From Bacteroidota bacterium (GTDB lineage Bacteria > Bacteroidota > Bacteroidia > Chitinophagales > LD1): DNA of 64,000 nucleotides. Position numbers and translations under genes: made by a program. The stretch covers positions 1 through 64,000 of the forward strand of contig CANJLD010000007.1 of assembly GCA_947475165.1 (NCBI GenBank), given 5' to 3'. The stretch's first letter is position 1. Each line of letters begins with the position of its first letter. The notes below the pieces were generated by a model that had not been told where the DNA came from, searched no databases, and saw nothing but the letters and a program-made list of their open reading frames with translations. Positions 1 through 64,000 of the stretch are shown here, piece after piece.

Positions 1-1068
1 GGTATAATACTGGGTAATACCGGAAATGACAATAGTTATAATCAAACCAGTTCAACCAATAATTACAATACCGGTAATGATGCAGCCGATATTGCAAATG
101 CTGCGGCCGGGTTTATTGATATCCTCTCAGGAGGAAGCGGCTATGGCGGCACAGAAGCAGCAGGGTCTGGCGATGCCGATGATTTATTAAACACCACTGC
201 TACTATTTTACAAGGACTTTCTAGCCATGATAATGGAGGCGCAATTTCAGCTCCGTCAAATAATCAGCCCAATTATAGTGCAGGCAGTAATAACAACACT
301 GCCAATGTAGTAAACTTTGCAAATGAACTAGTTAATGGATTAGGAGGCAGTGGATTAAGCGGCCTTTCGAATTTTGCAGGAAATACAGGTATTGTAAATG
401 GGCTAGGTTCTATAGGTTCACTATTAGGTTTGTTAGACCAGTCCGATGCTCAGTCAGAACAATACCGCCAGGCAGAGCTGCTACGTCAGCAGCAGCTTGA
501 GGCTATTCGCCAGCGCGAAGAAAATGAAAGAAGAGAGCGATTGCGGATTATTAATAACCGCAAAGCAGTTATTAGTAATATACCTGCCGCAAAAATACCG
601 CAAACCTATCCGGCAAGTACCGGTAACGAGATTTATTTCTTTGCTTATTACACGACTACTTCCAGCCTGGAAAGCAACAATCCTGAAGTAAATATTTCGA
701 ATGTATTTACGGTAAACAAATACTCTGACGGAAGCTGGCCGCTATTACCGCGGCTTACCGAAAAGGTTGCCAATAACACAAAAATTTCAGCAGTGCAATT
801 GTATGGCTATTTTGCCAACAGGCAAGAAGCCGAAACAGGCCGGAATAATCTGATTAATCAGGCTAGGTCTGCAGGAATTAATGCTACCGGTATTCAATAT
901 GTAGATAAGGGTGCAACGGCAAGCAACAAAGGCAACTCTGGAAGCTCGGATTTTTGGGAAACAGGGTATAAAAAACAAAATATTCCAGCTACCGATGGCA
1001 ACCCTGTTAAGGACGAAAAACCAGCCAAGCCGGCTCTGGACTTTTGGGACAACCCGGTAAAGCCATAG
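1..1068 (+). CDS. Asn/Gly/Ser-rich protein, 5' end outside window
   Basis: The reading frame is open from the first base, so this is the C-terminal 355 residues of a longer protein. Roughly residues 1-140 of the visible part are rich in Asn, Gly and Ser, with several short NTGN-like stretches, suggesting a flexible or secreted region. It is followed by a charged Glu/Arg/Gln helix (about residues 155-185, QREENERRERLR) and then a folded-looking segment of about 110 residues with alternating hydrophobic and aromatic positions, ending in a Lys/Pro-rich tail (DFWDNPVKP). The downstream TPR gene starts 44 bp later on the same strand, so the two are probably co-transcribed. I do not recognise the family; its true start and any signal peptide lie upstream. 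Confidence 0.7.
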   Translation, partial: GIILGNTGNDNSYNQTSSTNNYNTGNDAADIANAAAGFIDILSGGSGYGGTEAAGSGDADDLLNTTATILQGLSSHDNGGAISAPSNNQPNYSAGSNNNTANVVNFANELVNGLGGSGLSGLSNFAGNTGIVNGLGSIGSLLGLLDQSDAQSEQYRQAELLRQQQLEAIRQREENERRERLRIINNRKAVISNIPAAKIPQTYPASTGNEIYFFAYYTTTSSLESNNPEVNISNVFTVNKYSDGSWPLLPRLTEKVANNTKISAVQLYGYFANRQEAETGRNNLINQARSAGINATGIQYVDKGATASNKGNSGSSDFWETGYKKQNIPATDGNPVKDEKPAKPALDFWDNPVKP

Positions 1069-1112
1069 ATGAAAATTGTATAAAACAACACTAACCAAAC
1101 AAAATAAAACAT

Positions 1113-2267
1113 ATGAAGAAGCTGCTTTTTTTATTGTTAACCGCCCTTGCTTTAACCACCAGTGCACAGGATAAAGGTCTGCAGGCCAGTGTATATTACA
1201 ACAAAGCAGAAGCTGCTTACAATAATGGTTCATATGACGAAGCAGTAAGCAACCTTAAGCTAGCAGAAAATACCCTGGGGCAAACCAACCCCAAAATTCT
1301 GTACTTGCTTATTCAAACGCTTAATCAGGTAACCAAAACATATCCTTCGCGCATACCGGAACTTAAACTGGCTCTGTCTAAATTTTTTCAGATAGTTGAC
1401 TCAAAAACTTACCCGGCTGAAAAGTATCTGGAGATTACCACCATAGATATTGACCTGAAAGACCGTGAGCGCAAAATGCTGGAAAAGGAGAAAATGGAGG
1501 AACAGTTTTTCGAAAAGGTTAAAGCCTCTACCGATGACTATACGCTGGAAAGTTTCATGAGTATTTACCCCAACTCTAAATACATGCCTCAGTTGCGCGA
1601 CCGTATTAATGCCTTAGAGCAAAAAAAACAACAGCAAAAGGTGGTAGAACAAAAAAAGAGTGAGGAGAAAGCTAAGAGCGTTAACCCCAGTGGGTTTTAT
1701 CTAAATATGGGCTTTGCCCTGCAAACACTTAACCAATTAAAAAACGGACCATTAGCTGTAAGTTTTCTAGCTAAAGGAGTATCATTTGATATTGGAAACC
1801 TGCATTTTGGATACAAAAGTGTAGGGCGTAAATTCCGGGTTGGTTTCAACATTACCTATATCAACTATACTTTTGCCATGTCGCCAAAGTATAATTACTA
1901 CAAGTATAACATCGACAATGGTTATTATGACGCTAAAAACGACCATGCTGTTATGCATACGCTTCAGTTTATGAAAATGGGTCCGGTCTTTTCTATTGAC
2001 CTAGCAAAAGGTCAGCACTACTTGTATATATCCCCACAGATAGGTGGAACCTTTATTGCGGGCACTGTGCCCAACTTACTTGGCAGCCACTCTACCATAA
2101 ACAAAATACTCAGCCTAGGGGCTACACCATCTATACGCATAGAATACCTTTATCGTAAATTATTTATAGGAATTCGTTATCAGTATAACATAGCGGTGGA
2201 TATTAAACACCAGGGGTTATTTGGCAGCAACCAAATAATTGTACCAAGCATAGGCGTAAAGTTCTAA
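1113..2267 (+). CDS. TPR-like N-terminus plus predicted outer-membrane beta-barrel
   Basis: A 384-residue protein with a Sec signal peptide (MKKLLFLLLTALALTTSAQ). Residues 25-160 are helical with a TPR-like pattern (YYNKAEAAYNNGSYDEAVSNL), then a Lys/Gln/Glu-rich linker around 160-190. From about residue 195 to the end the sequence alternates aromatic and polar residues in strand-length blocks and ends in Phe (VGVKF-type end), as in small Bacteroidota outer-membrane barrels. It sits 44 bp after the Asn-rich gene and 41 bp before a lipoprotein gene, suggesting an operon for an envelope structure. The inference is an outer-membrane anchored protein with a periplasmic TPR arm. No named family is recognised. 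Confidence 0.75.
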   Translation: MKKLLFLLLTALALTTSAQDKGLQASVYYNKAEAAYNNGSYDEAVSNLKLAENTLGQTNPKILYLLIQTLNQVTKTYPSRIPELKLALSKFFQIVDSKTYPAEKYLEITTIDIDLKDRERKMLEKEKMEEQFFEKVKASTDDYTLESFMSIYPNSKYMPQLRDRINALEQKKQQQKVVEQKKSEEKAKSVNPSGFYLNMGFALQTLNQLKNGPLAVSFLAKGVSFDIGNLHFGYKSVGRKFRVGFNITYINYTFAMSPKYNYYKYNIDNGYYDAKNDHAVMHTLQFMKMGPVFSIDLAKGQHYLYISPQIGGTFIAGTVPNLLGSHSTINKILSLGATPSIRIEYLYRKLFIGIRYQYNIAVDIKHQGLFGSNQIIVPSIGVKF

Positions 2268-2308
2268 GCAATAAAATTTAAAACCAAACAGTTCAAATAC
2301 TAAAACAT

Positions 2309-2656
2309 ATGGCTAAATATCTATTACTCGCTCTTGCTTTTTTTACCCTAACCATAAACTCGTGCAAAAAGGAAGGCTGCACCGATAAATACGCCTGCAA
2401 CTACGACCCAAGTGCCGGCAAGGATGACGGCACCTGCAATTTCAGCTGCTATGGTACAAACGGAGGCAACTGCAATGTGCAACAATGGACTGGTACAAAT
2501 CCTTCGTGTAACCCAGCCCTCGGTGCTCCAGTGCCTGGAGGATGCTGCCCTTACAGCTCCCCTTATGCCTGTACAAGTTCCAACTATTGTTATGCTACCT
2601 GCGAAGAAGCACGGCTTGACTGCGGAGGCGATATAATTTACCGGGCTAATTTTTAA
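2309..2656 (+). CDS. Cys-rich lipoprotein
   Basis: A 115-residue protein with a hydrophobic signal and a lipobox ending INSC at Cys19, followed by KKEG, so it is predicted to be lipidated. The mature part begins with a motif of the kind CTDxxACNYDPSAxxDDGTC, which recurs in Bacteroidota secreted proteins as a short disulfide-linked module. More than ten further Cys residues follow, with Gly, Pro and Tyr, indicating a small disulfide-stabilised extracytoplasmic domain. Same strand and close spacing to the TPR/barrel gene upstream and the DUF1573 gene downstream. Function is unknown; a structural or binding role at the outer membrane is only an inference. Confidence 0.75.
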   Translation: MAKYLLLALAFFTLTINSCKKEGCTDKYACNYDPSAGKDDGTCNFSCYGTNGGNCNVQQWTGTNPSCNPALGAPVPGGCCPYSSPYACTSSNYCYATCEEARLDCGGDIIYRANF

Positions 2657-2676
2657 GCCCTTTTAAGAATGCAACT

Positions 2677-3189
2677 TTGAAACCTGTATTAATACCACTA
2701 TGGACAATTACTCTATGCCTGTTAATTATTACGGGCACAGAGTTTTATCGATTATTTAACAGCAGCAATAACTACGCGCAGCCATATGGCAATGCCGAGC
2801 AGGCTCATTTTAAGAGCATGCCCGACCTGCCTGTAACAGCCGTGTTTTTTAAAAAGCAGGCGCACGATTTCGGCATCATACCGGATAACCAGAAAGTATA
2901 CACGCATTTTGAATTTACCAATGCAGGTAAAGAACCACTGGTGATTATAGGTGCCGAAGGTAGCTGTGGTTGCACCGTGCCAACCTGGCCCAAACAAAGT
3001 ATTGCCCCCGGCAAAACCGGTTCTATTGAAGTGGCTTTTGACCCGAATGGGAAAAGTGGAGAGCAAAGTAAGCTGGTAACCATAACTGCCAATACGAGCC
3101 CCAGAACAACTGTTTTAACTGTTAAAGCAAACATCATAAAGCTAAATGGCGTTGAATCCCATCGCGGTTTTGACGGTTTAGGGGATTAA
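2677..3189 (+). CDS. DUF1573 domain protein
   Basis: A 170-residue protein with one N-terminal membrane segment (residues 6-22) and a single DUF1573/ASH-type Ig-like domain from about residue 58. Family hallmarks are visible: HDFGIIPD, FEFTNAG, GSCGCTVPTWP and a late VAFDPNGKSG. The Gly-Ser-Cys-Gly-Cys-Thr core is the most conserved part of the family. The start is TTG: the only nearby ATG (2669) runs into a stop after three codons, and the chosen frame has a sensible membrane anchor. It lies 20 bp after the Cys-rich lipoprotein gene and probably ends that operon. DUF1573 proteins are abundant extracytoplasmic proteins of Bacteroidota with no defined biochemical activity. Confidence 0.85.
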   Translation: MKPVLIPLWTITLCLLIITGTEFYRLFNSSNNYAQPYGNAEQAHFKSMPDLPVTAVFFKKQAHDFGIIPDNQKVYTHFEFTNAGKEPLVIIGAEGSCGCTVPTWPKQSIAPGKTGSIEVAFDPNGKSGEQSKLVTITANTSPRTTVLTVKANIIKLNGVESHRGFDGLGD

Positions 3190-3595
3190 TCTACCACTTA
3201 TAAGCATTTAAAGAGCTGAAATTAGAAGGGTATTGTAGCCAGATTGCAAAATCAAGGCAATTATTACCTACACTCCCGTTAGTGTAGAATTATGGGCAAC
3301 CACAAAAAAACTGATGCAGATAATAGCCACCCACAATGTGGTAGCTGCCGTTTATCAATGAGGTAATGTGCTAATAACCTACTTTACGGACCTTGCAGAA
3401 ATACTAAATAAGGACGGCAAACCATTTAGTTGTAACATTAAAAGTTCGCACAGGTTTATTTTACAGATTACGCATTAGCTAGGTTTAATAAAAAGATTTT
3501 TTTTGGGTACCGATGCTCATTACCCTAGTAATCTTTGTTCGTTTAAACATACAGAACCCTTTCAAAAGAATATAATAACCGGTAAACAATTTACT
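3190..3595. other. intergenic region with one short hairpin
   Basis: No convincing reading frame is present. A CTACACT/AGTGTAG inverted repeat with a six-base loop lies at 3268-3287 and could be a weak terminator for the upstream operon, although it has no T tract. The rest is unremarkable A+T-rich sequence. A T-rich run ending in TTTG at about 3505 and AATCTTTG at 3530-3537 resemble a loose Bacteroidota promoter, but the spacing (24 bases) is longer than usual. Confidence 0.4.
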
Positions 3596-3814
3596 ATGAA
3601 ATCGACAGAAATATACCGCTACTACGTTGCGCTTATTACTACCGCAGCTTTCACCTTTGGTTTAATGTTTAACCAGCTTACCGGCTTTCAGCCAACCGCG
3701 CAGGTAAGCAAAGCTACCATACTTTCGCTGCTGGTATCGTTTATCTGCCTTATAAAAATGCTGGGTAACAGTTACCATCAAAAAAAGGAGCAGGAAGAAT
3801 TGAGCAAACGCTGA
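3596..3814 (+). CDS. small two-helix membrane protein
   Basis: A 72-residue protein starting MKSTEIYRYY, with two predicted membrane helices (about residues 9-27 and 38-58) and a basic/acidic tail ending KKEQEELSKR. An upstream in-frame ATG at 3503 exists, but the added 31 residues are polar and unlike a leader, so the internal ATG at 3596 is preferred. It lies ahead of a second tiny membrane protein (3857-3949) on the same strand. The family is not recognised and no function is proposed. Confidence 0.55.
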   Translation: MKSTEIYRYYVALITTAAFTFGLMFNQLTGFQPTAQVSKATILSLLVSFICLIKMLGNSYHQKKEQEELSKR

Positions 3815-3856
3815 AAGCTGCCACCTCATATTTGAATTTAAACCCCTCGCTAAGCC

Positions 3857-3949
3857 ATGAAACAAAGCGACTATGACTTTATTATACTTTTACTGCTGAT
3901 ATTGCTTTTTAATATCTGCTTCTACCTGGCCACTACTATTTACCGGTAA
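3857..3949 (+). CDS. 30-residue single-helix membrane peptide
   Basis: A short frame starting MKQSDYDF and ending TIYR. The central 19 or so residues are almost entirely hydrophobic (IILLLLILLFNICFYL), flanked by an acidic N-terminus and a basic C-terminus, which is the usual layout of a small inner-membrane peptide. It follows the 72-residue membrane protein by 42 bp. It is short enough to arise by chance; the clean helix and the neighbouring membrane gene are the only support. Confidence 0.4.
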   Translation: MKQSDYDFIILLLLILLFNICFYLATTIYR

Positions 3950-4111
3950 GCACTACCCGCCATTTGCTGTAAACTGATAAACGGGGTCTTTGCAAACTAA
4001 ATAATGAGCACATCTTCCAATTCCTTACTATAAAATATTGTTGCTTTTTCGTGTTCTTGTTTTGAGCAACAAGGGTGTTATTCTGCAGAGTAGCTCCAGA
4101 GATGGAGCGAC

Positions 4112-6106
4112 CTATTTTTTTCTTATTTCCCGCAGGTTAATTGTAAAATAGAAGGTAGTCCCCTTGCCTAATTCACTTTCGGCCCATATACGGCCATTAT
4201 GCCTTTCTATTATCCGTTTAACGTGCGCTAGGCCAATCCCCATTCCTTCTACCTCCGACTGCTGATGAAGACGTTGAAACAGGGCAAATATCTTATCGTA
4301 ATATTTCATGTCAAAGCCCACTCCATTATCGCGTACATAGTAAACCGTTTCTCCTTCTTTTTCCATTTCACCTAATTCTACATATATGTCTTTCTTTGGT
4401 ATTGAATACTTAATGGCGTTGGATACCAAGTTTTCAACTACTGCACCCATTAAAGATTTATCGGCTGTTACGGAAGATGTAATGTTATTTGCAAAGGTGT
4501 AATGAATTTGGGGGTAGTTATTGATATACAGATTAAATGCTTTGTCAAACTCCTCTCTTAGTGAAAATTCAGAAACAGATAGCTCTTGTCTGCCGTATTT
4601 TGCCACCGCCAGCATGGCGTTAATACGTTCGTTTAGCACAGCAACCGAACTCTCGATATACGTAAAGTGTTCCTGCGCCCCTTCCTTGTCATCTTTTATA
4701 ACTGCCCTTTTCAATAGCCCGGTAAACGAGCTTATTTGCCTTACCGGTGCTTTTAGATCGTGAGAGATAGAGTAAGCAAAACTTTCAAGGCCGGCATTCG
4801 AATCTTTTAGTTCTCTGACCCTTTTTTCAATTTCAAGCTCTAAGTTTTTATTATTTTCTATTAAATCTTCCCGGCTTTTCGCTAAATTAAGTTGGGTAGA
4901 ATGAAGTTCGGTAATATCCACCGCATACCCTACCACTGTTTGTTTATCGGCAAAAGCGTGCATACGCCTTTCTTTGTATTTCGCTTCTCCGGTTTTGGCT
5001 ATCTGTTTATCCAGCCATACTAAATCCTTGCCCGAATTAAGCACCTGATTAAACGCATCTCGTCTTTGTTGCGCAAAAGAGGCAGGCAGGCCTTTTAAAG
5101 CGGCATAATCAAAATCATCTTTCCCTACCATCCACTCTCTCAGCGTATTATCAGCAATAGCCTCCTTATTTATAAAAGCATACTTATGGTTTTTATCAAA
5201 CACGGCAATATCAAGAGGAATATTATGAAGAATATTTTCGTAAAAATTCTTCTGATTCATTAGATTTTTTTCAGCCTCATACTCTTTTGTAATATCGTGC
5301 CTTATAGAAACATACTCGTAGTTATTATCTTGGGTAGGAAAAGGTACAATGGTAGAATCTACCCAGTAAAAATTTCCGTTTTTAGCTTTGTTCCTGAGAA
5401 TGCCCTTCCAGGTTTTGCCGCTGCTGATGGTTTTCCATAAGTCTTTAAAAAATTGCTTGTCGTGGTAGCCGGAGTTAACCAAGGCATGGCTTTGGTTCAG
5501 TAACTCATTGGCCGTATAACCCGATATGTGGCAGAAGTTTTCGTTTACATAGTTTATTATGCCTTTATGGTCGGTTACCGATACAAGTGACGAAGCATTA
5601 ATAGCCTCTTTAAAAATATTTATAAGCTTTCCAGAGCTTTCTTCTGCTTTTTGAAGACTGTTTATTTGTGTTACATCTCTAAAATGCGTATCAATCATGT
5701 ATAGCTGGTCGTTTTTAAACGTTACATTAACCCTGCCCTCAATTTGTACTTCTTTACCGCTTTTGCTAATGAGGGAATAGGCAATAGGTATATCGTTTTC
5801 GGTTTGCTGTAATGAGCCAAAAAAAGTAGTGCAGTGCTCCATACAGCGGGGGTGTATGTAATTAAAAATGGGGGTTAGTATTACCTCATCTAAGGTGTAT
5901 TCCATTTTGTTTAACCAGGTGCGGTTGGCAAAAAGCATATTACCCATACCGTCAAGCTTGGTAATTAAATCAGATGTTCGATCCAGTAACGAACGGTACA
6001 TCGCGTTGCTTTCTTGTAGCTCAATAGCCTTTTGCAGGGCTTGTGTATCAACATTTATCCCGTTCTTTTTTATTTGCTCTTTAAGTGCTGAACGGTTGTT
6101 TTTCAT
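4112..6106 (-). CDS. PAS-PAS-PAS sensor histidine kinase, soluble
   Basis: A 664-residue cytoplasmic histidine kinase with no membrane segment or signal peptide. Three PAS-type sensory domains occupy about residues 35-150, 165-280 and 285-400; the second has the FCHISGYTANELL and WVDSTIVPF signatures of redox- or light-type PAS folds. A short coiled coil (401-440) leads to the HisKA domain with phosphoacceptor His449 (AYSISHDLKAP). The ATPase domain has N box NLVSNAIKYS (559-568), G1 DNGVGFD (593-599) and G2 GMGIGLAH (621-628), so the catalytic core looks intact. The H-box and ATPase motifs resemble the phytochrome-like HisKA group. No response regulator or receiver domain is encoded nearby, so the partner must be elsewhere. 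The signal is unknown. Confidence 0.9.
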   Translation of the reverse strand: MKNNRSALKEQIKKNGINVDTQALQKAIELQESNAMYRSLLDRTSDLITKLDGMGNMLFANRTWLNKMEYTLDEVILTPIFNYIHPRCMEHCTTFFGSLQQTENDIPIAYSLISKSGKEVQIEGRVNVTFKNDQLYMIDTHFRDVTQINSLQKAEESSGKLINIFKEAINASSLVSVTDHKGIINYVNENFCHISGYTANELLNQSHALVNSGYHDKQFFKDLWKTISSGKTWKGILRNKAKNGNFYWVDSTIVPFPTQDNNYEYVSIRHDITKEYEAEKNLMNQKNFYENILHNIPLDIAVFDKNHKYAFINKEAIADNTLREWMVGKDDFDYAALKGLPASFAQQRRDAFNQVLNSGKDLVWLDKQIAKTGEAKYKERRMHAFADKQTVVGYAVDITELHSTQLNLAKSREDLIENNKNLELEIEKRVRELKDSNAGLESFAYSISHDLKAPVRQISSFTGLLKRAVIKDDKEGAQEHFTYIESSVAVLNERINAMLAVAKYGRQELSVSEFSLREEFDKAFNLYINNYPQIHYTFANNITSSVTADKSLMGAVVENLVSNAIKYSIPKKDIYVELGEMEKEGETVYYVRDNGVGFDMKYYDKIFALFQRLHQQSEVEGMGIGLAHVKRIIERHNGRIWAESELGKGTTFYFTINLREIRKK

Positions 6107-6447
6107 GTATTGAATTATAGATAATAAACAGTCACTTAAAATATCAACCGCCCGCTTCTTGTTGCTCTATCTAGAACTTGTGCAATTACTATAAAACCCA
6201 CTGCGGCTGCAATAGGTATATATACTCATTTCAGGGTTTCGTTGCCTGTGGCCAGGCATGGCAGATGCACGCCATTCAAACTTTAAATAAACCATGCCCC
6301 AACAAACTACAACAGCCGTGTAATATTACCCGGCTGTTGGTTTTTCTTCCCCGGTCTGTCGCAGACGACCCTGAGGCAAGTAAAGGGTAGACCCTAATAA
6401 GCGCAGGGTTCTTTTGTTTACGCGAGGGGTAGAGCGGAAAGCCCGCA
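6107..6447. other. intergenic region with a near-perfect palindrome
   Basis: No supportable gene. At 6311-6338 AACAGCCG and CGGCTGTT flank a core that contains the perfect palindrome GTAATATTAC, giving a 28-base near-perfect hairpin followed on the plus strand by GGTTTTT, so it could act as an intrinsic terminator. There is no obvious plus-strand gene for it to end, consistent with this being the edge of a degraded region. Confidence 0.45.
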
Positions 6448-6601
6448 GCGGTTTTGTAAACAGACCACCCCGCCAAAAACCAGACCGCCCAAGTTGCTGG
6501 ATGCCAAGCATCAGGAGCTGTATGAAGAACTGCTGGCAGCCAAAAATGACATTATAGCCTTGCAGCAGGAGCAGCTAAAAAACAAAGGAAAGCGCGGCTG
6601 A
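6448..6601 (+). pseudogene. C-terminal remnant of a coiled, possibly HTH-type regulator
   Basis: An open frame without a start codon that ends at 6599-6601. Its last 35 or so codons read as a clean amphipathic helix (LLDAKHQELYEELLAAKND then IIALQQEQL) and finish in a basic tail. This pattern resembles the C-terminal helix of short XRE-type regulators common in Bacteroidota, but without the DNA-binding part that assignment is weak. The upstream codons are Pro/Arg-rich and not protein-like, so I read this as the 3' end of a gene whose front was lost. Confidence 0.35.
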
Positions 6602-6647
6602 CCGCATTTTTGGCTGCTTAAAACCAGGCTTTTACGCAAAGCGTACT

Positions 6648-6683
6648 AAAAACATTGTACATGGTTCCATGTACAATGTTTTT
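6648..6683. repeat. perfect 17-bp-arm palindrome
   Basis: The left arm AAAAACATTGTACATGG and its exact reverse complement are separated by only TT, giving a 36-base perfect inverted repeat. Transcribed from either strand it would fold as a long hairpin flanked by an A or U tract. It immediately precedes the 21-bp tandem array at 6680-6847 and overlaps its first bases. Confidence 0.85.
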
Positions 6684-6847
6684 GGAACCAAAAAAGCTGA
6701 ACTTGGTTCTGCTTTTGAAGTTTTTAGAACAACAAACTTCGAATGTGGTTCTGCTTTTGAAGTTTTTAGAACTACAAACTTCGAATGTGGTTGTGTTTAC
6801 GAAGTTTTTAGAAGAGAAAAAGTTGGAGGAGGTTGTGAAGTAGGAAA
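6680..6847. repeat. tandem array A, eight 21-bp units
   Basis: Eight consecutive 21-bp blocks can be marked without gaps. They alternate between a TTTTAGAAC-type block and an ATGTGGTTCT-type block, so the larger period is 42 bp. The two block types carry AGAAC and GTTCT, which are inverted copies, so a transcript could fold on itself. Because 21 is a multiple of three, the array is open in two plus-strand frames (6655-6843 and 6669-6851), but the translations are only the repeat and I do not call them genes. Confidence 0.8.
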
Positions 6848-7154
6848 TTGAGGTAGGGGGGGCGGACGGGTGAAAAAGAGGTTTGGTGTTAAATTGGAAA
6901 GGAAGTTCAGACTTGGGAATAATAGTTGTTGGTGACGCATCGCGGTACCGATGCTAAAACACCAACAACGGCATAACTGCTAAAAAATCATCAGCAGGCT
7001 AACCGCAAAAGCCGCCAGCTATTAAGCTGCGCCTGTAGGAGCAGTTAGAGTTAAATTGGCAAGTGGTGTAGCGCACCCCTAGTTGCCCTAAAATTGAGTA
7101 CGCCTGCCTATTTAAAACCCAAAAATGTTACTTTTTTGTGCTTAAATTCCAGCT
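6848..7154. other. intergenic region with a two-tier palindrome
   Basis: No gene is seen. At 6925-6969 outer arms GTTGTTGGTG and CACCAACAAC enclose an inner stem GCATCG/CGATGC. The right arm is followed by GGCATAA, which also follows the right arm of the related element at 8910-8950. The rest shows no recognisable structure. Confidence 0.6.
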
Positions 7155-7277
7155 ATGAAAAATATAGTTACCGTAATTCAGCGGGACACTACCAAATTTT
7201 ATTTAAAGGCAACTCTCCTTTCAGTGGCTATATCCGTAGCCGTGTTTCTGGTTTACGAACTCACCAACTTTGTTTAG
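7155..7277 (+). CDS. possible 40-residue membrane peptide
   Basis: A frame starting MKNIVTVIQRD and containing one hydrophobic segment of about 16 residues (ATLLSVAISVAVFLVY). It has a basic cytoplasmic-side N-terminus and a short C-terminus. It lies alone in a region otherwise full of repeats and gene remnants. The overlapping longer frame at 7094-7336 has no protein-like features. Kept as a tentative small protein only. Confidence 0.3.
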   Translation: MKNIVTVIQRDTTKFYLKATLLSVAISVAVFLVYELTNFV

Positions 7278-7668
7278 AGCAGTTTCAAAAAATAAAGCCT
7301 GCTGTTTCATACCTATCAAAACGGGAGATTATGTAAGCCTGCCGTTTAGCTTTTATAGCCCTTTGCCTAAAAAATAAGTACCCCTACCTAATTACCGCTA
7401 TATTTGCCAGCATTAACTTCGTATACCATTTCCGTTGCTGTAAATAATTGGTCGCTTTAAAACCAAGCGGCCCGTTTTACAAAGCAACAAGATTTGTGTT
7501 ATAACCAAGAATAAACCACACCAACAAAGGAGGGTTGCACGTTATAAATAGCCTGCAGCTTATAAAACAAAAACGGTTTCTTTTTGTTGAAAAACATTGA
7601 AATGCAGCGGAAGGATTACAAGTAAACGGTAATCGGGCTAATACTTTTTTTACTTTAAACTATTAAAA
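7278..7668. other. intergenic region upstream of the BLUF gene
   Basis: No reading frame or repeat can be supported. The sequence is A+T-rich, with a T-rich run (ACTTTTTTTACTTTAAAC) ending about 15 bases before the BLUF start, which may hold its promoter or leader, but no clear consensus box is present. Confidence 0.4.
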
Positions 7669-8103
7669 ATGCTTTATGAACTTATTTACCACAGCACCAC
7701 AGCCCGCAACTTTAATGTAAATGACATACCCGATATTTTAAAAAAGGCCAGAATCCACAACGCCCAAAACCAAATTACCGGCTGTTTAATTTACCACGAT
7801 GTTGAATTTTTGCAACTTATAGAAGGGCCTGAAGAGGCCATAAAGGATTTATACGCGCAAATACAGAAAGACCCCCGACATAGAAATGTTGAAGCCCTGG
7901 CACAAGGCCCTATAGAGGATCGGGCTTTTGACGATTGGGAAATGGCTTTTCATAACCTTGATAAAAAAATCCTATTGCAGCCTGGAAGAATAAGCCATAA
8001 ATCAATATTAGGCACTACCCGCTATATGAAAGACACCACCAGTGCCCGTTTTTTGTTTAAATTTTTAGCACAGGAAATACTCTCTACTTCGCCTTTTGTA
8101 TAA
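7669..8103 (+). CDS. BLUF-domain blue-light sensor, stand-alone
   Basis: A 144-residue protein that is one BLUF (FAD-binding blue-light sensor) domain of about 95 residues plus a helical C-terminus. The photocycle residues line up with those known for Rhodobacter AppA at a constant offset of 14: Tyr7 (LIYHS), Asn31 (IHNAQNQITG), Gln49 (EFLQLIEG) and Trp90 (FDDWEM), corresponding to AppA Tyr21, Asn45, Gln63 and Trp104. No effector domain such as EAL or cyclase is attached, so it is a short BLUF that must signal through a separate partner. The nearest signalling gene is the PAS histidine kinase at 4112-6106, about 1.6 kb away on the other strand; a link is only a possibility. It is the one clearly intact gene in a degraded zone. 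Confidence 0.93.
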   Translation: MLYELIYHSTTARNFNVNDIPDILKKARIHNAQNQITGCLIYHDVEFLQLIEGPEEAIKDLYAQIQKDPRHRNVEALAQGPIEDRAFDDWEMAFHNLDKKILLQPGRISHKSILGTTRYMKDTTSARFLFKFLAQEILSTSPFV

Positions 8104-8220
8104 ATTAGATATACTATTAAAGGTATTAATAGCAGGCCGGCTTTTTATTTTTAAAACTACTTAACCCCTGCCTGTTTTACAAAAGGTTTAATCGTTGTTC
8201 TTACATGTCAAAGTATACAC

Positions 8221-8298
8221 AAGAGTAAAATCAAACTTTTACTGTTTTTAATCGCAGCATCTACCTTGTATTATATCAGCACCTGTAAAAAAAAATAA
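8221..8298 (+). pseudogene. lipoprotein signal-peptide remnant
   Basis: A short frame reads KSKIKLLLFLIAASTLYYIS then TCKKK and a stop. This is a textbook lipoprotein signal (basic start, hydrophobic core, lipobox-like Cys followed by Lys) with nothing after it. No usable start codon lies in frame immediately upstream, and the stop follows a run of nine A bases, so the gene may have been lost through slippage or deletion. Read as the relic of a lipoprotein gene. Confidence 0.4.
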
Positions 8299-8600
8299 GA
8301 TGGCCAGTAACTGAACGTAGCGTTTCCGCAATTTCGAGTTACGCGTGAGTCACGCTTTTAATTTAAATTGGATGGGTAACATTTATTTTTTGAGGAAGCC
8401 AACGTTTAATGCTAACACAAAACTCTAAATTGATTGGTGCTATAAGGCAGTTAGTCCGACTGGCAGAATAGAATTTTGCTAATACCCAAATATCGAGCTC
8501 CACGCAAATATGATACAAGTTGCAAACTGCTTAATAAGGTATTAAAAGCGCGATAAAATTTATTCCGCAGATTTGCTTACCCGGTTTTATTTAATGCTGT
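8299..8600. other. intergenic region without recognised genes
   Basis: Nothing protein-like is seen on either strand. One 13-base palindrome with arms GCGTGA and TCACGC and a single central G lies near 8344. The segment separates the lipoprotein relic from the large palindrome at 8601-8649. Confidence 0.4.
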
Positions 8601-8649
8601 CGCGTTCCCGCATTAGTCCTCCGCTGGCGGAGGACAACGCGGGGACGCG
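8601..8649. repeat. large nested palindrome
   Basis: The inner stem GTCCTCCGC/GCGGAGGAC with a TG loop (8616-8635) is nested in outer arms CGCGTTCCCGC and GCGGGGACGCG, which match at 10 of 11 positions. The whole 49-base element can form one long cruciform. It lies just beyond the 3' end of the TonB-receptor remnant on the minus strand and is G+C-rich compared with its surroundings. Confidence 0.7.
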
Positions 8650-8666
8650 CCAAAATGCGTTTGTTT

Positions 8667-8864
8667 TTACAACTCGTATTTGAACCCTACCTGCCCGCGT
8701 TGTTTGTAATATTCTACGCGTATAGGGCGGTCTTTTAGCCCTCGGTATTCGTAAAAAGGCCAGTCCAACAGGTTGTTCATTTCTACAAAAACGGTAAAGT
8801 GCTTTTTGAAGGTGTAGGAACATTGAAAATCGAGCGAATAGTTTTCGCCCTTGCTGGTGTTTTT
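8667..8864 (-). pseudogene. C-terminal fragment of a TonB-dependent receptor
   Basis: A 65-codon minus-strand frame ends FKYEL and contains the typical last strands of a TonB-dependent receptor barrel: SLDFQCSYTF, the FVEMNNLLDWPFYEY stretch and VEYYKQRGQVGF. The NNL motif followed by a Tyr-rich strand, a loop and a final Gly-rich strand is characteristic of the family. A TGA stop at 8865-8867 interrupts the frame, and no receptor sequence continues beyond it. The break lies inside the 60-bp exact repeat 8843-8902, so only the last 7% or so of a normal receptor survives. It is a decayed gene, not a functional one. Confidence 0.6.
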
Positions 8865-8902
8865 TCATCTCTAAGCAGTTGTTGGTCGCCTGACCAACAA
8901 CT
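8843..8902. repeat. 60-bp exact dispersed repeat, copy 1
   Basis: All 60 bases are identical to 11412-11471. The repeat ends in the hairpin GTTGTTGGTC-GCCT-GACCAACAAC (8878-8901). Its left part overlaps the interrupted start of the TonB-receptor remnant. Two identical copies 2.5 kb apart in otherwise diverged DNA imply recent duplication or gene conversion. Confidence 0.9.
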
Positions 8903-8909
8903 TCGCCCA

Positions 8910-8950
8910 TGTTGGTGTTATAGCTCCGGCTTTGCGGAGCGTCACCAACA
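8910..8950. repeat. two-tier palindrome
   Basis: Outer arms TGTTGGTG and CACCAACA enclose an inner stem GCTCCG/CGGAGC with a six-base loop. The outer arms match those of the element at 6925-6969 while the inner stem is different. The GGCATAA flank is shared with that copy. Confidence 0.7.
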
Positions 8951-9007
8951 AAGGCATAATATATTTAACTTACTATTTTATTACCTCTTTTAAATTAACT
9001 GTTCGCT

Positions 9008-9271
9008 ATGCCATTTATGTATATGCTTCCCTTGCTTTTAGTGGCTCTGCTAGTGGGCGGTTTGCTACTGCTTAAAAAAAGAGTGCCTGTTCAGCAGTTT
9101 CGCCAAACGTTGCAAATTATTGGCCTGGTGTGCTGTGCATTGTCGGTTATCGCCCTTATCGTTTCTTGGTCTTATAGCCGCGATAATTCTCAATTATATA
9201 AACTGACCGTGCCCGCATTAACGGCCATTATACTTACAGGCGCATGGCGCAAAAATAAAAGCGGGTCGTAA
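9008..9271 (+). CDS. small membrane protein
   Basis: An 87-residue protein with a hydrophobic N-terminus (residues 5-23), a second helix at about 37-54 and a third hydrophobic stretch at 66-78, ending in a basic tail WRKNKSGS. The gene is bracketed by palindromes of the GTTGGTG/CACCAAC type at 8910-8950 and 9286-9301. No family is recognised. The start at the first ATG gives a sensible membrane topology. Confidence 0.55.
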   Translation: MPFMYMLPLLLVALLVGGLLLLKKRVPVQQFRQTLQIIGLVCCALSVIALIVSWSYSRDNSQLYKLTVPALTAIILTGAWRKNKSGS

Positions 9272-9285
9272 ATAATTCGCCTTTG

Positions 9286-9301
9286 TTGGTGTTATCACCA
9301 A
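9286..9301. repeat. short palindrome of the TTGGTG family
   Basis: TTGGTG and CACCAA are separated by TTAT. This looks like a collapsed version of the two-tier elements at 6925-6969 and 8910-8950 with the inner stem missing; the preceding CTTTG matches the right flank of the other copies in inverted form. It lies 14 bases after the small membrane gene and may serve as its transcript end. Confidence 0.55.
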
Positions 9302-9356
9302 AGAACTAATATGCGCAGCCGGCACAAGAACACCAACCACCGAAAAAAATAATTAA

Positions 9357-10403
9357 ATGGATTCACTTACACATATTGTTTTTGGCGCTGCGCTGGGCGA
9401 GGCCGTTTTAGGTAAAAAGATTGGCAAAAAAGCCATGCTGCTGGGTGCTGCTGCCAACACCTTGCCGGACCTTGATGTTTTTCTTGTTTTAGGCGACCCC
9501 ATACGCGAGATTACTTTGCACCGGGGCATTTCGCACTCCCTTGTTTTTCCTTTCATTGCTGCCCCTTTATTGGCTTGGCTGGCGGCTAAATACTTTAAAG
9601 ACCAGGTAGGCTTTAAAACCTGGGCCGCGTTTTTCTTTACCCTTATTATCACCCACCCGCTGTTAGATTGCTTAACCACCTACGGCACCCAGTTGCTTTT
9701 ACCTTTCAGCGACTACCGCGTTAGCTTAAACAGTCTTTTTATTATCGATTTTATCTTCACCATTCCGCTTATTGTAGCGGTTATTGCCTGCCTGGTTATT
9801 AAAGCCGACAATCCAATGCGAAGCAAATGGAATAGTGCCGGCTTGCTTATCAGTTTTACTTATGTACTGCTCTCGCTAGGCATTAAAGTAAATGTTTCGA
9901 AAGTATTTACACAAGCGCTGGAAGCTAAGGGCATTAAAACCGAACACCAGATGACCGGGGTTACGCCTTTTAATATTCTGCTTTGGTATACCGTTGCTGA
10001 AGTAGATTCCGGCTATTTTATTGGCGATTACTCCATACTGGATGCTGATAAAACGGTGAACTACGCGTTTGTAAAACGAAACGAAGAATTAATTGCTGAG
10101 GTAAAAAACCAATATGCCATTAACCGCTTAATATGGTTTAGTAATGGCTATTATTCAGTAGAGAAAGTAGGCACCGAAACCAGATTCTTTACCCTTAAAT
10201 TCGGCACTACCGGCTTTGATTTAAATAAACCGCTTTCATCTTCTGTGCCTTTCTATTATTCGCTTACCCAAAAGCCAGATGGTAGTGTTGCGGTAAAAAG
10301 CATTTCAGGGTTCGATAATCTGCATTTAAAAGAGGCGCTAACGCTTTTATATAAACGTATTATGGGCGACAAGAATGCATTCGATAAGATTGGCGGAAAG
10401 TAG
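9357..10403 (+). CDS. DUF457-family membrane metal-dependent hydrolase
   Basis: A 348-residue protein of the YdjM/DUF457 family (inner-membrane predicted metal-dependent hydrolases). The N-terminal half has the family's metal-ligand pattern: MDSLTHIVFG with His6, NTLPDLD with paired Asp, HRGISHSL with two His, and THPLLDCLTTYG. Several membrane helices lie between about residues 70 and 180. The C-terminal 170 residues are more polar and typical of the longer family members in Bacteroidota. Substrate and physiological role are not established for the family. It stands alone, following the small membrane protein by 85 bp with a palindrome between them. Confidence 0.85.
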   Translation: MDSLTHIVFGAALGEAVLGKKIGKKAMLLGAAANTLPDLDVFLVLGDPIREITLHRGISHSLVFPFIAAPLLAWLAAKYFKDQVGFKTWAAFFFTLIITHPLLDCLTTYGTQLLLPFSDYRVSLNSLFIIDFIFTIPLIVAVIACLVIKADNPMRSKWNSAGLLISFTYVLLSLGIKVNVSKVFTQALEAKGIKTEHQMTGVTPFNILLWYTVAEVDSGYFIGDYSILDADKTVNYAFVKRNEELIAEVKNQYAINRLIWFSNGYYSVEKVGTETRFFTLKFGTTGFDLNKPLSSSVPFYYSLTQKPDGSVAVKSISGFDNLHLKEALTLLYKRIMGDKNAFDKIGGK

Positions 10404-10810
10404 AAGGTAAAACCTTCTTGCCGTTTGCGCTGTTCCAAAGGGCATGTAGAACATACAGATAGTTGTAGATACTTACCACCTCTGCCTTTGGCATCTCCTC
10501 CTAAAATAGGAGGAGAACCTTTACAATTTTATTTTGCCATATAATTAAGCAGCGTAAACTATTCCCCTCCTGTTTCAGGAGGGGTGCCGAAGGCGGGGTG
10601 GTAATTAACAGCAGGGGTGCCGCTGTTTACCCTGTTCCGCAGGGCGTGCTGAACTCATAGATAGTTGCAGATTTGCAATCTGAGAAGGTAACGATTTGCA
10701 ATCGCCCTTTATCTGCTCTTCGAGATGCGCTACGCTAACTACCGAATAGCAGGTAGACCATATGAAGCCGCAAAGGCAAAAGATAAGTGGGAATAGAGCA
10801 GGCTGTACTA
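10404..10810. repeat. dense palindromic repeat region
   Basis: No gene is present. Two diverged copies of a segment of about 45 bp starting CTGTTCC and running through ATAGATAGTTG-type sequence lie at about 10430-10474 and 10630-10673. Between them are hairpins CTCCTCC/GGAGGAG (10495-10517) and CCCCTCCTG/CAGGAGGGG (10564-10584), and the segment GGGTGCCGAAGGCGGGGTGG. Short stems AGATT-TGC-AATCT and CGATT-TGC-AATCG follow at about 10666-10710. Such units recur between genes in many Bacteroidota and resemble REP-type elements that are moved by RAYT transposases; no transposase is encoded here. Confidence 0.6.
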
Positions 10811-11395
10811 TTAAAACAGAAAAGGAATAAGCATCTTCACGTCTTTCTTATACTGCCTGTATTCCTCTCCAAAAACCTGCTCTAATTTTTTCTCCTCAAG
10901 CAAGGTGCCTATATAGATATAGCTATAAATAATGAAGAGCGAAACCAAGTTCATCCACGTTGGCTGTTGTAAAAAATAGCCCAGCACAAAAACAATAATA
11001 CCGGTATAAAGCGGATTGCGCACATACTTATTAATTCCCTTTATTATCAATTTTTCGGGGTGATGCATTTTTTGAGCCAATTGTTTAATGCCGGTAAATT
11101 CGCTCAAGTCATAATTACGGAAAGCGAGAATTATTATCAGCACTCCCGCGGCCATCCCTATTATTCCCAAGTAAGAAATGAAGCTATTAGGGCTAAACAC
11201 AAAATTTAATTCATGCCTGAAACACAAAATGAAAAGAATAAACGCCATAAAAATAAGGGAGAGTAAATTATAGCCAATGCGGTAGAAAATAAAGTTACGT
11301 CCAAGAAATTTTTCACTTATATTTTTAACCCCATTGGCAGCCAAAACACTGTGTGAAACAAAAAACAATAGCCAAAGAATAATAAGCAGAAACAT
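10811..11395 (-). CDS. isoprenylcysteine-methyltransferase-like membrane protein
   Basis: A 194-residue integral membrane protein of the ICMT/PEMT phospholipid-methyltransferase superfamily. Around five membrane helices are visible. The C-terminal signature is intact: INKYVRNPLYTGIIVFVLGY, the EEKKLEQVFGEEYRQYKKDV stretch with its conserved Glu pair, and a final MLIPFLF. These form the SAM- and substrate-binding end in the family. Bacterial members have mostly unknown substrates, so no specific reaction is claimed. The gene is isolated between two repeat-rich segments; its start abuts, within 20 bases, the second copy of the 60-bp repeat at 11412-11471, which therefore lies in its promoter region. 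Confidence 0.85.
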   Translation of the reverse strand: MFLLIILWLLFFVSHSVLAANGVKNISEKFLGRNFIFYRIGYNLLSLIFMAFILFILCFRHELNFVFSPNSFISYLGIIGMAAGVLIIILAFRNYDLSEFTGIKQLAQKMHHPEKLIIKGINKYVRNPLYTGIIVFVLGYFLQQPTWMNLVSLFIIYSYIYIGTLLEEKKLEQVFGEEYRQYKKDVKMLIPFLF

Positions 11396-11411
11396 TATGC
11401 AAACTTAATTA

Positions 11412-11471
11412 TTTCGCCCTTGCTGGTGTTTTTTCATCTCTAAGCAGTTGTTGGTCGCCTGACCAACAACT
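11412..11471. repeat. 60-bp exact dispersed repeat, copy 2
   Basis: Identical over 60 bases to 8843-8902 and ending in the same hairpin (11447-11470). It lies directly upstream of the methyltransferase gene on the minus strand and could affect its transcription. Confidence 0.9.
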
Positions 11472-11864
11472 AAAGTAAAATACAAGATTCCTCACTACGC
11501 AGAGCCTCCGTTCAGAATGACAAAGTGCGCGCGTGTTGTCATGCTGACGAAGGAAGCATCTTATATTTCGGCTGTTGGCTGTTCGGGTTAGAGATTGGAG
11601 TGGAAAGCCCCTCGTGGTTTAATGTGCTTTACCCTTCGACTCCGCTCAGGGTGACAGGCAACGCTTGTGTGCGCGGGACGCGCAAAAATAGTGCTGTATC
11701 TTTTTCCCAACACAGCACAAATACAAGTAGATAATTGTGAAGCGGAAAATTCTTTGCTTACGTAGTGTTGGTTGCACATTCGCATTACAAAAGGACACAC
11801 AATTTTTAACCACCGGTGCCCGTTCTGTAGAGAGGAACCCGAACCGGAACAAAAAAACAAAGAG
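11472..11864. other. repeat-rich intergenic region ahead of ftsZ
   Basis: No gene is supported. The stretch 11484-11568 forms a large imperfect inverted repeat: GATTCCTC...TTCAGAATGACAA on one side and TTGTCATGCTGACGAAGGAA on the other. At 11636-11663 the sequence CCTTCGACTCCGCTCAGGG with flanking TGACA is a unit found in many environmental bacterial genomes. A GTGCTGT/ACAGCAC stem lies at 11691-11717. The ftsZ promoter must lie within this segment, but I cannot place it with confidence. Confidence 0.55.
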
Positions 11865-13493
11865 ATGGAACCACTTTTTCAATTCGATTTACCAAAAGAC
11901 CAATCATCAATTATTAAAGTATTTGGTGTTGGCGGTGGAGGAAGCAATGCAGTTAATCATATGTTCGACCAGGGCATTGTTGGTGTAAACTTCGTAGTGC
12001 TTAATACCGATGCACAGGCATTGGACATGAGCCAGATACCTAATAAAATTCAACTAGGCCCTGAACTTACACAAGGTCTTGGTGCAGGTGCTGAGCCTAA
12101 GGTAGGAGAGAAGAGCGCAGAAGAATCGGTTGAAGCCATTAAAGGATTGCTTTCGAAAAATACGAAGATGGTTTTTATTACTGCCGGTATGGGCGGTGGA
12201 ACCGGAACCGGTGCTGCTCCGGTAGTTGCACGCATTGCGCGCGAAATGGGATTACTTACCGTTGGTATTGTAACCACTCCGTTTTGGTTCGAAGGAAAAT
12301 CGCGTTACAACAAAGCGATGGAGGGAATTGAAAAACTGCGTGCCAATGTAGATACGCTGCTCATCATCAACAACGATAAAATTCGCGAGATGTATGGCAA
12401 CCTGAAAAAAGGTGAAGCGTTTGGTCACGCCAATAATATTCTGACAACTGCTGCTAAATCGATTTCGGAAATCATCACCAAGCCGGGAGAAATAAATGTG
12501 GATTTTGCCGATGTGCAAACCGTAATGAAAAATGGCGGTTCGGCAATTATGGGTTGTGCTACATCGGAAGGTGAAGAGCGCGCTATTCTTGCTGCTAAGG
12601 GCGCGTTGAATTCTCCGCTGTTAAACGATAATGAAATAAAGGGTGCGAAGAAGGTGCTGATAAACATCACTACCGGAATAGAAGATGCAACGATAGATGA
12701 AATTGGAGTTATTGTAGAGTATGTGCAGGAAGCAGCCGGCAGCACCGATGTTATTTTTGGTGTATGTAACGATGAAACCTTAGGCGATAAACTTTCTGTA
12801 ACCATTATTGCTACCGGGTTTGAAGTAGGAAAGAAAAATCCTGATTATAAGGAACAGAAAACAGTTACTGTTTACGAATTGAATGATAAACCGGTGGTGA
12901 ATCAAACAGTTGCTCCGGTAGTTGAGTTAAAAGAAGAACCGGTGGTTACCTTGAATGTAGAAACACCGCAGATTGAAGAGCAACCTGTAACTCTTGAGTT
13001 GGAAGAAGAAACTTACAACCTGTTCGATTTATCGAAGAATGAAGAAACACTTGCCAGCGAAACTACTTTTGAATTTGAAGTAAGCCGTGAAGAACAGGTG
13101 CTTCCTATGGGGGAATACACGGAAGATGTAGTAGAAGAAAAAACGGAGACAAGTTTCCAGCCGGTGACTGAAACCAAGGAAGATGAGTATGTGGTTTATA
13201 CCAAGAAGAGTTATGAAACAAGTGTGACATCATCTGTTCCTCAGGATGAGATGAACAGAATTGGAGAAGACAGAAAGAAAATTCTCGCAGGCTTAAGCTA
13301 CCGTTTTGGCACTAAGCAAAATGTAAATGAACTGGAAAACGAACCGGCTTATAAAAGAAAAGGTCTTGAGCTAAATGGCGAACAGAATTTTTCAACTGCC
13401 AGCGATGTTTCAAGATATAGTGTTTCTGATGACGGCACAGGTCGCCCGGAAGTAAAAAAGAATAATGGTTTTCTGCATGATAATGTAGATTGA
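11865..13493 (+). CDS. ftsZ: cell division GTPase FtsZ
   Basis: FtsZ polymerises into the cytokinetic ring. The start at [10 protein letters not shown] is preferred over an in-frame ATG 93 bases upstream, because the extra 31 residues are Cys/Pro-rich and unlike any FtsZ. That gives 542 residues. Visible features are the GTP-binding glycine loop [14 protein letters not shown], the tubulin signature [10 protein letters not shown] (residues 110-119) and the catalytic T7 loop NVDFADVQ (211-217). After about residue 325 comes a Glu/Val-rich disordered linker of about 190 residues, then a C-terminal tail ending [10 protein letters not shown]. FtsZ in this phylum usually follows ftsQ and ftsA in the dcw cluster; here it is alone, preceded by a repeat region and followed by a strong terminator, so it is a single-gene transcription unit. 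Confidence 0.97.
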
Positions 13494-13529
13494 TAAAGAG
13501 TCTCTCCTTTGTTAGTGTGTCCAAAAATT

Positions 13530-13556
13530 CCCGAGTCGCTCGACTCGGGTTTTTTT
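13530..13556 (+). terminator. intrinsic terminator of ftsZ
   Basis: CCCGAGTCG-CT-CGACTCGGG is a perfect nine-base-pair stem with a two-base loop followed by seven T bases, 36 bases after the ftsZ stop codon. Confidence 0.9.
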
Positions 13557-13570
13557 ATGACCCCACCTGA

Positions 13571-13587
13571 CCTCCCCGAAGGGGAGG
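13571..13587. repeat. short palindrome CCTCCCC-GAA-GGGGAGG
   Basis: A seven-base perfect stem with a GAA loop between ftsZ and the acetyltransferase gene, of the same general type as the hairpins at 10495-10584. Confidence 0.6.
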
Positions 13588-13615
13588 AATAAATACAAAA
13601 GCATATTTTCATTTC

Positions 13616-14047
13616 ATGAACATACAATTCGCCACTACCGATGAGCAGTTGCTCAAATGCCGTAAAACAATTCTTGAGTTGCGTCCGCACATTGCGCCTG
13701 ATGAATATTTAGAGAAGGCAAAGCTGCTTTTAAGCGAAGGCGCAAAAATGATTTATGTGGATGGAGGAAATGATGCGCCTGCCGTTTCTGTCTTTCGCGT
13801 TAACTATTATTTCTATCGTGGTAAGAATCTTTATATAGATGATTTAGGAACACATTCTGAACAAAGAGGGAAAGGATATGCCGGTGCTTTATTAGATTTT
13901 ACCGTTGCATACGCTAAAGAGAACCAATGCGAGAACATTCATTTAGATTCGGGTTACCACAAAGAGAGATATGATGCACATCGACTTTATCTGAACAAAG
14001 GCTTCAATTTGACCAGTCACCACTTTACGCTTGATTTAAAGAAGTAA
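13616..14047 (+). CDS. GNAT-family N-acetyltransferase
   Basis: A 143-residue GNAT-fold protein. The acetyl-CoA pyrophosphate-binding motif A is visible as EQRGKGYAGALLDF (about residues 82-95), preceded by the beta strand NLYIDDLGTH and followed by the HLDSGYHKERYDAHRLYLNKGF segment, in which HRLYLNKGF is the classic motif B ending. Substrate cannot be deduced. It lies between the ftsZ terminator and a convergent gene 4 bp away, so it is monocistronic. Confidence 0.9.
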   Translation: MNIQFATTDEQLLKCRKTILELRPHIAPDEYLEKAKLLLSEGAKMIYVDGGNDAPAVSVFRVNYYFYRGKNLYIDDLGTHSEQRGKGYAGALLDFTVAYAKENQCENIHLDSGYHKERYDAHRLYLNKGFNLTSHHFTLDLKK

Positions 14048-14051
14048 GAAT

Positions 14052-15011
14052 CTACTCAATTGTTATATACGGTTCCATCTTTAAAAAGATGCTGTCGCGG
14101 ATAACAACTGTCTTTTTTAAATCACTTATAGCTTTAAAGTTGCCGTGCTGCTTGCGGTAAGCTTCAATTACTTTTGCGTAAGTGTAATTGATGTAGGGAT
14201 GAGTCCCCAATGTTTTAAAATCAGCAGTATTGATATTGATTTTATTTACGGAAATGGAATTTACCACAAACTGTTCTTTCAAACTTTGGTAAGTGCTATC
14301 GGGAAAATTCCATACTTCTTTAATCTGTTCAGCTGAAACAAAACCGCCAAGCCGGTTCCGATATTTTATTATTCGGCTTGCTAACGTGGGGCCAATTCCC
14401 TTTTGTTGTTCAAACAAAGATGAATCTGCTGTATTGATGTCGATTACATATTTCTCTTTTTTTCTTTCCGGATAAATTGTTTTTGAATATTCCTTCTTCG
14501 GAAAATCATTTGGCTCAATCTTTATATAAGCAGAAAGCCGATTGTAATTTTCTTCTCCTACCACATACATGTTCTTTAAATCTTCAGGTTTATAAAATTT
14601 GTAACCCTTTGCTTTTGATTTTTCAATGCTCTCGGCTTGCTTTTGACTAAATCCAAGTTTTATCCATTCCGCTACGCCTATTTTATTTGGGTCGAAGTTG
14701 AAATACTCAATTGCTCTCTTCTCCTTATTCTTAAACTGCGAACCGAAATCAATATTCGAGTAAGGATTGAAATTTTCGGAAATAGAATCCGCTAAAGTAT
14801 CTGCCAAAGCAAGTTGTTTTCTTTCATCGTATTCATGAATGAAAGCAGTTACTTCCTTTTCGTAATTCGAAGTGCCAATATGCTCAACCGGCTTGAAATA
14901 GAAGTAAACGGAAGGAATAATAAAGGTACAAGCAGAAAAAATTATCAGAATGATAATGCCGCCTCTTTGCCCTTGAGTGAAAGTGAAATATTTTTCAAGC
15001 CATTTCCACAT
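14052..15011 (-). CDS. membrane-anchored helix-hairpin-helix (ComEA-like) protein
   Basis: A 319-residue protein starting MWKWLEKYFTFT, with one N-terminal membrane helix (about residues 16-36). The C-terminal half contains tandem helix-hairpin-helix units: VIDINTADSSLFEQQKGIGP followed by TLASRIIKYRNRLGGF, then ININTADFKTLGTHPYINYT with AKVIEAYRKQHG. INTA(D)xxxL...GIG is the ComEA signature for non-specific DNA binding. Further HhH-like repeats appear around residues 105-150. A nine-residue upstream extension to 15038 is possible but overlaps the terminator hairpin at 15028-15051. Such proteins are widespread in Bacteroidota; the DNA uptake role known for ComEA is plausible but not shown, and it may instead have a structural role. 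Confidence 0.82.
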   Translation of the reverse strand: MWKWLEKYFTFTQGQRGGIIILIIFSACTFIIPSVYFYFKPVEHIGTSNYEKEVTAFIHEYDERKQLALADTLADSISENFNPYSNIDFGSQFKNKEKRAIEYFNFDPNKIGVAEWIKLGFSQKQAESIEKSKAKGYKFYKPEDLKNMYVVGEENYNRLSAYIKIEPNDFPKKEYSKTIYPERKKEKYVIDINTADSSLFEQQKGIGPTLASRIIKYRNRLGGFVSAEQIKEVWNFPDSTYQSLKEQFVVNSISVNKININTADFKTLGTHPYINYTYAKVIEAYRKQHGNFKAISDLKKTVVIRDSIFLKMEPYITIE

Positions 15012-15021
15012 GATTTGAAAA

Positions 15022-15051
15022 TAAAAAAGTCCGTTCAATTTTGAACGGACT
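15022..15051 (-). terminator. intrinsic terminator for the T9SS gene
   Basis: AGTCCGTTCAA and TTGAACGGACT form a perfect 11-base-pair stem (15028-15051) with a two-base loop. Read on the minus strand it is followed by a run of six T bases, so it ends transcription of the gene at 15083-17092. Confidence 0.85.
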
Positions 15052-15082
15052 CTTTGAAAATTATTTTAGCAAATTTGGGCTA

Positions 15083-17092
15083 CTATTTCACCACTATAAA
15101 CTTTAAAGTTCTCATCAATTTGTTCCCGTCTTTTACCGCAACAAAGTAAACTCCGCTTTGGAATGAAGATGTATTTATTTGTGTGCGATAATCACCTGCT
15201 GCTAATTTTTGCGATTGTACCGAATGAAGTTTCTCTCCAATCATATTGTAAACTTCGAAACTGATACTCGCGGATTCATTTAGCGTGTAATCAATATTGA
15301 TAATGCCGGTAGTTGGATTCGGAAATAAACTCACGGCATCAAGCCTTGAATTTTGAATCTCGTTTACGCCAGTTGTTGTAAGGGCAGATACCGGAATAGA
15401 ATCTGCGCTGTTTAGATTGTACTCAAGTGAGTTGATGATACTTTTTCTTTTATAAGAAGCACTGTAATCCTGCACAAATGCTACCAGTTTCACACGGTTC
15501 GCATTCCATGTAGCAGGAATGGTATAAGTATATTGATTGCTGAAAACATCTCCGCTGCTTACGGTGGCAGGAATTATACCGGTAGTTCCCCACGGCCCGC
15601 CAAATAAATAGCGACCCACATGCCGGTGCTTGAAACCAACAATCGGACTTCCCTTTCCATACCACGGATTATACGCGCCATTTTCGTGATTGGCGTAATA
15701 GTTAATTTGATTGTAGCCGCTACCGGTGCCGGTTACGCTGTCTTCTATTATATAACAGTTTACTCGGTAAGTAAGATTGCTAAGCTTAGTATAGAATATT
15801 GTTGATACATCTACTGTAAGTTCGCGCGTATTGCTGTCGTAAATGCTGCTTGCTTTAATCGAAAGCGGAGAACGTACGGCTTTACGGATAACGGTTTTAT
15901 CTTCCCATAACGAAGAACTGTAATCGGCATTGTGCAATAAACTAAGCGCATTATCCTGTGCATCATCCCAATAAACGCGGTCAACTAATAAAGCAGGTGC
16001 ACTTCCGTTTCCAAGCGATGAATTAATGGTAGAATGGTCGGGTGTGGTCATGGCATCGGTATTGAAACCTGCATGAATGGCTACCGGTATAATTCCGGAA
16101 TACTCATTAGAAATATTTTCTACAACAGTTCCGCCCATTGGACAAAACTGGCAAACTGAGGTGGTAAATTCTTCGAGCATTACATTTTTAACCGGTATGG
16201 CACTGAGGGCGTTTATATCTTTAGAATAAGTGTTATTGCTCATCACTCCGTCTGTTCCGCTGTTAGGGCCAAATGCATTGATGGTAATAGTGTATTTGAT
16301 AAAACTATCTAATAGTGCCGATTGTGGAAACGAAAAAGTAGTAGAACCGAAAGGAAGAAGATTCAAATTCGAAAAACTATGTGAAGTAGTATTTCCTCCA
16401 TTAATGGAGTAAGTCATATCCACGGTATTGATTGCTTCGCCACCGGGGTTGCGCAAAATTCCGCTGATGATATTGTTGCCGGCAGGCACATACTGGTTTA
16501 GTGTAATAGAATCAACTGCAATATCAAGCATATGCACTGAAGTAAGTTTGAGGTCATCTATAGACCAAAAGAAATCGTGGTCGCCCTGATAGTTAAACTT
16601 TAAATAAACGGTAGACTGATTAGCTGCAAAGGGCGTAAGGTCAAGTTGAACATGCTGGAAAGTTCCTTCAGTAGCATCAATAGTATAAATCAAGCTCCAG
16701 TTTACACTATCGGTGCTTATATAAAGCGTTCCGGCACTTGCGTTGCGCTGCACAAACCACTCATCAAACTCTAAATGCAGATACGAATAAGCCGAGCAGT
16801 TGATGGCTTTTGAAATAAAATCGGCATTCTCCGCTTTGCCATCATCAGTGGCGGCATCTGACATAAATAGCGCAAAACCATTGCCGGCACTCGCTGCTTT
16901 AAAGGTAAGATTGCCGTAGTAAGCACTTACAATCGGGTTGTGTGCATACTTCCATACACCGGCATTGTTGCCGCTGTTATCTATTAAAGTCCATTGACCA
17001 ATGCCACCTGAAAAATTTGCGGTGTAGAAAGTTTGCGCCTGTGCGCTTATCAATAAATAAAGAAGAGAAATGGTGGTAAAGATTTTTTTCAT
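15083..17092 (-). CDS. T9SS-exported Omp28-like thioredoxin-fold protein
   Basis: A 669-residue secreted protein starting MKKIFTTISLLYLLISAQAQ (Sec signal); an upstream in-frame ATG at 17143 adds 17 residues that would bury the signal and is rejected. Domains in order: an N-terminal jelly-roll of the choice-of-anchor J type (FSGGIGQWTLIDNSGNNAG); an Ig-like stretch (about residues 195-295); an Omp28-like domain starting VMLEEFTTSVCQFCPMGG, whose CxxC sits at the start of a thioredoxin-like fold; and a C-terminal type A T9SS sorting domain (LFPNPTTGIINIDY ... GVYFVAVKDG). The CQFC pair suggests redox or metal binding in the extracellular space. Monocistronic, with its own terminator; divergent from a second T9SS cargo gene 133 bp away. 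Confidence 0.9.
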   Translation of the reverse strand: MKKIFTTISLLYLLISAQAQTFYTANFSGGIGQWTLIDNSGNNAGVWKYAHNPIVSAYYGNLTFKAASAGNGFALFMSDAATDDGKAENADFISKAINCSAYSYLHLEFDEWFVQRNASAGTLYISTDSVNWSLIYTIDATEGTFQHVQLDLTPFAANQSTVYLKFNYQGDHDFFWSIDDLKLTSVHMLDIAVDSITLNQYVPAGNNIISGILRNPGGEAINTVDMTYSINGGNTTSHSFSNLNLLPFGSTTFSFPQSALLDSFIKYTITINAFGPNSGTDGVMSNNTYSKDINALSAIPVKNVMLEEFTTSVCQFCPMGGTVVENISNEYSGIIPVAIHAGFNTDAMTTPDHSTINSSLGNGSAPALLVDRVYWDDAQDNALSLLHNADYSSSLWEDKTVIRKAVRSPLSIKASSIYDSNTRELTVDVSTIFYTKLSNLTYRVNCYIIEDSVTGTGSGYNQINYYANHENGAYNPWYGKGSPIVGFKHRHVGRYLFGGPWGTTGIIPATVSSGDVFSNQYTYTIPATWNANRVKLVAFVQDYSASYKRKSIINSLEYNLNSADSIPVSALTTTGVNEIQNSRLDAVSLFPNPTTGIINIDYTLNESASISFEVYNMIGEKLHSVQSQKLAAGDYRTQINTSSFQSGVYFVAVKDGNKLMRTLKFIVVK

Positions 17093-17225
17093 GCTATCTG
17101 TTTTTTGAAAAAGAAGAACGGGTTGTTGTTCATAAAAATACAATTTCTTTTACAAGCAAAAGGGTAAAGCTACAGCCATTTATCTACTTTCATGTTGGTA
17201 TTGACTAATACTTAAAAACAATTTC

Positions 17226-17942
17226 ATGCAGAAAATTTACTTCACGCTATTCCTTTCCGTATTGGTTGCAGGCTTAAACGCACAACAGCTTATTCCGTTA
17301 CCGAACGATTCGATGGAGATTTCGCTGAGTGCCGATGATGAGTTTACGCCAAGCGATGCGCATTTAGAGCTAATCAACAATTCGAATACCTCCATTTCGG
17401 TTACATGGGGCTTGGTGAGCAATTCTTCGCCTGCGCAGTGGAGCATGGGTTTGTGCGATAACAACAATTGCTACGACCTGCTGTTTAGTGGCGGACCTTT
17501 TGTTTCGCTGCCGGTGGATGCGTTTGATACGCTTGATATGAAATTGCAATACACTGCGCATTGTGTAACAGGAACCGGCAATGCAATAGTATATGCGTAT
17601 GTAACGGGTGATAGTGCCAATTCGGTTGTGTTTCTTACTTATAAAGTAAACCTTACTGCCGCCTGCCCTAACTCGGTAATTGAAACAGTACCGAGGCCTT
17701 TAAAAATATATCCTAACCCTGTGCGCAGCTCTTTTGTAGTTACCGGAGTAGAAAATGCAGGCAACCTTTCGTTTGAAGTGTATGATATGAAAGGCGCAGC
17801 GGTAAAGAGTGAAATCAAAGAAGCCCCTCCTTCAAGAATCGAAATTTCTCTAGAAAATCTTCCGGAAGGAAACTATATGCTGAAAGCTTTTGACTCACAT
17901 GGAAAAGTATTTGGCACTTCACGGTTAAGTAAAGTAGAATAA
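17226..17942 (+). CDS. T9SS-exported Ig-like protein
   Basis: A 238-residue protein with a Sec signal (MQKIYFTLFLSVLVAGLNAQ), a single beta-sandwich domain of about 125 residues containing two Cys-bearing loops (GLCDNNNCYDL), and a C-terminal type A sorting domain (KIYPNPVRSSFVVTG ... LPEGNYMLKAFDSHGK). The domain is similar in layout to small Ig-like cargo proteins but I cannot name a family. It is transcribed divergently from the Omp28-like T9SS gene, so both may share a control region at 17093-17225. Confidence 0.85.
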   Translation: MQKIYFTLFLSVLVAGLNAQQLIPLPNDSMEISLSADDEFTPSDAHLELINNSNTSISVTWGLVSNSSPAQWSMGLCDNNNCYDLLFSGGPFVSLPVDAFDTLDMKLQYTAHCVTGTGNAIVYAYVTGDSANSVVFLTYKVNLTAACPNSVIETVPRPLKIYPNPVRSSFVVTGVENAGNLSFEVYDMKGAAVKSEIKEAPPSRIEISLENLPEGNYMLKAFDSHGKVFGTSRLSKVE

Positions 17943-18014
17943 CCACCCAGTACGGTCTTATTGGCAGGTGTAAAGAGCCTAAATTATGTTTTTTTTAAAA
18001 ACCACAGAATAATT

Positions 18015-18022
18015 TAGGTTTG
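18015..18022 (+). promoter_or_regulatory. Bacteroidota -7 box ahead of pckA
   Basis: TAGGTTTG matches the TAnnTTTG consensus of primary-sigma promoters in this phylum and lies 34 bases before the pckA start. A T-rich run replaces the expected -33 TTTG at about 17990-17996, so only the -7 element is convincing. Confidence 0.4.
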
Positions 18023-18056
18023 CGTCCCCAAAAATTCTGAACAAAATCTGCTAATC

Positions 18057-19670
18057 ATGAACGTTGTTGGTCCCAAGAACCCGAAAGCGAATCTCGAAAC
18101 AATAGGTATTAAGAATACAAAAACTCAATTCTGGAATCTTAGCCCTGAGCAATTAACAGAAGAGACTATTAAGAGAAACCAAGGCGTGTTGAGCGATACA
18201 GGCGCGCTGGCAGTAGATACTGGAGAATTTACCGGTCGTGCACCAAAAGATAAATTTATTGTGAAGGACTCTAACACCGAGCATAGTGTTGACTGGGGCG
18301 GCTTCAATAATCCTACAACTTCCGAAGTTTTCGAAAACCTTTACAAAAAAGTTATTACCTATTTTGAAGGTAAAGACATTTTTGTGCGCGATTGCTACGC
18401 CTGTGCAGATGATGCTTACCGGTTGAACGTGCGCGTAGTTACCGAGTATGCTTACGCTAATATGTTTGCTTACAATATGTTTCTTCGCCCAACTTCGGAT
18501 GAAATAAATTCAATTGAACCCGATTGGTTGGTGTTACAGGCACCGGGCTTAAAATGCGATGGAGCGACTGATGGTGTTCGTCAAGGCAATTTTGCCGTTT
18601 TAAATTTTACTAAGAAAATTGCCATTATAGGCGGCACGGCATACACCGGTGAAATCAAGAAAGGAATTTTTACAGTGTTGAATTACGTATTGCCGCACGA
18701 AAAGAATGTGTTGGCAATGCACTGCTCAGCAAATGTGGGTAAGGAAGGTGATGTAGCTTTGTTCTTTGGTTTATCGGGCACCGGGAAAACTACATTGAGT
18801 GCAGACCCTAACCGTCCGCTGATTGGCGATGATGAACATGGTTGGACAAAAGATTCTGTCTTCAACTTCGAAGGTGGCTGCTACGCAAAAGTAATTGACC
18901 TTTCATCAGAGAAAGAGCCGGATATTTTCCGCGCTATACGTCCGGGAGCAATTTTGGAGAACATCGGCTTTTTGCCTGGAACCAACACAGTTGATTTTGC
19001 TTACAAAGCAAAAACAGAAAACACTCGCGTTAGCTACCCGATTAACTTTATTGATAACGCTTTACCAAAAAGCGTAGCCGGTGAGCCGAAAAACATTTTC
19101 TTTTTAACCTACGATGCTTTTGGTGTATTGCCTCCTATTTCAAAATTAACTGTTGGTCAGGCCATGTATTTCTTCCTCTCCGGCTTTACTTCTAAAGTAG
19201 CCGGAACAGAAGCAGGTGTTACTGAGCCGCAAACAACTTTCAGTGCTTGTTTCGGTGCGCCTTTCCTTCCGTTGCATCCTACTAAGTATGCTTCGCTGCT
19301 TGGCGAAAAATTGCGCAACTCTAATATCCGAGTTTGGTTATTGAACACCGGCTACACCGGTGGTGTTTATGGAGTAGGAAAGAGAATGAGCTTACCGAAT
19401 ACACGCGCTTTAATAACCGAAGCGTTGAATGGCAATTTAGATAAAGTAGAATACGAAACGCATCCGGTGTTTGGAGTGACTACGCCAAAAAGTTGTCCGA
19501 ATGTTCCTTCAGAAATTTTGAATCCGCGCAATACCTGGAAGAACAAGGAAGAATACGATGCCAAGGCAAATGAATTGGCTGTAGCATTCAATAAGAACTT
19601 CGAAAAATTTGCAGCTAAAGCAGAAAAAGAAATTTTAGATGCCGCACCTAAGGCAATGCAAACAGTATAA
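18057..19670 (+). CDS. pckA: phosphoenolpyruvate carboxykinase (ATP)
   Basis: The 537-residue ATP-dependent enzyme converts oxaloacetate and ATP to phosphoenolpyruvate, CO2 and ADP, the first committed gluconeogenic step, in the cytosol. Full length for the family. Visible motifs are GRAPKDKFIV near residue 60, the kinase-1a P-loop GLSGTGKTTLS (238-248), the metal-binding GDDEHGW shortly after, and the late RMSLPNTRALI adenine-binding segment. It is monocistronic, with a TAnnTTTG box upstream and a strong terminator downstream. Confidence 0.97.
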   Translation: MNVVGPKNPKANLETIGIKNTKTQFWNLSPEQLTEETIKRNQGVLSDTGALAVDTGEFTGRAPKDKFIVKDSNTEHSVDWGGFNNPTTSEVFENLYKKVITYFEGKDIFVRDCYACADDAYRLNVRVVTEYAYANMFAYNMFLRPTSDEINSIEPDWLVLQAPGLKCDGATDGVRQGNFAVLNFTKKIAIIGGTAYTGEIKKGIFTVLNYVLPHEKNVLAMHCSANVGKEGDVALFFGLSGTGKTTLSADPNRPLIGDDEHGWTKDSVFNFEGGCYAKVIDLSSEKEPDIFRAIRPGAILENIGFLPGTNTVDFAYKAKTENTRVSYPINFIDNALPKSVAGEPKNIFFLTYDAFGVLPPISKLTVGQAMYFFLSGFTSKVAGTEAGVTEPQTTFSACFGAPFLPLHPTKYASLLGEKLRNSNIRVWLLNTGYTGGVYGVGKRMSLPNTRALITEALNGNLDKVEYETHPVFGVTTPKSCPNVPSEILNPRNTWKNKEEYDAKANELAVAFNKNFEKFAAKAEKEILDAAPKAMQTV

Positions 19671-19686
19671 GAGTTAAGAAATACAA

Positions 19687-19720
19687 ACAAAACAGTCCCG
19701 CTTGCGGGACTGTTTTGTTT
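19687..19720 (+). terminator. intrinsic terminator of pckA
   Basis: CAGTCCCG-CTTG-CGGGACTG is a perfect eight-base-pair stem, extended by AACAAAA/TTTTGTT pairing, 24 bases after the pckA stop. The T-rich 3' side makes it effective on the plus strand. Confidence 0.85.
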
Positions 19721-19763
19721 TATGGGAATAACTGCATAGCTTCGACTTCTACAAATTTTTTTT

Positions 19764-20165
19764 ATGAAAAATCTAAAATTCATTCTTATAGCAGCAGCTT
19801 CGGTTTTTATTTCAACTGCTTTAACAGCACAAACAACTCAAAAAGGAGCAACCGTAAATAATAACGGAGCAAGCGTTAAAAGCAGCACCGGTTCCGGTGT
19901 GGCGGTAAAGAAAAACGAAGCTACGGTTAAAAGTGCTAATGGCGGAGGAAGTACCATCAACAATAAAGGAGCAGAAGCAAAAAATAAAAACGGAGCCGGT
20001 GTAAGCGCTCAAAAGGGAGCGGTAGCGGCAAAAAGCAGCAGCGGGAAAGGCGTAGAGGCAAACAAAAAAGGATTAGAAGTAAAAGGCAGCAAAGGAGGAT
20101 TGACCGTAGCCAAAAAGAAAGTAGAGATTAAGTCGAAGAACGTGAATATTAAATTCGGTAGGTAA
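19764..20165 (+). CDS. low-complexity secreted basic protein
   Basis: A 133-residue protein with a Sec signal (MKNLKFILIAAASVFISTAL) cut near TAQ. The mature 110 residues use almost only Gly, Ala, Ser, Asn, Lys, Val and Thr, in a loose repeat of 11-14 residues of the type NNGASVKSSTGSGVAV, with a hydrophobic residue roughly every second position and Gly at turns. That layout suggests a regular beta structure such as a beta-helix or amyloid-like stack rather than disorder. It is very basic (poly-Lys bearing) and ends KSKNVNIKFGR. No family is recognised. Confidence 0.65.
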   Translation: MKNLKFILIAAASVFISTALTAQTTQKGATVNNNGASVKSSTGSGVAVKKNEATVKSANGGGSTINNKGAEAKNKNGAGVSAQKGAVAAKSSSGKGVEANKKGLEVKGSKGGLTVAKKKVEIKSKNVNIKFGR

Positions 20166-20168
20166 GGT

Positions 20169-20510
20169 TTACTTCAAACTGCTCAAAATCTTTTTCGGCA
20201 AATTAGCCTTAACCAATTCATACGATTGGCGTATGTAATGCTCCCAGTCCTTTTTGCTCCATACATTTTCTTTCCGAATGTAAATCCATTTATACCGGGC
20301 TAAGTATGGCGCAGGAATAATTCCATCTCGCGAAGAAAGCTCTTCAAACTCTTCATCATTTACTTTCAACGAAACTTTAACCGGTGAACTGAAACCGGTT
20401 ACACAAAACATTTTTCCTCCAATCAGAAAACATAAATCGTTTCCCCATTTTACGTCTTCGGTTACATGTGGTAAATTATTGCAGTAATTGCGAAGAGTTT
20501 CTAAATCCAT
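20169..20510 (-). CDS. MmcQ/YjbR-family protein
   Basis: A 113-residue protein of the MmcQ/YjbR family (CyaY-like fold, implicated in DNA binding). Conserved features visible: the N-terminal LRNYCNNLPHVTEDVKWG, the FLIGGKMFCVTGF strand pair, VSLKVNDEEFEEL, and the PAPYLARYKWIYI segment. Full length for the family. It lies 24 bp downstream of the DUF6498 gene on the same strand and may end that operon. No specific function can be assigned. Confidence 0.88.
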   Translation of the reverse strand: MDLETLRNYCNNLPHVTEDVKWGNDLCFLIGGKMFCVTGFSSPVKVSLKVNDEEFEELSSRDGIIPAPYLARYKWIYIRKENVWSKKDWEHYIRQSYELVKANLPKKILSSLK

Positions 20511-20533
20511 TTACTCAGAATTTATATTTGAAA

Positions 20534-21196
20534 TCAACTTGCCCATCCAAAAATATCTGCCGCCTTATGTTTCCGCAAATACAATTCGAAAAATATTTTG
20601 AGTGAGGTAAGAACGAAAACTATAACCATACTTTCATTAAATAATAGATACAAAAACATGCCACCAAAAACAACAAGTTGCGAAATTATGACACGGGGAA
20701 AAGGCTCGGTAAACTGTTCGTTCATACTTATAGTCACATATTTTTGTGTAAGAATAAAATCATTCACAAAGGCATAAGCGTTTGAAACAACAAATACTCC
20801 CAACGCCAGAAAAGTGGTTCTGTCATCCATAAAATAATTGAGCGCGACAATCACATTTCCTTCTTTACGTCCGGCAAATTGTTCCTGATAACCCGATAAA
20901 GCAAAGAACATAACCAAATGAATGTAAGCCAGCAAACCGTAACTGGTTATAAAAATCGGAATAGCACCCACGCCTCCTATAACGGTATTCTCTTCATCCT
21001 CTTTGCCGAAATAGTAAACAGCAGTTAATTTGAAAGCGTTGAAAATGCCTATGACAATTGTTTCAAGCGCGTAGCAAATGAAAACTGTAAGCGGATTCCA
21101 GTGCAGAAAATATACTCCCCAATAGGGAGTGAGGTTCCATAGAATAATGTTCCATGCTGATTTGTCGAGCTTCGGCTTTTCAGAAAAAATGCTCAT
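20534..21196 (-). CDS. DUF6498-type integral membrane protein
   Basis: A 220-residue protein with five to six membrane helices and the N-terminal sequence LWNLTPYWGVYFLHWNPLTV, followed by a YALETIVIGIFNAFKL helix. This WNxxP...W.....E..I.G..N pattern matches what I recall for DUF6498. Its start overlaps the stop of the upstream phosphotransferase gene by four bases, so the two are translationally coupled. Function unknown; the coupling suggests a role connected with the acyl-CoA operon. Confidence 0.75.
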   Translation of the reverse strand: MSIFSEKPKLDKSAWNIILWNLTPYWGVYFLHWNPLTVFICYALETIVIGIFNAFKLTAVYYFGKEDEENTVIGGVGAIPIFITSYGLLAYIHLVMFFALSGYQEQFAGRKEGNVIVALNYFMDDRTTFLALGVFVVSNAYAFVNDFILTQKYVTISMNEQFTEPFPRVIISQLVVFGGMFLYLLFNESMVIVFVLTSLKIFFELYLRKHKAADIFGWAS

Positions 21197-22245
21197 TCAG
21201 CTTTCTTTATAATTCGCTTGCAACGCCAGTTCATATAATTTACAAGGAACCAGAAATTTTTGAAAGCCGGATTAGTGGTTTGCTTATGATGGTACCGGTA
21301 ATAAATCTGCTGCATGATTACTGCTAAGCGAAAAATTCCATACACTTCGTAAAATGTAAAATCATCTGCACGGAAATTCATTTTGTCGCAATAATATTCC
21401 ACCACTTGTTTGCGCGTAAACATTCCGTGTAAGTGAGTGGGTTGCCGTCTTGTTTGTCGCGCCACAAAATCATCATCGGATTGTACCCAGTAGGCAAGTG
21501 AGTTTCCTAAATCCATTAACGGGTCGCCAATAGTGGCCATCTCCCAATCAAGCACACCAATTATATTCATCGGGTTATTTACATCAAGCACCACATTATC
21601 AAACCGGAAATCATTGTGTATTAAACAACTTCGTCCTTCTGAGGGAATATTTGCTTTTAGCCAGTCCATTACATAATTGCAGGAAGGCACATTCCATGTT
21701 TTTGCTTTTTTGTAACGCTCCGTCCAGCCATCAATTTGTCGCTTGCAGTAACCGGTGCCTTTTCCTAATTCATTTAGACTGGTGGTGTGAATATTTACCT
21801 GATGGAGTTCAATCAGTTTATCAATCACATTCGTGCAGAGCGTTCGCACTTCATTTTCGTTCAACACTAATTCTTTTGGAAGATTTGACCGCGGAATAAT
21901 ACCGGTGAGTTTTTCCATCACATAAAATTCTCTTCCAATCAGCGATTCATCTTTGCAAAAAGCAATCATTTGTGGTACCGGATAAACCGGTTTCAGCTTT
22001 TGCATAATGTTGAACTCGCGCCCCATATCATGCGCGCCCTTTGCTTTAGTTCCCTTGGGTGAGGTACGGAGTATCAGCGAAACATTTTCAAAATCTAATT
22101 GGTAAGTAAGGTTAGATGCCCCACCGCGAAATTGTTTGATGTGTAAGTCTCCTTTGGCATTCGTGTAATGCTGCTTTACAAAATCCGAAATTATTTTTTC
22201 ATCGAGTTTATCTTCTTCGCGAACATCTTTTGGCTGGTCGATCAT
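21193..22245 (-). CDS. ACAD10/11-type acyl-CoA phosphotransferase (APH fold)
   Basis: A 350-residue kinase of the aminoglycoside phosphotransferase fold. Motifs: GGASNLTYQL nucleotide loop (about 41-50), catalytic HNDFRFDN (His210, Asp212, Asn217) and the metal-binding VLDWEMATIGDPLMDLG (Asp233). This signature matches the kinase domain of ACAD10/ACAD11 and of LvaA from the Pseudomonas putida levulinate pathway, in which a 4-hydroxyacyl-CoA is phosphorylated so that an acyl-CoA dehydrogenase can isomerise it to a 3-hydroxyacyl-CoA. The gene for an acyl-CoA dehydrogenase lies 3 bp upstream, so the two probably act together. Substrate chain length is not deducible. Confidence 0.85.
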   Translation of the reverse strand: MIDQPKDVREEDKLDEKIISDFVKQHYTNAKGDLHIKQFRGGASNLTYQLDFENVSLILRTSPKGTKAKGAHDMGREFNIMQKLKPVYPVPQMIAFCKDESLIGREFYVMEKLTGIIPRSNLPKELVLNENEVRTLCTNVIDKLIELHQVNIHTTSLNELGKGTGYCKRQIDGWTERYKKAKTWNVPSCNYVMDWLKANIPSEGRSCLIHNDFRFDNVVLDVNNPMNIIGVLDWEMATIGDPLMDLGNSLAYWVQSDDDFVARQTRRQPTHLHGMFTRKQVVEYYCDKMNFRADDFTFYEVYGIFRLAVIMQQIYYRYHHKQTTNPAFKNFWFLVNYMNWRCKRIIKKAE

Positions 22246-22248
22246 TGG

Positions 22249-23454
22249 CTATTTGTATTTCATTAGCTCCAATTTAGCCACCACTCCTCTATGCACTTCA
22301 TCCGGTCCATCCGCTAAGCGCAAAATTCTTGCATACGCAAACATAGCGGCAAGCGGAGTATCGTTGCTCATTCCTTTCCCTCCGTGCATTTGTATAGCTT
22401 GATCTAAAACCCGACAGGCTAAATTTGGTGCAGCTACTTTTATCTGGCTCACTTCACTCAGCGCGCCCATGGCACCAACGGTATCAATTAAAAAAGCAGT
22501 TTTTAAAACCAGCAACCGGGTCATTTCAATATCTATTCTCGCGTTAGCAATTATATCGCGGTTGCCACCAAGATTGATTAACGGTTTGCCGAAAGCGACT
22601 CTTTCGCTTCCGCGTTCAATCATCAATTTAAGTGCGCGCTCTGCTACACCTATCTGACGCATACAATGATGAATTCTTCCCGGTCCTAATCTGCCTTGTG
22701 CAATTTCAAATCCCTTTCCTATTCCCGCAATAACTGCAGTTTTTGGTAAACGAACATTTTTAAAACTTACTTCGCCATGCCCGAAAGGCGGGTCGTAACC
22801 GCCATACACCGGCAACATTCTTTCGATAGTTACGCCGGTGGTATCTAACGGAACTAACACCATGGAATGACGCAAATATTTGTGTGCATTGGCATCGCTC
22901 AGGCCCATAAAAATTGCCACTTTGCAATTTGGGTGACCAATACCGGTACTCCACCACTTAGTGCCGTTTAAAATTATTTCATCTCCATCTTCAGTAATAG
23001 TTGCTTCCATGTTGGTAGCATCGCTACTGGCAACATCCGGTTCGGTCATGCAGAAGGCGGAACGAATTTTTCCATCGAGCAATGGCTTTAGCCATTTTTC
23101 TTTTTGTTCCTCGCTGCCGTATTTCCACAGCACTTCCATGTTGCCGGTATCCGGTGCATTGCAATTTAAAATTTCAGGAGCTAATAATGATTGACCGGTA
23201 ACTTCTGCCACAGGTGCATATTCTAAATTACTTAAACCGCTGAGTGCAGGTAGAAATAAATTCCATAAGTCTTCTGATTTGGCTTTCGCTTTCAGTTCTT
23301 CAACACGCGGGTCAACCTCCCAGTTTTTCCAGTCAGGATTTCCGTGGTGCGTTGCTTTCAGATATTCTTTCTCCAATGGGAAAATGTAAGCGTCCATAAA
23401 TTGCTGAACGCGCTTTATAATATCTATTGCTTTGGCTGAGTGTTCGAAGTTCAT
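22249..23454 (-). CDS. acyl-CoA dehydrogenase, ACAD10/11-like
   Basis: A 401-residue FAD-dependent acyl-CoA dehydrogenase. Visible are the FAD/substrate signature AFCMTEPDVASSDATNMEA, GTKWWSTGIGHPNCKVAIFM, the QMHGGKGMSNDTPLAAMFAYAR segment and the C-terminal LRLADGPDEVHRGVVAKLEL, which is typical of the ACAD11 and isovaleryl-type branch. Full length for the family. It is the middle gene of a minus-strand operon: FAD oxidoreductase, this gene, then the APH-type kinase 3 bp downstream. In the ACAD11 system the dehydrogenase acts on the phosphorylated 4-hydroxyacyl-CoA made by the kinase. Confidence 0.92.
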   Translation of the reverse strand: MNFEHSAKAIDIIKRVQQFMDAYIFPLEKEYLKATHHGNPDWKNWEVDPRVEELKAKAKSEDLWNLFLPALSGLSNLEYAPVAEVTGQSLLAPEILNCNAPDTGNMEVLWKYGSEEQKEKWLKPLLDGKIRSAFCMTEPDVASSDATNMEATITEDGDEIILNGTKWWSTGIGHPNCKVAIFMGLSDANAHKYLRHSMVLVPLDTTGVTIERMLPVYGGYDPPFGHGEVSFKNVRLPKTAVIAGIGKGFEIAQGRLGPGRIHHCMRQIGVAERALKLMIERGSERVAFGKPLINLGGNRDIIANARIDIEMTRLLVLKTAFLIDTVGAMGALSEVSQIKVAAPNLACRVLDQAIQMHGGKGMSNDTPLAAMFAYARILRLADGPDEVHRGVVAKLELMKYK

Positions 23455-23465
23455 AGGATTAATTT

Positions 23466-25052
23466 TTATTTCAACCGGTTCAACAAATTTTTTCCGCTTA
23501 CTGCACTGGCTGTAATTAAGCCGCTGAATAATGCTCCGCCCACTCCGCAGCTAACAATATCCTGACCGGTGAGGTAAAGATTCTTAACCGGTGTTCTTGC
23601 TTTCAAAAATTTCTGCTCAAAACGTTTTGTGGTATGGTCAATGCCGTAAATTTCTCCGTATTCGTAATTAGCAAAGTGCGCAGTACTGAGCGGTGTGGAA
23701 AGCTCGTAGTAATCAATTTTACCTCGTAACTCAGGGTGACGTTTATATAGTGCCTCTAACAAACGCTGTGCTAACTTTTCTTTAAACGCATTATAATCTT
23801 CACCGCGTTTCATCCATCGTTTGTCTTTCCATTTTTCGTACCACGCATATGGCGAAAGCGTTACAATTTCAATGGTTGTTTTGCCGGCATACCGGTTGTC
23901 CCAATCAGGGTCTTTTGATGACGGGAAAGATATATAAACCACCGGCAACTCTGCCTCAGGGTTGTTGATGTAGTCCTCCACGTTTTTATCGTGGTCGTAA
24001 TTGTTGGGGAAAATCCAGTAATTACTCTTGCCTAATTTTAAAGTGGTGTTGCTTTCGTTAATACCAATGTATAAACAAACATGCCCCACCGATGGCTGAA
24101 TGTTTTCAAACAATTTTTCAGTCTGTAATTCTTTTTTCTGCTGTTCCGGTAACAAGTGTTTGTAGGTTGTGTAAATTCCCGCATCGCTGATAACCACCGG
24201 TGCAAAAAACTCTTTAGCATCAAACATTTTTACACCAATAGCCTTTCCGTTTTCTACAATTATCTCCTTTACTTCGGCATTGGTAAATACTTCACCACCG
24301 GCATTTAAAATGGTGGGTGCAACGGTTTCGTAAATCTGCTGCGCGCCACCTACCGGATAACACGCACCTTTCATGTAATGTTTAATGAGTGCAGCGTGCA
24401 TTAAAAAGCTACTCTGTGCGGGAGGCAAACCATAATCACCGTATTGACCGGTGAGCACCGCAATAAGTTTTTTGTTTTTGGTTAGCGATTCTAAAACTTC
24501 AAGCGTTGTTTTGTTTCCTTTCAAGCCGCTTTTGCGCAACAGGTTTCCGAACAAAGCACTTAACCAATTAGGCAAAAGCTTTTCAGCAAAAAACCAACGC
24601 TGATTTTTTTGTGTAGCGTAAATCAACTCTACATAATCATCAATCGCTTTTTCTTCACCGGGGAAATACGATTTTAGTTTTGTTTTAAATTCTTCTGTTC
24701 CTGCAACAAAATCATACCGGTCGTTCCCGAAAAACATAATGTCGTATGGGCTTCCCATTTCTTCCCATTTCATTTTTCCACCGGTAATGTAGTTGAACAT
24801 TTTGTGCAGCTCCGTATGCTCGCGGTGCACATCACCTACATAGTGCACGCCTACATCCCATTCGTATTTGTTGCGCTTAAATACATGTGTAAATCCACCG
24901 GGCGTGTAGTGGCGTTCAAGCACCAAAACCTTCTTGCCTTCTTTAGCTAAAAATGCAGCAGTGGCAATACCACCCATGCCCGAGCCAATAACAATCACAT
25001 CGAATGTGCCTTCGATTTTTTGTTGCTTGTACGATTTTGAGAGAGAAGACAT
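23466..25052 (-). CDS. CrtI/RetSat-family FAD oxidoreductase
   Basis: A 528-residue flavoprotein with an N-terminal Rossmann dinucleotide motif (IVIGSGMGGIATAAFLAKEG, then VLVLERH) and a C-terminal TGQDIVSCGVGGALFSG FAD-contact segment. The GGFTHVFKRNKYEWDVGVHYVG region resembles all-trans-retinol 13,14-reductase (RetSat) and carotenoid isomerases/desaturases. Family members saturate, desaturate or isomerise polyenes or oxidise lipid-like substrates. It is first in an operon with an acyl-CoA dehydrogenase 11 bp downstream, which suggests a lipid or isoprenoid-derived substrate. No phytoene synthase is present in the window, so a carotenoid role is not established. Confidence 0.85.
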   Translation of the reverse strand: MSSLSKSYKQQKIEGTFDVIVIGSGMGGIATAAFLAKEGKKVLVLERHYTPGGFTHVFKRNKYEWDVGVHYVGDVHREHTELHKMFNYITGGKMKWEEMGSPYDIMFFGNDRYDFVAGTEEFKTKLKSYFPGEEKAIDDYVELIYATQKNQRWFFAEKLLPNWLSALFGNLLRKSGLKGNKTTLEVLESLTKNKKLIAVLTGQYGDYGLPPAQSSFLMHAALIKHYMKGACYPVGGAQQIYETVAPTILNAGGEVFTNAEVKEIIVENGKAIGVKMFDAKEFFAPVVISDAGIYTTYKHLLPEQQKKELQTEKLFENIQPSVGHVCLYIGINESNTTLKLGKSNYWIFPNNYDHDKNVEDYINNPEAELPVVYISFPSSKDPDWDNRYAGKTTIEIVTLSPYAWYEKWKDKRWMKRGEDYNAFKEKLAQRLLEALYKRHPELRGKIDYYELSTPLSTAHFANYEYGEIYGIDHTTKRFEQKFLKARTPVKNLYLTGQDIVSCGVGGALFSGLITASAVSGKNLLNRLK

Positions 25053-25131
25053 AAGGTTTAAAATTATAAATGCGGAACGCGAATTTTTAAATTCTTAGTT
25101 CCGCATTTAAGGTTATTAATGGTAAGAAATT

Positions 25132-25563
25132 TTACTTCTTCTTTTTTGCCTTTGCTTTAACTACCGGCTTGGCTTTTTTTACTGCCTTAGCAGGTTTTAC
25201 TGCCTTTTCTTTTTTTGCCGGCTTAACTGCTTTTTCCTTTTTCGCAGGCTTTTCAGGTTTTACTACTCTAGCTTCTCTAGGAGCAGCTTTAGCTTCTGCA
25301 TGTCTTGCCAGTTTTTCTCTGTCAAGTTTCATTTTGCGCACGCGCTTTTCTTCTGCTTCAGGCTCCAGGTTCAGCCAGCGGTCTTTCTTGTGCTCGCCAA
25401 GCGTAATTACCTCTTTTTTGTTCATGGTATACATCTCTGCGGCACCTTTCATATCCGCTTCGGTATCGAAATGAATTTTCATTCCGGCATTTGCCCCTTT
25501 GTTGCGAACTTCAATATAAAATCCGTCTTTAAATCGTTTCGGTTTGGTTGGCGGTCTGCCCAT
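25132..25563 (-). CDS. small basic protein with histone-H1-like tail
   Basis: A 143-residue, very basic protein. The N-terminus MGRPPTKPKRFKDGFYIEVRN begins with a GRP AT-hook-like motif, residues 20-75 form a small folded-looking domain with EVITLGEHKKDRW, and the last 50 or so residues consist of Lys/Ala/Pro repeats (AVKPAKKEK, twice) like the C-terminal tail of histone H1 or of bacterial Hc1-like proteins. Related hypothetical proteins are common in Bacteroidota. A DNA-compacting or nucleic-acid-binding role is inferred from composition only. Monocistronic. Confidence 0.75.
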   Translation of the reverse strand: MGRPPTKPKRFKDGFYIEVRNKGANAGMKIHFDTEADMKGAAEMYTMNKKEVITLGEHKKDRWLNLEPEAEEKRVRKMKLDREKLARHAEAKAAPREARVVKPEKPAKKEKAVKPAKKEKAVKPAKAVKKAKPVVKAKAKKKK

Positions 25564-25763
25564 AGTATTAGATTTTGAAGTTCGAAAAATACACTTTTAA
25601 TTGAAAGTGAAAAATTCTGAAAGAATAGCCTATATAACCGCTTACTGTAAATGGATGATTGAGGCAAGCCGAAGTCTTTTTGCAATTACAGAATTTGTCT
25701 CACCACATTTTTATTTCCATCACATACTAATCACTGATTCTTTCGTTCTATTTACACCACCAA

Positions 25764-28118
25764 GTGAAAACAAAACTCATCCGGTTTTTTAAAGTATTCT
25801 TAATTACAGCAGCAACGCTGTTGCTGCTTTTCTTTCTCCTCAACTTCTTTTTCCCGCTGCCTGATAAAATTGAATACTCCACCATTGTTCTCGACAACAA
25901 AGGCGAAGTAATACACGCCTTTTTAACCCGCGACCAGAAATGGCGGATGAAGACTGAACTGAAGGAAATCTCTCCCACCCTCAAGAAATCGCTACTGTAT
26001 AAAGAAGACAAATACTTCTACCGCCACTTTGGCATAAACCCTTTTGCCATGTTGCGGGCTGCGGTCATGAATACCCTTCACCTCAAAAGGACTTCCGGTG
26101 CATCCACCATCACCATGCAGGTGGCACGGATGCTTGAGCCAAAGAACCGGACCTACTTCAACAAACTCAAAGAAATCTTCCGCGCGTTTCAACTGGAGTG
26201 GAAGTATCCCAAGGATGAAATCCTCCAACTCTATTTCAACCTCGTTCCTTACGGCAGTAATATCGAAGGGGTGAAGAGTGCATCTATTCTTTACTTCAAA
26301 AAGAACCCCGACCATCTTTCTTTAGCAGAAGTAACTGCCCTTTCCATTATTCCCAACCGCCCATCTTCACTTCGCTTGGGTTTCCGCAACGATTTAATTA
26401 TCCGTGAGCGCAACAAATGGCTGCACCGGTTCAGTGCCGATAAACTGTTTGACGAAAAAGAAATTGCCGATGCGCTCGATGAGCCGCTTGATGCCAAGAG
26501 GAGCGAAGCACCTAAATCTGCTCCGCATCTCGCTTTAAAATTAAGGCGCACCGTTCACAGCGATATCATCCGCACCAATCTGCAAATGCAGATGCAATTG
26601 AAGTTGGAGAAGATGGTGAAAGATTATGTCAGCGCGCTTTACACCCTAGGCATTCACAACAGCGCGGTGGTGGTGCTCGACAACAAAACGCATAACGTAA
26701 TTGCCTACATAGGCTCGGCAGATTTCAATAACGGCACCGATGGCGGACAGGTAAACGGTGCCGATGCCGTGCGCCAACCGGGCAGCGCGCTCAAGCCCCT
26801 TGCTTACGGCTTGAGCTTCGACAACGGAATACTTACGCCTAAAACCATGCTCACCGATGTACCGCTCAACATCAACGGCTACCAACCCGAGAACTACGAT
26901 TCAAAGTTCAACGGTTATGTAACGGTGGAGTTTGCTTTAGAAAACTCCCTCAACATACCCGCAGTAAAATGCCTGAACGATTTAGGCACCGAAAAGATGA
27001 TTGCCAAACTGGAAGCCTGCAACTTTAAACAGATAAAACGCGATGAAAAGAAACTCGGCCTCTCACTAATCCTCGGAGGCTGCGGAGTAACCCTCGAAGA
27101 AATGACCGGTCTCTATTCCGCCTTCGCCAACGATGGTCTTTATCACAAATCAAATTTCATTCAAGAAGGAAATCAGAAATCAGAAATCAGAAATCAGAAT
27201 TTGGATTCAATCCGCAATCCGAATTCCGCAATCCGCATTCTTTCTCCTTCTTCCAACTTCATGCTCACCGAAATCCTCTCTCGCCTCGCGCGGCCCGACC
27301 TGCCTACTAACTGGGAGCAAAGCTCGCACACGCCACGCATTGCCTGGAAAACCGGCACCAGCTACGGCAAGCGCGATGCCTGGAGCATTGGCTACAACAA
27401 AAACTACACGGTAGGCGTTTGGGTCGGCAACTTCTCCGGTGCAGGTGTGCCCGAGCTGAGCGGTGCTAACATTGCCACGCCTCTTCTCTTTAAAATATTC
27501 AACACTATCGACTACAACAGCACCAACGAATGGTATAACATGCCTAAGGAATGCGGCATCCGCCTGGTGTGTTCCGAAACCGGTAAGCTGCCTAACGATT
27601 TTTGCACCAACACCGTAATGGATTATTTTATTCCCCTCATCAGCAACAGCACCCGGTGCGATAATATGCGCGAAGTGGCGGTAAGTGCCAACGAAAAACT
27701 TTCTTACTGCAAAAACTGTCTACCCGAAAATGGTTATAAGAAGAAACTATACAAAGTAGTGCTTCCCGAAATGCAATCGTATTACGATGAAAACCGGCTG
27801 GCATACCAAAAAATACCCATGCACAACCCCGCCTGCGACAAAGTGTTTACCGAAGGTGCACCGGTTATACGCTCGCCCAAAAACGGCAGCGAATATTTTA
27901 TAAGCAAAACCGAACCCGAGCCTTTGCAGCTAAGCTGCGAGGTAACCAGCGATGTAAAAATAGTTTACTGGTATATCAACAACCGGTTCTACAAACAATG
28001 CGATGCGCACACCAAACTCTTTTTTACTCCGGCAGATGAAGCCATTAAAATATCCTGCACCGATGACAAGGGGCGCAACAGTGATATCTGGATTAAAGTG
28101 AAGAGAGTGAGTTTGTAA
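25764..28118 (+). CDS. pbpC: penicillin-binding protein 1C
   Basis: A 784-residue bifunctional peptidoglycan synthase, starting at GTG. Order: membrane anchor (11-30), GT51 glycosyltransferase with catalytic Glu81 in YKEDKYFYRHFG and STITMQVARML, then the transpeptidase domain with active-site Ser341 (RQPGSALKPLAY, SxxK), SLN at 395-397, and KTG at 529-531, then the PBP1C-specific C-terminal domain (about 695-784). Between residues about 468 and 492 is an unusual polar insertion (GNQKSEIRNQNLDSIRNPNS) encoded by four copies of the heptamer AATCAGA plus related units, still in frame. No alpha-2-macroglobulin gene (yfhM), the usual partner, is adjacent. A 21-bp tandem array begins 48 bp downstream. 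Confidence 0.95.
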   Translation: MKTKLIRFFKVFLITAATLLLLFFLLNFFFPLPDKIEYSTIVLDNKGEVIHAFLTRDQKWRMKTELKEISPTLKKSLLYKEDKYFYRHFGINPFAMLRAAVMNTLHLKRTSGASTITMQVARMLEPKNRTYFNKLKEIFRAFQLEWKYPKDEILQLYFNLVPYGSNIEGVKSASILYFKKNPDHLSLAEVTALSIIPNRPSSLRLGFRNDLIIRERNKWLHRFSADKLFDEKEIADALDEPLDAKRSEAPKSAPHLALKLRRTVHSDIIRTNLQMQMQLKLEKMVKDYVSALYTLGIHNSAVVVLDNKTHNVIAYIGSADFNNGTDGGQVNGADAVRQPGSALKPLAYGLSFDNGILTPKTMLTDVPLNINGYQPENYDSKFNGYVTVEFALENSLNIPAVKCLNDLGTEKMIAKLEACNFKQIKRDEKKLGLSLILGGCGVTLEEMTGLYSAFANDGLYHKSNFIQEGNQKSEIRNQNLDSIRNPNSAIRILSPSSNFMLTEILSRLARPDLPTNWEQSSHTPRIAWKTGTSYGKRDAWSIGYNKNYTVGVWVGNFSGAGVPELSGANIATPLLFKIFNTIDYNSTNEWYNMPKECGIRLVCSETGKLPNDFCTNTVMDYFIPLISNSTRCDNMREVAVSANEKLSYCKNCLPENGYKKKLYKVVLPEMQSYYDENRLAYQKIPMHNPACDKVFTEGAPVIRSPKNGSEYFISKTEPEPLQLSCEVTSDVKIVYWYINNRFYKQCDAHTKLFFTPADEAIKISCTDDKGRNSDIWIKVKRVSL
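27171..27240. repeat. heptamer repeat inserted in pbpC
   Basis: AATCAGA occurs four times in tandem at 27171-27198, followed by ATCCGCA- and ATTCCGCA-type units to about 27240. It encodes a polar segment between the SLN and KTG motifs of the transpeptidase and keeps the frame. Confidence 0.85.
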
Positions 28119-28166
28119 AAGATGGATGGCGAGAGATGCAGACCGGAACAAGGTAGCTGCGGGTAA

Positions 28167-28459
28167 GACCCCAACGATTTATGAGTCGTCCCCAGGAAAT
28201 TATGTCAAGTCCCCCGATGATTATGAGTTGTCCCCCGGAAATTATGTCAAGTCCCCCGAGGATTATGAGACGTCCCCAAAGGAATTTAAGCTGTCCCCCA
28301 ATGAATTTGAGAAGCCCCCAAGGAAATTTGAGCTGACCCATGATGATTTTGAGCTGTCCCCAAAGGAATTTGAGAAGACCCCAAGGAAATTTAGTCGTCC
28401 CCAGGAAAATTTGACCGGTCCCCCGATGAATTTGAGACGTCCCCAAGAAAATTTGACCG
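28167..28459. repeat. tandem array B, fourteen 21-bp units
   Basis: Fourteen consecutive units begin GTCCCC or a variant; the rest follows the pattern NNNGAATTTGAG or NNNGATTATGAG. Thirteen units are exactly 21 bp, and one (about 28377-28396) is 20 bp, which shifts the frame. Reading frames on both strands (28126-28632 plus, 28093-28446 minus) are by-products of the 21-bp period. The array starts 48 bp after the pbpC stop. The 20-bp unit argues against protein coding. Confidence 0.85.
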
Positions 28460-28650
28460 AACTACAGAGGGTTTTAGGGATAGGACAGACTTGGCTGGTG
28501 GGTTACCAAAATAAATCGCTCTTTCTAATTAATAAACCTACCTTGTTGTTGAAACCATCCTGTGAAATGTCCATGCTGCTCCATTGCCTGTGGCAAAGAG
28601 TACACCATCCTCATTCCATGCGACATTTTTGAACCACAAAATATCACACC
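28460..28650. other. leader region of the lipoprotein gene
   Basis: No gene is seen. The stretch between tandem array B and the lipoprotein start has no strong palindrome or promoter match that I can defend. Confidence 0.35.
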
Positions 28651-29754
28651 ATGAAAAACCTCTTCCCCATCGCCCTGCTTAGCGCACTCCTTCTTTTCAG
28701 TAGCGCATGCAACAAACCCGATAATAACAACCCCGGTGCCTGCACCAAAGAAGTAGTAATAGTAGGCGCCAGCATAGACGCCAACACCACCTGGGACAGC
28801 TGCCATATTTATTACTGCCAAACCACCTTCCCCGGCATCAGCGCCACGCTCACCATACAGGCGGGCACCATTGTAAAATTCGGTGCGCAAAAAGGCATGG
28901 TAGTAAATGCAGGTAGCGGAAAGTTGTTGGTAGAAGGCACGGCTGCCCATCCGGTCATCTTTACTTCCGATAAAGACGATAGCCACGGTGGCGACACCAA
29001 TGGCGATGGCACCGCCACCTCTGCGCAAAAGGGCGACTGGCAGTTCATCACCTTCGGCACTTCATCGGGCAACACCATCAGCCATGCCGAGGTGCTGTAT
29101 GCCGGTTACGCTTCTGCCACTTACGAGCAGGCCGTGAACATGGGCAACGGGGCAAACAACTCGGTAAAGAGCACCGTGTTTGCACACAATGCCGGTGGCC
29201 TCGATTCTAAATTTGCGGCACTCAACATGTCGGGCTGTCCGCAAAGCAGCGTGGCGTTATGGAATACGTTTTACGATAACGGCCACCCGCTAATTATTGG
29301 CACCTCCACCGATATTGACGACAGCAATACTTTTCATAACCCCTCTAACCCATCCGAAACCAACGCGTGCAACGGCATATTTGTTGACTGCGTGCACAAT
29401 CAGGACCAGGCCGACCTGATGACATGGAGCGAAACAGTAGTAGCCTTTGTGTTAGGAGGCTGGAGCGGCAATAGTTGGAGCTTTGATGCCGGAAAATACC
29501 TTACCCTCGGCAACGATGTAGTAATAAAGTTTGCGCGATACACTAATCCCGGTTTCTCCATTCTTTTACCCGATGGCGATGGACAACTGGCAAACCATGA
29601 CGGCACCGGTGTGCAGTTTACCTCTTACGGTGACGATACCGAAAAAGGCGATACCAATGGCGATGGAGTTACCACTCCCGAACTATGGAGCGGCATCTCG
29701 TATCCGGGCATCAACTGGTATCAGTGGTCGAACATTTACTATCAGGAGCATTAA
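28651..29754 (+). CDS. beta-helix lipoprotein
   Basis: A 367-residue protein with a lipobox ending SSAC at Cys20 followed by Asn and Lys. The mature protein is rich in short beta strands with Gly/Asn turns and the recurrent elements of right-handed parallel beta-helix proteins in Bacteroidota: LTIQAGTIVKFGAQKGMVV, LLVEGTAAHPVIFTS and ISHAEVLYAGY. Two Ca-binding-like DTNGDG motifs occur near residues 115 and 345. Several Cys residues may form disulfides. Probably outer-membrane anchored. No enzymatic active site can be named. It follows tandem array B and precedes the aldehyde dehydrogenase gene by 58 bp. Confidence 0.8.
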   Translation: MKNLFPIALLSALLLFSSACNKPDNNNPGACTKEVVIVGASIDANTTWDSCHIYYCQTTFPGISATLTIQAGTIVKFGAQKGMVVNAGSGKLLVEGTAAHPVIFTSDKDDSHGGDTNGDGTATSAQKGDWQFITFGTSSGNTISHAEVLYAGYASATYEQAVNMGNGANNSVKSTVFAHNAGGLDSKFAALNMSGCPQSSVALWNTFYDNGHPLIIGTSTDIDDSNTFHNPSNPSETNACNGIFVDCVHNQDQADLMTWSETVVAFVLGGWSGNSWSFDAGKYLTLGNDVVIKFARYTNPGFSILLPDGDGQLANHDGTGVQFTSYGDDTEKGDTNGDGVTTPELWSGISYPGINWYQWSNIYYQEH

Positions 29755-29812
29755 CACCGGGCCAATAAAATTCACTGCTGATTAATTCACGATAATTCGT
29801 GTTATTCGCGCA

Positions 29813-31165
29813 ATGAAGTATGCCACGGTCAATCCGGTGAACAATCAACTGCTGAAAGAATTCCCTCTCGATAGTTTTCCTGACCTGAACCTTTCTAGCG
29901 AAGCGTTTAAAGTGTGGAGAAAGCTGACGGTAGAAGAGCGCGGAACGCAGTTGCGTAAAGTGGCGGTGCTGTTAGAGAAGAACAAGAAACACTACGCACA
30001 ACTCATTACCCTAGAAATGGGAAAGCCCCTGCGCGAAGCAGAATACGAGCTGAGCAAAACCCTCACCGCCTTTGATTACTACATTGCCAACGCACCGGTG
30101 CTGTTGAAGAACGAAGAAGTAAAGAGCAATGCCTCTAAAAGCTATGTCAGCTTCGAGCCGCTCGGTATTATCTTTTCAGTTATGCCGTGGAACTTTCCTT
30201 TCTGGCAGGTGTTTAGGTTTGCCGTGCCTACTTTAATATCGGGCAACGTTACTATACTAAAGCACGCGCCTAATGTTCCGCAATGCGCGCTTGCCATTCA
30301 GGCTTTGTTTGATGAAGCAGGTGTGCCTGCCGATATTTTCAGAAATTATTTTTTGAGCAATGAAGATGCGGCAAAGGTAATTGCCGACCCGCGCGTGCAC
30401 GGCATAAGCTTTACCGGTAGCGATGCCACCGGTAGCATACTCGCGGCACAGGCAGGCAAACACATTAAAAAGTGCGTGCTGGAGCTGGGAGGCAACGATG
30501 CATTTATTGTATTGGATGATGCTGATTTGGATTTAGCCGTAGCCGGTGCCATTAAGTCGCGCAGTATCAACAGCGGTCAGTCGTGTAACGGGGCAAAGCG
30601 TTTTATAGTAACCGAAAAGGTGGCAGAGCCCTTCACCATAAAACTGATAGAAGCCGCAGCAGAACTGAAAGTAGGAGACCCGCTGGATGAAACCACGAAT
30701 GTAGGACCGCTGGCCAGAAAAGATTTGATGGAGAAGGTAAAAAAGCAGATTGCCGATTCGATAGCACAGGGCGCGAACGCTTATTACGGCAGCGAAGTAT
30801 TAAACACAGAAGGCAATTTCATTTCACCGGTGGTGCTTACCAACGTTACGGCAGGTGTTACCTCGTTTAATGAAGAAGTGTTTGCACCGGTGTGGAGCGT
30901 TATCACGGTAAAGAATGTGGATGAGGCGATTGCTGCAGCCAATAACTCCGTTTACGGCCTCGGTGCTTCCATCTGGTCGGGCGATAAGACAAAAGCGGAA
31001 AGCCTGGCAGTGGAGTTAGAAGCCGGAAATGTTTTCATCAACGATATAGTAAAAAGCGATGCGCGCCTGCCCTTTGGCGGTGTAAAGCGCAGCGGTTTCG
31101 GCCGCGAGCTCTCCGGATACGGACTAAAGGAGTTTGTAAACATCAAGACGGTCTACATCAATTAA
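29813..31165 (+). CDS. NAD(P)-dependent succinate-semialdehyde-type dehydrogenase
   Basis: A 450-residue aldehyde dehydrogenase. The catalytic set is complete: MPWNFPF with oxyanion-hole Asn127, FTGSDATGS nucleotide loop (200-208), general base Glu224 in LELGGND, and nucleophile Cys258 in SGQSCNGAKR. The length and the FGRELSGYGLKEFVNIKTV ending match the short succinate-semialdehyde dehydrogenase (GabD/YneI) group, whose reaction is succinate semialdehyde to succinate. The YneI-like group often starts with a similar N-terminus ATVNPVNNQLLKEFP. No GABA transaminase is nearby, so the substrate is not confirmed. Confidence 0.9.
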   Translation: MKYATVNPVNNQLLKEFPLDSFPDLNLSSEAFKVWRKLTVEERGTQLRKVAVLLEKNKKHYAQLITLEMGKPLREAEYELSKTLTAFDYYIANAPVLLKNEEVKSNASKSYVSFEPLGIIFSVMPWNFPFWQVFRFAVPTLISGNVTILKHAPNVPQCALAIQALFDEAGVPADIFRNYFLSNEDAAKVIADPRVHGISFTGSDATGSILAAQAGKHIKKCVLELGGNDAFIVLDDADLDLAVAGAIKSRSINSGQSCNGAKRFIVTEKVAEPFTIKLIEAAAELKVGDPLDETTNVGPLARKDLMEKVKKQIADSIAQGANAYYGSEVLNTEGNFISPVVLTNVTAGVTSFNEEVFAPVWSVITVKNVDEAIAAANNSVYGLGASIWSGDKTKAESLAVELEAGNVFINDIVKSDARLPFGGVKRSGFGRELSGYGLKEFVNIKTVYIN

Positions 31166-31182
31166 AATCTTAATTTGGTTTC

Positions 31183-31680
31183 ATGGAATTCAAGGCCATC
31201 ATATATATAGTTCTCGGAGTTATATATTTCATTTATACCATTGTAAAGAAAGCGCAGGAGAGCAAACAACAAACTCCGGTGAACACAGATTCGTCACCGG
31301 CTCCTAAAACTGTTTCGCCTCCAACCACCAATCCGCTAGATGATATTATGCGCGAAATAAAGCGGAAGCAAGCCGAAGCAGATGCACAGAAAAAAGCAAT
31401 CACTCCGCAACCCAAACCGCTTAATGCACCCAAACAGAAAGTGCAGCCAAAAGAAATCCTCGTTCACCAAAAACAACAAGGCGTATTTGCAGAAGGCAAC
31501 TACGAGCGCGGCTTAACCGATGAAGAAAGAATTGAACGCGGCAAACTGAAAATAGAAAACGAAGGCATCTATAAAATTAAATCGGTGGAAGAAATGGATG
31601 TGGAAGAATCCGCTGCAGCGTTTCAATTGAACATGCGCGATGCTGTTCTCGGTTCTGTAATTTTAGAGCGAAAGTTTTAA
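31183..31680 (+). CDS. single-pass membrane protein with charged cytoplasmic tail
   Basis: A 165-residue protein with an N-terminal membrane helix (FKAIIYIVLGVIYFIYTIV), then a Gln/Pro/Thr-rich spacer, a short predicted helix (DDIMREIKRKQAEADAQKKA) and a C-terminal region ending with a conserved-looking FQLNMRDAVLGSVILERKF. The pattern (N-terminal helix, disordered linker, terminal ILERK motif) is seen in small Bacteroidota proteins of unknown role. It starts 17 bp after the dehydrogenase and ends 3 bp before aroB, so it is in the aro operon. Confidence 0.7.
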   Translation: MEFKAIIYIVLGVIYFIYTIVKKAQESKQQTPVNTDSSPAPKTVSPPTTNPLDDIMREIKRKQAEADAQKKAITPQPKPLNAPKQKVQPKEILVHQKQQGVFAEGNYERGLTDEERIERGKLKIENEGIYKIKSVEEMDVEESAAAFQLNMRDAVLGSVILERKF

Positions 31681-31683
31681 AAC

Positions 31684-32772
31684 ATGTCCGTAGTAAACAA
31701 AAACATCTTCACCGGTACCGGCTCGCTTAAAAGCCTTGCCAAATTTCTTTCTGCCAATTCTTTTTCGCAAACATTTGTGCTGGTCGATGAGAATACCGTT
31801 AAGCATTGCTATCCGTTAGTCAAAAAGCTTTTGCCCAAGCACAGCGTTATTCAAATTAAAAGCGGAGAAGAGAATAAAACACTCGCCACCTGCCAAACCA
31901 TCTGGAATAAATTAACCGGTGCCAATGCCGACCGACAAACCCTGCTCATCAACTTAGGCGGAGGCGTTATCAGTGACCTCGGTGGCTTTGCTGCCGGTTG
32001 CTACAAGCGCGGAATTAAGTTCATCAATATTCCAACAACTCTACTCGCAATGGTAGATGCCAGCGTTGGAGCCAAGACCGGTGTTGATTTGAACGGCTTC
32101 AAAAACCAAATCGGCCTGTTCAACGAACCGGAAGCGGTTTTCGTTCATACAGGCTTCCTTAAAACACTTTCTGACGAAGAACTAAGCGCAGGCTTTGCCG
32201 AAGTAATTAAGCACTACCTGATTGCCGATAAAAAGGCCTTCAACGAAATCAGCAAATTGTTCTTTCCTAAAAAGGGTAAGCCATACAGTATTCGTATGAT
32301 GGATTTAGATGCACTGGTCCAGAAGAACATTGCCATTAAAGCAAAGATTGTTGCAAAAGATAAGTTTGAAACCGGTGAGCGCAAGGCACTTAACTTTGGT
32401 CACACCATAGGCCATGCCATGGAAACATATTTTCTGAACAAAGGGAAAAAAATCCTTCATGGCGAGGCAGTCGCAATAGGTATTCTTTGCGAAAGCGGAA
32501 TTTCGATCAATGCGGGTTTATTGCCGCGCGGAAGATTTCCATTTATTCTGCTACTGATTGGAGCTATTTTTCCTGACCTGCCCAATTTTCGTAAGCAAAG
32601 CATTCCGGCAATTCTAAAGCTGATAGAACAGGACAAGAAAAGTTCTGAAGGGAAAAACCAATTCACACTTTTGAAAGATGTAGGTAAGTATTCAACCGGC
32701 AATTTTGTTGAAGAAAATCTTATTGTTCATTCATTGACTTACTATTCCGAAATGTTTTTTCGGCACAAATGA
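31684..32772 (+). CDS. aroB: 3-dehydroquinate synthase
   Basis: A 362-residue NAD- and metal-dependent enzyme making 3-dehydroquinate from DAHP, the second shikimate-pathway step. Signatures: SGEENKTLATCQTIW, the GGGVISDLGGFAAGCYKRGI glycine-rich loop, PTTLLAMVDASVGAKTGVDL, and metal ligands in GFAEVIKHYLI, LNFGHTIGHAMET and LHGEAVAIGI. Full length. It overlaps the following aroA start by four bases (ATGA), so the two are translationally coupled. Confidence 0.97.
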   Translation: MSVVNKNIFTGTGSLKSLAKFLSANSFSQTFVLVDENTVKHCYPLVKKLLPKHSVIQIKSGEENKTLATCQTIWNKLTGANADRQTLLINLGGGVISDLGGFAAGCYKRGIKFINIPTTLLAMVDASVGAKTGVDLNGFKNQIGLFNEPEAVFVHTGFLKTLSDEELSAGFAEVIKHYLIADKKAFNEISKLFFPKKGKPYSIRMMDLDALVQKNIAIKAKIVAKDKFETGERKALNFGHTIGHAMETYFLNKGKKILHGEAVAIGILCESGISINAGLLPRGRFPFILLLIGAIFPDLPNFRKQSIPAILKLIEQDKKSSEGKNQFTLLKDVGKYSTGNFVEENLIVHSLTYYSEMFFRHK

Positions 32773-33986
32773 GAATATCACATCCCACAAAAAAAATAAA
32801 CACGCGAATCAGGATACCCGGGTCAAAGAGCGAAAGCAACCGGTTGCTCATACTGAACGCACTTTCGGGAAACAAACTTGAATTACAAAACCTCTCTACC
32901 GCACGCGATACGCAAAGCTTAATCAGGATTCTTTCGGAAGATGAAGCGGAGGCGAATGTTTTAGATGCAGGTACGGCTATGCGCTTTCTAACGGCATATT
33001 ACTGCGCCACCAACCATCATAAAGTAGTAACCGGTGACGCACGGATGAAAGAACGTCCGATAGAACCCCTCGTAAATGCGCTGAGCGAAATGGGTTTTGA
33101 TGTTCGCTATATGAAGAAAGAAGGTTTTCCTCCACTCGAAATTCATACGGTGAACCTGAGCAGGGTGGAAGATGAAGTATGGATAGAGGGAAACATCAGC
33201 AGTCAGTTCATCACTGCCTTATTACTCATCGCTCCTTTTCTTGAGAAAGGGCTGAAAATAAAATTCACCACCGAACTTACTTCACGCTCCTACATCGAAA
33301 TGACGCTGAAAATTCTTGAGCACCTTGGAGTTGCACATGAATGGGAAGGCAATAGTCTTTCAATTCGCAATTCGCAATTCGCAATTCGCAATTATTCTGT
33401 TGGCGGTGATTGGTCTTCTGCTTCTTACTGGTATTCCATAGCCTTCATTGCCGATGAAGCAGAAATATTTCTGGAAGGATTAAAGGATGACTGGACGCAG
33501 GGAGACAGAGAAATGGCGGACTGGATGAAACGCTTTGGTGTAATTACAGAATTTAATAAGGAAGGTGCAATGCTGAAGAAGATAAATGTAGATTATCCGA
33601 GGTTGATGAAACTGAATTTTAAAAACAATCCTGATTTGGCGCAGACTTTTGCAGCTATGTTTGCTGCAAAAAATGTCTCCAGCGGATTTTCGGGTATTGA
33701 CAGTTTAAAAATAAAAGAGACTGATAGAATTGCTGCGCTGAAAACAGAATTGCAAAAGGTGAATGTTGATTTTGATTATGCGCCTTTGTATTTCTTTTAT
33801 CAATTAAGAGGCGAATTTAAATTGCCTACTTCTCCAATTAAAACATACAACGACCATCGGATGGCTATGAGTTTTGCTCCGCTCGCTTTGCTGGGAGAAA
33901 TTGAAATTGAAAATCCGGAAGTAGTAAAGAAATCTTATCCGGAATTTTGGAAAGATTTGGAGAAGGCAGGATTCGTGATTTCGTAG
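32769..33986 (+). CDS. aroA: 3-phosphoshikimate 1-carboxyvinyltransferase (EPSP synthase)
   Basis: A 405-residue enzyme that transfers enolpyruvyl from PEP to shikimate 3-phosphate. Visible motifs are PGSKSESNRLLIL near the N-terminus, DAGTAMRFLTAYY, GDARMKERPIEPLV, ISSQFITALLLIAP, and C-terminal KTYNDHRMAMSFAPLAL. It is shorter than the usual 425-430 residues. Between the two lobes it carries SIRNSQFAIRN (about residues 197-207), encoded by four tandem CAATTCG heptamers, an apparent in-frame insertion. It is coupled to aroB by a four-base overlap and is convergent with the mevalonate kinase gene, only 3 bp apart. Confidence 0.95.
   Translation: MRISHPTKKINTRIRIPGSKSESNRLLILNALSGNKLELQNLSTARDTQSLIRILSEDEAEANVLDAGTAMRFLTAYYCATNHHKVVTGDARMKERPIEPLVNALSEMGFDVRYMKKEGFPPLEIHTVNLSRVEDEVWIEGNISSQFITALLLIAPFLEKGLKIKFTTELTSRSYIEMTLKILEHLGVAHEWEGNSLSIRNSQFAIRNYSVGGDWSSASYWYSIAFIADEAEIFLEGLKDDWTQGDREMADWMKRFGVITEFNKEGAMLKKINVDYPRLMKLNFKNNPDLAQTFAAMFAAKNVSSGFSGIDSLKIKETDRIAALKTELQKVNVDFDYAPLYFFYQLRGEFKLPTSPIKTYNDHRMAMSFAPLALLGEIEIENPEVVKKSYPEFWKDLEKAGFVIS
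33361..33395. repeat. heptamer repeat inserted in aroA
   Basis: CAATTCG is repeated four times in tandem (33361-33388), then CAATTAT. It encodes part of a loop in EPSP synthase without breaking the frame. It is the same type of heptamer tract as in pbpC at 27171. Confidence 0.85.
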
Positions 33987-33989
33987 AAG

Positions 33990-34916
33990 TTAAATCTTCA
34001 TCAACTCAATTACATCCTTGGCACCCAGTAACAAACCTAAATCAGCATCTGCTTTGGCAAAGCCAATGATGAAGCCACCGCCACCGGCTCCGCAAATTTT
34101 CAAATGAAAATCGTTGGTCTTTAAACCATCTTTCCAAACTTCTTTAAACTGATTAGGGATAAACTCGGGGAGCATATCATACTGTAATTGCGAAATCAAT
34201 TTTACGCAATCCATCAGTTTGGAATGGTTCTTCTGAATAAAACTTTCGATGGCAATATTGGTGGTTGGCACCAAACTCTTTTGAACAGTGTTCATGAATT
34301 TAGCGTCCTTACATTTCTCTAAAAACAAATTTACAAAAGGGGCTGTGCTGCGAGGGATATGCGTATTGATTAAAAATACTTTTACAGCCGGTTGTTCGCT
34401 CACCTGTAAGTCAAATGTTTCTGTCACTTCTCCTTCATTCACCAGCACTGCTTTATTCAGATAACAAACAATTCCGTCCAGTCCCGAACTTTTTCCGTGA
34501 TAATAGCTTTCAAGCAAAGCCAAATCACTTTTTACTTCACTTAACGACCGACTCTTTTTCCTGAATTTATTGTATTGATGGTAAACCGCAGCTACTAATG
34601 CACCGGAACTTCCCAAACCATATCCCTGTGGAATATTCGAATCGAAATACAAGCCTTGTTCAATATCCGCCAAGAATTGATTGGTATCGTATTGCGTAGA
34701 AATCTGCTCGTGATAGATAATGTAATTGGCGAAAAGTCCCAGTGATTTGTTAGACTCTTTAACCTGTTTATCTTTTTTTAAATCGCCAAACCGGAACACA
34801 CCGTTATAATGCTCCACCGGTGCCGCTAAACCCATAGCCCCTTTGTTGATGATGTGCTCACCGAATAAAAGAATTTTAGAATTGAATATTTTATGAGAAA
34901 CCTTTGACTTAGCCAC
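33990..34916 (-). CDS. mvk: mevalonate kinase (GHMP family)
   Basis: A 308-residue GHMP-family kinase that phosphorylates mevalonate. Motifs in order: FNSKILLFGEHIINKGAMGL (motif 1), PQGYGLGSSGALVAAVY (ATP loop, motif 2) and KICGAGGGGFIIG (motif 3). The KILLFGEH start, with its substrate-binding Lys and His/Glu, is typical of mevalonate kinases. It is the last gene of the four-gene mevalonate operon, 18 bp after the decarboxylase, and lies 3 bp from the convergent aroA stop. Confidence 0.9.
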   Translation of the reverse strand: MAKSKVSHKIFNSKILLFGEHIINKGAMGLAAPVEHYNGVFRFGDLKKDKQVKESNKSLGLFANYIIYHEQISTQYDTNQFLADIEQGLYFDSNIPQGYGLGSSGALVAAVYHQYNKFRKKSRSLSEVKSDLALLESYYHGKSSGLDGIVCYLNKAVLVNEGEVTETFDLQVSEQPAVKVFLINTHIPRSTAPFVNLFLEKCKDAKFMNTVQKSLVPTTNIAIESFIQKNHSKLMDCVKLISQLQYDMLPEFIPNQFKEVWKDGLKTNDFHLKICGAGGGGFIIGFAKADADLGLLLGAKDVIELMKI

Positions 34917-34934
34917 GGCTTACTTGAATTAGAA

Positions 34935-35990
34935 CTAATGAATGACAGTAACAGGACCTTTGCCTACATTGTCGTGAATCATTCTTCCTCCTTCGCAATG
35001 TTCTTCCAGTTCGGCATAAATAAACTTGTCGACTTTCTTGGCAATGTTTTTAGGAAAGAGCAAATGAATATTAGGGCCCGCATCTAAAGTAAAGTAAACC
35101 GGTAGCTTACTTTCTTCTCTAAACTTTCTGATTTTTTCAATCATAGTTAAAGTAGACGGAGCCATCAAAATAAAAGATGGAGTGGAACACATCATTAGCG
35201 CGTGAAGCGTCATTGCTTCTTCTTCTACAATAGCACCGAACTTTTCGAGGTCACCTTTTTTAAGTGCAGTGATAATCTCTTTCAAATTAGTCTCCGCCTG
35301 CGCGTAACGTGTTTTTGCAAAAGGGTTTGTCTTCATCAATGAATGCCCAACGCGGCTCGAAACTTTTTTCTCCTTACTGCTCGCAATCAAAATAGTGTTC
35401 TGAAAAGTTTTGAAAACAGGATGAAGATTTTTTTCATACGGAATGGCGTAGTCATCACTTGAACCTTTTACGATCTTTGTTTTACCCCATTGAGAAATTA
35501 AAGGATAAACGGAGCGTGATGCGCTGCCAGAGCCTAAACGCGCAAAGTGCGAAGCACGTTGAAGAAACTTTCCGTCAGATACTTTCTTCTTATCTAACTG
35601 CTGTTGCAAATCGCAAAGGCATATTGACAGCGCACTCATAGCCGATGCCGATGATGCAATGCCCGATGAATGTGGAAATGAATTAGTGGAGTGAATCAAC
35701 AAACCGTATTTATTCAACAACGGAAAATCTTTGCGGATGCTCTCGAAGAACTTAATCATCTTCAATTGAAAAGCCATGTTCGCTTTGCCATCGAAATAGA
35801 AACGCATCTCTATATCTTTCGACTTGGTTTCTTTTTCGACCAACGCAACGCTTGTTTCAGAGTAGCAATGCTCCAAAGTAAAACTGATAGATGGGTTAGC
35901 AGGAATCTGCACACCTTTTTTCTTCCCCCAATATTTTACCAGAGCAATGTTGCTCGGGCTTCTCCAGGTTGTCTTTTTAATTTCGTTCAT
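34935..35990 (-). CDS. mvaD: diphosphomevalonate decarboxylase
   Basis: A 351-residue GHMP-fold enzyme that converts mevalonate 5-diphosphate to isopentenyl diphosphate. Visible features: SPSNIALVKYWGKKKGVQIP (substrate-binding Lys and Tyr), SFTLEHCYSETSV, the ATP loop PHSSGIASSASAMSALSI, and the conserved TLDAGPNIHLLFP with its catalytic Asp. Full length. Its gene lies between the GYDIA-type kinase gene (9 bp upstream) and mevalonate kinase (18 bp downstream). Confidence 0.93.
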   Translation of the reverse strand: MNEIKKTTWRSPSNIALVKYWGKKKGVQIPANPSISFTLEHCYSETSVALVEKETKSKDIEMRFYFDGKANMAFQLKMIKFFESIRKDFPLLNKYGLLIHSTNSFPHSSGIASSASAMSALSICLCDLQQQLDKKKVSDGKFLQRASHFARLGSGSASRSVYPLISQWGKTKIVKGSSDDYAIPYEKNLHPVFKTFQNTILIASSKEKKVSSRVGHSLMKTNPFAKTRYAQAETNLKEIITALKKGDLEKFGAIVEEEAMTLHALMMCSTPSFILMAPSTLTMIEKIRKFREESKLPVYFTLDAGPNIHLLFPKNIAKKVDKFIYAELEEHCEGGRMIHDNVGKGPVTVIH

Positions 35991-35999
35991 AACGCAAGT

Positions 36000-36959
36000 T
36001 TAAGATTGATTCTCAAAAATAATTTCATCCCATTTAAATACGGTAGTGATATTTTTCGCTGCAAGGTATTCTTTCAATTCTGCTTCGCTTCTTTCATTCG
36101 TCAGCATTACAAAATCTCCACCCCATGCTCCTAACGATTTTACACTTCCCCAGTAATCTGTAAATAGCGAGTCTTTCACTTTTATTTGTTTGAGTTGCGA
36201 ACCTACTATTGTTTCGTGTTCGTTGATTAACTCTTCAAATACTTTCAAATCGCTGCATTGTAAAATGGCTTCTGTAATTCGCGTAAGTTCATTTACTCCG
36301 TATGTTTTATCTTTTATCAGTTCGCGATAATTTTTAATGGCTTGTGGCGAGGATTGTTTTTTGCCAAGATGCGTGAAGAAAATTTTATCACTGAAGACCG
36401 GTTTCCAATTTACGGCAACTGTTTCCGGTTGCTTATTTATTAATTGATAAAGAATAGCTGAATCATGTGCGGCACAAGCTACATCGTAACCGGAACCACC
36501 AATAGAATTTTGCAGCAATGTGTAACCATCCACATTTGCCCACTTAGCAATACAATGAATGAGTGTGGAACTGGAACCCAATCCCCAATCGCGCGGAAAC
36601 TCTAAGCATGTTTCTACAGCTATATCTTTTGCATCGGAAAGAAATTCCGGATTCAAATCTCTCGCTGCATTTAAAATAGTGTTTAAGTCTTTCGCTTCTT
36701 CTTGTGATGTATTTAAACAGGTAAGTGTTTCTTTATCAAAAGTAAATTGAAGCCATGGTTTGTTCTTATTATCAAGCGCAATCCAATACAAAATATTTTC
36801 TGATGAGTGAAGTTCCTTAACTCGTAGTGATTGTCCGAATTTTGTAGGAACCGCTAATGCCTGCGCTCCATCCAGCACAAAGTACTCACCGATTAACAGC
36901 AATTTGCCGTGACCGTAGAAACTCAGTTCATCTTCCTGTTTTGTAATCCGCAGTTTCAT
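36000..36959 (-). CDS. GYDIA-family GHMP kinase, candidate phosphomevalonate kinase
   Basis: A 319-residue GHMP-fold protein. Motifs: YGHGKLLLIGEYFVLDGAQAL (motif 1), RDWGLGSSSTLIHCIAKW (motif 2), the NSIGGSGYDVACAAHDSAIL segment that gives the GYDIA family its name (here GYDVA), and GAWGGDFVMLT in place of the usual motif 3. Its start overlaps the HMG-CoA reductase stop by four bases. The operon otherwise has mevalonate kinase and diphosphomevalonate decarboxylase but no classical phosphomevalonate kinase, so this protein is the natural candidate for that step. That assignment is an inference from context. Confidence 0.85.
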   Translation of the reverse strand: MKLRITKQEDELSFYGHGKLLLIGEYFVLDGAQALAVPTKFGQSLRVKELHSSENILYWIALDNKNKPWLQFTFDKETLTCLNTSQEEAKDLNTILNAARDLNPEFLSDAKDIAVETCLEFPRDWGLGSSSTLIHCIAKWANVDGYTLLQNSIGGSGYDVACAAHDSAILYQLINKQPETVAVNWKPVFSDKIFFTHLGKKQSSPQAIKNYRELIKDKTYGVNELTRITEAILQCSDLKVFEELINEHETIVGSQLKQIKVKDSLFTDYWGSVKSLGAWGGDFVMLTNERSEAELKEYLAAKNITTVFKWDEIIFENQS

Positions 36960-38290
36960 TTTCTCAATGCTTCAATAAACTCTCTCACGGCAGAAACGCT
37001 TACCAGTTTATCTTCAAAATATTGTTTAGCTTTTTCTACTTCTTCCTCCGTTGCCTGAAAACTTGCGAGTATGTTGGTGAGGTGCATTTTCATATGTCCC
37101 GCTTGTATTCCAATAGTGGTAAGCGAACGGAGAGCTGCGAAGTTTTGCGCCAGTCCAACACAAGCAATTATCTCCATTAATTTTTTTGCATTCGGATTTC
37201 CGAGTAATTCAAGTGAACGTTTTGCAAGAGGGTGAAGTGAAGTTAATCCACCAACTGTTCCAATAGCAATAGGTAAGGTCAGCCAGAATTTAAAAACACC
37301 ATGCTCCACTTTGCATTCGCTTAAACTCCGGTAAACTCCATCGCGACAAGCATAAGTATGTGCGCAAGCTTCTACCGCGCGAAAATCGTTACCGGTGGCA
37401 AGCACTACAGAATCTACTCCGTTCATTATGCCTTTGTTGTGTGTTGTTGCCCGGTAAGGGTCAATCCTCGCAATATTTACCGCGCGCTGAAAGTTGGCTG
37501 CAAATTCTTCGGCACTAACTTTTCCGTCTTCAAACTTTCCGAGTTCTTCTACTTTGCAACTTACCTCAGCACGCACCAAACAATCCGGTGTGTAGTTCGA
37601 AAGAATGCACATTACTATCTCTACATCTTTTTCTGCGGCAGAAAAAATATCACTGGCAACAATTTTTTCTTGCAACTGGCTTCCAAACTCTTCCAAACAA
37701 GAGTTAATAAAGTTCGCTCCCATCGAATCTACCGTTTCAAAATACGCGCGCAACTGGTAATAATCTTTTTCTAATTCGGTGAAATCGAAAAGCTCCATAT
37801 CAATTACTCCGCCACCGCGCTCTTCCATTTTACCGGTGATGTGTTTTACGCCTTGTTTTAATTCTTCCTTAATAGAATTGAAAAATGAAAACAACTTCTC
37901 CTTCGCTCCGTGATAGATGAAGTGAACCTGTCCTACTTTTTTTGTAGAAATAACTTCTGCTTTAAATCCCCCACGGCTTAACCAATATTTTGCCGAGTTG
38001 GATGCTGCTGCTACAACCGAACTTTCTTCAATCACCATGGGCACGGCATAAACCTGCTCGTTTATTTTAAAGTTGGGAGCAATGCCAAAAGGAACAGGAA
38101 AGTTGGTAAGCGTGTTCTCGCTAAAACCATCAAGCAGTTTCTGCGATTCGATATTATCGTGCCAATACTCGGCAAACTCTTTTACCACCTCTACCGGATT
38201 GGCATAAAGGAAATTCTTAGCCAGCCACGCAATTTTCTCGCGCTTGCCCATCTTCGAAAATCCTGCAATCTCTTTTTCGTTCTCCGCCAT
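36956..38290 (-). CDS. mvaA: hydroxymethylglutaryl-CoA reductase, class II type
   Basis: A 444-residue enzyme that reduces HMG-CoA to mevalonate. Features of the bacterial class II family are visible: FSKMGKREKIAWLAKNF, VPMVIEESSVVAAASNSAKYW, the catalytic MEERGGGVIDME, VDSMGANFINSCLEEF, THNKGIMNGVDSVVLATGND, the VGGLTSLHPLAKRS segment and the late TTIGIQAGHMKMHL with the catalytic His. No N-terminal membrane anchor, as expected. It is the first gene of the mevalonate operon. The gene is divergent from the lipocalin-synthase fusion, 206 bp away, so the two may share regulation. Confidence 0.93.
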   Translation of the reverse strand: MAENEKEIAGFSKMGKREKIAWLAKNFLYANPVEVVKEFAEYWHDNIESQKLLDGFSENTLTNFPVPFGIAPNFKINEQVYAVPMVIEESSVVAAASNSAKYWLSRGGFKAEVISTKKVGQVHFIYHGAKEKLFSFFNSIKEELKQGVKHITGKMEERGGGVIDMELFDFTELEKDYYQLRAYFETVDSMGANFINSCLEEFGSQLQEKIVASDIFSAAEKDVEIVMCILSNYTPDCLVRAEVSCKVEELGKFEDGKVSAEEFAANFQRAVNIARIDPYRATTHNKGIMNGVDSVVLATGNDFRAVEACAHTYACRDGVYRSLSECKVEHGVFKFWLTLPIAIGTVGGLTSLHPLAKRSLELLGNPNAKKLMEIIACVGLAQNFAALRSLTTIGIQAGHMKMHLTNILASFQATEEEVEKAKQYFEDKLVSVSAVREFIEALRK

Positions 38291-38496
38291 CGGGTCAAAA
38301 GTAATTTATCGATTTAAACCGTTCGCAAATCAAATCTTTTTCTAAAAAAAACCAGATGCTGAATGCACGAAATGTAAAAAAGCAACAGTAACCGGAACTT
38401 CAAAATCTTCCTTTAACATGCTAACTGATTTATTTAACCAAAGCATTACAAAAATCATTTGCAGAGCAAACGTTTTTATTCTTTATTGCGCGCCTT
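38291..38496. promoter_or_regulatory. divergent control region of the isoprenoid locus
   Basis: This 206-bp A+T-rich segment separates HMG-CoA reductase and its operon (minus) from the lipocalin-isoprenyl synthase fusion (plus). It must contain both promoters. A TTTG at 38458-38461 and a TATTC-type box about 17 bases later are compatible with a plus-strand promoter, but neither match is strong. Confidence 0.4.
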
Positions 38497-40767
38497 ATGA
38501 AAAAAACGTTGCCTACTGAACCGGTTAAATTTTTTGCTGCCGATTGGCCAAAAGACGGTCCCATTGATTTAAAGATTCACGATTTGCCTCACGCGTCATC
38601 CTCTACCGAGTGGTGGTATATGCACACACACTTAAAAGCGAAAGGAGGAAAAGAGTATTCGCTCTTCGCATCGTTTTTTCGTCATGCTATTTCGTTTGAT
38701 AAGAAAACGAATAAGCCCGATTACGCTTACTCAGTTATCTGGGGAATTTCTGATTTGAATGAGAAAAAATATCACACTGTTTCGCTGGTAGATAAACGCG
38801 CACCTAAACTTGGTTTAGAAAGATTGAAGAAAGGCGAACTGGTAAAAGACCCTTATATAAAGAGAGCTGCTATTGAAATGTTAAGCAAAGGTGTAATGCC
38901 TTACCCGGATGAATTGTTGAAAGGCACACCGGTGATATCACACTCCACGCTCAGTCTTAATTACGATGACAATACTTTTAAGAAACTGAAAGATGGTTCT
39001 TATCAATTGCATCTTGCGCATAAAGAATTAGAGTTAGGTGTAGACATAAATTTCAAACCTTTAAAGAAACCGGTGCGTCATGGAGATAACGGAGTAGTGC
39101 GCGGAGTTTCGGCAGAAGATATGTTCTACTACTTTATTCCTAAATGTAAAGTAACCGGTAGCTTAAAAATTAAGAAGGAGAAGATTGCTGTTGAGACCGG
39201 TTCCGGTTGGTACGACCATGAGTTTGGTTGCCATGCCGATAAAGAAAAACAGAAGGAAGGCGACATGAAAAAAGATGTTTCATGGAACTGGATTGCTGTG
39301 CAGTTAAATAATGGTTGCGAGTTGACTGCTTACGATTTGATTGATTTAAAGACCGGTGAAGATTGCGGCTCGTTTATTATCATGATTGATAAAGCAGGTA
39401 ACCGTCATTACTCCACCAACTTCAGTTTAAAACCTGCCGGTGAAATGTGGACGAGCACCCGCACCTTCAACGAATATCCGGAAGCGTGGAAATTGGAAGC
39501 ACCGGACTTTGGAGTATCGGTAGTTGCTACTGCTGCTTTCCCTAATCAGGAGTTTGCTACAGTTATTTCCAAGCCTGCTTTCTGGGAAGGTAGAATGAAT
39601 GTAGAAGGTAAGATGAAGGGCAAAAAAGTTTCGGGACCTGCATACATAGAGCGTCACGGATTTGTGAATAGCAGCAACATGAAAGAGTTTTTGAAAGCAG
39701 TTTCAAAAGCTACACTTAATTCTGTTCGTAAAATTTTGCCTTTAGAATTTGGTCAGGAAAAATTTGAAGAGTTGGTTTCTAAAAAAGGAAACAAACACTT
39801 AACAGAAGGTTTAGATAAGCAAGCGTATATCGAAAAATTTATTCGCCCTATTCGCGAGATTACCGACCGCAGCGGAAAGAGCTGGCGCAGTTATGCAACT
39901 ATTGCGTGTTGCGATGCGGTAGGAGGGAACTCGCAAGTAGCTATTGATTGGCTCGCTTTACCGGAGTTGATGCACGTAGGTTCGTTGATGGTAGATGATG
40001 TGCAGGATAAATCAACAGTGCGAAGAGGTGGACCGGCAGCACACGTAGTGCATGGCGAGGCAACTGCTATTAACAGCGGCACCGGTGCTTACTTTGTGGG
40101 GCAGTATTGTATTTACAACGTACATAAAAGTTTTGAAGGCAAGGTGCAGATTTACAATGCCTACTTCGAGGCCATGCGTGCTTCGCACAGCGGGCAGGCA
40201 ATGGATATTTACGGGCTTGATTATATGATGCCCGATGCGTTGAAAGATGATGCGGTAGCAAAACTTTTACAGAAAAGAGTAATTGCCACGCACCGGTTAA
40301 AGAGTGCCGCACCGGCTGCCTACTTAGCGCGCATTGGTGTAATGCTGGGCGAAGGAACCGATGAGCAGATAGATGCCATGGGAGATTATTTCGAAGCCCT
40401 CGGAATTTCGTTTCAAATAATTGACGACACGCTTAACCTGAAAGGTTTTAAAGACCATCTTAAAACAAAAGGCGAAGATATTACTGCCGGTAAAATTACA
40501 TACCCAATTGCAAAGGCTATGGCACTGCTCGAAAAGAAAGACCGTGCCCGCCTCTGGAAAATAGTGAGTATGAAAACCGAAAATCTTAAGCTGATTGCCG
40601 AAGCGGTTTCGTTACTCGATAAAGTAAAAGCAATTGAACTTTGCGAGCGCGAAGCCAAAACAATTCTCGAAAACGCCTGGAAGAAGATTGACCCGCTGTT
40701 GCGTGATAGTATGGTTAAGCTCAACCTTCGTGCGTTTAGCTGGTTTGTGCTTGAACGTACCTATTAG
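38497..40767 (+). CDS. CrtC/AttH-type lipocalin fused to trans-isoprenyl diphosphate synthase
   Basis: A 756-residue two-domain protein. Residues about 25-390 form a CrtC/AttH-like lipocalin domain: SSTEWWYMHTHL (36-46), LFASFFRHAI, GSGWYDHEFG (235-244), WNWIAVQLNNG (263-273) and GPAYIERHGF (380-389). Residues about 400-756 form an all-alpha trans-prenyltransferase with the first Asp-rich motif DDVQD (500-504) followed by RRGG (509-512), and a second motif DDTLN (643-647), as in GGPP synthases. No signal peptide is present and the frame has no break, so this is a genuine fusion. Known CrtC enzymes hydrate carotenoid C=C bonds; related lipocalins process other lipids. The synthase should condense IPP with an allylic diphosphate; the lipocalin domain may act on its product. 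Divergent from the mevalonate operon, which fits an isoprenoid role. Confidence 0.88.
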   Translation: MKKTLPTEPVKFFAADWPKDGPIDLKIHDLPHASSSTEWWYMHTHLKAKGGKEYSLFASFFRHAISFDKKTNKPDYAYSVIWGISDLNEKKYHTVSLVDKRAPKLGLERLKKGELVKDPYIKRAAIEMLSKGVMPYPDELLKGTPVISHSTLSLNYDDNTFKKLKDGSYQLHLAHKELELGVDINFKPLKKPVRHGDNGVVRGVSAEDMFYYFIPKCKVTGSLKIKKEKIAVETGSGWYDHEFGCHADKEKQKEGDMKKDVSWNWIAVQLNNGCELTAYDLIDLKTGEDCGSFIIMIDKAGNRHYSTNFSLKPAGEMWTSTRTFNEYPEAWKLEAPDFGVSVVATAAFPNQEFATVISKPAFWEGRMNVEGKMKGKKVSGPAYIERHGFVNSSNMKEFLKAVSKATLNSVRKILPLEFGQEKFEELVSKKGNKHLTEGLDKQAYIEKFIRPIREITDRSGKSWRSYATIACCDAVGGNSQVAIDWLALPELMHVGSLMVDDVQDKSTVRRGGPAAHVVHGEATAINSGTGAYFVGQYCIYNVHKSFEGKVQIYNAYFEAMRASHSGQAMDIYGLDYMMPDALKDDAVAKLLQKRVIATHRLKSAAPAAYLARIGVMLGEGTDEQIDAMGDYFEALGISFQIIDDTLNLKGFKDHLKTKGEDITAGKITYPIAKAMALLEKKDRARLWKIVSMKTENLKLIAEAVSLLDKVKAIELCEREAKTILENAWKKIDPLLRDSMVKLNLRAFSWFVLERTY

Positions 40768-40783
40768 TATAGGGTACGCCTGG

Positions 40784-41035
40784 GTCCGTTAAAGCCAATA
40801 ACGGGTGCGCCAGCACCAATATCGGTCTCCCTAGAGCCAATAACGGGTTCGCTAGCACTAATATCGGACTCCCTAGAGCCAATATCGGGTCCGCTGGAGC
40901 CAATAACGGGTTCGCTAGCACTAATAACGGACTCCCTAGAACCAATATCGGGTCCGCTGGAACCAATAACGGGTGCGTTATCACTAATATCGGACCCGCT
41001 AGAGCAAATATCGGGTACGTCAGCACTCTGATTGG
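40784..41035. repeat. tandem array C, twelve 21-bp units
   Basis: Twelve units of exactly 21 bp, each ending in AATAACGG or AATATCGG (the last in GATTGG), begin 17 bp after the fusion-gene stop. Units 4-6 and 7-9 are a 63-bp duplication differing at three positions, showing recent expansion. A minus-strand frame (40736-41083) translates to a heptapeptide repeat such as SPILVLANPLLAL, which is a by-product of the period. The units do not resemble those of arrays A or B. Confidence 0.88.
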
Positions 41036-41148
41036 GTAAGTAAAAGGTCCTGTAGTATTCTCTTGAGAGCTTCGTCTTCCCAAAAATTTCTGCCCTTAAT
41101 CATTTACATTCGCCACCGCTTTTCCGCTTATAAAATTCTTCCTGCCGT

Positions 41149-43284
41149 ATGTTTAACCGTAAGCCGTATCTGTTCCTTTTCCTTTCTCTTATTATAACTA
41201 CAACTGCTTTTTCGCAACAAACCTATCCGGTAATCAACCCTAACGATGTAACCATTGTGCGCGATAGCTTTGGCATTCCGCACATCTTTGCCAAGACCGA
41301 TGCGGAAGTGGCTTATGGCCTTGCTTGGGCAAATGCCGAAGATGCGTTTCCTGTAATGGAAGGATTGATAGCCACCGGTAAAGGTTTTATGGGTCGCAAA
41401 GACGGAATAGATGGAGCCAAGAGCGATTTTTTTGTTCACGCTATTGGCGCGCACGAGTTGGTAGAGAAAAATTTTGAAAAAGATTTATCGCCCGAATTCA
41501 AAAAATATGTGGACGGTTATGTGCAGGGAATAAATGCTTATGCAAAAGCACATCCCGGTGAAGTGAAGGTGAAAAAGATGTTCCCTATTACAGCTAAAGA
41601 TATGGTGAGTTGCTATGTGGTTATTATGTCGGGCTTAAGCTGGGTGCAAAATCAGGTTGGCGATGCAGTAGGAGGAAAGTTTGATAACACCGCGCTTGAG
41701 TTTCCTAAACATCAAACGCCATCGGTAGGTTCCAACGCGTTTGCGCTTAACAGTTCTAAAACCGTTGACGGCAAAACTTATATCTGCATCAACCCGCACA
41801 TGGGCATGGAAGGTTTGCTTTCTTTTTACGAAGCGCATTTGCATAGCGAAGAAGGATTGAACATTGAAGGCTGCATGTTTCAGGGCAGCACTTCGCTGGC
41901 AATGGGTGTAAACGAACACCTGGGATGGGGCATGACCTGGAATACATTTGATAAAGTAGATGTGTTTAAGCTGAACATGAATACGAAGAATAAACTGGAA
42001 TATGAATTTGACGGCAACTGGTTGAAGTTAGAAAAGAAACCGGTGTGGCTGAAGGTGAATTTGAGTAAGAAAGGGCATTTTGTGTTGCCTGTAAAGAAGA
42101 TGACTTACTGGAGTAAATACGGAGCAACTTTAAAATCTTCTAAGAGCAATAATTTTTATGCTATTCGTTTTCCGGCCAATACAACTATTAAGACCGGTGA
42201 GCAATTGTATCAAATGAGTAAGGCAAAAAATTACGAAGAGTATTGGAATGCCATTCGTATACATGCTATCACGCTATTCAATATTGTATATGCCGATGAT
42301 AAAGACAATATATTTTACATCCACCACGGCATGATGCCCGACCGCGATACGACTATTGACTGGAGCGGATTAGTTGCCGGTAATACTTCCAAAACGCTCT
42401 GGACAAAATTAATTCCGCTAGATAGTATGCCTAAAACTATTAACCCAAGTTGCGGTTATGTGTTCAATACCAACAATACCCCTTTCCATGCATCCGGTGA
42501 TGACTGTTCGCAGACTGGTTACTGTTACACCAGTCGCAAACTAATGGATTTACGCCCCGGTGATAACAACCGCGCACAACGCTTTACCGAAATTATTTCA
42601 TCAAAAGATAAATTCAGTTTACAGGATATACATGATTTGAAATTCGACATTACGTTTTCGCGCACCGGTGCCATGGCAAAATCGGTGCAACCGCTTTTCG
42701 ATTTAGATGCAAATAAATATTCAGACCTGAAAGAGCCGTTGCAAATTCTTAGAGACTGGAACCGGATTTCGAACATCAACGAATTTGCGCCAACACTTTT
42801 AGGCTTAACTATAAAAACAGTTTTCGATAAACATCATTTTGATGATGCCGATTTTGTGCTTGGCTTTACTGTAAGCGATGAAGAATGGGCAAACACTCTG
42901 CGCGCTACCTGCGATACATTGCGCGCCAACTTCAATACTATAAAGGTAGAATGGGGAACCATCAACCGAATTATTCGCGGGAACAAGGACATGCCCCTGC
43001 GTGGTTTCCCTGATATGCTAAGCCCGAGTTATCCTAAACGGGTAAAAGACCGCTTTGCATTTAAGGTAGAACATGGCGATACATATACCATGTTTGCTTC
43101 GTTCGGTAAAAATGGTGTGGAGAGTTTAACCGCACTGCAACCAATGGGCAATTCGCTTAACCCTAAAAGCCCGCACTACACCGACCAAATGGAACTCTTC
43201 AGCCGCCAGCAAATGCGCCCATTAAGTTTAAAGAAAGAAGAAGTAATGAAGAAGGCGGAATCGGTTTACCATCCAACCCTCTAA
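41149..43284 (+). CDS. penicillin-acylase-family N-terminal nucleophile hydrolase
   Basis: A 711-residue exported enzyme with a Sec signal (MFNRKPYLFLFLSLIITTTA, cut near FSQ). It is an Ntn hydrolase of the penicillin/acyl-homoserine-lactone acylase family. The N-terminal alpha chain has VTIVRDSFGIPHIFAKTDAE and AYGLAWANAEDAFP; the autoprocessing site lies before Ser195 in PSVGSNAFALNSSKT, where Ser195 becomes the nucleophile; and the beta chain contains NPHMGMEG and VNEHLGWGMTWN. Related enzymes cleave amide bonds of penicillins or N-acyl-homoserine lactones; this substrate is unknown. Probably periplasmic. It is on the same strand as the lipocalin-synthase fusion but separated from it by tandem array C. 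Confidence 0.9.
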   Translation: MFNRKPYLFLFLSLIITTTAFSQQTYPVINPNDVTIVRDSFGIPHIFAKTDAEVAYGLAWANAEDAFPVMEGLIATGKGFMGRKDGIDGAKSDFFVHAIGAHELVEKNFEKDLSPEFKKYVDGYVQGINAYAKAHPGEVKVKKMFPITAKDMVSCYVVIMSGLSWVQNQVGDAVGGKFDNTALEFPKHQTPSVGSNAFALNSSKTVDGKTYICINPHMGMEGLLSFYEAHLHSEEGLNIEGCMFQGSTSLAMGVNEHLGWGMTWNTFDKVDVFKLNMNTKNKLEYEFDGNWLKLEKKPVWLKVNLSKKGHFVLPVKKMTYWSKYGATLKSSKSNNFYAIRFPANTTIKTGEQLYQMSKAKNYEEYWNAIRIHAITLFNIVYADDKDNIFYIHHGMMPDRDTTIDWSGLVAGNTSKTLWTKLIPLDSMPKTINPSCGYVFNTNNTPFHASGDDCSQTGYCYTSRKLMDLRPGDNNRAQRFTEIISSKDKFSLQDIHDLKFDITFSRTGAMAKSVQPLFDLDANKYSDLKEPLQILRDWNRISNINEFAPTLLGLTIKTVFDKHHFDDADFVLGFTVSDEEWANTLRATCDTLRANFNTIKVEWGTINRIIRGNKDMPLRGFPDMLSPSYPKRVKDRFAFKVEHGDTYTMFASFGKNGVESLTALQPMGNSLNPKSPHYTDQMELFSRQQMRPLSLKKEEVMKKAESVYHPTL

Positions 43285-43632
43285 CCATTTTCAATCTTTT
43301 TTCTGAAACTTTAGAAGAAATTTGGAGCGGCATGGCTGAAGAAAGGATATAACCGTCCTATTATCTTATTGAATACATTGGCAAAAGAAAAAAATGGCGA
43401 AAAATTCTTTTGTTTCAAAAAAACGCTTACCTTTCCCACCAACAAAAGATAATACATACTTAACATAAATACAAGGCACATACTGTCATATATCAATTAA
43501 AAGAATATTTTTGCGAAAAATTTGAAGTAAACCAGGTGATACACACTATTATCTTGTTAAACTAGAAGGATGGGAGATTTTAACTTAAATGAATTTTTAG
43601 GGGGTGTTTTAGACCTCTGTAAGCAAACAGGG
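43285..43632. other. intergenic region
   Basis: No gene is supported. TATTTTTG at 43506-43513 matches the TAnnTTTG promoter box but lacks a -33 partner. Otherwise A+T-rich without clear structure. Confidence 0.4.
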
Positions 43633-43661
43633 TTGACAATGTTATGCACAGGTTGTATATT
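43633..43661 (+). promoter_or_regulatory. sigma-70-like promoter ahead of the giant gene
   Basis: TTGACA (43633-43638), a 17-base spacer and TATATT (43656-43661) make a nearly ideal E. coli-type promoter. That arrangement is not the usual form in Bacteroidota, so it could be fortuitous in A+T-rich DNA, but its position just ahead of a terminator-like hairpin makes it worth noting. Confidence 0.35.
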
Positions 43662-43667
43662 GTGTAT

Positions 43668-43743
43668 ATTGCAATGTGCGGCAAAAACTATCATTATATA
43701 ATAGCTAATACGGAGGAAGAACTAAAAGTCTTTCTCCTTTTTT
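43668..43743 (+). ncRNA. possible short leader RNA ending in a terminator
   Basis: If the promoter at 43633-43661 is used, transcription would start near 43668 and reach the intrinsic terminator at 43712-43743 after about 75 bases. The product would be a small RNA or an attenuated leader of the giant gene. No known riboswitch fold is recognised. Confidence 0.25.
43712..43743 (+). terminator. intrinsic terminator upstream of the giant gene
   Basis: GGAGGAAGA and TCTTTCTCC pair over nine positions (one G-U) across an eight-base loop and are followed by six T bases. The hairpin is only 73 bases before the giant gene start at 43816, so any transcript from upstream must pass it to express that gene. 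Confidence 0.6.
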
Positions 43744-43815
43744 ATTTATAGAAAAGCAACGGATATGGCAAATTTTACACTACACACAATTCCTTCTTTC
43801 TCAAAGAATATACTT

Positions 43816-46800
43816 ATGAATAATAGAAAGTCTACCACTATAGGCAAATTATTTTGCCTGCTACTATGGTTAGTTGTTTCAACCGCTGCCGTTGCGCAAC
43901 AAAAGCAGCAGCCAGTTAGCAAAAATAAAATGCTGGAAGCGTTGAAAAAAACGCAGAACACTATTTCCTTTATTGAGAATAAGGGGCAGTGGAGTCCGGA
44001 AGTAAAGGTTGCCGGTAATACCAATATTGGTAACATGTACATTACCAACGACCATATTCACTTTGTTTCATTTGAAAAGGAAGAAAAGCACGAAGGTGAA
44101 GAAACAGAGGAAGATGAAGCTAAAGAAGCTGAAGAACTGGAACACCAGGAAGTTCACGGCTGGGGAATATATTTAGATGGTTCTAATAAAGACTATACTA
44201 TTAGTAAGCAGCACGAAATGCCAACCAGATACAACTATCTGATTGGTAATACTTACAATGCCTCTGATGTAGCCAGTTATGGTGAAGTAACTATGAACAA
44301 TATATATGAAGGAATTGATCTTCGTATTTACAGTCAGGATCAACACGTAATGGAATTTGACTGGTTAGTAAATGCAGGTTCAGACTTCAGCAATATTAAA
44401 ATGCGCTTTAAGGGTCAGGAAGGTTTGAGTGTAGATGAGAATGGAATCCTGAATGTAAAATTGGAATTTGATGCTGTGAAGTTTGACATACCAGAAGCTT
44501 ACCAAATTATTAATGGTAAGAAGGTGATGGTGAAAATGGCTTTCCAGATAAATGGTGATGTAGCCACTTTCAAAGCAATCAGCAAAATTGATAACCGTTA
44601 CGATTTAGTTATTGACCCGAGTTTGAAATGGGGAACCTGGTTTGATAACAACAGCGATTCTTTTGATGAATACTTGTTTGCTGTTGACTTAGATAATCAA
44701 GGAAACGTTTACTGTGGAGGTAATATAAATGTACAATTAACATCCGGTGCAGGAAATTATATCAATCCGGCTACCTTGTTTGGATTTGACAATTCATACG
44801 CAGGAAGTGTTGATGGTATCATCTATAAATTAAGATTTGACGGAGCAGTTGTTTTGAAAGTTACATACTTTGGAACATCAGCCAACGACCGTTTATATGG
44901 ACTATCACTTTCACCCGATAAATCAACCGTATTTGTCTGCGGTTTAACAGCGGGCACTCTGCCAACAGGTTCTACTACAGCTTTTGACGCAGCTATTGCT
45001 ACCAGCGAAGATGGTTTTGTTGGAGTATTAGATGCTGCTACTTTAGGTACACCTTTGTATACTACATATATAGGAGGTACAGGAAACTCGGATGAAATGG
45101 TTTCTATCCGCGCTTTATCTAATAATAGTTTCGTAGTGGGTGGGCACGTAAATGCTGCACTTTCAACAACAACTCCTAATTATATTTTAAACGCGTATGA
45201 TGCGGCTTACAGTGGAGGTAATGAAATGTATATTGCCAAGTTTACCAATTTCAATACACTCACTTTCGGAACTTACATAGGAGGAACCGGTGATGACCAG
45301 GTAAACGATATTCAAATTTTTAGCGATGGATACATTGCTTTCTCTGGTGCTTCTACTGATAATGCAAGTTTCCCCGCTTTATTTAATAATGCTGCCAATG
45401 CTGTAGCGAATACAACCGGAAGCACCGATGGTGTAATCGGTGTTCTTCCTCCAAGTGGTGGTACCTCAGTGCAAATGCTTAGTCGTTTTGGAGGAACCGG
45501 TGCCGATGAATTTTATGGATTAACAATTGATGCGTTTGATACATTGTATGTAACCGGTTTTACATCTAGTACAAACTTCTATTTGGGACCTAATGCTACT
45601 GCTGCTAACAGATTCCAAACTACAAAGGGAACCGGACAGGATGGATTTGTAGGTAAATTGCCAAGAACCGGATGGAATGGTGGTGCTACTGACCCTTGGG
45701 CTGCAACATATTTTGGTGGAGGTGGCGATGACCGTGGTAACACATTAAGAACTTATACTCCATACACGGTAATGGTGTTTGGAGAAACACAATCTGACCG
45801 TTATCCATTCAACAAAAATATTTCGGACGGTGGGGCTTTATTTGATAGTACTGCCAATGGCGGGTGGGATATATTCTATCAGGTTTTGGGAACAGATTTA
45901 AAAACCCAATATTTTGCAACTTTAGTTGGAGGAAGCGCGAATGACTACTTAGGTCAAACTGGTACACCGCACGGAAGTAACCACTTTCAGGTGGAAGGCG
46001 ATTCCTTGATTTGTCTGGGAACTACTGTGCACAGTTCTTCGCTTACCCCTAATCCCATTGGAGGAGGAGGATTTGATCTTAGTCAGTCCACAAATACAGC
46101 CGATATTCATCTCATTTTTAAATGGAGAATCGGTATTTTATTTAATTTTGATTACGGTGATGCGCCATCGAGTTATGGAAACCCTAATCACGTTGTATTC
46201 AATTCACTCAAAATTGGTTCTACAATAGATAAGGAAGATTTTCCTCTTCCTTCATATAAATGCGATTCTGATGACAGAGTAGGGACTATTCCTGATGATG
46301 AGGATGGTATTGCTGTATCTGGGCCATATAATAACATAGAACTTGTTCAAGATACTTCTACTCGGTTTACCCAAGCGGTAAGTGTTACGAATAGTACTGG
46401 TCTTACAGCAATTTTAGCAGGATGGATTGACTTTAACCGAGATGGAGATTTTTTAGATGCTAACGAAGTTGATACTGTTTTGGTTCCTTCGGGAGCAACT
46501 TCTGCTACTTTAAGATGGACTGGCTACAATACCGGAGCAGCCTATTTTAACCTGACGAACGATACCTCGTATATGCGACTTCGTCTTACAACGCAGTCGT
46601 CTTTCTTTGTGACTAATCCTTCGCCAACTGCCAATGCAGCCAATGGTGAGGTGGAAGATTACTTGGTTATCCGTTACCACTGCGTTAATTTAACTTCGGC
46701 TATTATTGACACCAATGGAACATCGACATGCGGTTCGGCTACAGGTTCAATAGTAATAACCAACGATACTTTAATTGCAGGTGTGCAATATGGGGTATAC

Positions 46801-49800
46801 TATAGTAAAAATGGCGGACCACTTCAGGGACCAGTCTTCTATACTACCACAGGTAGCGGCATCTCTGGAACTTTGACAATTTCCGGATTAACAGCAGGAA
46901 CTTATACTGCAGTTCAGGTGTTTCACCCGACAAATCCGGCTTGCGGATTTACTTTACCAGGTTCTTATGTAATAACAAACCCGGCTACCCCACCTGCACC
47001 GCTTACTGCCACTGCAACCCCAAATCCTATTTGTACAGGAAATACTGTTCAGTTAGATGCAACAACTAATCAAGTTGGAACAATTACATGGTCATGGACA
47101 GGTCCTGTATCATTTACCGCTGCAATTAAGAATCCAACACGTTTAATAAACAACACGAATTTGGGTGGTAACTATTTTGTTACGCAAACTATTAATGGTT
47201 GTACTTCGTCACCGGCTTCGGTAAACTTAGTGGTTAGCGGAACTCCGGTAATTGCTACTGTAACCGGAACAAATCCTACTACATGTTTAGGTACACAAGG
47301 AACAATTACTATAACCGGTCTTTTAGCAAGCCAAACTTATACAGTAAATTATACTAAAGGCGGAGTAGCGCAAGGACCAGTTTCTATAGCTACTAATGCC
47401 AGTGGTAATATCATCATCACCGGTTTAACAGCCGGAACTTATACCGCATTTCAGGTTTCAATAGCGGGATGTTCTTCTGCGGTTAATAATACCATCATTA
47501 CCTTAACCGACCCTTCTGCCCCACCTGCCCCACTTACTGCTACGGCAGTTCCTAATCCTATATGTACAGGAAACACTGTTCAGTTAGATGCAACAACTAA
47601 TCAGGTTGGAACTATTACATGGGCATGGACCGGACCTGCTTTTACAGCAGCTATTAAAAACCCAACAAGATTAATTACCTCTACCAGTATGGGTGGTAGC
47701 TACTCTGTTACTCAAACTATAAATAATTGTACCTCTCCTGCAACAAGTGTAACCTTAGTAGTGAATGCTACACCGGTTATTACTTCAACTAGCAGCACTA
47801 ACCCATTAACATGCGGTGGAACTACAGGAACAATTTTATTGAACGGTTTAAATGCCAGCACTGCTTACTCTGTTACTTATACTAAGAATGGCGGAAGCCC
47901 TACTACCGTATCGCTTACTTCAAGCGCGGGTGGTGTAGTTACAATTACCGGTTTAACAGCTGGTTCTTATACAAATATTTCTGTTACGCTTTCAGGCTGT
48001 CCTTCAGCAGTTATTGCAGGACCTATTGCTTTGAGTGACCCAGCGGCACCATCTGCTCCGGCACCTACAAGTAATACTCCGGTTTGTACTGGTGGAACTA
48101 TCAGTTTATTTACATCAACAGTTAGTGGAGCAACTTATAGCTGGACTGGAGTGAATGGTAATGGAAGCTACACTTCAAGCTTACAAAATCCTACAAGAAG
48201 CACTGCAACTGCTGCTATGGGTGGAAGCTACTGTTTAACTATCACAGTGGCTAACTGTACTTCATCTCCGGGCTGTACCAATGTTGTCGTGAATACTACA
48301 CCGGCTATTGGTTCAACCAGTTCAACTAACCCTACCACTTGTGGTGGCGCGGATGGAACTATTACTTTGAACGGATTATCAGCAACTACTGCATATTCTG
48401 TTGCTTATTCTAAAAACGGAACTGCTCAGGGGCCATTTATTATTACATCAAGCGCAGGCGGTGCTGTAGTTATTACTGGTTTAACACTTGGTTCGTATAC
48501 CAACTTTACTGTTACAATAAATGGTTGTACTTCGGCACCGGTTGCCGGTCCGATTGTGTTGAGCGACCCTTCTACTCCTGCAACACCTACTGCTTCAAGC
48601 AACAGTCCGGTTTGTTCTGGGAATACTATTAATCTTTCAACTGCCTTAGTATCCGGTGCAACATATAGCTGGACAGGTGTCAGTGGTAACGGAACATTTA
48701 CATCTAATCTTCAGAACCCTACAAGGGGGAGTGCAACAGTAGCAATGGGCGGAAGTTATTGCGTAGCAATTACGGTTGCTAACTGTACTTCATTGCAAGG
48801 CTGCACAAACGTGGTGGTTAATCCTACACCGGTTGTTACTTCTACAGGTTCTACTAACCCGACAAGTTGTGCGGGTAATGACGGAACTATCTTGTTGAAC
48901 GGACTTACTGCTAACACAACTTATAGCGTTCGTTATAATAAAGACGGAATTCCACAAGGACCATTTACACTTACCGCTAACGGAGCAGGAGTAGTAACTA
49001 TTCCGAATTTGATACAAGGTAACTATACATTAATAGTAGTTACCTTAAACGGTTGCCAATCATCACCTGTAGCAGGCCCTCTTAATATATTGGACCCTAC
49101 TCCACCAGCGGCACCAACATTATCGAGCAACAGTCCTGTTTGTTCAGGAACGGGTAACACGCTTACATTATTTGCCAGTGGCAATATAGGCGCTTCTTAT
49201 AGCTGGACTGGTCCAAGCGGATATACATCTTCTGCACAAAATCCAACAAGAGCTAATGCTACTGTGGCTATGAGCGGAAGTTATTGCGCTACTCAAACAG
49301 TATCGGGCTGTCTTTCTGATCCTGCTTGTGTAACAGTAATTGTAAATGCTACTCCTTCTATTACTTCTAGCACTAGCAATAATCCAACAACTTGCGGTGG
49401 CAGTAACGGAACAATTGTGTTGAGCGGATTAAATATCAATACTACTTATACCGTAAACTATTTAAGAAACCTCATTGGACAAGGTCCATTCAGCATTGCA
49501 ACTAACGGAAGCGGTGTTCTTACAATTACAGGATTAAATGCCGGAAGTTATACCAATATTACAGTAGCATTAGCTGGTTGTACTTCAGCAGCAGAGGGTC
49601 CGTTTACTTTGAGTGACCCTGCGACTCCATCTGCACCAAGCGTTTCAAGCAATACCGATATTTGTTCAGGAGTTACACTTAGTTTATTTGCCACTGGTCA
49701 GGTTGGTGCTACTTATAGCTGGACAGGACCAAGCGGATATACATCGTCTGCTCAAAATCCTACCAGACCAAGTTCAACTGTAGCAATGAGCGGAAGCTAT

Positions 49801-52800
49801 TGCGCTACTCAAACAGTGGCAAACTGTAATTCGGCTTCGGCTTGTACTCCGGTGGTTGTTAACGCAACACCTACCTTTACTCTGTTTGCAAGCAGCAATC
49901 CAACCACGTGTGGAGGAAGTCAGGGAACAATTACTTTAAGCGGATTAAATACGAATGTTAACTATTCGGTTACATATACTAAGAGTCCTCCGGGAACCGG
50001 ACAAGGACCATTTGTAATTACAAGCAACGGAAGCGGACAATTGACGATTACCGGTTTAACAGCAGGTTCATATTCTACCTTTGTAGTTACTTTAGTTTCT
50101 ACTGGTTGTTCTTCTGTACCGGTAACAGGACCGGTTACTTTAACTGACCCTGCAACACCATCTGCTCCAGGAGTTTCGAGCAATACTCCGGTATGTTCGG
50201 GTAATACCATTACATTATCTGCTACCGGTCAGGTTGGCGCAACTTATAGCTGGACAGGGCAATTAGGTTATAGTTCATCTCAGCAAAGTCCTTCTATTGG
50301 TAGTTCTACTACTGCAATGTCGGGTAACTACTGTGCCACACAAACAGTGGCGGGATGTACTTCTCCTTCAGCTTGTACATTCGTAACAGTAAATCAAACA
50401 CCGGGTGCACCAACACCAGGGGCTTCACCAAATCCGGTTTGTACGGGTGGAACACTTACTTTAACTGCTACAGGTGTGGTAGGTGCAACTTTCAACTGGA
50501 CGTATCCTGATGCTTCTACAGCAACCGGTACACCGATTGTAAGAAACAATGTTGTAGCAGGAATGGCTGGACTTTATTCAGTTACACAGACGGTAAGCGG
50601 ATGTACTTCTTTAACTGCCGGAACAGTAAACGTAACAGTAAACCAAACTCCTGGAATTCCTTCGGCCTCTAACAACGGACCGGTTTGTGTGGGTAATACA
50701 ATTCAATTAAATACTTCTACAGTAAGCGGAGCAAGTTATTCATGGACTGGCCCAGCAAGTTTCTCTTCTTCTTCGCAAAATCCGACAATTATTAATGCAG
50801 TTGCCGGAAATGCGGGAACATATAATATCAGTATTACGGTAAATGGTTGCACCAGCACTTCTGCCGGAACAACTGTATTAGCAGTAAGCAATTGTACCCC
50901 AATTGCTGTGCGCGATGTGTATTCAAATTGCGCTGTTTCGACTATTACTGGAAATATTTTGACCAATGATATTGACCCTTCTGGAAACGGAATTCAAATT
51001 ATCACTCCGAATATCTGCGGAACTTTCAGCGGAACAATTACTCAAAACTCTGGTGGCGGATTTACCTATACTCCACCGGTAGCTTTTAATGGAGTAGATA
51101 GTATTTGTTACAAAGTTTGTAGTGTAAATTTCCCTTCTAGATGCGATACTGGTATTGCGGTGTTTGATTACACTTGTGTTAACTTGCCTCCAGTTGCTGT
51201 AGATGATAATTATACTGTGGATGAAGACGATACACTCACAGGCACTGTAACCAATAATGATTACGACCCGGATGGCGGAATAATTACTGTTAACACAACA
51301 CCAACTTGTAATCCGCAACACGGAACAGTTACTCTTTTAGCCAACGGAAACTTTACTTATATACCAGTAGCTAATTATAACGGACCGGATACTTTCTGTT
51401 ATCAAATTTGTGATAATGGAGTTCCGATTAAATGTGCTAATGCTACTGTTGTTATTACAGTCATTCCTGTAAATGACCCGCCAATTACTGTTCCTGATAC
51501 AACTATTACAACACCGGAAGACACTCCGATTACCGTTTGTATTCCTGTTGATGATGTGGAAGTGAATTCTCAGAGCCACAACGTAAATATTTGCGGTAAT
51601 CCGGTGAATGGAACAATAACGAGTGGTCCATCTGTGAACAATCCACTTGTTCCAAGAACCGTTTGTTTGACTTATACCCCTAACGCAAACTTTAACGGAA
51701 ACGATTCTATTTGCTTAATTATTTGCGATAACGGAACACCAACACTTTGTGATACAACGCATATTCATATTATAGTTACACCGGTTAATGACCCACCGGT
51801 AGCAGTTAATGACAATTACAGCACTAACGAAGATGTAACATTGGTTACTTCATCTGTAACAGGAGTTCGTAATAACGACAGCGACCCTGCGGACGGATTA
51901 GGTGCGACTTCATTAACGGTAACAACTACACCGATAGTAAATACAACAAACGGTACACTTACTTTAAATGGTAACGGTTCTTTTACTTATGTTCCTGTTG
52001 CAAACTTCTGCGGAAGTGATTCGTTCCAATACCGCGTATGCGACAGTGGAACAGGATTACCTGCTAATCTTTGTGATACAGCAACTGCATATATTACAAT
52101 AGTATGTGTAAACGATCCTCCGGTGGTAGTTGATACTCCTATAACTACCTGCGAAGATTGTGGTCCTATTACAGTTTGTATTCCAGTAACTGACCCAGAT
52201 GTAAACCAAACATCAAGCGTGGCGGCTACTTTCTGTGGCCCTAATTCGGGAAGTGCAACTACAAGTTTGGTATTGAACACACTTTGTGTAACCTATACAT
52301 CAAACACTAACTTCAACGGATTAGATTCAATCTGTGTGATAGTTTGCGATAACGGCACACCTGTGTTATGCGATACTACGCATATTACCATTACTGTAAC
52401 TCCGGTAAATGATCCACCGGTTGCTGTCAACGACAACTACACTACCAACGAAGATGTTTCGATAATTACCAGTTCTGTAACTGGTGTTAGAAATAATGAT
52501 AACGACAATGCCGATGGTAATCCGGTAACTTCTTTAACAGTTACTACTACTCCCATTGTAAACGTTGCACACGGTACGCTTACATTGAACAGCGATGGCT
52601 CGTTCACGTATGTGCCAAATGCTAACTACTTTGGAACTGATTCGTTCCAATATGTAGTTTGTGATAATGGTACTCCGCTTCCAAGTTTATGTAATACAGC
52701 AACAGCATATATTACTATTGTTCCTGTGAACGACCCACCTGTTGTTGCTGACACAACAGTTGCAGTTCCTGAAGACAGCGTGATTACTGTTTGTATTCCA

Positions 52801-55800
52801 ATTTCAGATGCTGAAAACGGAACGCAACAACACACCGCTTCCTTCTGCGATGCACCGGACAACGGAGTTATTACTTCAGGACCAATAGTGGATAACGGAA
52901 CCAATACTGTTTGTATCACTTATCATCCTAATTCAAACTTTAACGGTAACGATTCTATCTGTTTAACTATTTGCGATAATGGTAGCCCTGTGTTATGCGA
53001 TAACACGACTATCCGTATTATAGTTACTCCGGTTAATGACCCGCCAATTGCAACTAACGATAACTATACAACTAACGAAGACACACCGCTGAACGTTCCG
53101 GTTGGAACTGGTGTGCGTGTAAATGATAATGATAATGCGGATGGAAATCCTGTTACGTCATTGTCTGTTACCACTTCACCACTCTGCGGACCTTCGAACG
53201 GAACTGTTACTTTAAACAGCAACGGTTCATTCCTTTATACTCCGAATGCGGGATATAACGGAGTTGATTCATTCTGCTACAGAGTATGCGATAGCGGAAC
53301 ACCGCTTCCAAGTTTATGTGATACGGCTGTTGCTTACATCACTATCAACCAGGTGAACGATCCACCGGTGATTGTAGACACGCCAATTACAACTTGCGAA
53401 GATTGTCCAATTACCGTTTGTATTCCTTTCAGCGATGCAGATGTTGTAGATATTCATTCTCAATCTCTATTATGTAATCCTGTAAACGGAACGGTTTCAA
53501 ACATCACCATTAGTGATGTAACAAATACTTTGTGTTTCACTTATCAGGGATACACAAATATTCATGGTTCGGATAGCTTGTGTATTGTAGTTTGTGATAA
53601 TGGCTCTCCTGTTCTTTGCGATACCACTCACATTACTATTACAATTACACCAGTTAATGACCCTCCTTATGCGGACACTATATATGTAGTAACGTATGAG
53701 AATATTCCAGTAGGAGTAAACGTGGCTTCGGCAACAGGTGATTTAGAAGGCGACCCGCTTTCTTACACTTATGGCGGAGTTATTCCAAATAGCGGAACTT
53801 ATTACATCAGCGGTAACGGTGCAATCGTATTTGTTCCTAACCCAGGATTTACAGGAACGGTTACTATTCCTTATACTGTTTGTGACCTAAGTCCATATCC
53901 AGTGAATATTCTTTGTGATGCGGCTGCTATCGTAGTTACCGTATTGCCTACAGGCGATACATTGAATAACCATGCACCCGTTGCGAGCAACGACTACGTT
54001 ACAACTCCTCTTAATACAGCAGTAGTTGTAAACGAGCTTGCAAATGATTATGATCCGGATGGAGATCCGTTACAGGTAACTATCATCGGCTTGCCTTCGC
54101 ATGGTTCGGTAACTGTTAATCCGAATGGAACAGTGAACTACACTCCGAACTCAGGCTACTTTGGGTTCGATACTATTCATTATGTGATTTGCGATCCTGC
54201 TGGAACTACCTTACCGCGTCCGTTGTGTGATGATGCGTATATCATTATCTATATATCAACCGATTCAATTGCGGTTGTAAATGATGCACCGGTAGCAGTT
54301 GACGACTTCGCAAATATTTGCGCTGATGCTTCGACTATAGTAAATGTATTACTCAACGATTACGATCCGAATGGCGATGCACTTACTTCGGTTACTGTTA
54401 TTCAAAATGTTTCTAACGGAACACTTACGAATGCTTCTTTAGGAATTTATACTTACGACCCGAATAACAACTTTGCAGGTAACGATACTTTTGTATACCG
54501 TGTTTGCGATAACGGAACGCCTTCATTATGTGATACAGCAGTTGCAATTATTACTGTTCATCCTACTCCGGTTATTACACCTTCAGTTGCATCGTTAACT
54601 ACATGCAGCGGAAATAACGTAGACATTACTTTCACATCAAGTGTTGTTGGTGCTGTTATTTCGTGGAGCGGTTCTAACGGAACAAGTGGAACAGGAGATA
54701 TTCATACGGTTCTTACTAATACCGGAACGGCAAGTCAGGTGGTTACTTATACAGTTTCAGCTTCTACTGGTTTTGGTTGTGGTAGCGCAGTGTTGACTAT
54801 TGCGGTTACGGTTACACCGCGTCCGGTGGTAACATATACTATCAGTAATACAGTGTTCTGTTCAGGCCAACAAGTAGTGGTTAATTTGTTCTCAAATATT
54901 GCGGGCACTACCTTTACCTGGTCAGGTTCTAACGGTTCAAGCGGAACTGGAAATATTATAACCGATAATCCGACAAACACAGGAATCATAGATTCTACAG
55001 TTACTTATACTATCAATTCAAGTTTCAATGGTTGTTCCGGCACACCGGTAAATGTTTCGGTTATTGTGAAACCTCAACCGGTTATTACTGCTACTCCGCT
55101 TTCGCAAACAATATGCAGCGGAACACCAATAACAATTATGCTTGCCTCAAATGTTTCAGGTACTTCAGTAATCTGGACGGGAAGCAATGGAAACAGCGGT
55201 AATGCATTTACAATTAATGACAGCCCTGTAAATAACGGAGTAAGTAACCTGACAGTTACATATTCAATCAACGGCTCTGCAAATGGATGTCCTGCTACAA
55301 CTGTTTTTGCAACAGTATTGGTTCGTCCAAGAGTTGTTGCAGATGCCGGTTCAGATAAGTCAGTAACATCTTGTGCGGGAAGCTGTATTTCGATTGGCGG
55401 TTCTCCAACAGGTTCTGGTGGAAATGGAACATTTACTTACGCTTGGAGTCCTTCTGATTCATTAAGCGCAACGAATGTTGCTAATCCAAACGTTTGTAAC
55501 CTCACTTCAAATACACTTTACACAGTCACAGTTACCGATGGCAATAACTGCTCGGCAACTGATGCAGTAGCAATTACAGTTGTTCCAAGTTCATTGACTG
55601 CAGAAGCCGGTTCAGGCGGTGCATTGTGTTTAGGAAGTGGCGATAGCGTGATGTTAGGCGGATTCCCTACAGCAGTAGGCGGAACTCCAACATATTCTTA
55701 CAACTGGTCACCAACTACAGGATTGAATTTGACCAATCCGGCTAATCCGGAAGCGTTCCCTGCATCAAATACGATGTATTACTTAACAGTGACAGACGCA

Positions 55801-58800
55801 CTCGGATGTATTTCAGTTGACTCAGCATTGGTGAGAGTTTATCCTACGCTTGTTGTAAATGCAGGAAATGACACATCTGTTTGTTCAACGTTTGCGGCTC
55901 AGTTAGGTGGCACACCTACAGCTTCGGGCGGCAGCGGAACAGGATACACTTATGTATGGTCACCTTCTGTTGGAATCAGCAACGTGAATGCGGCTAATCC
56001 AACAGCTACTCCGGCAGTACTTACTACTTACTCGGTTTATGTAGCAGATAACAACGGATGTACTGCTACAGATAATGTAGTAGTTACCGTTCGTCAGAAT
56101 CCGATTGCAAATGCAGGACCTGACAAAACAATTGTTACCTGTTCAGGAGATAGTACTACAATTGGTGATATTCCGGCTGTTACAAGCGGAACCGGTCCTT
56201 ATACTTATAGTTGGACACCGGCTACAGGTTTGAGCAGCACTTCAGTTGCTAATCCGGTAGTGAAAGGAATTTTAGCTACAACTACTTACACACTTTCTGT
56301 AACAGATGCTAACGGTTGTGTTAGCACCGATAACGTTACAGTGAACGTGATAGCAAATACATTACAGGCACAAGCCGGTCCGGATGAAGCAGTTTGTAGT
56401 AACAACAACTGTGTTCAGGTTGGAGGAATTCCTACAGCAGTAGGAGGTACGCCACCTTATGTTTACGACTGGTCGAATGGCGGCTCGCTTTCAGATTCAG
56501 TTGCAAGCAATCCATTGGCTTGTCCTGGATCAACAACAACTTATACCGTTGTAATTACCGATAGCAAAGGTTGTACAGCAACCGATGCGGAAACTGTTAC
56601 AGTTAATCCTTCCCCAAGTGCAAGTGCAGGACCTGATACTTCTGTTTGTGCAGGAAGCAGCATCGCAATTGGTGGTTCGCCAAGTGCAACCGGTGGTACT
56701 CCGGGTTATACTTATTCTTGGAATCCTACAACCGGTTTATCAATACCGAATGTGGCGAATCCTTCGGCATCTCCTACTGTGGTTACTACTTACCAATTAA
56801 TTGTAACTGACACTAAAAACTGTGCGGCTCTTGATGAAGTAACTGTAACACCAAGACAAAATCCAGTGGTAGATGCAGGTGCTGACAAAATGCTTGTATC
56901 GTGTTTTGCAGACACTGCCTTTATGGTAGTAAATGTTTCAGGAGGAACTTCGCCTTATACTTTTGTATGGAGTCCGGCTATATCGTTGAACAGTTCAACT
57001 GTTCAGAACCCTTACGTAACGGGTCTTACAACAACTACTTCTTATCAGGTAAATGCAACAGATATTTACGGATGTTCTGCTATTGATTTTGTTGTGGTGA
57101 ATGTGGTGCAAAGCACCTTACAGGCAGATGCTGGTAATGATGGAACGCTTTGTGCTAACTCAGGAAGTTCAGCGAACTTGGGAGGAATACCAACAGCGGT
57201 TGGCGGAACTTCACCATATGCTTATACATGGGCTTCTTCTCCTGCAGGATTCAGCAGTAGTTTATCTAACCCTGCTGTTTCTCCTACAGTTACCACCACT
57301 TATTATGTAACTGTTATTGATTCGAAAGGTTGTTCATCTGTTGATTCTGTGAAGGTGAATTTTAATCCGGCACCTTCTGCAAATGCAGGTACTGACACAA
57401 CTATGTGTTCAGGATTCTGTGTAACTGTTGGAGGAACTACAGTTGCGTCTGGCGGAACCGGTCCTTATCAATATTTATGGAGTCCTACTATAGGATTGAA
57501 TGCAAATAATAATCCGAATCCTCTTGCATGCCCTCTTGTAACAACTACATATAACGTGGTGGTTACAGATTCTAACGGTTGTCAGTCGAGTGATGCAATT
57601 ACAATTACTATTCGCTCGAATCCGATTGCTAATGCAGGTGTAGACCAAACGTTAATTAATTGTGGTTCTGATAGTGTTACTATTGGTGGCTCACCTGCTG
57701 CAAGCGGTGGTGCCGGTGGATATACTTACACTTGGAGCCCTGCAACAGGATTATCTTCTGTATCATCAGCTAATCCTATAGTGAAAGGATTAAATGTTTC
57801 TCAACTTTATACTTTAGTAGCAACCGATGTAAACGGTTGCTCGGCTGAAGATGCTGTTGTGGTAAATGTTGTTCCAAGCACACTTACAGCAGAAGCCGGC
57901 TCGGGTGGTTCATACTGCCAAGGCTCTGGCGGAACTGTTACGGTAGGAGGAATACCAACAGCAGTTGGCGGAACTCCTTCATACAATTATGCATGGTCAG
58001 GTGGATTGTCATCGGTAGCAAATCCGGTAGCAAATCCTGACACTACTACCACTTATTATGTTACGATTACAGATAGCAAAGGATGTATTGCAGTTGATTC
58101 AGTAACTATAACTGTTCATCCTTCATCGGTAGCATGTGCCGGTGCCGATACAGCTATCTGTCTTGGAACTTCTGTTCAATTAGGTTGTGGCTTAGCTGCT
58201 TCAACTACTGCAAGCGGAGGAACAGCACCATATACATACTTGTGGGCTCCCCCAACAGGATTGAATAATTCTACAGCTTCTAATCCTATAGCAACTCCAA
58301 TTGCAACTACTAATTACACAGTAAGAGTAGTTGATGCATACGGATGCACAGCTTCGGATGGTGTAACGGTAACGGTTCGTCCTTTACCGGTGGTTGACGC
58401 AGGTGCTGATAACTCGCTGATAGCATGTTCTGCTGATAGTGTTCAGATTGGCGGCTCACCGGCTGCATCTGGCGGCTCACCAGCTTATACTTATGACTGG
58501 TCACCGAATGCTGGTATTTCTGATACTGCGGCTTCAAACCCTTATGTAAGTCATTTGGGTTCAAGTGCTACTTATACTTTAGTAGTAACCGATACATATG
58601 GTTGCTCGGGTTCCGATCAGGTAACTATAAATGTAAATAACAGCACATTAGTGGCTGAAGCAGGAAACAATGTTGCTTTCTGTCAGGGAGCGGCTGTATC
58701 TATCACGCTTGGTGGTAGTCCTACTGCGGTTAGTAACGGAACCGGTCCTTATACTTATTTGTGGACACCTGGAACCGGACTAAGCAGTACTTCATCTGCA

Positions 58801-61800
58801 AATCCGATAGCTACTCCTTTGGCAACTACTACCTATAGTGTTGTTGTTACAGATGCAGCAGGATGTATTGCATCGGATACCGTGCGCATTTCTATCAATC
58901 CGCGCCCTGTTGTAAATGCAGGATTAGCCGATACAGTTTGTGCAGGAACTGCTACGCAAATTGGCGGCTCGCCTACTGCAAGCGGTGGAACCGGTTCTTA
59001 TACTTATAGTTGGAATCTTGGTCTGCCTTCAGTTGCCAATCCAATAATTAACCCTATAGCTACACTTACTTATGTAGTTACTGTGACTGATTCTTTAGGT
59101 TGCAGTAATAACGGAAGTGTAACAATCAGAGTAAATCAAAACCCTATTGCTAATGCAGGCGCAGACCAAACAGTGGTATCTTGTGAATCAGCCTGTGTAA
59201 CTATTGGCGGCTCTCCTACCGGAAGCGGTGGCGGAGGCGGATATTTATATGCATGGGCTCCTGCGACCGGAATAAACAATACCGGTTTATCGAATCCAAC
59301 AACTTGTAGCTTATCTCAATCGCTTACTTATGGCTTAACGGTAACCGATGCAAATGGTTGTACTGCTGTTGATCAGGTTTTGGTGAACGTTACTCAATCT
59401 ACTTTAGCTGCTGATGCAGGAAACGATAAGAGAATCTGTGCAGGTCAGCCGAATTGTGTAACTATTGGCGGAATCAATGCAGTTTCAGGTGGAACGCTTC
59501 CATATTCTATTAGCTGGTCACCGGTGGCAGGAATTTGTAATTCAAATGTAATTCCTAATCCGGATGTTAATCCAACAGATACTACTACTTACGTATTACT
59601 TGTTACCGATGCACAAGGCTGTATTGCGGTTGACTCGATGGTGTTATATGCAAACCCTGCGGTAACAGCTTCGGTTTCTCCTGATACAGCTATTTGTCAG
59701 GGAGGTTCTGCTTTGCTTGGCAGTTCACCAACCGGCAGCGGAGGAACAAGTCCATTTACTTATTCTTGGAATCCTGGTTCAGGATTGGCGAGCACAACTT
59801 CTGCTAACCCGGTAGCCAGCCCTTCATCTACTACTACTTATTGTGTAACGGTAACAGATGCAGTTGGATGTTCATCATCTACTTGCCAAACAGTTACTGT
59901 AAATGCAGGTGTAACTGCTGATGCAGGACAAGACAGAACAATCACTAGCTGTCCGGGTGCGTTTACTATTCTTGGTGGTTCACCTACCGGCACCGGTGGT
60001 TCAAATAATTATTCTTACTCGTGGTCGCCTTCGGCTAATCTGAATGGTTCTACTATTCCGAATCCGATTGCAATCAACCTAACCGTTACTACTACATTTA
60101 CTGTTACAGTTACTGATAATACTACCGGTTGTTTCTCAACTGACCAGGTGGTAGTAACAGTAAATCAATCAAACCTTGCAGCAGATGCGGGTATTAACAG
60201 AGTATACTGTGCTAACAGCGCGGCATGTGTGCAAATAGGAGGCAACCCTACTGCAGTAGGCGGTCAACCAACCTATATTTATCAGTGGGCTGCACCGGCA
60301 GGGGGAGGAAATATAAACGATCCTTCTCTGGCAAATCCATGTGTGGCACCTCTTAATACTACACAATACTTTGTGACTGTGACCGACCAGTTGGGTTGCT
60401 ATGAAGTGGATTCAATGACAGTTGTTGTTAGTCCGTTTATTGTAGTTAATGCAGGAGTTGATACTTTAATTTGCACAGGAACTTCTATTGTTCTTGGTGG
60501 TAATCCACTTGTAGTAGGCGGAACAACTCCTTATACTTACACATGGAGCGTAGGTGCATTCCCAAGCAGTGCTGCTCATCCTACTGCAACTCCGGCTTCT
60601 AATACAAGTTATACATTGGTGGTAACTGATTCATTAGGATGTTCATCTTCTGATGTAGTGAACGTTGCACTTCGTGCATTGCCTACTGCAAATGCAGGAC
60701 CTGATGCTACAATTACAGCTTGTAGCGCAGACAGTGCAATTATTGGAGGAACACCGACAGCCTCAGGAACAATTCCTCCTTATACTTATTCATGGAATCC
60801 ACCGGTTGCATTAGATAATGCAAATGCTTCTAACCCCGTAGTTCAGAACCTTGGATTTACTACACTTTATACGGTAACTGTGGTTGATACTTTCGGATGT
60901 TCAGCAACTGACCAAACACAAGTAACTGTTCTTCCTAATACGTTGTTTACAGAAGCTGGAAATAGTGTGGGAAGTCTTTGCTCAAACGTTGGAGGTTGTG
61001 TAACGCTTGGTGGTAATCCGACTGTTACAGGTGGACTACCTACTTATACTTACAATTGGTTGGGTGGGGTAAATAATCCAACATCTTCCAATCCGACTGC
61101 TTGTCCTACTTCCACAACTACTTACACAGTAATTGTTACCGATCAGGACGGCTGTCAGGCTTCTGATACAGTTCAGGTAGTGGTAAATACACCTCCTAAT
61201 GCAAGTATTAGCGGATTAAATTCTACTTACTGTGTTAATGCAGGTAATGTGACAATGACCGGTTCGCCAGCAGGTGGAACGTTCAGTGGTCCGGGAGTTA
61301 CCGGCAACATATTCCAACCGGCTTCGGTTGGTGCAGGCTTCTATTGCATATACTATTCATACACTAATCCTTCAACCGGTTGTTCGGATGATACATCAAT
61401 TTGTGTAACAGTTAATCCTCTACCGGCAGTTACTTCCAGCGGATTTGCTCCTGCTTATTGCAAATTTGATGCACCGGTAACTTTAGTTGGTTCTCCGGTA
61501 GGAGGAACATTTACAGGTAGCCCTGGATTATCGGGTGCTAACGGGGAAACATTTAACCCTGCAACGGCTACGGTTGGTAATAATGTGATTACTTACACTT
61601 ATGCCGACCCTCAAACCGGTTGCAGCAATACTTACATTTTTGTTATCAATGTAAAAGCCGCCCCTTCAATTGATGTTACAGCTTCAACAGATACATCATG
61701 TCAAGGAGCATCGGTAACATTTACTCCTACATTCAGCTTTGATGTATTCAATATTGTGTGGAGTTTAGATGGCGGTGGAAACCTTGGTGCAGGATTAAAT

Positions 61801-64000
61801 CCGTTTACGTATACTCCAACAACTGCCGACTACTGTGTAATTGCAACTGCTATCAATACACCAAATGGTTGTGTATCTCGCGATACAATTTGCGGTCACG
61901 TAAATCAACCACCGGTTGCTAACGATGACATTGCAGAAACATGTGAAGAAGTTCCGGTGCCAATCCAGGTTACCGTGAACGATACAGACCCTGAAGGAAA
62001 TACAAACATAGTAACGGTAATTACTACTAATCACGGAACTTCTACGTTGAGTGGAAACGTGATTTCGTATACTTCCAATGTAGATTACTTCGGTTCAGAT
62101 ACAATTACTTATCAGTTGTGTAACACTAATTGTGTGAACGCTTGTGATACAGGAACTGTGATTGTGAATGTTTGCCCTGTAAACGATCCTCCGGTGATTA
62201 CCGATGTAGTTGATACTATTTACATCAATACAAGTGATACAGTTTGTCCTCCGATTGTGGACGTAGACGATGCATTGAATACACTTACCGTTACAACGTT
62301 TGATTGCGATACAATAAACGGAACAATAACGGTGGTGAACGGATGTATTGTTTATGTGCCTACTACTGATTGGACAGGAACACAGGTAATTTGTGTATCA
62401 GTTTGCGATACATCAGGTGCTTGTGACACCGGAACGGTAACTGTTGTTGTAATACCTTCAAACAATCCTCCAATTGGCCAGAAGGTTAATGTAACTACCT
62501 GTCAGGGAACTGCTATTGGTGTAAACGTTGCTTCTGCAACTACCGACCCTGATGGTAACCTAATGACTTATAGCTACGGTTCAGTAACCGGTCCGGGAGT
62601 TGGCACGTGGGTAATTACAGGAAATGGTTCGGGCGTGTTTGTTTCGAATACACCTGGATATTATACTATCCCTTACTATTTATGTGACATTAGCAATATT
62701 CCGGTTTCGCCACTTTGCGATACCAACGAGATTGTAGTGCATGTAGTAGTTTGTGATTCTACTAACACTCCACCGGTGGCTACCGATGATGAAGTGATTA
62801 CAACCATCAATACACCGATAGTTGTAAATGAATTGGCAAATGATTACGATGCCGATGGTGACCCATTGAATGTTACAATTCTTTGCGGACCAAGTTTAGG
62901 TGGTGCAACTGCAACACTTAATGCTAACAATACTGTTAGCTATACTTCTCCTGTAATTGGTATTGACACTATCTGCTACTCAATTTGTGACCCATCTGGT
63001 GCATGTGATACAGCAATCATTGTGATTCATGTGAACACGGTAGTAGATGAGAACCATCCACCGGTAGCGGTTGATGACTTTGCGACTACTACTCACCAAA
63101 CACAAATTGATATTGCGGTGCAAGGTAACGATAGCGACCCGGATGGAAATTCGATTACTACCACTTCAATTCCGAACCCGCCTACTGGTGGAACGGCAAC
63201 GATTAATCCGGATGGAACAATCAATTACGTTCCTACAACGGCAAATGCTTACGACCCAGATACATTCACTTACGTGATATGCGATAACGGAAATCCTGTG
63301 CTTTGCGATACAGCAACAGTGGTGGTTTACATTATCAATTCAGTTGTAGCAGTTGACGAATGTTTCGAAACAGGTTACAGCCATCCGATTGTAATTGATG
63401 CAACACTCAATGATTTCGATCCGGAAATTATTGACTCATTCTGGGTTTCAACTTCTGTGAACTTGCCGAATACATTAGGTAGTTCGTTTGTTGATCCTAA
63501 GGGATTGATTCACTACATACCAAGACCGGATACTTGCGGATTCGTTGATACGTTTGCTTACATTCTTGTGGATGAAGCAGGTGCTATTGATACCGGCTAC
63601 ATCTGTGTAAATATCCTTTGCTGTCCTCCTCCGGTGGCGGTAACTGATTCAGTAGCTGTGATAGGTAATGATTCGATTGCTATCAATGTCATCTTGAATG
63701 ATACCATTTCAGGGCCTAATACTGTGAATAATATACTTGTTGGACCACTACACGGAACGGCTTACTTTACAGATAGCATTACCGTGATGTATGTTCCGAA
63801 TACAGGCTACTGTGGTTACGATACATTTAGCTATGCAGGTGAAAATATTTGCGGATTCGATACGGGGGTAGTGATTGTGAACGTTATCTGCAACACCAAA
63901 CCGGTGGCTGCAAACGATACGCAAACTATCTGCCGTTTGGATACGCTTACGTTTAATCCAATGTTGAATGATGTGGATGCAGATGGTAACGCACTGAATA
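43816..64000 (+). CDS. giant multidomain surface protein, 3' end outside window
   Basis: One frame without a stop runs from 43816 to the window edge: at least 6,728 codons. The start MNNRKSTTIGKLFCLLLWLV gives a Sec signal ending AVAQQ; an ATG 51 bases upstream is in frame but would bury it. Order: a DUF7948-like module (about 35-270, ISFIENKGQWSPEVK), SBBP/beta-propeller repeats (about 270-770, many GGTGDD- or GGTGNSD-like turns), a GEVED domain (about 775-955, WIDFNRDGDFLDANEVD), then arrays of Ig/PKD/cadherin-like domains to the end. Proteins of this type in Bacteroidota are exported by T9SS and act in adhesion or gliding; the sorting domain should lie beyond the window. The mature part is Thr/Ser/Asn/Cys-rich and nearly free of Lys and Arg. 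Confidence 0.92.
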   Translation, partial: MNNRKSTTIGKLFCLLLWLVVSTAAVAQQKQQPVSKNKMLEALKKTQNTISFIENKGQWSPEVKVAGNTNIGNMYITNDHIHFVSFEKEEKHEGEETEEDEAKEAEELEHQEVHGWGIYLDGSNKDYTISKQHEMPTRYNYLIGNTYNASDVASYGEVTMNNIYEGIDLRIYSQDQHVMEFDWLVNAGSDFSNIKMRFKGQEGLSVDENGILNVKLEFDAVKFDIPEAYQIINGKKVMVKMAFQINGDVATFKAISKIDNRYDLVIDPSLKWGTWFDNNSDSFDEYLFAVDLDNQGNVYCGGNINVQLTSGAGNYINPATLFGFDNSYAGSVDGIIYKLRFDGAVVLKVTYFGTSANDRLYGLSLSPDKSTVFVCGLTAGTLPTGSTTAFDAAIATSEDGFVGVLDAATLGTPLYTTYIGGTGNSDEMVSIRALSNNSFVVGGHVNAALSTTTPNYILNAYDAAYSGGNEMYIAKFTNFNTLTFGTYIGGTGDDQVNDIQIFSDGYIAFSGASTDNASFPALFNNAANAVANTTGSTDGVIGVLPPSGGTSVQMLSRFGGTGADEFYGLTIDAFDTLYVTGFTSSTNFYLGPNATAANRFQTTKGTGQDGFVGKLPRTGWNGGATDPWAATYFGGGGDDRGNTLRTYTPYTVMVFGETQSDRYPFNKNISDGGALFDSTANGGWDIFYQVLGTDLKTQYFATLVGGSANDYLGQTGTPHGSNHFQVEGDSLICLGTTVHSSSLTPNPIGGGGFDLSQSTNTADIHLIFKWRIGILFNFDYGDAPSSYGNPNHVVFNSLKIGSTIDKEDFPLPSYKCDSDDRVGTIPDDEDGIAVSGPYNNIELVQDTSTRFTQAVSVTNSTGLTAILAGWIDFNRDGDFLDANEVDTVLVPSGATSATLRWTGYNTGAAYFNLTNDTSYMRLRLTTQSSFFVTNPSPTANAANGEVEDYLVIRYHCVNLTSAIIDTNGTSTCGSATGSIVITNDTLIAGVQYGVYYSKNGGPLQGPVFYTTTGSGISGTLTISGLTAGTYTAVQVFHPTNPACGFTLPGSYVITNPATPPAPLTATATPNPICTGNTVQLDATTNQVGTITWSWTGPVSFTAAIKNPTRLINNTNLGGNYFVTQTINGCTSSPASVNLVVSGTPVIATVTGTNPTTCLGTQGTITITGLLASQTYTVNYTKGGVAQGPVSIATNASGNIIITGLTAGTYTAFQVSIAGCSSAVNNTIITLTDPSAPPAPLTATAVPNPICTGNTVQLDATTNQVGTITWAWTGPAFTAAIKNPTRLITSTSMGGSYSVTQTINNCTSPATSVTLVVNATPVITSTSSTNPLTCGGTTGTILLNGLNASTAYSVTYTKNGGSPTTVSLTSSAGGVVTITGLTAGSYTNISVTLSGCPSAVIAGPIALSDPAAPSAPAPTSNTPVCTGGTISLFTSTVSGATYSWTGVNGNGSYTSSLQNPTRSTATAAMGGSYCLTITVANCTSSPGCTNVVVNTTPAIGSTSSTNPTTCGGADGTITLNGLSATTAYSVAYSKNGTAQGPFIITSSAGGAVVITGLTLGSYTNFTVTINGCTSAPVAGPIVLSDPSTPATPTASSNSPVCSGNTINLSTALVSGATYSWTGVSGNGTFTSNLQNPTRGSATVAMGGSYCVAITVANCTSLQGCTNVVVNPTPVVTSTGSTNPTSCAGNDGTILLNGLTANTTYSVRYNKDGIPQGPFTLTANGAGVVTIPNLIQGNYTLIVVTLNGCQSSPVAGPLNILDPTPPAAPTLSSNSPVCSGTGNTLTLFASGNIGASYSWTGPSGYTSSAQNPTRANATVAMSGSYCATQTVSGCLSDPACVTVIVNATPSITSSTSNNPTTCGGSNGTIVLSGLNINTTYTVNYLRNLIGQGPFSIATNGSGVLTITGLNAGSYTNITVALAGCTSAAEGPFTLSDPATPSAPSVSSNTDICSGVTLSLFATGQVGATYSWTGPSGYTSSAQNPTRPSSTVAMSGSYCATQTVANCNSASACTPVVVNATPTFTLFASSNPTTCGGSQGTITLSGLNTNVNYSVTYTKSPPGTGQGPFVITSNGSGQLTITGLTAGSYSTFVVTLVSTGCSSVPVTGPVTLTDPATPSAPGVSSNTPVCSGNTITLSATGQVGATYSWTGQLGYSSSQQSPSIGSSTTAMSGNYCATQTVAGCTSPSACTFVTVNQTPGAPTPGASPNPVCTGGTLTLTATGVVGATFNWTYPDASTATGTPIVRNNVVAGMAGLYSVTQTVSGCTSLTAGTVNVTVNQTPGIPSASNNGPVCVGNTIQLNTSTVSGASYSWTGPASFSSSSQNPTIINAVAGNAGTYNISITVNGCTSTSAGTTVLAVSNCTPIAVRDVYSNCAVSTITGNILTNDIDPSGNGIQIITPNICGTFSGTITQNSGGGFTYTPPVAFNGVDSICYKVCSVNFPSRCDTGIAVFDYTCVNLPPVAVDDNYTVDEDDTLTGTVTNNDYDPDGGIITVNTTPTCNPQHGTVTLLANGNFTYIPVANYNGPDTFCYQICDNGVPIKCANATVVITVIPVNDPPITVPDTTITTPEDTPITVCIPVDDVEVNSQSHNVNICGNPVNGTITSGPSVNNPLVPRTVCLTYTPNANFNGNDSICLIICDNGTPTLCDTTHIHIIVTPVNDPPVAVNDNYSTNEDVTLVTSSVTGVRNNDSDPADGLGATSLTVTTTPIVNTTNGTLTLNGNGSFTYVPVANFCGSDSFQYRVCDSGTGLPANLCDTATAYITIVCVNDPPVVVDTPITTCEDCGPITVCIPVTDPDVNQTSSVAATFCGPNSGSATTSLVLNTLCVTYTSNTNFNGLDSICVIVCDNGTPVLCDTTHITITVTPVNDPPVAVNDNYTTNEDVSIITSSVTGVRNNDNDNADGNPVTSLTVTTTPIVNVAHGTLTLNSDGSFTYVPNANYFGTDSFQYVVCDNGTPLPSLCNTATAYITIVPVNDPPVVADTTVAVPEDSVITVCIPISDAENGTQQHTASFCDAPDNGVITSGPIVDNGTNTVCITYHPNSNFNGNDSICLTICDNGSPVLCDNTTIRIIVTPVNDPPIATNDNYTTNEDTPLNVPVGTGVRVNDNDNADGNPVTSLSVTTSPLCGPSNGTVTLNSNGSFLYTPNAGYNGVDSFCYRVCDSGTPLPSLCDTAVAYITINQVNDPPVIVDTPITTCEDCPITVCIPFSDADVVDIHSQSLLCNPVNGTVSNITISDVTNTLCFTYQGYTNIHGSDSLCIVVCDNGSPVLCDTTHITITITPVNDPPYADTIYVVTYENIPVGVNVASATGDLEGDPLSYTYGGVIPNSGTYYISGNGAIVFVPNPGFTGTVTIPYTVCDLSPYPVNILCDAAAIVVTVLPTGDTLNNHAPVASNDYVTTPLNTAVVVNELANDYDPDGDPLQVTIIGLPSHGSVTVNPNGTVNYTPNSGYFGFDTIHYVICDPAGTTLPRPLCDDAYIIIYISTDSIAVVNDAPVAVDDFANICADASTIVNVLLNDYDPNGDALTSVTVIQNVSNGTLTNASLGIYTYDPNNNFAGNDTFVYRVCDNGTPSLCDTAVAIITVHPTPVITPSVASLTTCSGNNVDITFTSSVVGAVISWSGSNGTSGTGDIHTVLTNTGTASQVVTYTVSASTGFGCGSAVLTIAVTVTPRPVVTYTISNTVFCSGQQVVVNLFSNIAGTTFTWSGSNGSSGTGNIITDNPTNTGIIDSTVTYTINSSFNGCSGTPVNVSVIVKPQPVITATPLSQTICSGTPITIMLASNVSGTSVIWTGSNGNSGNAFTINDSPVNNGVSNLTVTYSINGSANGCPATTVFATVLVRPRVVADAGSDKSVTSCAGSCISIGGSPTGSGGNGTFTYAWSPSDSLSATNVANPNVCNLTSNTLYTVTVTDGNNCSATDAVAITVVPSSLTAEAGSGGALCLGSGDSVMLGGFPTAVGGTPTYSYNWSPTTGLNLTNPANPEAFPASNTMYYLTVTDALGCISVDSALVRVYPTLVVNAGNDTSVCSTFAAQLGGTPTASGGSGTGYTYVWSPSVGISNVNAANPTATPAVLTTYSVYVADNNGCTATDNVVVTVRQNPIANAGPDKTIVTCSGDSTTIGDIPAVTSGTGPYTYSWTPATGLSSTSVANPVVKGILATTTYTLSVTDANGCVSTDNVTVNVIANTLQAQAGPDEAVCSNNNCVQVGGIPTAVGGTPPYVYDWSNGGSLSDSVASNPLACPGSTTTYTVVITDSKGCTATDAETVTVNPSPSASAGPDTSVCAGSSIAIGGSPSATGGTPGYTYSWNPTTGLSIPNVANPSASPTVVTTYQLIVTDTKNCAALDEVTVTPRQNPVVDAGADKMLVSCFADTAFMVVNVSGGTSPYTFVWSPAISLNSSTVQNPYVTGLTTTTSYQVNATDIYGCSAIDFVVVNVVQSTLQADAGNDGTLCANSGSSANLGGIPTAVGGTSPYAYTWASSPAGFSSSLSNPAVSPTVTTTYYVTVIDSKGCSSVDSVKVNFNPAPSANAGTDTTMCSGFCVTVGGTTVASGGTGPYQYLWSPTIGLNANNNPNPLACPLVTTTYNVVVTDSNGCQSSDAITITIRSNPIANAGVDQTLINCGSDSVTIGGSPAASGGAGGYTYTWSPATGLSSVSSANPIVKGLNVSQLYTLVATDVNGCSAEDAVVVNVVPSTLTAEAGSGGSYCQGSGGTVTVGGIPTAVGGTPSYNYAWSGGLSSVANPVANPDTTTTYYVTITDSKGCIAVDSVTITVHPSSVACAGADTAICLGTSVQLGCGLAASTTASGGTAPYTYLWAPPTGLNNSTASNPIATPIATTNYTVRVVDAYGCTASDGVTVTVRPLPVVDAGADNSLIACSADSVQIGGSPAASGGSPAYTYDWSPNAGISDTAASNPYVSHLGSSATYTLVVTDTYGCSGSDQVTINVNNSTLVAEAGNNVAFCQGAAVSITLGGSPTAVSNGTGPYTYLWTPGTGLSSTSSANPIATPLATTTYSVVVTDAAGCIASDTVRISINPRPVVNAGLADTVCAGTATQIGGSPTASGGTGSYTYSWNLGLPSVANPIINPIATLTYVVTVTDSLGCSNNGSVTIRVNQNPIANAGADQTVVSCESACVTIGGSPTGSGGGGGYLYAWAPATGINNTGLSNPTTCSLSQSLTYGLTVTDANGCTAVDQVLVNVTQSTLAADAGNDKRICAGQPNCVTIGGINAVSGGTLPYSISWSPVAGICNSNVIPNPDVNPTDTTTYVLLVTDAQGCIAVDSMVLYANPAVTASVSPDTAICQGGSALLGSSPTGSGGTSPFTYSWNPGSGLASTTSANPVASPSSTTTYCVTVTDAVGCSSSTCQTVTVNAGVTADAGQDRTITSCPGAFTILGGSPTGTGGSNNYSYSWSPSANLNGSTIPNPIAINLTVTTTFTVTVTDNTTGCFSTDQVVVTVNQSNLAADAGINRVYCANSAACVQIGGNPTAVGGQPTYIYQWAAPAGGGNINDPSLANPCVAPLNTTQYFVTVTDQLGCYEVDSMTVVVSPFIVVNAGVDTLICTGTSIVLGGNPLVVGGTTPYTYTWSVGAFPSSAAHPTATPASNTSYTLVVTDSLGCSSSDVVNVALRALPTANAGPDATITACSADSAIIGGTPTASGTIPPYTYSWNPPVALDNANASNPVVQNLGFTTLYTVTVVDTFGCSATDQTQVTVLPNTLFTEAGNSVGSLCSNVGGCVTLGGNPTVTGGLPTYTYNWLGGVNNPTSSNPTACPTSTTTYTVIVTDQDGCQASDTVQVVVNTPPNASISGLNSTYCVNAGNVTMTGSPAGGTFSGPGVTGNIFQPASVGAGFYCIYYSYTNPSTGCSDDTSICVTVNPLPAVTSSGFAPAYCKFDAPVTLVGSPVGGTFTGSPGLSGANGETFNPATATVGNNVITYTYADPQTGCSNTYIFVINVKAAPSIDVTASTDTSCQGASVTFTPTFSFDVFNIVWSLDGGGNLGAGLNPFTYTPTTADYCVIATAINTPNGCVSRDTICGHVNQPPVANDDIAETCEEVPVPIQVTVNDTDPEGNTNIVTVITTNHGTSTLSGNVISYTSNVDYFGSDTITYQLCNTNCVNACDTGTVIVNVCPVNDPPVITDVVDTIYINTSDTVCPPIVDVDDALNTLTVTTFDCDTINGTITVVNGCIVYVPTTDWTGTQVICVSVCDTSGACDTGTVTVVVIPSNNPPIGQKVNVTTCQGTAIGVNVASATTDPDGNLMTYSYGSVTGPGVGTWVITGNGSGVFVSNTPGYYTIPYYLCDISNIPVSPLCDTNEIVVHVVVCDSTNTPPVATDDEVITTINTPIVVNELANDYDADGDPLNVTILCGPSLGGATATLNANNTVSYTSPVIGIDTICYSICDPSGACDTAIIVIHVNTVVDENHPPVAVDDFATTTHQTQIDIAVQGNDSDPDGNSITTTSIPNPPTGGTATINPDGTINYVPTTANAYDPDTFTYVICDNGNPVLCDTATVVVYIINSVVAVDECFETGYSHPIVIDATLNDFDPEIIDSFWVSTSVNLPNTLGSSFVDPKGLIHYIPRPDTCGFVDTFAYILVDEAGAIDTGYICVNILCCPPPVAVTDSVAVIGNDSIAINVILNDTISGPNTVNNILVGPLHGTAYFTDSITVMYVPNTGYCGYDTFSYAGENICGFDTGVVIVNVICNTKPVAANDTQTICRLDTLTFNPMLNDVDADGNALN
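44620..46130 (+). other. SBBP-type beta-propeller repeats in the giant protein
   Basis: This part of the giant gene encodes repeated blocks of the form 'GGNG/GGTGDD ... YKTKF/IYKLRFDG ... FGGTSANDR', typical of SBBP repeats that fold as beta-propellers. About ten units of 45-60 residues can be followed, with turns such as YIGGTGNSD, YIGGTGDDQ, RFGGTGADE, YFGGGGDD and LVGGSANDY. It links the DUF7948-like domain to the GEVED domain. Confidence 0.75.
46680..50890 (+). repeat. giant protein array I: two-domain unit of about 525 bp, six copies
   Basis: A PKD/Ig-like domain (P; SNSPVCSGN ... YSWTGP ... NPTR ... MSGSYC ... C) alternates with an SprB-like domain (Q; TSSTNPTTCGG ... GTILLNGL ... TYTKNG ... 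ITGLTAGSYT ... GCTSAPVAGPI ... LSDP). P domains start near 47005, 47533, 48055, 48580, 49108, 49630 and 50159, so the pair repeats every 522-529 bp. A lone Q-type domain opens the array and two extra P domains close it. Confidence 0.85.
50890..54570 (+). repeat. giant protein array II: two-domain cadherin-like unit of about 620 bp, four copies
   Basis: Two cadherin/VCBS-like domains alternate. The first has PPVAVNDNYTTNED ... NGTLTLN ... GSFTYVPNANY ... DSFQYRVCD. The second has PPVVVDTPITTCED ... ITVCIP ... NFNGNDSICVIVCDNG ... LCDTTHI. The pair repeats with starts near 51187, 51793, 52414, 53041 and 53662 (last copy diverged). Acidic ND/DPDG positions at the domain joints are typical of Ca-dependent rigidity in such rods. 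Three more diverged cadherin-like domains follow to 54570. Confidence 0.85.
54570..55335 (+). repeat. giant protein array III: three Ig-like domains
   Basis: Three related domains of about 80 residues start with TPVITPSVASLTTCSG, RPVVTYTISNTVFCSG and QPVITATPLSQTICSG. Each contains a WSGSNG-type strand and a GxG/NxGxxxxxxTYTI pattern. They form the junction between the cadherin-like array II and the PKD-like array IV. Confidence 0.75.
55339..61200 (+). repeat. giant protein array IV: three-domain unit of about 765 bp, 7 2/3 copies
   Basis: Twenty-three PKD-like domains of 79-88 residues follow one another. They fall into three classes in strict order: c (ANAGADKTVxSC ... ending VNVxxST), a (LxAEAGxxxxxC ... 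GGIPTAVGG ... ending NPxP) and b (VNAGxDTxxC ... ending RxNPI). Class c domains start at 55339, 56107, 56869, 57628, 58393, 59149, 59917 and 60688, so the triplet repeats every 756-771 bp. The array ends after a class a domain, where the next class b position is taken by an unrelated domain. Confidence 0.9.
61200..61670 (+). repeat. giant protein: two Gly-rich linker domains
   Basis: Two domains share MTGSPAGGTFSGPGV ... and LVGSPVGGTFTGSPGL ... with a later YTYADPQTGCS-type end. They replace the expected class b domain of array IV and lead into a second cadherin-like array. Confidence 0.7.
61670..64000 (+). repeat. giant protein array V: second cadherin-like array, truncated by the window
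   Basis: After one diverged domain (61670-61900) come cadherin-like domains starting PPVANDDIAETCEE, PPVITDVVDTIYI, PPVATDDEVITTIN, PPVAVDDFATTTH and PPVAVTDSVAV, each with DPDG/DADG or GSDTITY-type joints. They resemble array II but are more diverged and lack a clear two-domain alternation. The array continues past the window. Confidence 0.75.

Follow-up and report, generated by a model that had tools for sequence, protein, structure and literature searches.

In the window, by which we mean the whole 64,000-nucleotide stretch of DNA analysed, a single frame on the plus strand (38497-40767) runs uninterrupted from ATG to stop over 756 codons. The encoded protein has two halves, a double lipocalin (residues ~37-386) and an isoprenyl diphosphate synthase (~395-756), whose features are collected in Table 1. 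The motifs EWWY, GWYDHEFG, AYIERHG, DDVQD and DDTLN were all found in this frame, and the 756-codon ORF bears out the initial annotation, which had described one unbroken frame with these five signatures. Its proposal that a lipocalin is joined here to a prenyl synthase also held: the Pfam domains of both halves scored above cut-off, and the profile search of the N-terminal half returned the lipocalin families PF07143 and PF17186. The longest minus-strand ORF within the interval has 103 codons. Structure prediction for the whole protein was confident (pLDDT 89.5, pTM 0.87). Among 30 genomes of the host's family, 20 (the host's own counted) hold the fusion at full length and free of stops, four hold pieces of it that end at contig ends, and six have other prenyl synthases only. 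With 20 full-length copies and four more contig-end pieces, an assembly artefact is excluded and the fusion is real.

Table 1. Coordinates of the fusion gene, its domains and motifs, and the neighbouring mevalonate genes in the window (A3, 49-row alignment defined in the text)
Feature	Position	Strand	Evidence or remark
Fusion gene: AttH/CrtC-type double lipocalin + trans-isoprenyl diphosphate synthase, 756 aa	38497..40767	+	
CrtC N-terminal lipocalin domain, residues 37-244	38605..39228	+	PF07143 1.8e-22, 81.3 bits vs cut-off 22.5
E38-W39-W40, first barrel strand	38608..38616	+	49/49 rows of A3
Helical insert, residues 100-137; modelled helices 102-111, 119-129	38794..38907	+	
D240-H241; D240 is the counterpart of CrtC catalytic Asp268 (Roseobacter CrtC alignment)	39214..39219	+	49/49 rows of A3
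Second lipocalin-like domain (Lipocalin_9), residues 259-386	39271..39654	+	PF17186 5e-19, above cut-off
WxW motif W263, W265, matching CrtC WxW in alignment	39283..39291	+	49/49 rows of A3
Trans-isoprenyl diphosphate synthase domain, fold ~395-756, Pfam 449-706	39679..40764	+	PF00348 8e-44
K461-x-W463-R464, at GGKRxRP position (aligned with 1wy0)	39877..39888	+	Invariant in A3
First Asp-rich motif DDVQD, 500-504	39994..40008	+	DD[VI][QE]D in 49/49 rows of A3
Second Asp-rich motif DDTLN, 643-647	40423..40437	+	DDxxN 48/49, DDALD 1/49 (A3)
HMG-CoA reductase, divergent neighbour	36956..38290	-	PF00368 6.3e-88; local context, not conserved
Remaining mevalonate cluster	33990..36959	-	
GHMP-type kinase	33990-34916	-	
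Diphosphomevalonate decarboxylase	34935-35990	-	
Third frame, kinase-like by eye	36000-36959	-	No Pfam match

Fold searches with the lipocalin half retrieved AttH (Z 33.2) and kievitone hydratase (Z 30.4), then the fungal Diels-Alderases CghA, Fsa2 and Phm7 (Z 22-24) and 25-phosphosteroid lyase (Z 21.3), after which the next row drops to Z 10.5. Sequence profiles likewise matched AttH (4.9e-31) and kievitone hydratase (1.1e-11). The double-barrel fold together with PF17186 places the protein in the AttH/lipocalin_9 superfamily; Svf1-type lipocalins gave a weak Pfam match, below cut-off. The helical insert of this half possibly faces the synthase. The spacing from D99 to residue 150 that contains it is 48-52 residues in all 52 fused rows vs 8-14 in 21 of the 25 stand-alone rows; in the other four (L150, L151, L156 and L161) it is 50-53. 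Because these 4/25 stand-alone rows also carry the insert, it was rejected as a diagnostic marker of fusion; none of the four gave a synthase match in the flanking sequence available.

The synthase half scored 150.2 bits against PF00348 (polyprenyl_synt; cut-off 27) and had the GGPP synthase structure 1wy0 as its best match (Z 37.0, 326 residues at 2.2 A). It carries the features of trans-isoprenyl diphosphate synthases, i.e., both Asp-rich motifs, GKxT, and the Lys, Arg and His residues that have roles in IPP binding, with Asn as the third Asp of the second motif, and is apparently intact. A Gly stands at -5 of the first Asp-rich motif in 49/49 A3 rows. None of the named NCBIfam prenyl synthase models (IdsA, GGPP_syn, FPPsyn and others) reached its curated cut-off, the best being IdsA_Meth with 133.2 vs 468 bits, and the model for the family 2 encapsulin cargo polyprenyl transferase (NF041169) missed its own as well (109.7 vs 450 bits).

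Alignment A3 comprises 44 of the 53 named fused loci, the window protein and L063-L066. Residues E38, W39, W40, W238, D240, H241, W263 and W265 of the lipocalin half are invariant across its 49 rows, as are K461, R464, H493, D500, D501, D504, R509, R510, Q640, D643 and D644 of the synthase half. The nine named fused loci outside A3 agree at the lipocalin residues checked; three of them end before the second Asp motif, and L149 is without it. Also outside A3 are L174, L175 and L223, the most divergent at the lipocalin active site. In L223, a haloarchaeal copy with four domains, the core is gone, with D240 changed to N, both W39 and W263 to R, and W265 to H. At D240 and H241, Streptomyces canus carries E and Q, respectively, and in a Nitrosomonas plasmid copy the lipocalin half is strongly decayed and the Asp gone. 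In the survey of 80 loci, L098, which a contig end truncates, was not assigned to a class, L115 counted as fused although it falls outside the motif rule, and L100, L132 and L138 end after the first Asp motif.

Fused homologues were found in Bacteroidota, Myxococcota, one cyanobacterium, Streptomyces, Thermoplasmata and haloarchaea. Spirosoma and Membranihabitans each have a homologue. The enzyme combination that the initial annotation did not recognise is thus no one-off; it belongs to a widespread family across phyla. Searches of an open-access library gave no prior description of a lipocalin-prenyl synthase combination, which is not proof of absence. In the three plasmid records with a full-length match, the annotation reads simply “polyprenyl synthetase family protein”; genome mining that goes no further than this name would miss the fusion. 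The fused synthase domains form a clade (100/99) separate from 18 sampled stand-alone Bacteroidota synthases, several of which come from genomes that also bear the fusion; the synthase tree gave warnings of long branches meeting for some rows. A single origin of the fusion was unsupported, the fused/unfused label needing three changes in each tree. In the three distant Bacteroidota fusions (L194-L196), the lipocalin half falls on a long branch that lies beyond the main clade. Inside the fused clade, Niastella has a lipocalin alone, with the helical insert absent as well as the synthase, which looks like the loss of a fused synthase; a glycosyltransferase gene neighbours this lipocalin. As Niastella keeps the lipocalin without the synthase, the two halves need not be coupled. 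In Streptomyces NBC_01431, a related synthase occurs without a lipocalin.

The initial annotation had placed the fusion gene divergent from a mevalonate operon that would supply its substrate. The divergent HMG-CoA reductase is indeed there, but the linkage is not conserved: mevalonate genes adjoin the fusion only in the window and in L191, whose protein is 96% identical to that of the window, i.e., in 2 of 16 family regions (stretches of 15-21 kb from 16 of the 24 fusion-bearing genomes). Mevalonate coupling was thus rejected as a family feature. Among the 53 named fused loci, one (L139) had an HMG-CoA reductase match; such neighbourhood counts are lower bounds, as many named loci are short or end at contig ends. 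The window's genome showed no conserved neighbours around the fusion. Clustering of neighbours by blastp (53 named loci plus L146, L147, L150, L151 and L161; 745 ORFs, 50 query-gene ORFs excluded) gave no widely recurring neighbour family, and the largest cluster, from 9 loci, seems to consist of shadow ORFs antisense to the fusion gene in genomes of high GC content. The other neighbour of the fusion in the window is a penicillin amidase family gene. AttH belongs to the attEFGH ABC-transporter operon; no ABC transporter genes adjoin the fusion in the window, but ABC genes do lie next to the Tolypothrix and Streptomyces canus homologues.

Three proteins, from Tolypothrix, a Polyangiaceae MAG and a haloarchaeon (L223), combine sulfotransferase, glycosyltransferase, lipocalin and synthase in one chain; they form one clade and were therefore counted as one event. 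The four-domain gene of Tolypothrix sp. PCC 7601 is carried on a plasmid. Glycosyltransferase genes adjoin the fusion in L109, L112, L136 and L140, and in L110 a cluster with a glycosyltransferase and P450s lies beside it. Altogether, glycosyltransferase linkage was seen in 7/53 named fused loci vs 0/23 stand-alone loci outside the fused clade (one-sided Fisher 0.07), a comparison biased toward finding linkage in the former by search queries drawn from such fused loci. The association with glycosyltransferases and P450s is suggestive and not significant. A search for glycosyltransferases of the EryCIII type found none in the window's genome. The link is visible only in relatives, which is why the first reading of the window was blind to it.

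The match to PF07143 brings up the carotenoid hydratase CrtC. CrtC and kievitone hydratase add water to prenyl double bonds, according to passages of PMC5805349 and PMC12402844, and the latter lists free C12-C20 terpenes among CrtC substrates. In one study of the Rubrivivax enzyme (PMC4717167), His239, Trp241, Tyr266 and Asp268 are each essential. Of these four, only Asp268 is kept here (D240); in the alignment with Roseobacter CrtC the counterparts of the others are D208, F210 and W238, so the protein is, strictly speaking, no CrtC. In CrtC, activity is lost or falls steeply when D268, W110, W283 or W285 is changed (PMC5805349 and PMC12402844), and D268, W283 and W285 have aligned counterparts in the fusion protein. 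The host genome, 99.7% complete, gave no SQS_PSY (phytoene/squalene synthase) match in a search that was positive in 7 of 14 control genomes; without a detectable enzyme of this type, carotenoid hydration is unlikely there.

A fusion of carotenoid 1,2-hydratase and GGPP synthase serving carotenoid biosynthesis would fit the PF07143 score, well above cut-off, the acceptance of free C12-C20 terpenes by CrtC (PMC12402844) and the phytoene/squalene-type synthase matches of 17/24 fusion-bearing family genomes. Against it stand the replacement of His239, Trp241 and Tyr266, three of the four essential CrtC residues of that one study, the missing match in the host, and the family pattern, in which seven fusion genomes are without such a match and all six genomes without the fusion have one (the fusion is carried by 7/7 genomes lacking a match vs 17/23 having one; Fisher 0.17, not significant). 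We consider this reading highly improbable, and for this host, with the CrtC residues replaced and no phytoene/squalene synthase match, it was rejected.

We know of no activity for any member of the fused family. The reading that we favour, to which we give an even chance, is a bifunctional enzyme that first produces a prenyl diphosphate and afterwards hydrates or cyclises its chain through carbocation chemistry started by an Asp; here we infer the catalysis, the order of the steps and the product. The initial annotation had likewise supposed that the chain is built and then passed to the lipocalin for modification; this build-then-modify scheme remains the best supported, without the strict CrtC assignment. 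Starting from an allylic primer, the C-terminal half would condense IPP into an all-trans prenyl diphosphate (to judge by the motifs, probably C20 or longer), whose chain would then enter the cavity of the AttH-type double barrel in the N-terminal half. Inside this cavity, an isoprene double bond may be protonated by Asp240 and the resulting cation stabilised by a cluster of Trp residues (W39/W40, W238, W263, W265); the cation could be quenched by water to give a tertiary alcohol or by an internal alkene to give a ring. The putative product would be a prenyl diphosphate bearing a hydroxyl group or a ring, or an alcohol derived from it, which in several other lineages might be decorated by the fused or neighbouring partners (glycosyltransferase, sulfotransferase or P450).

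The lipocalin half could instead be a non-catalytic carrier that binds the finished prenyl product (diphosphate or prenol) and either lets it go or delivers it to a membrane or an enzyme partner. Lipid carriage is a classic role of lipocalins, AttH has a solved structure and to our knowledge no assigned reaction, the Svf1-type match is there, if weak and below cut-off, and the haloarchaeal four-domain copy is retained despite its missing Asp and Trp pair. PMC2954199 reports ligand mimetics bound in the N-terminal barrel of AttH and between its domains. However, the Asp and Trp crucial in CrtC are present in 49/49 A3 rows, when binding alone needs none of them, and the fold-search relatives of known function are enzymes. 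We regard a pure carrier as rather unlikely. The solitary Niastella lipocalin and Streptomyces NBC_01431 synthase, and the Nitrosomonas plasmid copy with its decayed lipocalin half, would suit halves that act independently, the fusion only co-regulating or stabilising the synthase with an AttH-like protein of another envelope function. This we hold to be unlikely: both halves are conserved in a fusion that persists across phyla, and the Niastella lipocalin, inside the fused clade, has lost insert and synthase. Ionisation of the prenyl diphosphate or elimination of its phosphate, making the lipocalin half a class I-like terpene synthase or a prenol/prenene-forming lyase, has similarly little probability. 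The 25-phosphosteroid lyase shares the fold (277 residues at 4.5 A) and turns over a phosphorylated steroid (PDB titles), and a lyase joined to a diphosphate-making synthase would be logical; the available text of PMC8449060 does not name its gene. The fold is nonetheless nearer AttH and kievitone hydratase, the Foldseek target TM-score of the lyase against the lipocalin half being just 0.46-0.49. In addition, the lipocalin half has no conserved second Asp-rich motif, since the string DDxx[DE] is found in 13/49 A3 rows and is absent from that half of the window protein.

If, as in the favoured build-then-modify reading, the barrel acts on its partner's chain, AttH-type proteins would gain a plausible chemistry, a beta-barrel fold would join the enzymes that modify linear prenyl chains, and bacteria and archaea would be expected to hold isoprenoid lipids or glycosides of a so far unexplored family. 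A broader and tentative proposal, which we think somewhat doubtful, is that of a new terpene-modifying class in which an AttH-fold barrel with its own synthase hydrates or cyclises a diphosphate-bearing chain, as the core of a mobile modified-isoprenoid system of bacteria and archaea. Its largest members, those with four domains, would assemble a sulfated terpenyl glycoside on a single chain, and the product could replace carotenoid or hopanoid membrane lipids in hosts where no phytoene/squalene synthase was detected, the present one included.

Among known systems, AttH (NE1406, PDB 2ich) is the best match of the N-terminal half in both fold and sequence, and has the EWW, WxD, WxW, QE and WEG motifs in common with it. 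AttH is stand-alone, without a prenyl synthase, whereas the fusion has the helical insert of ~40 residues that is missing in 21/25 stand-alone relatives. Kievitone hydratase (PDB 7a0q/7a0t) aligns over 288 residues at 2.9 A with the Asp and WxW kept; given the agreement in fold and Asp/Trp residues, a similar addition of water to a prenyl double bond may take place in the fusion. In contrast to the fusion, kievitone hydratase is secreted by fungi, has a prenylated isoflavonoid as its substrate and stands alone; it is 18% identical to the lipocalin half. CrtC shares the PF07143 match, the catalytic Asp and the WxW pair, and differs at His239, Trp241 and Tyr266 and in that this host is without a phytoene synthase match. 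The synthase half resembles the GGPP synthase of Pyrococcus horikoshii (1wy0; 26% identity, profile 2.8e-36) and IdsA-type short-chain synthases, but has Gly for Tyr at -5 of the first Asp motif, Asn as the third Asp of the second, and KxWR for KRxR, and scores far below the NCBIfam cut-offs. Fungal PvCPS, a bifunctional copalyl diphosphate synthase, has a helical class II cyclase as its modifying domain. Like the fusion, PvCPS unites a prenyl synthase and a product-modifying domain in one chain (PDB titles); unlike it, the fusion has no helical class II cyclase domain, its N-terminal half being modelled as a double beta-barrel.

The lipocalin and prenyl synthase motifs that the initial annotation had read at this locus do lie within one open frame, and profile searches confirmed the lipocalin nature of its N-terminal half. 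Three Pfam domains exceeded their cut-offs, namely a CrtC N-terminal lipocalin (residues 37-244, 1.8e-22), a second lipocalin-like domain (residues 259-386, 5e-19) and a polyprenyl synthetase (residues 449-706, 8e-44). None of the NCBIfam models reached its cut-off, the best being an IdsA-type short-chain synthase (133 bits vs 468). The host genome codes for two additional prenyl synthases, which share 28% and 20% identity with the fused synthase across the matched segment. The full-length protein was found in 20 of the 30 genomes of the family (own included) at 72-100% identity, and all 20 copies are free of internal stops, which disposes of the stop or frameshift that could have undone the fusion. 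Pieces cut by contig ends are present in another four (G001, G008, G022 and G026, the last with only the synthase half visible), and the fusion is absent from six.

Coordinates of the fusion gene, other features of the window and selected homologous loci
Sequence	Position	Strand	Feature
Window	38497-40767	+	Fusion gene; single open frame, 756 codons
Window	40793-41016		Tandem repeats built of 21/42/63-base units, directly 3' of the fusion gene
Window	28182-28458		Tandem array of 21/42/63-base units, within a short ORF (28126-28632)
Window	23466-25052	-	FAD oxidoreductase; by eye like retinol saturase/carotenoid isomerase, although the genome gives no phytoene synthase match
Window	43726-63999	+	Frame of at least 6,758 codons leaving the window end; apparently a giant surface protein, with repeated cadherin/Big-like stretches seen by eye
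L223	7722-12218	-	Haloarchaeal four-domain protein
L149	8237-11911		Second haloarchaeal frame; glycosyltransferase, lipocalin and synthase stopping short of the second Asp motif; the copy may be truncated or frameshifted
L176	7380-9329		Nitrosomonas stercoris plasmid; fused-type synthase, lipocalin half decayed, Asp at the D240 position gone
L146	8731-10972		Niastella; stand-alone lipocalin after an MGDG-synthase-like glycosyltransferase, frames overlapping (as in L147)

How often the fusion occurs had been left as a question, and the answer is that it recurs far outside the family. With the lipocalin half as query, at least 80 loci were retained from named genomes; among the 80 listed, 54 were fused (L115 and 53 recognised by their first Asp motif), 25 were stand-alone lipocalins and one (L098) ended at a contig edge. 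Among the fused loci are those of Flavobacterium, Spirosoma, Membranihabitans, Saprospiraceae, many Myxococcota and Thermoplasmata. Within the class of a Polyangiaceae MAG, the lipocalin profile matched 47 of 192 genomes, including 24 with strong matches in 747-1520-codon frames (synthase half confirmed in all 15 of these whose sequences were examined); G579 had a further strong match, cut, and weaker matches in long frames occurred as well, e.g., in G546. Matches were found in 2/194 genomes of the class of a haloarchaeon and in 5/199 of the Flavobacterium genus group. With frequencies so different across groups, the fusion gene is widespread but patchy. Plasmid records gave 236 with any match, of which three, from two Tolypothrix strains and Streptomyces canus, reached a coverage of 80% or more.

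An AlphaFold2 model of the full protein, built on 49 aligned fusions (pLDDT 89.5, pTM 0.87), has two barrels and then, starting near residue 395, the helical fold of a synthase. This C-terminal half superimposes on the archaeal GGPP synthase 1wy0 (Z 37.0, 326 residues, 2.2 A). K461, R464, H493, D500, D501, D504, R509, R510, Q640, D643 and D644 are invariant across the 49 rows, and we take their roles to be those of known synthases. At position -5 of the first Asp motif, 49/49 rows have Gly, in contrast to Tyr in the archaeal GGPP synthase and Ala in a decaprenyl synthase. A small residue here usually permits longer chains, so that the product is likely to be C20 or longer.

The lipocalin half, modelled separately (pLDDT 81.4), matched AttH (2ich, Z 33.2) and kievitone hydratase (Z 30.4). 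Next came the Diels-Alderases CghA, Fsa2 and Phm7 at Z 22-24 and then 25-phosphosteroid lyase at Z 21, after which scores fall to Z 10.5. Two CrtC studies name His239, Trp241, Tyr266 and Asp268 as essential in Rubrivivax (PMC4717167), and D268, W110, W283 and W285 as crucial, with a cavity between both barrels and the terminal prenyl double bond protonated by the Asp (PMC12402844). We mapped these residues through an alignment with Roseobacter CrtC, whose spacing agrees with the published numbering. The fusion keeps the Asp (D240) and the WxW pair (W263/W265), and E-W-W 38-40 is, from its position, the likely counterpart of W110; in contrast, His239, Trp241 and Tyr266 are replaced by D208, F210 and W238. 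D240, H241, W263 and W265 are kept in all 49 rows and in the nine named fused loci outside the alignment. Deviating active sites occur among the most distant copies: in L223, D240 is replaced by N, W39 by R and the WxW pair by R and H, with the synthase kept; Streptomyces canus has E and Q in place of D240-H241; and Tolypothrix keeps D240 with R for H241. Over these 61 rows (D240 in 59, WxW in 60) the counts indicate that the Asp-plus-Trp core of cation chemistry is retained and the CrtC-specific residues are not. The CrtC-type label of the initial annotation holds, then, for the Pfam match, the Asp and the WxW pair, but not for the other three essential residues.

The synthase tree (46 rows) groups the fused domains with 100/99 support and sets them apart from Roseobacter CrtE and 18 ordinary synthases of Bacteroidota. 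Inside this group, on long branches, are the plasmid synthases of Nitrosomonas stercoris and Streptomyces NBC_01431, with no recognised lipocalin. The main fused clade of the lipocalin tree (98/97) contains the lipocalin-only Niastella beside Flavobacterium (97/92); the Niastella genome (that of L146) yielded just two ordinary synthases and none of the fused type, which looks like loss of the fused synthase. The fusion may have arisen once or more than once, since three distant Bacteroidota fusions (25-27% identity) have synthases that join the fused group and lipocalins that fall outside the main clade. Bacterial and archaeal rows are interleaved, which suggests horizontal transfer.

Gene neighborhoods are variable. 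The divergent mevalonate cluster pointed out initially is real in the window and contains HMG-CoA reductase, but mevalonate genes adjoin the fusion in only 2/16 family regions, window included, and neighbors vary from species to species. Some relatives carry extra domains. Tolypothrix PCC 7601 has a 1509-residue protein made of sulfotransferase, GT1-type glycosyltransferase, lipocalin and synthase, and the same order was found in a 1520-codon frame of the Polyangiaceae MAG and, by phmmer, in a 1499-codon frame of a haloarchaeon. Elsewhere a glycosyltransferase gene adjoins the fusion, i.e., in Membranihabitans (L109), a Myxococcales MAG (L112), a Clostridia MAG (L140) and a proteobacterial MAG (L136, where a P450 lies 2 kb upstream). 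In Spirosoma (L110), the downstream row comprises a lipase-maturation-factor-like gene, an FkbM methyltransferase, an MGDG-synthase-like glycosyltransferase and two P450-type genes. The association with glycosyltransferases is suggestive and not significant (7/53 named fused loci vs 0/23 stand-alone loci outside the fused clade, one-sided Fisher 0.07). The search queries were themselves drawn from fused loci, and the four-domain proteins form a single clade. No EryCIII-type glycosyltransferase was found in the host's own genome. ABC exporter genes, of the DevC type in Tolypothrix, flank the fusion there and in Streptomyces canus (L174, L175), and also the related lone synthase of Streptomyces NBC_01431 (L177).

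A carotenoid enzyme role in the host is unlikely, as its genome (99.7% complete) gives no phytoene/squalene synthase match. Across the 30 family genomes, fusion and match occur together in 17, seven have the fusion without a match (G000, G012, G013, G016, G017, G021 and G026, five of them at least 90% complete) and all six fusion-less genomes have a match (Fisher 0.17).

Most economically, the synthase half would make a prenyl diphosphate and the attached barrel would protonate the chain via Asp240, leading to hydration or cyclisation, as in its nearest functionally known fold relatives. Where the extra domains are present, glycosylation and sulfation would come next. The analysis establishes the domains, their conservation and their partners; the chain length, the product and catalysis itself are inferences. 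Alternatively, the lipocalin half could be a carrier, a role that gains a little from L223, whose lipocalin core is lost and whose synthase is not. It could also act as a diphosphate lyase, or both halves could be independent and loosely coupled.

No description of a lipocalin-synthase fusion was found in an open-access library, and subscription papers may hold one. Both halves fall in known superfamilies. The fungal copalyl diphosphate synthase likewise joins a modifying enzyme to a prenyl synthase, although its modifying fold is unrelated to lipocalin.
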